From: a bacterium
GTDB lineage: Bacteria > ARS69
DNA length: 17,314 bases
Direction: 5' to 3'
Assembly: GCA_025774805.1 (NCBI GenBank)
Contig: JALGZR010000121.1
Span: 1-17,314 of the forward strand
Part shown: piece after piece, positions 1 through 17,314 of the stretch
How positions within the stretch are numbered: position 1 is the stretch's first letter
Layout: every line of letters starts with the position of its first letter
Notes under the pieces: model-generated
Databases searched by the model: none
The model's input: only the letters and a program-made list of their open reading frames with translations
What the model was told of the DNA's origin: nothing
Translations under genes and position numbers: made by a program

Positions 1-442
1 CAACTCCGGTCGGGAGGTGATCGGCGTGCGAACGAACCGGGATCCCGAGAACTGGAGGATTCCGGTCGTGAAGAGGGTCTCGGCGGAGGTTGACCGGATC
101 AACGTTCGGGGGACCCCGGTCCTCTCCTGGTGGCCCGGGTACCTGGTCGAGTCGTCGGAGCGGATCGTCCCCGGTATGGAGAACCACTTCGGGATCGCCG
201 TCGCCGAGAAGCTGAGCGCGGAGCGGCGGGCACGGCTTCACATCCTCTCGGAGAGCGACGTGCGTTCGCTGCTCGCGGCCGAACGTCCCCTGGTCATCCT
301 GGGAAACTGGGTGAACCGCACCGAGTACGCGCAGGTGCTTCAGGACCTCGACTACGCGCCCGAGGTCGTCGTCGAGGGGACGACGATCTACGGGAAGGGC
401 GGTGCGCCGGCGGCCGGTCGTGGAGCGACTCCGGACCGCTGA
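1..442 (+). CDS. C-terminal fragment of a probable membrane glycosyltransferase (partial, 5' end outside window)
   Basis: The frame is open from base 2 to the TGA at 440-442, so the window holds only the last ~147 residues; the GTG at 17 is not needed as a start. The fragment is soluble-looking, with no membrane helix. It contains WWPGYLVESS, GMENHFGIAVAEKL, a stretch ending LVILGNWVNR, and a final VVVEGTTIYGK. From memory this resembles the C-terminal periplasmic tail of ArnT/PMT-like GT-C glycosyltransferases in FCB-type genomes, in which a 'PGLENHFG' loop precedes a short beta strand ending in 'IY'. That assignment is recall rather than proof, and the membrane part that would decide it lies upstream. 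The gene converges on the SGNH-like gene, leaving 44 bp between the stops. I see no clear terminator hairpin there. Confidence 0.55.
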   Translation, partial: NSGREVIGVRTNRDPENWRIPVVKRVSAEVDRINVRGTPVLSWWPGYLVESSERIVPGMENHFGIAVAEKLSAERRARLHILSESDVRSLLAAERPLVILGNWVNRTEYAQVLQDLDYAPEVVVEGTTIYGKGGAPAAGRGATPDR

Positions 443-486
443 CCACGACGGCGCGCCCCGGCACCGGCCAACGACTCACCGAGCCG

Positions 487-1506
487 TCAGGGTAGGATTC
501 CCAGATCCAGGAGAAAACCCTCGGTGGTCGCCGCGACGATCCGGTGACCGGCGGGATTCCAGTGGTCGTCGTTCTCGAAGTACAGTGGTTCGGAAGCGGC
601 GGCAAAGGCGTCGTCGAGAGCGAGATGCGGAATCTCCGCTTCCGCGAGAGTCTTCCCCATGAAGAGACGGGTCGCCTCCTCGGCAGGGACGGTGACGACG
701 ACGAGCCGAGCTCCATCCCGTTCGACGGCCTCTTTCAGACGGAGGAAGAGCATCCGCGTCGTGGCCATTCCGGGGTCGTCTTCTTGCGGTGTCTCGACCG
801 AGCCGGAGTCCGTCATCCGCCACCAGACCTCGCGGCTCACCGCCGTGAGCATGCGCACGAAGTGCGTTCGTGCGAAGATCCAAGCCAGTGCCCGCTGCCT
901 GAGGGTCGGATTCGGTACGGGAACGTTCGTGAGAACCAGCTCCCCGTCTCGAATCACGAAGCGGGGCTTGTTGTAGTTGTACTGATGGGGGTGGCAGTTG
1001 TTGACGATGTCGTTCTCGTGGAAGAGAACGAGTACGACGTCGGGCCGGTAGAAGGCGCCTCTCTCCCGGTAGTAGAGCAGCTGCTGATCGGTCCCGTACC
1101 CGCTGACTCCGGCATTGATGAACTCCGTGTCCGGGTACCGATCTTCGAGAATCTCGCAGAAGATCCCCTTTCGATCCACCCCGAAGCCCCAGGCGAACGA
1201 GTCCCCCAGAACGAGTACTCTCTTCTTCTGTGAAACCCGCGTTCTCTCGTACTCGCGATCGCGAAGCCCGTCCGAGTTGATCGCCACCTTGACCGAGAAA
1301 TCGGGATGCTCGAAATCGCCCTCGTGGTGGGGGCGGTGCGCCCAACCGAGGAGCTCGTCGTGAGTCCAGAATCTGCGGTCGGCGGTCGGAGGGCTCCAGG
1401 CCGGAATCAGGATACGGCAGATCCCTTCGGCGATCAGGAGAGCGACGAGCGTCGAGGTGAGAACGAGAACGAAGTGGCGCCCGAGGGCGCTGACACGGGC
1501 ACGCAA
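487..1506 (-). CDS. Membrane-anchored SGNH/GDSL-like hydrolase family protein
   Basis: 339 aa from the TTG at 1506. The start is chosen because a GGGGAAGGA Shine-Dalgarno lies just upstream, a strong promoter sits about 45 bases upstream, and the protein then opens with an N-terminal membrane anchor (residues ~11-35, FVLVLTSTLVALLIAEG). SGNH blocks are visible: GDSFAWGFGV (Ser103 as nucleophile), NAGVSGYGTD (131-140, oxyanion Gly/Asn block), HENDI (163-167, taking the place of GxND), and DDHWNPAGH (313-321, the catalytic Asp-x-His block). Such proteins are usually esterases or acyl/acetyl transferases acting on polysaccharides at the outer face of the inner membrane. The substrate cannot be read here. 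Its neighbours are GT-C glycosyltransferase-like genes, which fits a role in surface glycan modification. The family assignment is firm; the function is not. Confidence 0.85.
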   Translation of the reverse strand: MRARVSALGRHFVLVLTSTLVALLIAEGICRILIPAWSPPTADRRFWTHDELLGWAHRPHHEGDFEHPDFSVKVAINSDGLRDREYERTRVSQKKRVLVLGDSFAWGFGVDRKGIFCEILEDRYPDTEFINAGVSGYGTDQQLLYYRERGAFYRPDVVLVLFHENDIVNNCHPHQYNYNKPRFVIRDGELVLTNVPVPNPTLRQRALAWIFARTHFVRMLTAVSREVWWRMTDSGSVETPQEDDPGMATTRMLFLRLKEAVERDGARLVVVTVPAEEATRLFMGKTLAEAEIPHLALDDAFAAASEPLYFENDDHWNPAGHRIVAATTEGFLLDLGILP

Positions 1507-1553
1507 GGAGTCAATCCTTCCCCGCTTCCTGCCGAATGGGGATCGGGCCGAGG

Positions 1554-1583
1554 ATTGTAGCAGACGACTCGAATCCGGGTCAA
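1554..1583 (-). promoter_or_regulatory. Sigma70-like promoter for the SGNH gene
   Basis: On the minus strand, TTGACC (1583-1578) is followed by an 18-bp spacer and TACAAT (1559-1554). This predicts a transcript starting near 1548, with a leader of about 42 nt to the TTG at 1506. It lies in the 164-bp gap after the upstream gene, so the SGNH gene can be transcribed independently. It also supports the TTG start over any start further upstream in the same frame. Confidence 0.65.
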
Positions 1584-1670
1584 CGGAGGCGAAGGCGGGT
1601 CGCGAGTGCCGCAGACGCGTTTCGAGGCGCCGCGGAAGGGGCGGTCGGTGTCGCACACGCGTGTCGTCCG

Positions 1671-3419
1671 TCACAGGAGTCGCAAGTCTACGACCAGGAA
1701 GGCGGCGTTCCGAAACACCACGGCATCGCTTTCCAGCGATTCCCAGAACCACGGCAGGTCCGGGCCCTGCCCCGCCGTGCACGCCTCGATCAGCGGGGTG
1801 AACGGCTGAATGTAGACCTGACCCCCTATGAATGGACCCGTCCACGGGGTGCCGTCCGGTCTCAGGTCCTCGAACGAGACGACCATGTGGGTGACGCCCG
1901 TCTCGCGGTGAAATTCCTCGACCACTTCCCCGTCGTGCGTGAAGTAGGCGGGGATGAGCGCGTAGGTGCGGTCGACCATTCGTCGATAAAACGACGGATA
2001 GACGGGCAGGATCGTCTCGTAGTTCGTCCAGACGGAGCGTTTGGAGAATATCGGCACGTTGTCCATCAAGACGGGGTTGCCGGCGACCACTGCCGTCCTC
2101 GGGAGCTCGTCGCGGAGGAAGGTGAGGAGCTCTCGCTCTTGCGGGCCGATGTGGATGCTCATCGCGGGGCGGGCATCGCTCCGCCGGTAACCGCCGTTGA
2201 CGAAGGCCACCAGGAGAAAGGCCGCGGCGGAAACGGCGAGGACCGTGCGCGCGACGGTCGGGGAGCTTTTGAGACGCGACGAAAGGAGTCGGTGGACGAG
2301 GTACAGGAGGGCGAAGAACCCGAAGACGGCGGCCGGAACGACCGGTATGAAGTAGCGGTCCGGCTTGTACAATCGCAGCGCCAGCCAGACCGCCAGCCCG
2401 CGGGCGAGGAGACCGGCGACGAAGAAGAACAGGAACGCCCGGAGCGCCTTGCGCGGCCCCGATTCTCTCGGGCCCCCGGCCTCGCGACCGAGCCCGACGG
2501 CGACGAGCGCCGCCCCGAGCAGAGCGACGAAAGCCAGGGCGCGCCCGGCGTTGCCCAAGGGAAGGGACCACTCCCGAACGTTCCACAGGTCCTCTCGGAG
2601 CGTATTGACCCGATCGTGGGGCCAGCGCCCGCCGGGCTGAAAGACCGGGTCGTCCTTCCACTCGGAGTAGTCCGCGATCGGCCCGAGCACCGCCTTGGTG
2701 GGGAGCTGCCAGAGCACCACGAAACCGGCGCAGAGACCCAGGGCGATAGCGAAGGGGACGGCCTTCCGGAGCGCGACCCGGGGCCGGGGCCGGATCTCGA
2801 TGAGCCCGTCCTCATAGAGCTTGAACGGCGCCAGCAGCCCGATGACGACCAGCACCGTCGGCGAGAACAGGGCGGCGAGGACGGCGGCCGTGACGTACAG
2901 TGCGCGCCCGGGACGCAGATAGGCGACGAGCACGAGCAGCGACAGCGGAGCGGTGAAGCTTCGCGGCATCCCGGCGAGCGCGATGAACCACATGTAGGCG
3001 TTCCCGGTCGCGAACACCAGGCTGATCCAGAACATCCCGGAGCGGCGACGAAACACCAGACTGGCGACCCAGGCGAACAGGATCACATCGAGCACGGACG
3101 CGAGGATCGCGACGAGCTTCGAGGCGACGATGACGTCGATCCCCCGGCAGACGAGGCTCATGATCAGCCGAAACCCGGGCGGCTGGAAGGCGAGTGCGTG
3201 CGTCGCCATGATGTCGTCCGGGAAGAGCTCCGGATCCTGCGCCCTGGCGTACACGAACATGTTCTGCCGCACGTCGTCCTCGACGCTCCAGGCCCAGTCT
3301 CCGCGGAAGCCCTGGCCCACCCTGATCAGATTGAACGCGATCAGGACCAGGGCCGCGAGCTCCAGCAGGCGTCGTCGCGGAGTCCGCGATGCCCGGTTCA
3401 TCGCTCGACCGTCACTCAT
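1671..3419 (-). CDS. Multi-pass membrane protein, GT-C glycosyltransferase-like
   Basis: 582 aa from ATG at 3419, preceded by GGAGGG five bases upstream; a second in-frame ATG six codons later lacks as good a site. A basic N-terminus is followed by a first membrane helix (~18-36), then an extracytoplasmic loop with a conserved-looking acidic pair in VEDDVRQNMF (Asp48-Asp49), the position where GT-C enzymes carry their catalytic Asp. About ten more hydrophobic segments run to residue ~415. A soluble C-terminal domain (~420-582) follows, containing NPVLMDNVPIFSKRSVW and a THMVVSFEDLRPDGTPW segment. This topology fits polyprenyl-phosphate-sugar-dependent transferases acting at the periplasmic face. 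No family-specific motif lets me name donor or acceptor. It has its own promoter and is followed by the SGNH gene on the same strand. Confidence 0.7.
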   Translation of the reverse strand: MSDGRAMNRASRTPRRRLLELAALVLIAFNLIRVGQGFRGDWAWSVEDDVRQNMFVYARAQDPELFPDDIMATHALAFQPPGFRLIMSLVCRGIDVIVASKLVAILASVLDVILFAWVASLVFRRRSGMFWISLVFATGNAYMWFIALAGMPRSFTAPLSLLVLVAYLRPGRALYVTAAVLAALFSPTVLVVIGLLAPFKLYEDGLIEIRPRPRVALRKAVPFAIALGLCAGFVVLWQLPTKAVLGPIADYSEWKDDPVFQPGGRWPHDRVNTLREDLWNVREWSLPLGNAGRALAFVALLGAALVAVGLGREAGGPRESGPRKALRAFLFFFVAGLLARGLAVWLALRLYKPDRYFIPVVPAAVFGFFALLYLVHRLLSSRLKSSPTVARTVLAVSAAAFLLVAFVNGGYRRSDARPAMSIHIGPQERELLTFLRDELPRTAVVAGNPVLMDNVPIFSKRSVWTNYETILPVYPSFYRRMVDRTYALIPAYFTHDGEVVEEFHRETGVTHMVVSFEDLRPDGTPWTGPFIGGQVYIQPFTPLIEACTAGQGPDLPWFWESLESDAVVFRNAAFLVVDLRLL

Positions 3420-3491
3420 TCACCCTCCGTCGGTGGCGGTCCTTTCCGACCGCGGACCGAGGTCTGATCCCCCGGGTGCGGCAGGTTCGCG

Positions 3492-3521
3492 AGCATATCC
3501 GGACCGATGAAGACCGGTCAA
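3492..3521 (-). promoter_or_regulatory. Sigma70-like promoter for the 582-aa membrane protein gene
   Basis: On the minus strand, TTGACC (3521-3516), an 18-bp spacer and TATGCT (3497-3492). The predicted start near 3486 leaves a leader of about 67 nt before the ATG at 3419. The surrounding 3420-3600 gap holds no other gene that I can support. Confidence 0.5.
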
Positions 3522-3600
3522 ATGACGGACGTCAGCCGCTCGCTTGACATCTCATCTGTCCTTGTCCGGGAGGCGATGGTGGTGAAGAGGAGTCTGTCCG

Positions 3601-5283
3601 TCACGAGAGTGATTCGATCGCCTCCCGGAGCCGCGGGTGCGCCGCGGCCTTGCGAGCGTAGTCGATCTCCCGCCGCCCCCCCTTCGCCCGCACGACCGCC
3701 GCGAGCGCCCGCCGATCCCGCGCCGACCAGCCATCGAGACCGGGAAGGGCGCACAAGAGCGGAGCCATCTCGAGCGCCGCCCATCGCTCCCCGGATTTTC
3801 CCGTTCGGGCGAGCGGTGCGCGGAGCTTCTTCGCCAGTTCCCGTGCGCACACGTTGCGCGCCCGATCGCGGTCTCCCCCGAATCGGTCCGTGACGTACCG
3901 GCTGACGGCCTGGCCGAGGCCTCCGAAGTCGACGGGTCGGCAGGTTCCCCTCGAGAGATCGAAGTGGGCCTCGGTGTTGGACAACTTTCGCAGCGTCTCG
4001 ATCGAGCACCGGTAGCCCGGGCGACGGCGCATGATGTCCTCCTGCTCGCGGGCGAGCGCCTCCACCTCGGGGTTCGTCGCCCGGAATCCGAGCTTGCGAT
4101 AGAACCAGAACGCCCCCGATCTCAGGGCCTCCTCGTTCCCCTCCCCCATCCCGTAGGACGTTAGAAAGAAGTAGCGGACGCTGGCGAGGTGGCGAAGGGC
4201 GCGCATGACGAGCGCGTAGACGAAGCGGATCTCGCCGCCGCGAAACTCGCCGAAGAGATTGATTCCCATCTCGCAGCAGCCCAAGAAGACGCTGGCCGGT
4301 CCGTAGGCCACCGGGATCCCGTTCTTCAGCACGAGGAAGAAGAGAAGGGTCTCCGGCACGCATCGCAGACCGGGCAGCATCCCCACGAGCCAGACTTCCA
4401 GCCCCCGCCCCCCCGACACTACGGTCACGTCCCACGGATTCGCGTAGATCAGGGGATGGATCTCGAGATTGCGGCTGCACAGCGCTCGCAGCGACAGATC
4501 GATTGCCGCCTGCCCCGCGCTCGGGGAGAGATGAGTGACCCCGGCGGGAGGACGCTGAATCCGCGGTCGCAGGGGAAAGTTTGTCCGGGGGACGGGACTT
4601 CTCTGGTAGAAGATCCGGCTCGAGGGGTGGGCGATCTCGCACCGCCCGGACCCCGGGTCCCGGAGCGTGTAGATCACCGGCATCTCGGCGGTCTCGAACA
4701 CGTGCATCTGAACCCTCGGATCGAGTCGGGAGTCGCGCAGCATCTTCAGGATGATCTCCAGCCCGGTCTGTTCCGGACTCGATCGGCAGCTCGACAGCCA
4801 CTCCCGCAGAGAGAGGTACTCGTCCTCGAGCCCCCGCACCTCGGCGGCCGCGGCCGCCAGGATCAGGACGTCGGTCACGGGAGCTTCGACCCGGATCTCC
4901 TCCCAGTCGAGCTCGAGGCATCCGGGGGACAGCGCGACGAGGCGCTGCAGAACCGCGTACGAATACGCGTACGCGTTGCTCGTCCCGGGGAGGCCGGTGT
5001 TCACGAGGGTCGGGTCGCGCGGATCCCCCTTCGTGTACCTCTCGATCCGCGCGCGGAATCGACCGATGTGAGCGTTCACCTCGCGCAGCACGGCGGGATC
5101 GTCGGGGTAGGCGCGCAGGAAATAGAGCGTGTCGTGGAGGCGGACGAGGCGTGCCCGGGACCCGACCGCCCTTTCGGCGATCTCCTCGAGGAGGCGAAGC
5201 TTTTCCGGCGCGGCGGCCGGGCCGAAGTCGCGGGACACCGCGTAGAGCCGGTCGACCGGGTGGCTCGCGGGAGCCCGGCTCAC
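3601..5283 (-). CDS. Conserved hypothetical protein with GNAT-like C-terminal half (possible acyltransferase)
   Basis: 560 aa from the GTG at 5283, whose bases overlap the lyase stop as GTGA, indicating translational coupling; the same frame stays open further upstream but there only shadows the lyase. The N-terminal region (~10-130) has RLHDTLYFLRAYPDDP and TGLPGTSNAYAYSY, which recall a conserved hypothetical family with an 'LHxxLxFLRAYPD...SGIAGT' signature (recalled, not searched). The middle is a helical region. Residues ~285-405 look like an acetyltransferase (GNAT) fold: a strand LLFFLVLKNGIPVAYG, CCEMGINLFGEFRGGEI, a helix, YFFLTSYGMGEGNEEAL, and SGAFWFYRKLGFRA, the last resembling the typical beta4-helix-beta5 GNAT ending. 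The C-terminus is helical and basic. It is the last gene of the cupin-lyase operon, so it may acylate or condense the lyase product. Function is unproven. Confidence 0.75.
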   Translation of the reverse strand: MSRAPASHPVDRLYAVSRDFGPAAAPEKLRLLEEIAERAVGSRARLVRLHDTLYFLRAYPDDPAVLREVNAHIGRFRARIERYTKGDPRDPTLVNTGLPGTSNAYAYSYAVLQRLVALSPGCLELDWEEIRVEAPVTDVLILAAAAAEVRGLEDEYLSLREWLSSCRSSPEQTGLEIILKMLRDSRLDPRVQMHVFETAEMPVIYTLRDPGSGRCEIAHPSSRIFYQRSPVPRTNFPLRPRIQRPPAGVTHLSPSAGQAAIDLSLRALCSRNLEIHPLIYANPWDVTVVSGGRGLEVWLVGMLPGLRCVPETLLFFLVLKNGIPVAYGPASVFLGCCEMGINLFGEFRGGEIRFVYALVMRALRHLASVRYFFLTSYGMGEGNEEALRSGAFWFYRKLGFRATNPEVEALAREQEDIMRRRPGYRCSIETLRKLSNTEAHFDLSRGTCRPVDFGGLGQAVSRYVTDRFGGDRDRARNVCARELAKKLRAPLARTGKSGERWAALEMAPLLCALPGLDGWSARDRRALAAVVRAKGGRREIDYARKAAAHPRLREAIESLS

Positions 5284-6772
5284 CCGAGGCTTCCGACGAC
5301 GGTCTCCACCCCTTCGAGTAGCTGGCACGAGCGAACGAGCTCCTTCATTCGCGTGTGATCGGGGTGAAGCGGGCGATCCTCGTCCAAGAACTCCACGTGC
5401 TCCCGGACGATCTCGCGGCCTCGCGCCACGCCCCGGCCCGGTTTGAACTCTCGGAAGTCGAGAGCCTGCGCCGCCCCCATGAGCTCGATTCCCAGCACAC
5501 CCCAAGCGTTTTCCAGAATCTGCTCGTTCTTGAGGGCGGTGTTCATTCCCATGGAGACGAAGTCCTCCTGATCCGCGGCGGCGGGAATGGAAGCGACCGC
5601 CGCCGGAGCGGACAGGATGCGCTGCTCCACGATGAGGGAGTCGGCGGTGTACTGGCTGAGCATCATGCCGCTGAACATCCCGGCCCCCTTCGTGAGGAAG
5701 GCGGGCAGTCCGGCGCTGAGGGCGGGGTTGAGAAGCCGGTTCAGTCGGCGCTCGGACAGAACCGAGATCATGGTCAACGACGCGCCGACCAACTCCATCG
5801 GCAGGGAGACCGGCGTGCCCTGGAAGTTGGCGCCGGTGAGCGTGAGATCTTCGTCGGGGAAAAAGACCGGGTTGTCCCCCACCCCGTTCAGCTCGATCTC
5901 CACCTGCTTCCTCGCCCAGGCCACGGCATCGTGCGCGGCGCCGATCACCTGCGGGCTCGACCGCATCGAGTAGGCGTCCTGGACCCGCGTCTTCATCTTT
6001 CCCGTGAGCAGGTCGCTCTCGTCGATGCACTTCATGATCGCGCGCGCGCTGCGCACCGCGCCGGGAAAGCCACGCACCTCGTGGAGGCGCGGCTGATAGG
6101 GCTTCAGGTTCGCGAGGAGGGCCTCGAGGGACATGGCGCACGCGATCTCCGCCTGCCGGAGCCAGCGGTCCGCATCGTACAGGAGAAGGGCGCTCATGGC
6201 GGTCAGCACGTTGGACCCGTTGATCACCGAGAGGCCGTCCCGGGCCTCGAGTCCGGGGATCGGGATGCCGGCCCGATCCAGGGCCTCCTTCCCCGGGAGG
6301 AGCTCACCCTCGAAGTAGGCCTCTCCCTCTCCGAGCATCAACAGGGCGATCTGGGACATCGGGGCCAGATCACCGCAGGCCCCCACCGACCCCTTCCGGC
6401 AGACGAAGGGGGTCACGCCCCGGTTGAGCATCTCGACAAGGGTGTCCGTGATCTCGGGACGGCAGCCGGAATGGCCGTGGGCGTGGACGTTGATCCGTCC
6501 GAGCATTGCGCCTCGGACGTGCTCGATCGGAGCCGGGTCTCCGATGCCGGCGGAGTGGTTGTAGATCAGAAAGCGCTGAAACTGCCGGAGCTGATCGTCA
6601 TCGAGGACGATCTCGGAAAACTCCCCGATCCCCGTGTTGACTCCGTACATGATCTCCCGGGCGGAGATCTTCCGCTCGAGCAGCCCTCGACAGCTCCGGA
6701 TCCGCTCGCGCGCCTCGGGTCGGAGCTCGATCCCTCGATCGTCAGGCCCGAGCCGTCCAGCATGACCGGCAT
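5280..6772 (-). CDS. MIO-type aromatic amino acid lyase (histidine ammonia-lyase superfamily), with apparent 1-base frameshift near the 5' end
   Basis: HAL/PAL-fold enzyme, 497 aa if one base is restored. The family eliminates ammonia from histidine, phenylalanine or tyrosine, or shifts the amino group (aminomutases), using an MIO cofactor. The ATG at 6772 has a GGGAGG site and begins MPVMLDGSGLTIEG, the usual start; the frame is then lost at a GGG run (6734-6732) and resumes as GIELRPEARERI. Visible family blocks (corrected numbering): YGVNTGIG (catalytic Tyr43), NHSAGIG (72-78), GSVGACGDLAPMSQ (MIO region, Ala132-Cys133-Gly134, Cys replacing the usual Ser), QDAYSMRSSPQVIG, NGVGDNPVFF, GANFQGTPV and ADQEDFVSMGMN. 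The Phe in QEDFVSM replaces the His seen in classical HAL, and no hut genes are nearby, so histidine is not assured as substrate. The nearest in-frame start after the shift (6650) would remove the conserved N-terminus. Confidence 0.85.
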
Positions 6773-6862
6773 CGTCGTTCCTCCCTTCCCCGGAACCATA
6801 CCGCGCCCATCGCCTTCTGAGCAGGGGGAAGAAACGCGCCCGTCGGCGGCGGGAGCGGGGGC

Positions 6863-7222
6863 CTACGTCCCCTCTTTCGCCCGATAGCGGTCCCGCTCGT
6901 TGAACACGATCAGCGCACGGTACCCGGCCCGCACGGTGGCCGCATGCGGAACTCCCGCCGGAATGAGGAAGCTCTGACCCGGTCCGTGTTCCTCGGATCT
7001 CCCCTCCCGGTGGAGGACCACGTTCCCGGAGAGGGGCATCTCCCACTGCTCGGCGTGGGCATGCTCGGGAACCTCGACGGGATCGTTGCACTCGAGAAGG
7101 ACAACCTGATGCTCTTCTCCCTGCAGGAGCCAACCCCGCGCCCCCGGGAACGGGAGGTCGATCTCGGGGAGATCCCGGAGAAACTCCGGAATCAACTCGG
7201 CGGACGGTGCGGGCTTTCTCAT
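6863..7222 (-). CDS. Small cupin-domain protein
   Basis: 119 aa from ATG at 7222, preceded by a strong GGAGGTGA site. Single-domain cupin: motif 1 is seen as PEHAHAEQWEMPLSGNVVL (residues ~52-70, with two His and a Glu as likely metal ligands), and motif 2 as GQSFLIPAGVPHAA (82-95, with the second-motif His). The length is normal for a stand-alone cupin. Such proteins bind a metal or small ligand and act as isomerases, dioxygenases or sensors, so sequence alone gives no reaction. It is the first gene of the operon with the MIO lyase, 90 bp apart and on the same strand, which suggests that it acts on, or senses, the same metabolite. Confidence 0.8.
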   Translation of the reverse strand: MRKPAPSAELIPEFLRDLPEIDLPFPGARGWLLQGEEHQVVLLECNDPVEVPEHAHAEQWEMPLSGNVVLHREGRSEEHGPGQSFLIPAGVPHAATVRAGYRALIVFNERDRYRAKEGT

Positions 7223-7281
7223 GGACTCACCTCCGGTCTCGCGGTGTCGCGGTCTCGTCCTGCTTCGTCCCGCTCGGCGGG

Positions 7282-7310
7282 ATTGTACTGCTTCCGGAAC
7301 CCTCTGTCCC
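7282..7310 (-). promoter_or_regulatory. Probable promoter of the cupin-lyase-GNAT operon
   Basis: On the minus strand, GGGACA (7310-7305, matching GACA of the -35 consensus), a 17-bp spacer and TACAAT (7287-7282). The predicted leader is about 53 nt to the ATG at 7222. The -35 box is weak in its first two bases. An 8-bp inverted repeat abuts it on the upstream side. Confidence 0.45.
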
Positions 7311-7335
7311 CCGGGCTCAACGCAGGCGAGCCCGG
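7311..7335. repeat. Inverted repeat next to the cupin operon -35 box
   Basis: CCGGGCTC (7311-7318) and GAGCCCGG (7328-7335) form perfect 8-bp arms around a 9-base spacer. The site begins at the base next to the proposed -35 element of the minus-strand operon and lies in the divergent gap before the MuiA-like gene. It could be a regulator binding site or just a GC-rich hairpin. Confidence 0.35.
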
Positions 7336-7542
7336 TGCCGATTCCCGCGATCCCGGCGCGTTACGTCCAAGGACGAGAGTGGAGGCGTACCCGGATTCCC
7401 CTCGCATCGATCGGTACCTCGCGGGGAATAAACCCCCGGCTCCCGTCGTATTCCTTGCAGGGGCCGCCCGTCGGCGATCTCCCATTCCCGTGCCATAGTG
7501 GCACCATCGCTCCCCGTCACGACTACGAGGGAGGGATCGAAA

Positions 7543-9246
7543 ATGCGCGCACTGACCCTGTTTGCCGCGTGTTGCTGCGCTCTTTCCGTCGCTCGCGCCG
7601 ACGAGACGCCCCCGATCTCCGCCGAATCGAGAATCACGGCAGTCACCGTGTACGGCGACCGCGCCGACGTGCGGCGTCTCGCCGAGGACCTGAGCCTTCG
7701 ATCCGGCGTGAGCGTGATTCGAATCGCCGGGTTACCGACCTCGATGGACCCTTCCTCCGTTCGCGCTTCCGGCACCGGAGAAGAGAAGATCTCGATCGTC
7801 AACGTCGACGTGAAGAGAGCGTGGGAGCCGTCCGCGCCTCCGGAGGGCCTCCGGCTCGAGCTGGAGGAGCTGGAAGGGGGCATCCGCGAATGGGAGGCCC
7901 GGAAGGCGGGGCTCGACGCGGGCCAGGAGTTCCTGGAGTCGATCCGGCTCTCCCGGTCCGAGGAGAGCGGTCCCCTATTCGACCTGAGCTCCGCCGGGCC
8001 GGAGGTCCTGAGCGGAACGCTGGCCTTCCTCACCGAGGAGGTCGGCAACAACCGGCGCCAGGCCTTCGAGGCGACCGAGGAGCTGGGCCGACTGAAGACG
8101 CGGGCTCGGGCGCTCCGCCGCGAAATCGACTCGCACGGCGCGAGTCGCGATTCGAAATGGAACGTCGACGTGGAGCTGGATGCGGCGGCGGCGACCCGAT
8201 GCGATCTGATCGTCGAGTACACCACGCGGGGGGCGGGTTGGACCGCGGAGTACGACGTGGTCGTATCGGAAGACTTGAAGTCGATCGAGATCGTGTACAC
8301 GGCGAACGTCTCCCAGCACACGGGAGAGGATTGGGATGGCGTGGCGGTGTCGCTTTCCAGCGCCCAGCCCGCCCTCGGGGCGCGCCTTCCCTCGCTGTCT
8401 CCGTGGTGGCTGGAAGTTCCTCGACCCCCGATCGCCCGGCCGGCGGGAACCACCCCCAAGGGGGAACGGCCTTACGTCCGTGGCGGGCGGAGCTCGGAGA
8501 TCCGGACGGTCGTCGATGGAATGCCGGTCGCGTCCTCCATCCGCACGATCGGCACGCAGTCGCAAGGAAGGCTCCGCCACATCAACACCACGGAGGAAGC
8601 CATTGCCGTCCCGCCGTCGGTCTTGAGGGCCTCGGGCGTCTTCGCGACGTCGTTCGAGATCGCCGCGCGGCAGAACCTCCCATCGGACCGCCGGAGCCGC
8701 CGGCTCCGGATCACGTCGGTCGACGTCGACGGGGAGATCCGACACGAGTCCGTGCCCAAGCTGGCCCCGCACGTGTTCCTGATCGCCTCCGTCCGCAACT
8801 CGTCGGACTACCCGATGCTGGCCGGTCCTTCCCGCATTCTCCTCGGAGGCAACTTCCTGGGCCGCGGAGAGATCGAGAACGTCGCCCCGGGTCAGGAGTT
8901 CGACCTCTCACTCGGCGTCGACCGGGCCGTCACCGTGGAGCGCAAGGTGGCCCGCCGGCAGGACGACGAGTCCGGATCCCGTCACGAGTCGGAGATCGCC
9001 TACGCGCTCGAGGTCGCGAATCACCGAGACGTGCCGGTCAAAGTCACGCTTCGGGACCAGATCCCGATCTCGCCCGACAAGGACGTCTCGGTCCGTCTCC
9101 GGAAGGCGGAACCGGAGCTCGTGTCGAAGCCCGATGACGACGGTTTCCTGGAGTGGACCCAGGTGGTCCCGCCCGGCGATCGTCAGACGACCACGTTCCG
9201 GTACGAAGTGAAGTACCCCGCCGGTCGGAGACCGCCGAATCTCTGA
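7543..9246 (+). CDS. Secreted MuiA family protein (DUF4140/DUF4139)
   Basis: 567 aa from ATG at 7543, chosen over the GTG at 7498 because GAGGGAGGG lies just before it and the protein then begins with a signal peptide (MRALTLFAACCCALSVARA, cleavage near residues 19-20). Residues ~28-95 match the DUF4140 start (ITAVTVYGDRADVRR...). A coiled-coil segment spans ~100-195. The DUF4139 domain runs from ~220 (EYTTRGAGWTAEYDV; SQHTGEDWDGVAVSLSSAQP) to the end (LEWTQVVPPG; FRYEVKYPAG). This is the usual architecture of 'mucoidy inhibitor A' family proteins, whose biochemical role is unknown; the protein should be periplasmic or outer-surface. An insert around residues 312-329 looks like a TonB-receptor plug segment. 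It converges on the M28 peptidase gene. Confidence 0.88.
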   Translation: MRALTLFAACCCALSVARADETPPISAESRITAVTVYGDRADVRRLAEDLSLRSGVSVIRIAGLPTSMDPSSVRASGTGEEKISIVNVDVKRAWEPSAPPEGLRLELEELEGGIREWEARKAGLDAGQEFLESIRLSRSEESGPLFDLSSAGPEVLSGTLAFLTEEVGNNRRQAFEATEELGRLKTRARALRREIDSHGASRDSKWNVDVELDAAAATRCDLIVEYTTRGAGWTAEYDVVVSEDLKSIEIVYTANVSQHTGEDWDGVAVSLSSAQPALGARLPSLSPWWLEVPRPPIARPAGTTPKGERPYVRGGRSSEIRTVVDGMPVASSIRTIGTQSQGRLRHINTTEEAIAVPPSVLRASGVFATSFEIAARQNLPSDRRSRRLRITSVDVDGEIRHESVPKLAPHVFLIASVRNSSDYPMLAGPSRILLGGNFLGRGEIENVAPGQEFDLSLGVDRAVTVERKVARRQDDESGSRHESEIAYALEVANHRDVPVKVTLRDQIPISPDKDVSVRLRKAEPELVSKPDDDGFLEWTQVVPPGDRQTTTFRYEVKYPAGRRPPNL

Positions 9247-9251
9247 GCGCA

Positions 9252-9279
9252 GGGCGGCGGGCGCTCGCGTCCGCCGCCC
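9252..9279. terminator. Hairpin between convergent genes, probable two-way terminator
   Basis: GGGCGGCGG (9252-9260) pairs with CCGCCGCCC (9271-9279). The stem extends by a G-U and two more pairs to 12 bp closed by a CTCG tetraloop. It sits in the 53-bp gap between the stop codons of the MuiA-like and M28 peptidase genes. No T-run follows on either side, so it is not a textbook intrinsic terminator; position and stem strength are the evidence. Confidence 0.6.
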
Positions 9280-9299
9280 ATCCGCTGAGACGGCTCCCG

Positions 9300-10988
9300 T
9301 CACCGAATCCGGACGAGGCGCTCCGTGAGAACCCGATCGCCCGTCTCGAGGCGCAGGAAGTAGACGCCGGCACCGACCGCCGTGCCGTCCCGCGTCCGGC
9401 CGTCCCAGCGCGTCGCATGGGCCCCCGCCGGGTGCAGCCCATTCACGATCGTGCGCAGGAGTCGCCCGCCGACGTCGTGAACGGTGAGGTGGACGGAGGA
9501 TTCGACGGGGATTGCGTACCGGATCGCGGCGCTCCCGACCGTCGGATTCGGACCGATCACGAGGTCGAGGGCGGTCGGGCCGGAGGACCCGGCCACCGAC
9601 GTGGCCGGGCTCGGGACGGCCAGGTGAGCGGCCGCGGCCACGACGGCGCGCGTCACGTCGGCGAGCATGTCGGTGTCCTGCATCCCCGCGGTGTCGCACG
9701 TGGAGTGGTAGCAGGGATACGAGCTCCACTCGTCTTCGATCACGAGCAGGGCCGGATAGCCGGCATCGAGGAACGGCGCGTGGTCGGAGCCCCAAGCCCC
9801 CCAGACGTTTTGCGTCCCGAGACCGGTATACGCCGTGCACGCGTCGTCCACGACCGAGACGAGGGACGATGCGAAGATCTCGCTCTCGAGCTGGACCTCG
9901 TAGCTCGAGCTCCAATAGGCCACCATGTCGCAGTTGAGCACTCCGTCGATCTGGTCTCCGTTGCCCATCGCCTCCTGAACGTAATGGTAGGAACCGTAGA
10001 GGCCCTGCTCTTCCCCCGTGAACGCGATGAAGCGAATCGTCTTCTCGAACGCGTAATGCTCGAGGATCTCGGCGGCCGCCAGCACGACGGCCGTTCCCGA
10101 GGCGTTGTCGTTGGCTCCCGGGGCATCCGTGGTGGGCTCCGGGGAAGTCGAGTCCAGGTGTCCGCAGACGATGATCTCTGACTCCGGGGATACGGTACCG
10201 GGCAAGGTCGCGATCACGTTGCGCGCCGGAGTTCCGAACACGAGGAACGGGTCGAAGGCGACATCGGTGTATCCCATGGCCTGGAACTTCTGGTAAACGT
10301 ACTGCTCGGCGGCATCACACATGGAAGTCGTCGTGTACCGTGTCGTGAAGACATAGGGATTGCCTCCTATCCACGCGGGCTCGGCGCCGCTGAGCTCTTC
10401 GACCCGGCGGAACGTGGCGGCCTCGTCGACCTGGGCGACCATTCCGTCGATGACCGGCGCGAACACGGTGGCCGTCTCCCGCGACGGCGGCGGGGGGACG
10501 GGTGCGGGGAGCGGGATGGGGCTCAGCGCCTTCGGCCCCCACGCGCTCGCGAGCCCGGCCGGCAGCTCCCCTCCCCCGACGGCGAGCAGTGCGTTCCGGC
10601 CCTCCATCCAGAGCAGGCGCACGGACGCTTCGAGCGCGAGATCGGCCGGCCCCGGCGTGGCGTCGACCAGCTCCGCCCGGCGGGCGCGGACGAGAACCAC
10701 ACCTTCCCCGGGACCGACGGCGAAGGGACCCGAGATCCGGAACGCCGATTCGCGGAGCTTCGCGACCGCCTCGGCCGAATCCAGAACGAGGGCGTCGGGG
10801 AACGCGTCCCGCACGCGCACTCCCCCGGCGCGCGCGGCCTCGATCGCCCCCGGGTCTTCCGGGACGGCCACCCAGAGGGCTTCGGGAGCGGCGGAGACGT
10901 CGGCGGAGGTCGCGATGACCGGGGCGAGAAGGAGCCCGGCAATAAAGAAGAGAGGTGCGAGAGGCCGGACGACGCGGCGGTTCGACAT
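9300..10988 (-). CDS. Secreted M28 family zinc aminopeptidase with C-terminal FlgD/T9SS-type domain
   Basis: 562 aa from ATG at 10988 with AGGGAG upstream; the signal peptide covers ~1-30 (PLAPLFFIAGLLLAPVIATSA). An N-terminal propeptide-like region (~35-150) ends in a proline-rich linker (LPAPVPPPPS). The M28 catalytic domain (~200-455) shows all five zinc ligands: CGHLDS (His277), GANDNASG (Asp294, bridging), GEEQGLYGS (Glu326 base, Glu327 ligand), NCDMVAYW (Asp354) and YPCYHSTCDT (His428). Cysteines at 353, 426 and 431 suggest disulphides, in line with export. The C-terminal ~80 residues (LVIGPNPTVGSAAIRYAI to GVYFLRLETGDRVLTERLVRIR in two blocks) are a FlgD-like/T9SS sorting-type beta domain. 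It cleaves N-terminal residues from peptides outside the cell. A TATCAT -10-like box sits at 11078-11073, but no good -35 accompanies it. Confidence 0.93.
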   Translation of the reverse strand: MSNRRVVRPLAPLFFIAGLLLAPVIATSADVSAAPEALWVAVPEDPGAIEAARAGGVRVRDAFPDALVLDSAEAVAKLRESAFRISGPFAVGPGEGVVLVRARRAELVDATPGPADLALEASVRLLWMEGRNALLAVGGGELPAGLASAWGPKALSPIPLPAPVPPPPSRETATVFAPVIDGMVAQVDEAATFRRVEELSGAEPAWIGGNPYVFTTRYTTTSMCDAAEQYVYQKFQAMGYTDVAFDPFLVFGTPARNVIATLPGTVSPESEIIVCGHLDSTSPEPTTDAPGANDNASGTAVVLAAAEILEHYAFEKTIRFIAFTGEEQGLYGSYHYVQEAMGNGDQIDGVLNCDMVAYWSSSYEVQLESEIFASSLVSVVDDACTAYTGLGTQNVWGAWGSDHAPFLDAGYPALLVIEDEWSSYPCYHSTCDTAGMQDTDMLADVTRAVVAAAAHLAVPSPATSVAGSSGPTALDLVIGPNPTVGSAAIRYAIPVESSVHLTVHDVGGRLLRTIVNGLHPAGAHATRWDGRTRDGTAVGAGVYFLRLETGDRVLTERLVRIR

Positions 10989-11104
10989 GGGGGCGCTCCC
11001 TGGAGTCACGAGGCGGTGGTGCCGTCGGCGAACGCGAGGATCACCGTCTCCGACGGGCGAAGCTGACCCTCCATGATACTGCATGCCGGGGCCGGGGAAC
11101 CCCG

Positions 11105-13309
11105 TCATCGACCCCTCTCTCGATCCACCAGCTGCCGGCCCCGGCGCGCCGCCTCGAGACTCGGCTCGATCGCCAGAGCCCGCCGGTAGGCCGCGTCCGC
11201 TCGGTCGAGTTCCCCCCCGAGAAGCCGCAGGTTCCCGAGGAAGACCAGCGCCCCGGCATTCGTGGACCAGAGCGCCAGGCTCTTCTCACTCAGCGTGATC
11301 GCTCCCTCGCGATCGCCGCGCGCCCACGCGACCCGGGCGAGCCCCTCCCAGGGAACCGGGTCGTCCGAATTGACCCGCGCGTAGTGGAGGAACAGCTCCT
11401 CCGCGCCGTCGACGTCTCCGGAACTCAGTCGATGGTAGGCGAGCGGACCGACGGCGCGCAGCGCGAGCGAATCCCGCGCGACCACCGTCTCCAGGCGGGC
11501 GACCGCATCGGGTCGCCCGAGCTCGTACTTCAACGCCGCCTCCCAGGCCGCGGCGCCCGTGAAGGACTCGGGCGCGAGGGAGGCGGCCCGCTCGAAGCGC
11601 CGGGCCGCCTCCTCCCGCTCCGGCGCGGACCGGCCCTGACGGAAGAGTCCCTCCACGAACTCGTCGAGAAACCGATGGTCCTCCGCCGGGCCGAGATCGG
11701 CGGGCGGATCGGGCGCATCGATTCGGCGGAGGTAGACGGTCTCGGTCCCGAAGGTCGTCGGGTCGGTGCGAAAGGAGATCGGGAAGTAGCTCCGATGGAA
11801 GTCCTCGTAGAGAAACAGGGCCTTTTCGGCATTCGAGCTCGGGCGAACCCCCGTCGAGAAGAAGATGGCCCCCGGTCTCCTCCGCAGGACGCTCGCCGCG
11901 TTGTACTTCTTCTCCTTCCAAGTATCGGTGAGCCCGGCGACGAACTCCGGGTGCCGGGCGATCTCCGCGTCGGTGAGCCCGAGCATGTCGAGCACCGGCC
12001 GCCGGGAGGTGTAGGCGACCGCCCCGATGGTCGTCGTGGAGATTCCCTCGCCCGGAGGCAGCCGCTCGTCGAGCCAGACGCCGAAGTCCTCCATCAACTC
12101 GACGTAGCGCTGCGCGACGTCACGCTTCTCCCGGACCTGATCCCGGTGAGCGAGGTACCCGACCAGGGCGACCGCGACCGGGAGGGCGATCCCGGCGGCC
12201 ACGGCGGCGGTCGATCCATGACTTCGGTTCCGGTCTTCGTTGCCGGCGCCCATCCCCGGCAATCTCGCGACCACCTCCTGCGCGCCCGCGGCAATCAGGA
12301 TCGAAGTCATCGGAAGCAAAGGAACCCAGAAACGGTGAACCGGCAACACGTCCCCTCCGATCGCGACGACGTAGCCCGCATACACCACCCCGAGAACCAG
12401 CAGCGACGCACAGAATCGGCGGCGGCGGCGCGACAGAAGCGAGCCGAGGGCGAGTGCGGGGGCGAGGCCCCACGCGCCGAATCGATCGAAGTACGCGACG
12501 GCGTAGTCGATCCCCCGCGCGAAGTAGACGGCCGAGACACCGGCCTTCGCGTGGTAGGTGTTCGGGAGCAGGTCGCCGTAGTAGCTGAGCTTCCAGAGGG
12601 CGTACGGGACGAGCGGACCGAGGAAGAGCGCCGCATCCACGACGAGACCCTTGACACCCCGGCCATCCCGGGCGGGACCGGAACCGGTGACCGTATCGAC
12701 CATGCGCCAGGCATACCAGAGCGCGAACAGGAGCGGCGCGTCCGGACGTGTCATCGTCGCGATCGAGAAGAGAACGGGGGCGAGAAGCCGGCCGCCCGGA
12801 CCGACATCGGGAGCCAACCCCCGCTCGAACGCCGCCGCGACCAGAAAGACGAAGAGCCCGGTCTCGAGGCCGCTCGGGCTCCAGTAGGCGAGCGCGGAGC
12901 TCGAGGCCATCAGGGCGGCGGTCCCGACCGCCGCCGGTCCCCAGCGCGCCGCTTCCCGGCCCGCCGGTCCTCGGCCGCCGGGCGCCGTCCTCCGTTCTCC
13001 GGACAACGCGCGCGCCCACCGCGCCGTGATCCCGATCGCGGCGGCCGCGAACCCGACCCCGAGCCAGCGGGACACGGCGATGGGCGGGAGTCCCAGCTTC
13101 ATGAGGAGCGCGAGGAGAAGCGTCCAGGTGAAGTTCGAATACCCCTCGACCCGCTCTCCCGGGACGAAGACGAGTCCCTGACCCTCCACCAGGTTGCGCG
13201 CGTACACCAGAGAGATGTACGCGTCGTCCATCGTATGGCGCAGCTCGTAGGCGTGGAGGATGAACGCGGCGACGGCCGCCAGAACGAGAGCGAGGCCCAG
13301 CTTTCTCAA
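11105..13309 (-). CDS. GT-C membrane glycosyltransferase with C-terminal TPR-like repeats
   Basis: 734 aa from the TTG at 13309 (GGAAGGGG upstream). The frame is open to a GTG at 13504, but the added 65 residues are Arg/Gly/Pro-rich with untypical codons, so I prefer the later start; a GTG at 13468 with GGAGGGG remains possible. The first helix (~3-20) is followed by the GT-C signature HTMDDAYISLVYARNLVEG (catalytic Asp pair 28-29) and VFVPGERVEGYSNFTWTLLL, as in AftB/ArnT-like transferases that use lipid-linked sugars. About ten membrane segments run to ~400. Residues ~410-540 are a periplasmic domain (WLDERLPPGEGISTTTIGAVAY, in two blocks; PVLDMLGLTDAEIARHP). The last ~190 residues hold helical TPR-like units (AEELFLHYARVNSDDPVPWE; ALVFLGNLRLLGGELDRAD). 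Donor and acceptor are unknown. It is divergent from the TetR operon. Confidence 0.8.
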   Translation of the reverse strand: MRKLGLALVLAAVAAFILHAYELRHTMDDAYISLVYARNLVEGQGLVFVPGERVEGYSNFTWTLLLALLMKLGLPPIAVSRWLGVGFAAAAIGITARWARALSGERRTAPGGRGPAGREAARWGPAAVGTAALMASSSALAYWSPSGLETGLFVFLVAAAFERGLAPDVGPGGRLLAPVLFSIATMTRPDAPLLFALWYAWRMVDTVTGSGPARDGRGVKGLVVDAALFLGPLVPYALWKLSYYGDLLPNTYHAKAGVSAVYFARGIDYAVAYFDRFGAWGLAPALALGSLLSRRRRRFCASLLVLGVVYAGYVVAIGGDVLPVHRFWVPLLPMTSILIAAGAQEVVARLPGMGAGNEDRNRSHGSTAAVAAGIALPVAVALVGYLAHRDQVREKRDVAQRYVELMEDFGVWLDERLPPGEGISTTTIGAVAYTSRRPVLDMLGLTDAEIARHPEFVAGLTDTWKEKKYNAASVLRRRPGAIFFSTGVRPSSNAEKALFLYEDFHRSYFPISFRTDPTTFGTETVYLRRIDAPDPPADLGPAEDHRFLDEFVEGLFRQGRSAPEREEAARRFERAASLAPESFTGAAAWEAALKYELGRPDAVARLETVVARDSLALRAVGPLAYHRLSSGDVDGAEELFLHYARVNSDDPVPWEGLARVAWARGDREGAITLSEKSLALWSTNAGALVFLGNLRLLGGELDRADAAYRRALAIEPSLEAARRGRQLVDRERGR

Positions 13310-13518
13310 GGCCCGTACCCCTTCCCGGGCTTCCCCCAAACCCGAGGGCGATCGACGGACGTCCTCCCATCTTTCTGCCGGCCCGCCGATCTCCCGGTGA
13401 GGCCGCCGATCGTACCACCGCTCTCCGGCCAGGGTCCCCTGCCCTCGGCTCGGAGATCTCCCCTTCACGAGCCCCTCCCCCCGCATCGACGGAGGGGATT
13501 TCACCCTATATTGGATGT

Positions 13519-13552
13519 TTCGAGACGTGGCCCTTGACCCCGACGTCTCGAA
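13519..13552. repeat. Inverted repeat spanning the -35 box of the TetR operon
   Basis: TTCGAGACGT (13519-13528) and ACGTCTCGAA (13543-13552) are perfect 10-bp inverted arms separated by 14 bp. The -35 hexamer (13534-13539) lies inside the spacer. Arm centres are 24 bp apart. It differs in sequence from the downstream palindrome, so it may be the site of a second regulator. Confidence 0.5.
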
Positions 13553-13562
13553 TGCCTAAGAT
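13534..13562 (+). promoter_or_regulatory. Sigma70-like promoter of the tetR-benzoyl-CoA reductase operon
   Basis: TTGACC (13534-13539), a 17-bp spacer and TAAGAT (13557-13562). Transcription would start around 13569, inside the adjoining palindrome, leaving a leader of about 44 nt before the ATG at 13613. Box quality and spacing are good. Confidence 0.7.
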
Positions 13563-13588
13563 GAACATACCGACCGGTCGGTATGTTC
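13563..13588. promoter_or_regulatory. Perfect 26-bp palindrome, probable TetR-family operator
   Basis: The arm GAACATACCGACC (13563-13575) is followed directly by its reverse complement GGTCGGTATGTTC (13576-13588), with no mismatch and no spacer. It starts on the base after the -10 box and covers the expected transcription start. Bound protein would block initiation. The adjacent downstream gene is a TetR-family regulator, so autorepression of the whole operon is the obvious reading. The core ACCGACCGGTCGGT is a form seen at operators of several TetR-type repressors. Confidence 0.75.
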
Positions 13589-13612
13589 CTTCCTCGGCCC
13601 CCCGGAGGCCGC

Positions 13613-14218
13613 ATGATCCTCACGAAGTCACGAAACACGGTGGCCAAGATCCTGGCGGCGGCTCAGGAGCTCTTCCTGGAGAAGAACTACGCCGACGTGA
13701 CGATGGACCGGATCGCCCAGGCGGCGGCCGTCACCAAGGGCGCGCTCTACCACCACTTCGCGAGCAAGGAAGAGCTGTACCTGGCCCTCCTCCACCGCGA
13801 TCTCGACGAGAAGCGGGAGGTCTTCCGCAGTGCCGTCGACTCTTCCGGCAGCGCCCTGGATCGGCTACGCCGTCTCACGAGAGCGTTCTTCGAGCTGCCG
13901 GCCCCGAAGCGGGAGCTCATTCGACTGATCCGACGGGACGTGAACGTATTTCGGGACCCGGTTCGTGCCGACCTGATCCGGGCCTATCGGATCTCCCTCC
14001 CCGACCCGGTGGAGAGGATCCTCCGGGACGGCATCCGGGACGGGGAGCTCGTGGCCACCGATCCCCGCCTTCTCGCCTGGTCCTTCATCGCTCTCGTGGA
14101 AGTCTTCCTGAGCGGACACGCCGCCCAGGTCTTTCCCGATATGGACTCCCGGCTGGACCACGTCATGAACCTCTTCTTCGGGGGCGCCGCAGCGCCCCGA
14201 CCCGGAGCGATCCCGTGA
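13613..14218 (+). CDS. TetR/AcrR family transcriptional regulator, probable repressor of the benzoyl-CoA reductase operon
   Basis: 201 aa from ATG at 13613, with CCGGAGG just upstream; the earlier in-frame ATG at 13583 falls inside the palindrome and lacks a ribosome site. The N-terminal helix-turn-helix is clear: ILAAAQELFLEKNYADVTMD, then RIAQAAAVTKGALYHHFASK with the family's YHHF-x-SKEEL ending (residues ~12-56). The C-terminal ligand domain (~60-200) is helical and shows no motif that identifies the ligand. The gene's stop overlaps the GTG of the next gene (GTGA), so the regulator is co-translated with the reductase subunits. By analogy with other aromatic-CoA operons, the ligand may be benzoyl-CoA or another acyl-CoA; that is inference. 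Confidence 0.92.
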   Translation: MILTKSRNTVAKILAAAQELFLEKNYADVTMDRIAQAAAVTKGALYHHFASKEELYLALLHRDLDEKREVFRSAVDSSGSALDRLRRLTRAFFELPAPKRELIRLIRRDVNVFRDPVRADLIRAYRISLPDPVERILRDGIRDGELVATDPRLLAWSFIALVEVFLSGHAAQVFPDMDSRLDHVMNLFFGGAAAPRPGAIP

Positions 14219-15381
14219 AGACTCCGGTGTTCGAGGAGTGGCGCGACCGACCGCTCGACGAGGTGCTCATCGCCTGCCGCGACCTCGTCGAGGACTCCGA
14301 GTTCGTGACCGTGAAACGGTGGCGCGAGAACGGCGGCAAGGTGTTGGGTCACTTCCAGGTCTACTTCCCCGAAGAGATCGCCCACGCGGCAGGAATGCTT
14401 CCGGTCAAGATCCGCGGCGCGTCGCTCGAGGCGACGAACGCCGATTCCCATTTCGGCTCCTATCTCTGTTCGATCCTGAAGACCTCCCTCGAGCTCGCAT
14501 TGAGCGGTCGGATCCGCCTCGACATGTTCGTCTCTCACCCGATCTGCGACGCTGCGCGCAATCTCGCCGCCATCTGGGGAAGGAACTTCTCTCATCCCTG
14601 CCAAATCCTCTACCTCCCTCAAAACGCAAACTCGTCTCACAGCGCGACGTATCTTCGAGGCGAGTACGACCGCCTGAGACGCGTCGCGGAAGAGGTTGCC
14701 GGCCGGTCCGTATCCGATGACGACCTTCGTCGATCCATCGAGGTCTTCAACGAGAACCGGCGCCTCCTCCGTGAGCTCTACCGAATCAAGCGAGACACCC
14801 CCTGGCTCGTCGCCGCCGAGGACGCCTACTGCCTGACCGCCGTGGCGGGCATGGTTCCGCGCGAGGAGCACAACGAGCTCCTGAGCACCGTACTTCCGCA
14901 GTTGAGATCGCGCACCGCACGCTCCCAGGACCGGGTCCGTGTCGTCTTCGAGGGCGGATTCTGCGAGCAGCCACCCCTCGATCTGATCCGCATGCTCGGC
15001 CGCACCTGTTACGTGGTGGACGACGACCTCCTCATCGGACTGCGCTGGATCACGGAAGACGTTCCTCTCGACGGTGATCCGCTCGCCTCCCTCGCGGAGT
15101 CGTACCTCGAGCGGTCGTCGTACAGTCCGGTTCAGCACGACCTGCGCAAGCCGAAGGAGCGAATGCTCCTTCAGCGGATCGATTCCTCCCGGGCCGACGC
15201 CGCGATCATCGCCGCCGCGAAGATGTGCGAGCCGGGTCTCGAAGAGCAGGTCGCCTACACCCATGCCCTTGACGAACGCGGCATCCCCTTCTTCGTGACC
15301 GAGTTCGAGGAGAACATGACGTCCTTCGAGCACCTCGAGCTTCAGGTGGAGACCTTCCTTGAGAACCTGCTCTTCGCCTGA
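14215..15381 (+). CDS. bcrC: Benzoyl-CoA reductase subunit C-like protein (2-hydroxyacyl-CoA dehydratase D-component family)
   Basis: 388 aa from GTG at 14215, overlapping the tetR stop by four bases. The protein belongs to the family that holds the [4Fe-4S]-bearing catalytic subunits of class I benzoyl-CoA reductase and 2-hydroxyacyl-CoA dehydratases. Typical blocks are LGHFQVYFPEEIAHAAGMLP (44-63), SHFGSYLCSILKTSLELALS (Cys85), FVSHPICDAARNLAAIWG (Cys111), VVFEGGFCEQPPLDLIRMLG (Cys250) and a final AAKMCEPG (Cys338). Cys85, 111 and 250 are the expected cluster-ligand candidates. Length and the order C-B-ATPase match bcrCBAD/bzdNOPQ. The complex uses ATP and reduced ferredoxin to reduce benzoyl-CoA to a cyclohexadiene-carboxyl-CoA in anoxic cytoplasm. 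A 2-hydroxyacyl-CoA dehydratase of the same family is the alternative; the subunit B sequence makes the reductase more likely. Confidence 0.85.
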   Translation: MKTPVFEEWRDRPLDEVLIACRDLVEDSEFVTVKRWRENGGKVLGHFQVYFPEEIAHAAGMLPVKIRGASLEATNADSHFGSYLCSILKTSLELALSGRIRLDMFVSHPICDAARNLAAIWGRNFSHPCQILYLPQNANSSHSATYLRGEYDRLRRVAEEVAGRSVSDDDLRRSIEVFNENRRLLRELYRIKRDTPWLVAAEDAYCLTAVAGMVPREEHNELLSTVLPQLRSRTARSQDRVRVVFEGGFCEQPPLDLIRMLGRTCYVVDDDLLIGLRWITEDVPLDGDPLASLAESYLERSSYSPVQHDLRKPKERMLLQRIDSSRADAAIIAAAKMCEPGLEEQVAYTHALDERGIPFFVTEFEENMTSFEHLELQVETFLENLLFA

Positions 15382-15412
15382 GGGCGAAGGCTCTTCGTCG
15401 GAGATACGGGCC

Positions 15413-16720
15413 ATGCACGCGAACACGAGCACGGACGGAATCGTCGGTCGCGGGAACAACGACGGGGCCCGTCTTTTCCGGGAATGGTTCGACGCCCTCT
15501 CCCGATGCGCCGACGAGGGGGGGCAATCCGCCTACGTCTTCGTCATGGGGAGCATCAACGAGATCCTCAAGGTCTTCGATCTGCCCGTCGTGTTTCCCGA
15601 GATCAACTCGCTTCAGACCGCGGTGCGCCGGGTCGCCCACGAGTACCTGGACGTGGCGGAGGACTACGGCTACTCGCCCGACATCTGCGGATACGTGAAG
15701 GCCGACGTGGCCACACAGCTTCGCGGCGGTGAGCACCCCATGGGACGGATTCCCAAGCCGAGCCTGGCCGTGCTGACCAATGCCTGCAACACGTACATCA
15801 AGTGGGCCGAGTTCTGGGAGCGCACTCACGACATTCCCGTTTTCACCCTCGATGTGCCGGGAACGCGCGAAGGGGGGCGGCAGACGTGGAACGGGGACCC
15901 CGACTTCGAGAACGACCGAAAGTACGTCGAGGTCCAGCTCCGGGAGCTCATCGGACTCTGCGAAGAGGTGACCGGGAAAGAGTTCGACATCGACCGCCTG
16001 CGAGAGGTCCTGGGGTGGGCGAACGAGATCAGCGTCGCCTGGAAGAGAATCCTGGAACTGAATCGCTCACGGCCGTCCCTTTTCAACGCTCTCACCGATG
16101 GGACGATCTACCTCGGGGTCGCCAACGGTTTCCGGGGCGCCCCGGAGGGCTCTCGATACTTCCGGGACCTCGTCGAGGAGATGGAGTACAAGGCGGAGCA
16201 CGGGATCGGCACCCTGACTCAAGAGCTTTACCGCCTCGTGTTCGTCGGCGTCCCCTGCTACCCCATTTTCCGACGATTCAACGAGATGTTCACGGAGTGG
16301 GGCGGGACCTTCGTGCACTCGACCTATCTCTGGTTCGCCTCGGGTGGCGCGAACACCGGTTTCGAGTACGACCTGGATCGTCCGATCGAGAGCCTCGCGG
16401 AGGGAGTTCTCGTCAGCGTACGCGACGCGATGGACAGCATGTTTCATCAGAATCGGGTGGTGGGATCCATGATCGACGATTTCCGGATCGACGGAATCGT
16501 CTACCACCCGATCAAGAGCTGTCGCACCGTTTCCACCGGACTCGCCGACGGTCGCAAGCACCTCTCCCGGGAGCGTGACGTCTCGAGCCTCTTCCTCGAG
16601 TCGGACATGATGGATCGACGGGTGGTCTCCGAGGCGCAGATGAAGAACCGGATCGACGCGTTCTTCGAGGGCCTGGCGTCGCGTCGCAGGCAGGCGAGCA
16701 TTGCCGGAGAGGGGAGGTAG
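15413..16720 (+). CDS. bcrB: Benzoyl-CoA reductase subunit B-like protein
   Basis: 435 aa from ATG at 15413, with GGAG upstream and 31 bp after the previous stop. It resembles BcrB through much of its length: GSINEILKVFDLPVVFPEIN (46-65), AEDYGYSPDICGYVKADVA (Cys92), VLTNACNTYIKWAEFW (Cys125), EFDIDRLREVL, then the C-terminal IKSCRTVSTG (Cys370) and LESDMMDRRVVSEAQMKNRI, corresponding to the 'IKSC...ETDLVD...KNRLESY' end of known BcrB/BadE/BzdO proteins as I recall them. Cys92, Cys125 and Cys370 are candidate [4Fe-4S] ligands. Together with the C subunit it forms the catalytic half where the aryl-CoA binds and is reduced. The substrate could be benzoyl-CoA or a substituted or related aryl-CoA. 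Confidence 0.87.
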   Translation: MHANTSTDGIVGRGNNDGARLFREWFDALSRCADEGGQSAYVFVMGSINEILKVFDLPVVFPEINSLQTAVRRVAHEYLDVAEDYGYSPDICGYVKADVATQLRGGEHPMGRIPKPSLAVLTNACNTYIKWAEFWERTHDIPVFTLDVPGTREGGRQTWNGDPDFENDRKYVEVQLRELIGLCEEVTGKEFDIDRLREVLGWANEISVAWKRILELNRSRPSLFNALTDGTIYLGVANGFRGAPEGSRYFRDLVEEMEYKAEHGIGTLTQELYRLVFVGVPCYPIFRRFNEMFTEWGGTFVHSTYLWFASGGANTGFEYDLDRPIESLAEGVLVSVRDAMDSMFHQNRVVGSMIDDFRIDGIVYHPIKSCRTVSTGLADGRKHLSRERDVSSLFLESDMMDRRVVSEAQMKNRIDAFFEGLASRRRQASIAGEGR

Positions 16721-16726
16721 GAGCAG

Positions 16727-17314
16727 ATGGCCTACGCAGCCGGCGTGGACGTCGGATCCACGCAGACGAAAGCGGTCATCATCGGCGAGGACCGGAAGAT
16801 CCACGGCCGGGCGCTGATCGACACCGGCTCCAACGTGATCATGGCCGCCGAGGCCGCCTACCAGGAGGCGCTGGAGAGCGGCGACATCGGGGAGGAGGAG
16901 GTCGAGTACGTCATCGGTACGGGATACGGACGCTACCGCGTGACGTTCGGAAACGCACAGGTCACCGAGATCAGCTGCCACGGCCGCGGGGCGGTGCACC
17001 TCTTTCCCGGCACCCGCACCGTCGTGGACATGGGCGGGCAGGACACGAAAGCCATTCAGGTGAGCCCCACCGGGGAGATCGTGGACTTCTGCATGAACGA
17101 CAAGTGCGCCGCCGGTACCGGGCGGTTCTTGGGAGCCGCGGCCACCGCCCTCGGTATCCCGCTCGGGGACCTCGGCCCGACGGCCCTCCGGTCGGAGAAG
17201 CCGGTCCGCATCAGCACGACCTGCACCGTCTTCGCCGAGTCGGAGGTCCTCTCCTGGTTGGGCAAGGGCAAGAAGATCGAAGACATCCTCTGGGGGGTCC
17301 ACCAATCGATCGCG
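16727..17314 (+). CDS. BadF/BadG/BcrA/BcrD-type ATPase subunit of benzoyl-CoA reductase (partial, 3' end outside window)
   Basis: 196 codons are present from ATG at 16727, seven bases after the bcrB stop and behind a GGAG site; the frame is open to the window end. The ASKHA-fold ATPase signatures are clear: [15 protein letters not shown] (phosphate-1, residues 6-20), [11 protein letters not shown] (64-74), [14 protein letters not shown] (phosphate-2, 99-112), [15 protein letters not shown] (Cys127) and [20 protein letters not shown] (Cys166). The two Cys are those that bind the [4Fe-4S] cluster shared between the paired ATPase subunits. The subunit couples ATP hydrolysis to low-potential electron transfer to the B/C half. 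In bcrCBAD/bzdNOPQ order the third gene is the A-type subunit, but A and D cannot be told apart on this fragment, and a second ATPase gene is expected just downstream. Confidence 0.9.

Follow-up and report, generated by a model that had tools for sequence, protein, structure and literature searches.

A TetR-family leader gene and a palindromic operator predicted to control an MBR-type benzoyl-CoA reductase operon

The closest described counterpart of the locus analysed here is found in Azoarcus sp. CIB, in which MbdR, the first TetR-family member among the aryl-CoA-responsive regulators of anaerobic aromatic catabolism, represses the mbd genes through the operator ATACN10GTAT, represses its own promoter and has 3-methylbenzoyl-CoA as its inducer (PMC4424350). 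Benzoyl-CoA is the signal for two further Azoarcus regulators, the paralogues BzdR and BoxR, which serve the anaerobic and the aerobic route, respectively, and the TetR-family protein PaaR of Thermus answers phenylacetyl-CoA and controls the paa pathway (PMC4424350). A preliminary description of the DNA studied here had presented TetR control of a benzoyl-CoA reductase operon as a different scheme. Such control is already known, as MbdR governs the 3-methylbenzoyl-CoA reductase (MBR) of Azoarcus sp. CIB (PMC4424350), and the novelty of TetR control as such falls with that precedent. What does appear undescribed is the regulator clade reported below, its leader-gene position and its spread, for which we found no description in the literature searched; nor did that literature name Microthrix with a benzoyl-CoA reductase.

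The window, a stretch of 17,314 nucleotides, is the whole of contig C109 and ends within the first ATPase gene of the operon. The contig belongs to G000, a metagenome-assembled genome of 5.1 Mb from a little-sampled lineage, with 96% completeness and 5% contamination. The features on which the analysis rests are these:

13534–13539, + strand: −35 box TTGACC, with a 17-nt spacer to the −10 box
13557–13562, + strand: −10 box TAAGAT, its last base directly preceding the palindrome
13563–13588, strand not applicable: perfect 26-bp palindrome, predicted operator, spanning the expected transcription start at about 13569
13567–13584, strand not applicable: 18-bp core ATACCGACCGGTCGGTAT, matching the MbdR operator pattern ATACN10GTAT
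13604–13608, + strand: tetR Shine-Dalgarno sequence GGAGG (direct reading)
13613–14218, + strand: regulator of the TetR family (201 aa), encoded by the leading gene of the operon (PF00440, alignment, AlphaFold2 model)
14215–15381, + strand: bcrC/mbdN-like reductase subunit, beginning with GTG; identity to MbdN of Azoarcus sp. CIB about 60%, score against 9g87_B 535 bits
15413–16720, + strand: bcrB/mbdO-like reductase subunit, 54% identical to MbdO, profile score 619 bits to 9g87_A
16727–17314, + strand: activator ATPase of the BadF/BadG/BcrA/BcrD family (PF01869; TIGR00241 over cut-off), cut by the contig end

Promoter, operator and regulator gene

The arrangement at the head of the operon was borne out by direct reading of the coordinates: as had been claimed, the −10 box adjoins a mismatch-free 26-bp palindrome that covers the expected transcription start, and 13534, where the earlier annotation began, is the first base of the −35 box. 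The promoter TTGACC-N17-TAAGAT agrees with the consensus at 9 of 12 positions. The palindrome consists of two 13-nt arms, GAACATACCGACC and GGTCGGTATGTTC, with zero loop and zero mismatches, and is the sole close-armed inverted repeat of at least 12 nt between 12800 and 17314. When the window was resampled 60 times under a first-order Markov model, the longest perfect arm was never above 10 nt (mean 7.8), so that an arm of 13 nt lies beyond chance. The 18-bp core of the palindrome fits ATACN10GTAT and lies at the expected start site of the operon. We regard these DNA elements, together with the conservation described below, as near certain.

Translation of tetR probably starts at ATG 13613, with GGAGG at 13604–13608, rather than at the ATG at 13583 chosen by ORF finders, which lies within the palindrome; orthologues align from about residue 4. 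At the other end, the tetR stop (TGA, 14216–14218) overlaps the reductase start (GTG, 14215–14217) in the sequence GTGA, as previously described. The protein belongs to the TetR family by both its TetR_N helix-turn-helix (HTH) and its fold: it scores 65.3 bits against PF00440 (cut-off 24) and 29.1 against PF17932 (cut-off 26.4), and its AlphaFold2 model (pLDDT 89) has an ordinary, all-helical TetR fold, with Z scores of 16.8–18.2 against QacR, FadR and MbdR. Structural matches include FadR with acyl-CoA, AibR with isovaleryl-CoA and FasR, beside QacR and MbdR, a set too mixed to distinguish binding of an acyl-CoA from binding of drugs as in QacR.

Reductase type and pathway context

The preliminary description had called the downstream genes a benzoyl-CoA reductase operon. 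The ring-reductase assignment is very probably right; the subtype is not BcrCBAD of Thauera, as bcrC and bcrB both fall under the cut-offs of the NCBIfam equivalogs TIGR02263 and TIGR02260 (265 against 421 and 193 against 487 bits) and MbdN and MbdO match best. Scores against MBR (9g87) were 535–619 bits, with profiles reaching 619 bits for both MbdN and MbdO, compared with 103–227 for BzdN and HadC and 108–139 for BzdO and HadB, so that the closest sequences are MbdN and MbdO rather than BzdNO or the dehydratases. In addition, the ATPase is 76.5% identical to its Azoarcus sp. CIB orthologue, and a tree places the reductase clade of the window with MbdN, at a weakly supported node. Invariant cysteines in both catalytic subunits (BcrC C85, C111, C250 and C338; BcrB C91, C124, C281 and C369) would, by family resemblance, be available as [4Fe-4S] ligands. 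From its sequence the enzyme is predicted to be an ATP-dependent class I benzoyl-CoA reductase of MBR type. One activator ATPase is visible before the contig end, and relatives have two. A plasmid search for the reductase returned only relatives of about 23–32% identity.

In several loci from several phyla, a gene for a small protein of about 90–97 aa with a conserved C-terminal C..C lies directly 3′ of the second ATPase gene; examples of this protein are L006:12769-13056, L126:10307-10582(-), L129:12623-12916, L133:9523-9801(-) and L020:6946-7218, and the three tested had no Pfam match. Within the window itself, positions 5280–7133 (− strand) hold an ORF resembling histidine/aromatic ammonia-lyases, with ACG (GSVGACGDLAP) in its MIO motif in place of the usual ASG.

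On contig C270 of the same genome, had, oah and dch score over their equivalog cut-offs (461/339, 574/464 and 302/293 bits), which indicates that an anaerobic-type benzoyl-CoA pathway is encoded and lends support to the predicted ring reduction; oah was over cut-off in 9/14 of the tetR genomes searched. A scan of this had-oah-dch region (L123), on its separate contig, found no convincing operator, so that the pathway is not under a single site. In Microthrix and other Acidimicrobiia (L126, L134, L135), the MBR-type operon adjoins had and oah, the latter over cut-off. L126 also carries a thiolase gene and genes for a molybdenum hydroxylase similar to 4-hydroxybenzoyl-CoA reductase, and a gene for hemerythrin is oriented divergently to its tetR.

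Conservation of the operator and the proposed switch

A scan of named genomes returned 20 tetR orthologues at 49–60% identity, with the next sequences at no more than 34% over comparable lengths. Among relatives that have the operon the nearest is G002 (tetR 63% and bcrC 80% identical), which carries ATACCGACCAGTCGGTAT 5′ of tetR. An operator precedes the tetR orthologue in all 35 loci with readable upstream DNA, so that conservation of the palindrome among relatives with the same tetR-bcr arrangement, on which the preliminary description had staked its claim, held throughout. Thirty of these loci are visibly tetR-bcrC linked, two are ended by a contig end and three are Chloroflexota operons lacking bcr; together they span at least five named phyla, the taxon names being those of metagenome-assembled genomes, in which misbinning is possible. 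When the motif was tested by leaving one locus out at a time, 21/21 upstream regions outscored all 207–289 control windows, and a −35-like TTGAC lies 30–39 nt 5′ of the operator in 20/21 loci measured, so that the spacing of promoter and operator is conserved as well. Fourteen further loci, independent of the motif definition, carry the operator or an actinobacterial variant, mostly with 0–2 mismatches (L162, L166 and L173 are more diverged). In Acidimicrobiia the operator is longer, ACCGACCGGTCAGTCGGTCGGT, and its half-sites overlap. After tetR comes bcrC in every matched genome of the Acidimicrobiia (12/12) and Planctomycetota (8/8), and the same order recurs in loci from Gammaproteobacteria, Elusimicrobia and Bacteriovoracaceae.

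Within G000 there is exactly one strong copy of the operator (0–1 mismatch to the 18-bp core), which points to local autoregulation. The planctomycete genome G101 has a second operator-like site (L130:9356-9373; 1 mismatch in 18, unexpected by chance) in its second reductase cluster, which also contains oah, dch and had. Because it is located in coding sequence, inside a radical-SAM ORF and directly 5′ of an internal ATG, we left it out of the regulon.

In three Chloroflexota genomes (L005:8572-14342, L010 and L024), a tetR orthologue and operator head a PaaABCD-like multicomponent oxygenase operon with genes for an aldehyde dehydrogenase, an enoyl-CoA hydratase and PaaA-, PaaD- and PaaC-like proteins; the frame between the last two is read as PaaB-like. 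This operon is distinct from true paa, as its PaaA-like protein reaches about 105 bits where the PaaA cut-off is 280. The same three genomes hold an MBR-type reductase, and scans of Chloroflexota reductase operons (L127, L128, L132) found no convincing operator. In a fourth Chloroflexota genome, tetR is flanked by a kynureninase-like gene on one side and the beginning of a gene resembling salicylyl-CoA 5-hydroxylase on the other; there the best operator-like site is weak (5–6 mismatches) and lies 28 nt 5′ of the kynureninase start. As the same TetR accompanies PaaABCD-like epoxidase or kynureninase/salicylyl-CoA-hydroxylase-like genes, its signal is probably an aryl-CoA, which would be the common denominator of all contexts.

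Taken together, gene order and conservation support the earlier proposal of one autoregulated tetR-reductase operon with its operator on the expected start site, and we judge it likely that the leader-gene TetR represses its own MBR-type operon. A TetR dimer most likely binds the 26-bp palindrome; with the expected start of transcription inside the site and the −10 box adjoining it, bound TetR would obstruct RNA polymerase and keep the regulator and reductase genes low. Release of TetR by benzoyl-CoA or a substituted benzoyl-CoA-type thioester would then let the substrate induce the enzyme. An inducer of the benzoyl-CoA class is favoured, with rather less assurance than the autoregulation; repressor sign, dimer binding, an aryl-CoA inducer and the aryl-CoA substrate of the enzyme are all inferred.

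A broader reading, to which we give even odds, is that this undescribed TetR clade is a benzoyl-CoA-class sensor, kept as a regulator-operator cassette with MBR-type reductases across five or more phyla and, in Chloroflexota, transferred to aerobic aryl-CoA routes. Those routes would be the PaaABCD-like epoxidase operon and genes that resemble a route from kynureninase to 2-aminobenzoyl-CoA. If the clade is such a sensor, the regulator could be used to find unknown aryl-CoA pathways. The switch is predicted for MBR-type ring reduction in many uncultivated bacteria, including lineages of Acidimicrobiia, Planctomycetota and Elusimicrobiota; the prediction is carried by one short DNA site that is testable in vitro. 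TetR control of these reductases, represented by one system in the literature searched, is thereby widened to a regulator clade over several phyla, which offers a handle for assigning a substrate to the Chloroflexota epoxidase operon.

Alternative readings and comparison with known systems

It could be argued that the regulator is no other than MbdR, found in a different phylum with the same TetR, operator and enzyme as in Azoarcus sp. CIB. The shared enzyme subtype and the fit to ATACN10GTAT speak for this, as do two MbdR operators from the CIB region, which have 11–15 of 18 bases in common with the operators here (14–15 for one of them). However, when MbdR, located in the CIB genome via the cloning-primer sequences given in PMC4424350, was compared with the window protein, the two could be aligned over 55 HTH residues only (38% identity; about 25% globally), so that the TetR here is not a full-length orthologue of MbdR, ligand domain included; the structural alignment (Z 16.8) has 20% identity. 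A tree of TetR proteins, with long branches and weak deep support, puts MbdR outside the clade, and mbdR stands apart as a gene read from a promoter of its own, whereas the TetR here leads its operon. We therefore consider identity with MbdR unlikely. In Aromatoleum diolicum, no MbdR was found next to the paralogues of the reductase.

Quite improbable, too, is a role of the TetR as an activator, or as a generic repressor for stress or efflux, that stands before the reductase genes by coincidence and binds a ligand other than an aryl-CoA. QacR is among the best structural matches and TetR proteins can also activate, as does FasR, which likewise matches well; yet its gene is linked to bcrC in all matched genomes of Acidimicrobiia and Planctomycetota and to other aryl-CoA operons in Chloroflexota, which would not be expected of a generic regulator, and an operator placed on the start site agrees with repression. 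As for the enzyme, the scores under the curated benzoyl-CoA reductase C and B cut-offs might suggest a 2-hydroxyacyl-CoA dehydratase of the same superfamily rather than a ring reductase. Those cut-offs describe the Thauera subtype, however, while the MBR scores are far above those for HadBC (138–227 bits) and had, oah and dch occur in the same genome, with oah recurring among the tetR genomes as noted above, which makes a dehydratase very improbable. The preferred reading is thus an autoregulated MBR-type reductase operon under an aryl-CoA-responsive TetR repressor.

Viewed against known regulators, BadR of Rhodopseudomonas, which also controls a benzoyl-CoA pathway, is of the MarR family, unlike TetR. 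BzdR and BoxR likewise regulate benzoyl-CoA pathways but belong to another, XRE-like family (PMC4424350). PaaR is comparable, by its description, to the Chloroflexota operons, being a TetR protein with an aryl-CoA response, although the Chloroflexota PaaA-like protein is not a true PaaA. The nearest likeness is to MbdR and mbd of Azoarcus sp. CIB (structures 4uds for MbdR and 9g87 for MBR), with which the locus shares a TetR-family regulator, an MBR-type enzyme with subunits 54–77% identical and, as predicted here, repression of the operon and of the regulator's own promoter through an ATACN10GTAT operator over the start site. It differs in that CIB mbdR, from its own promoter, acts on several target promoters among several mbd operons, whereas the TetR gene here is the first of its operon and has a single strong site in the genome.
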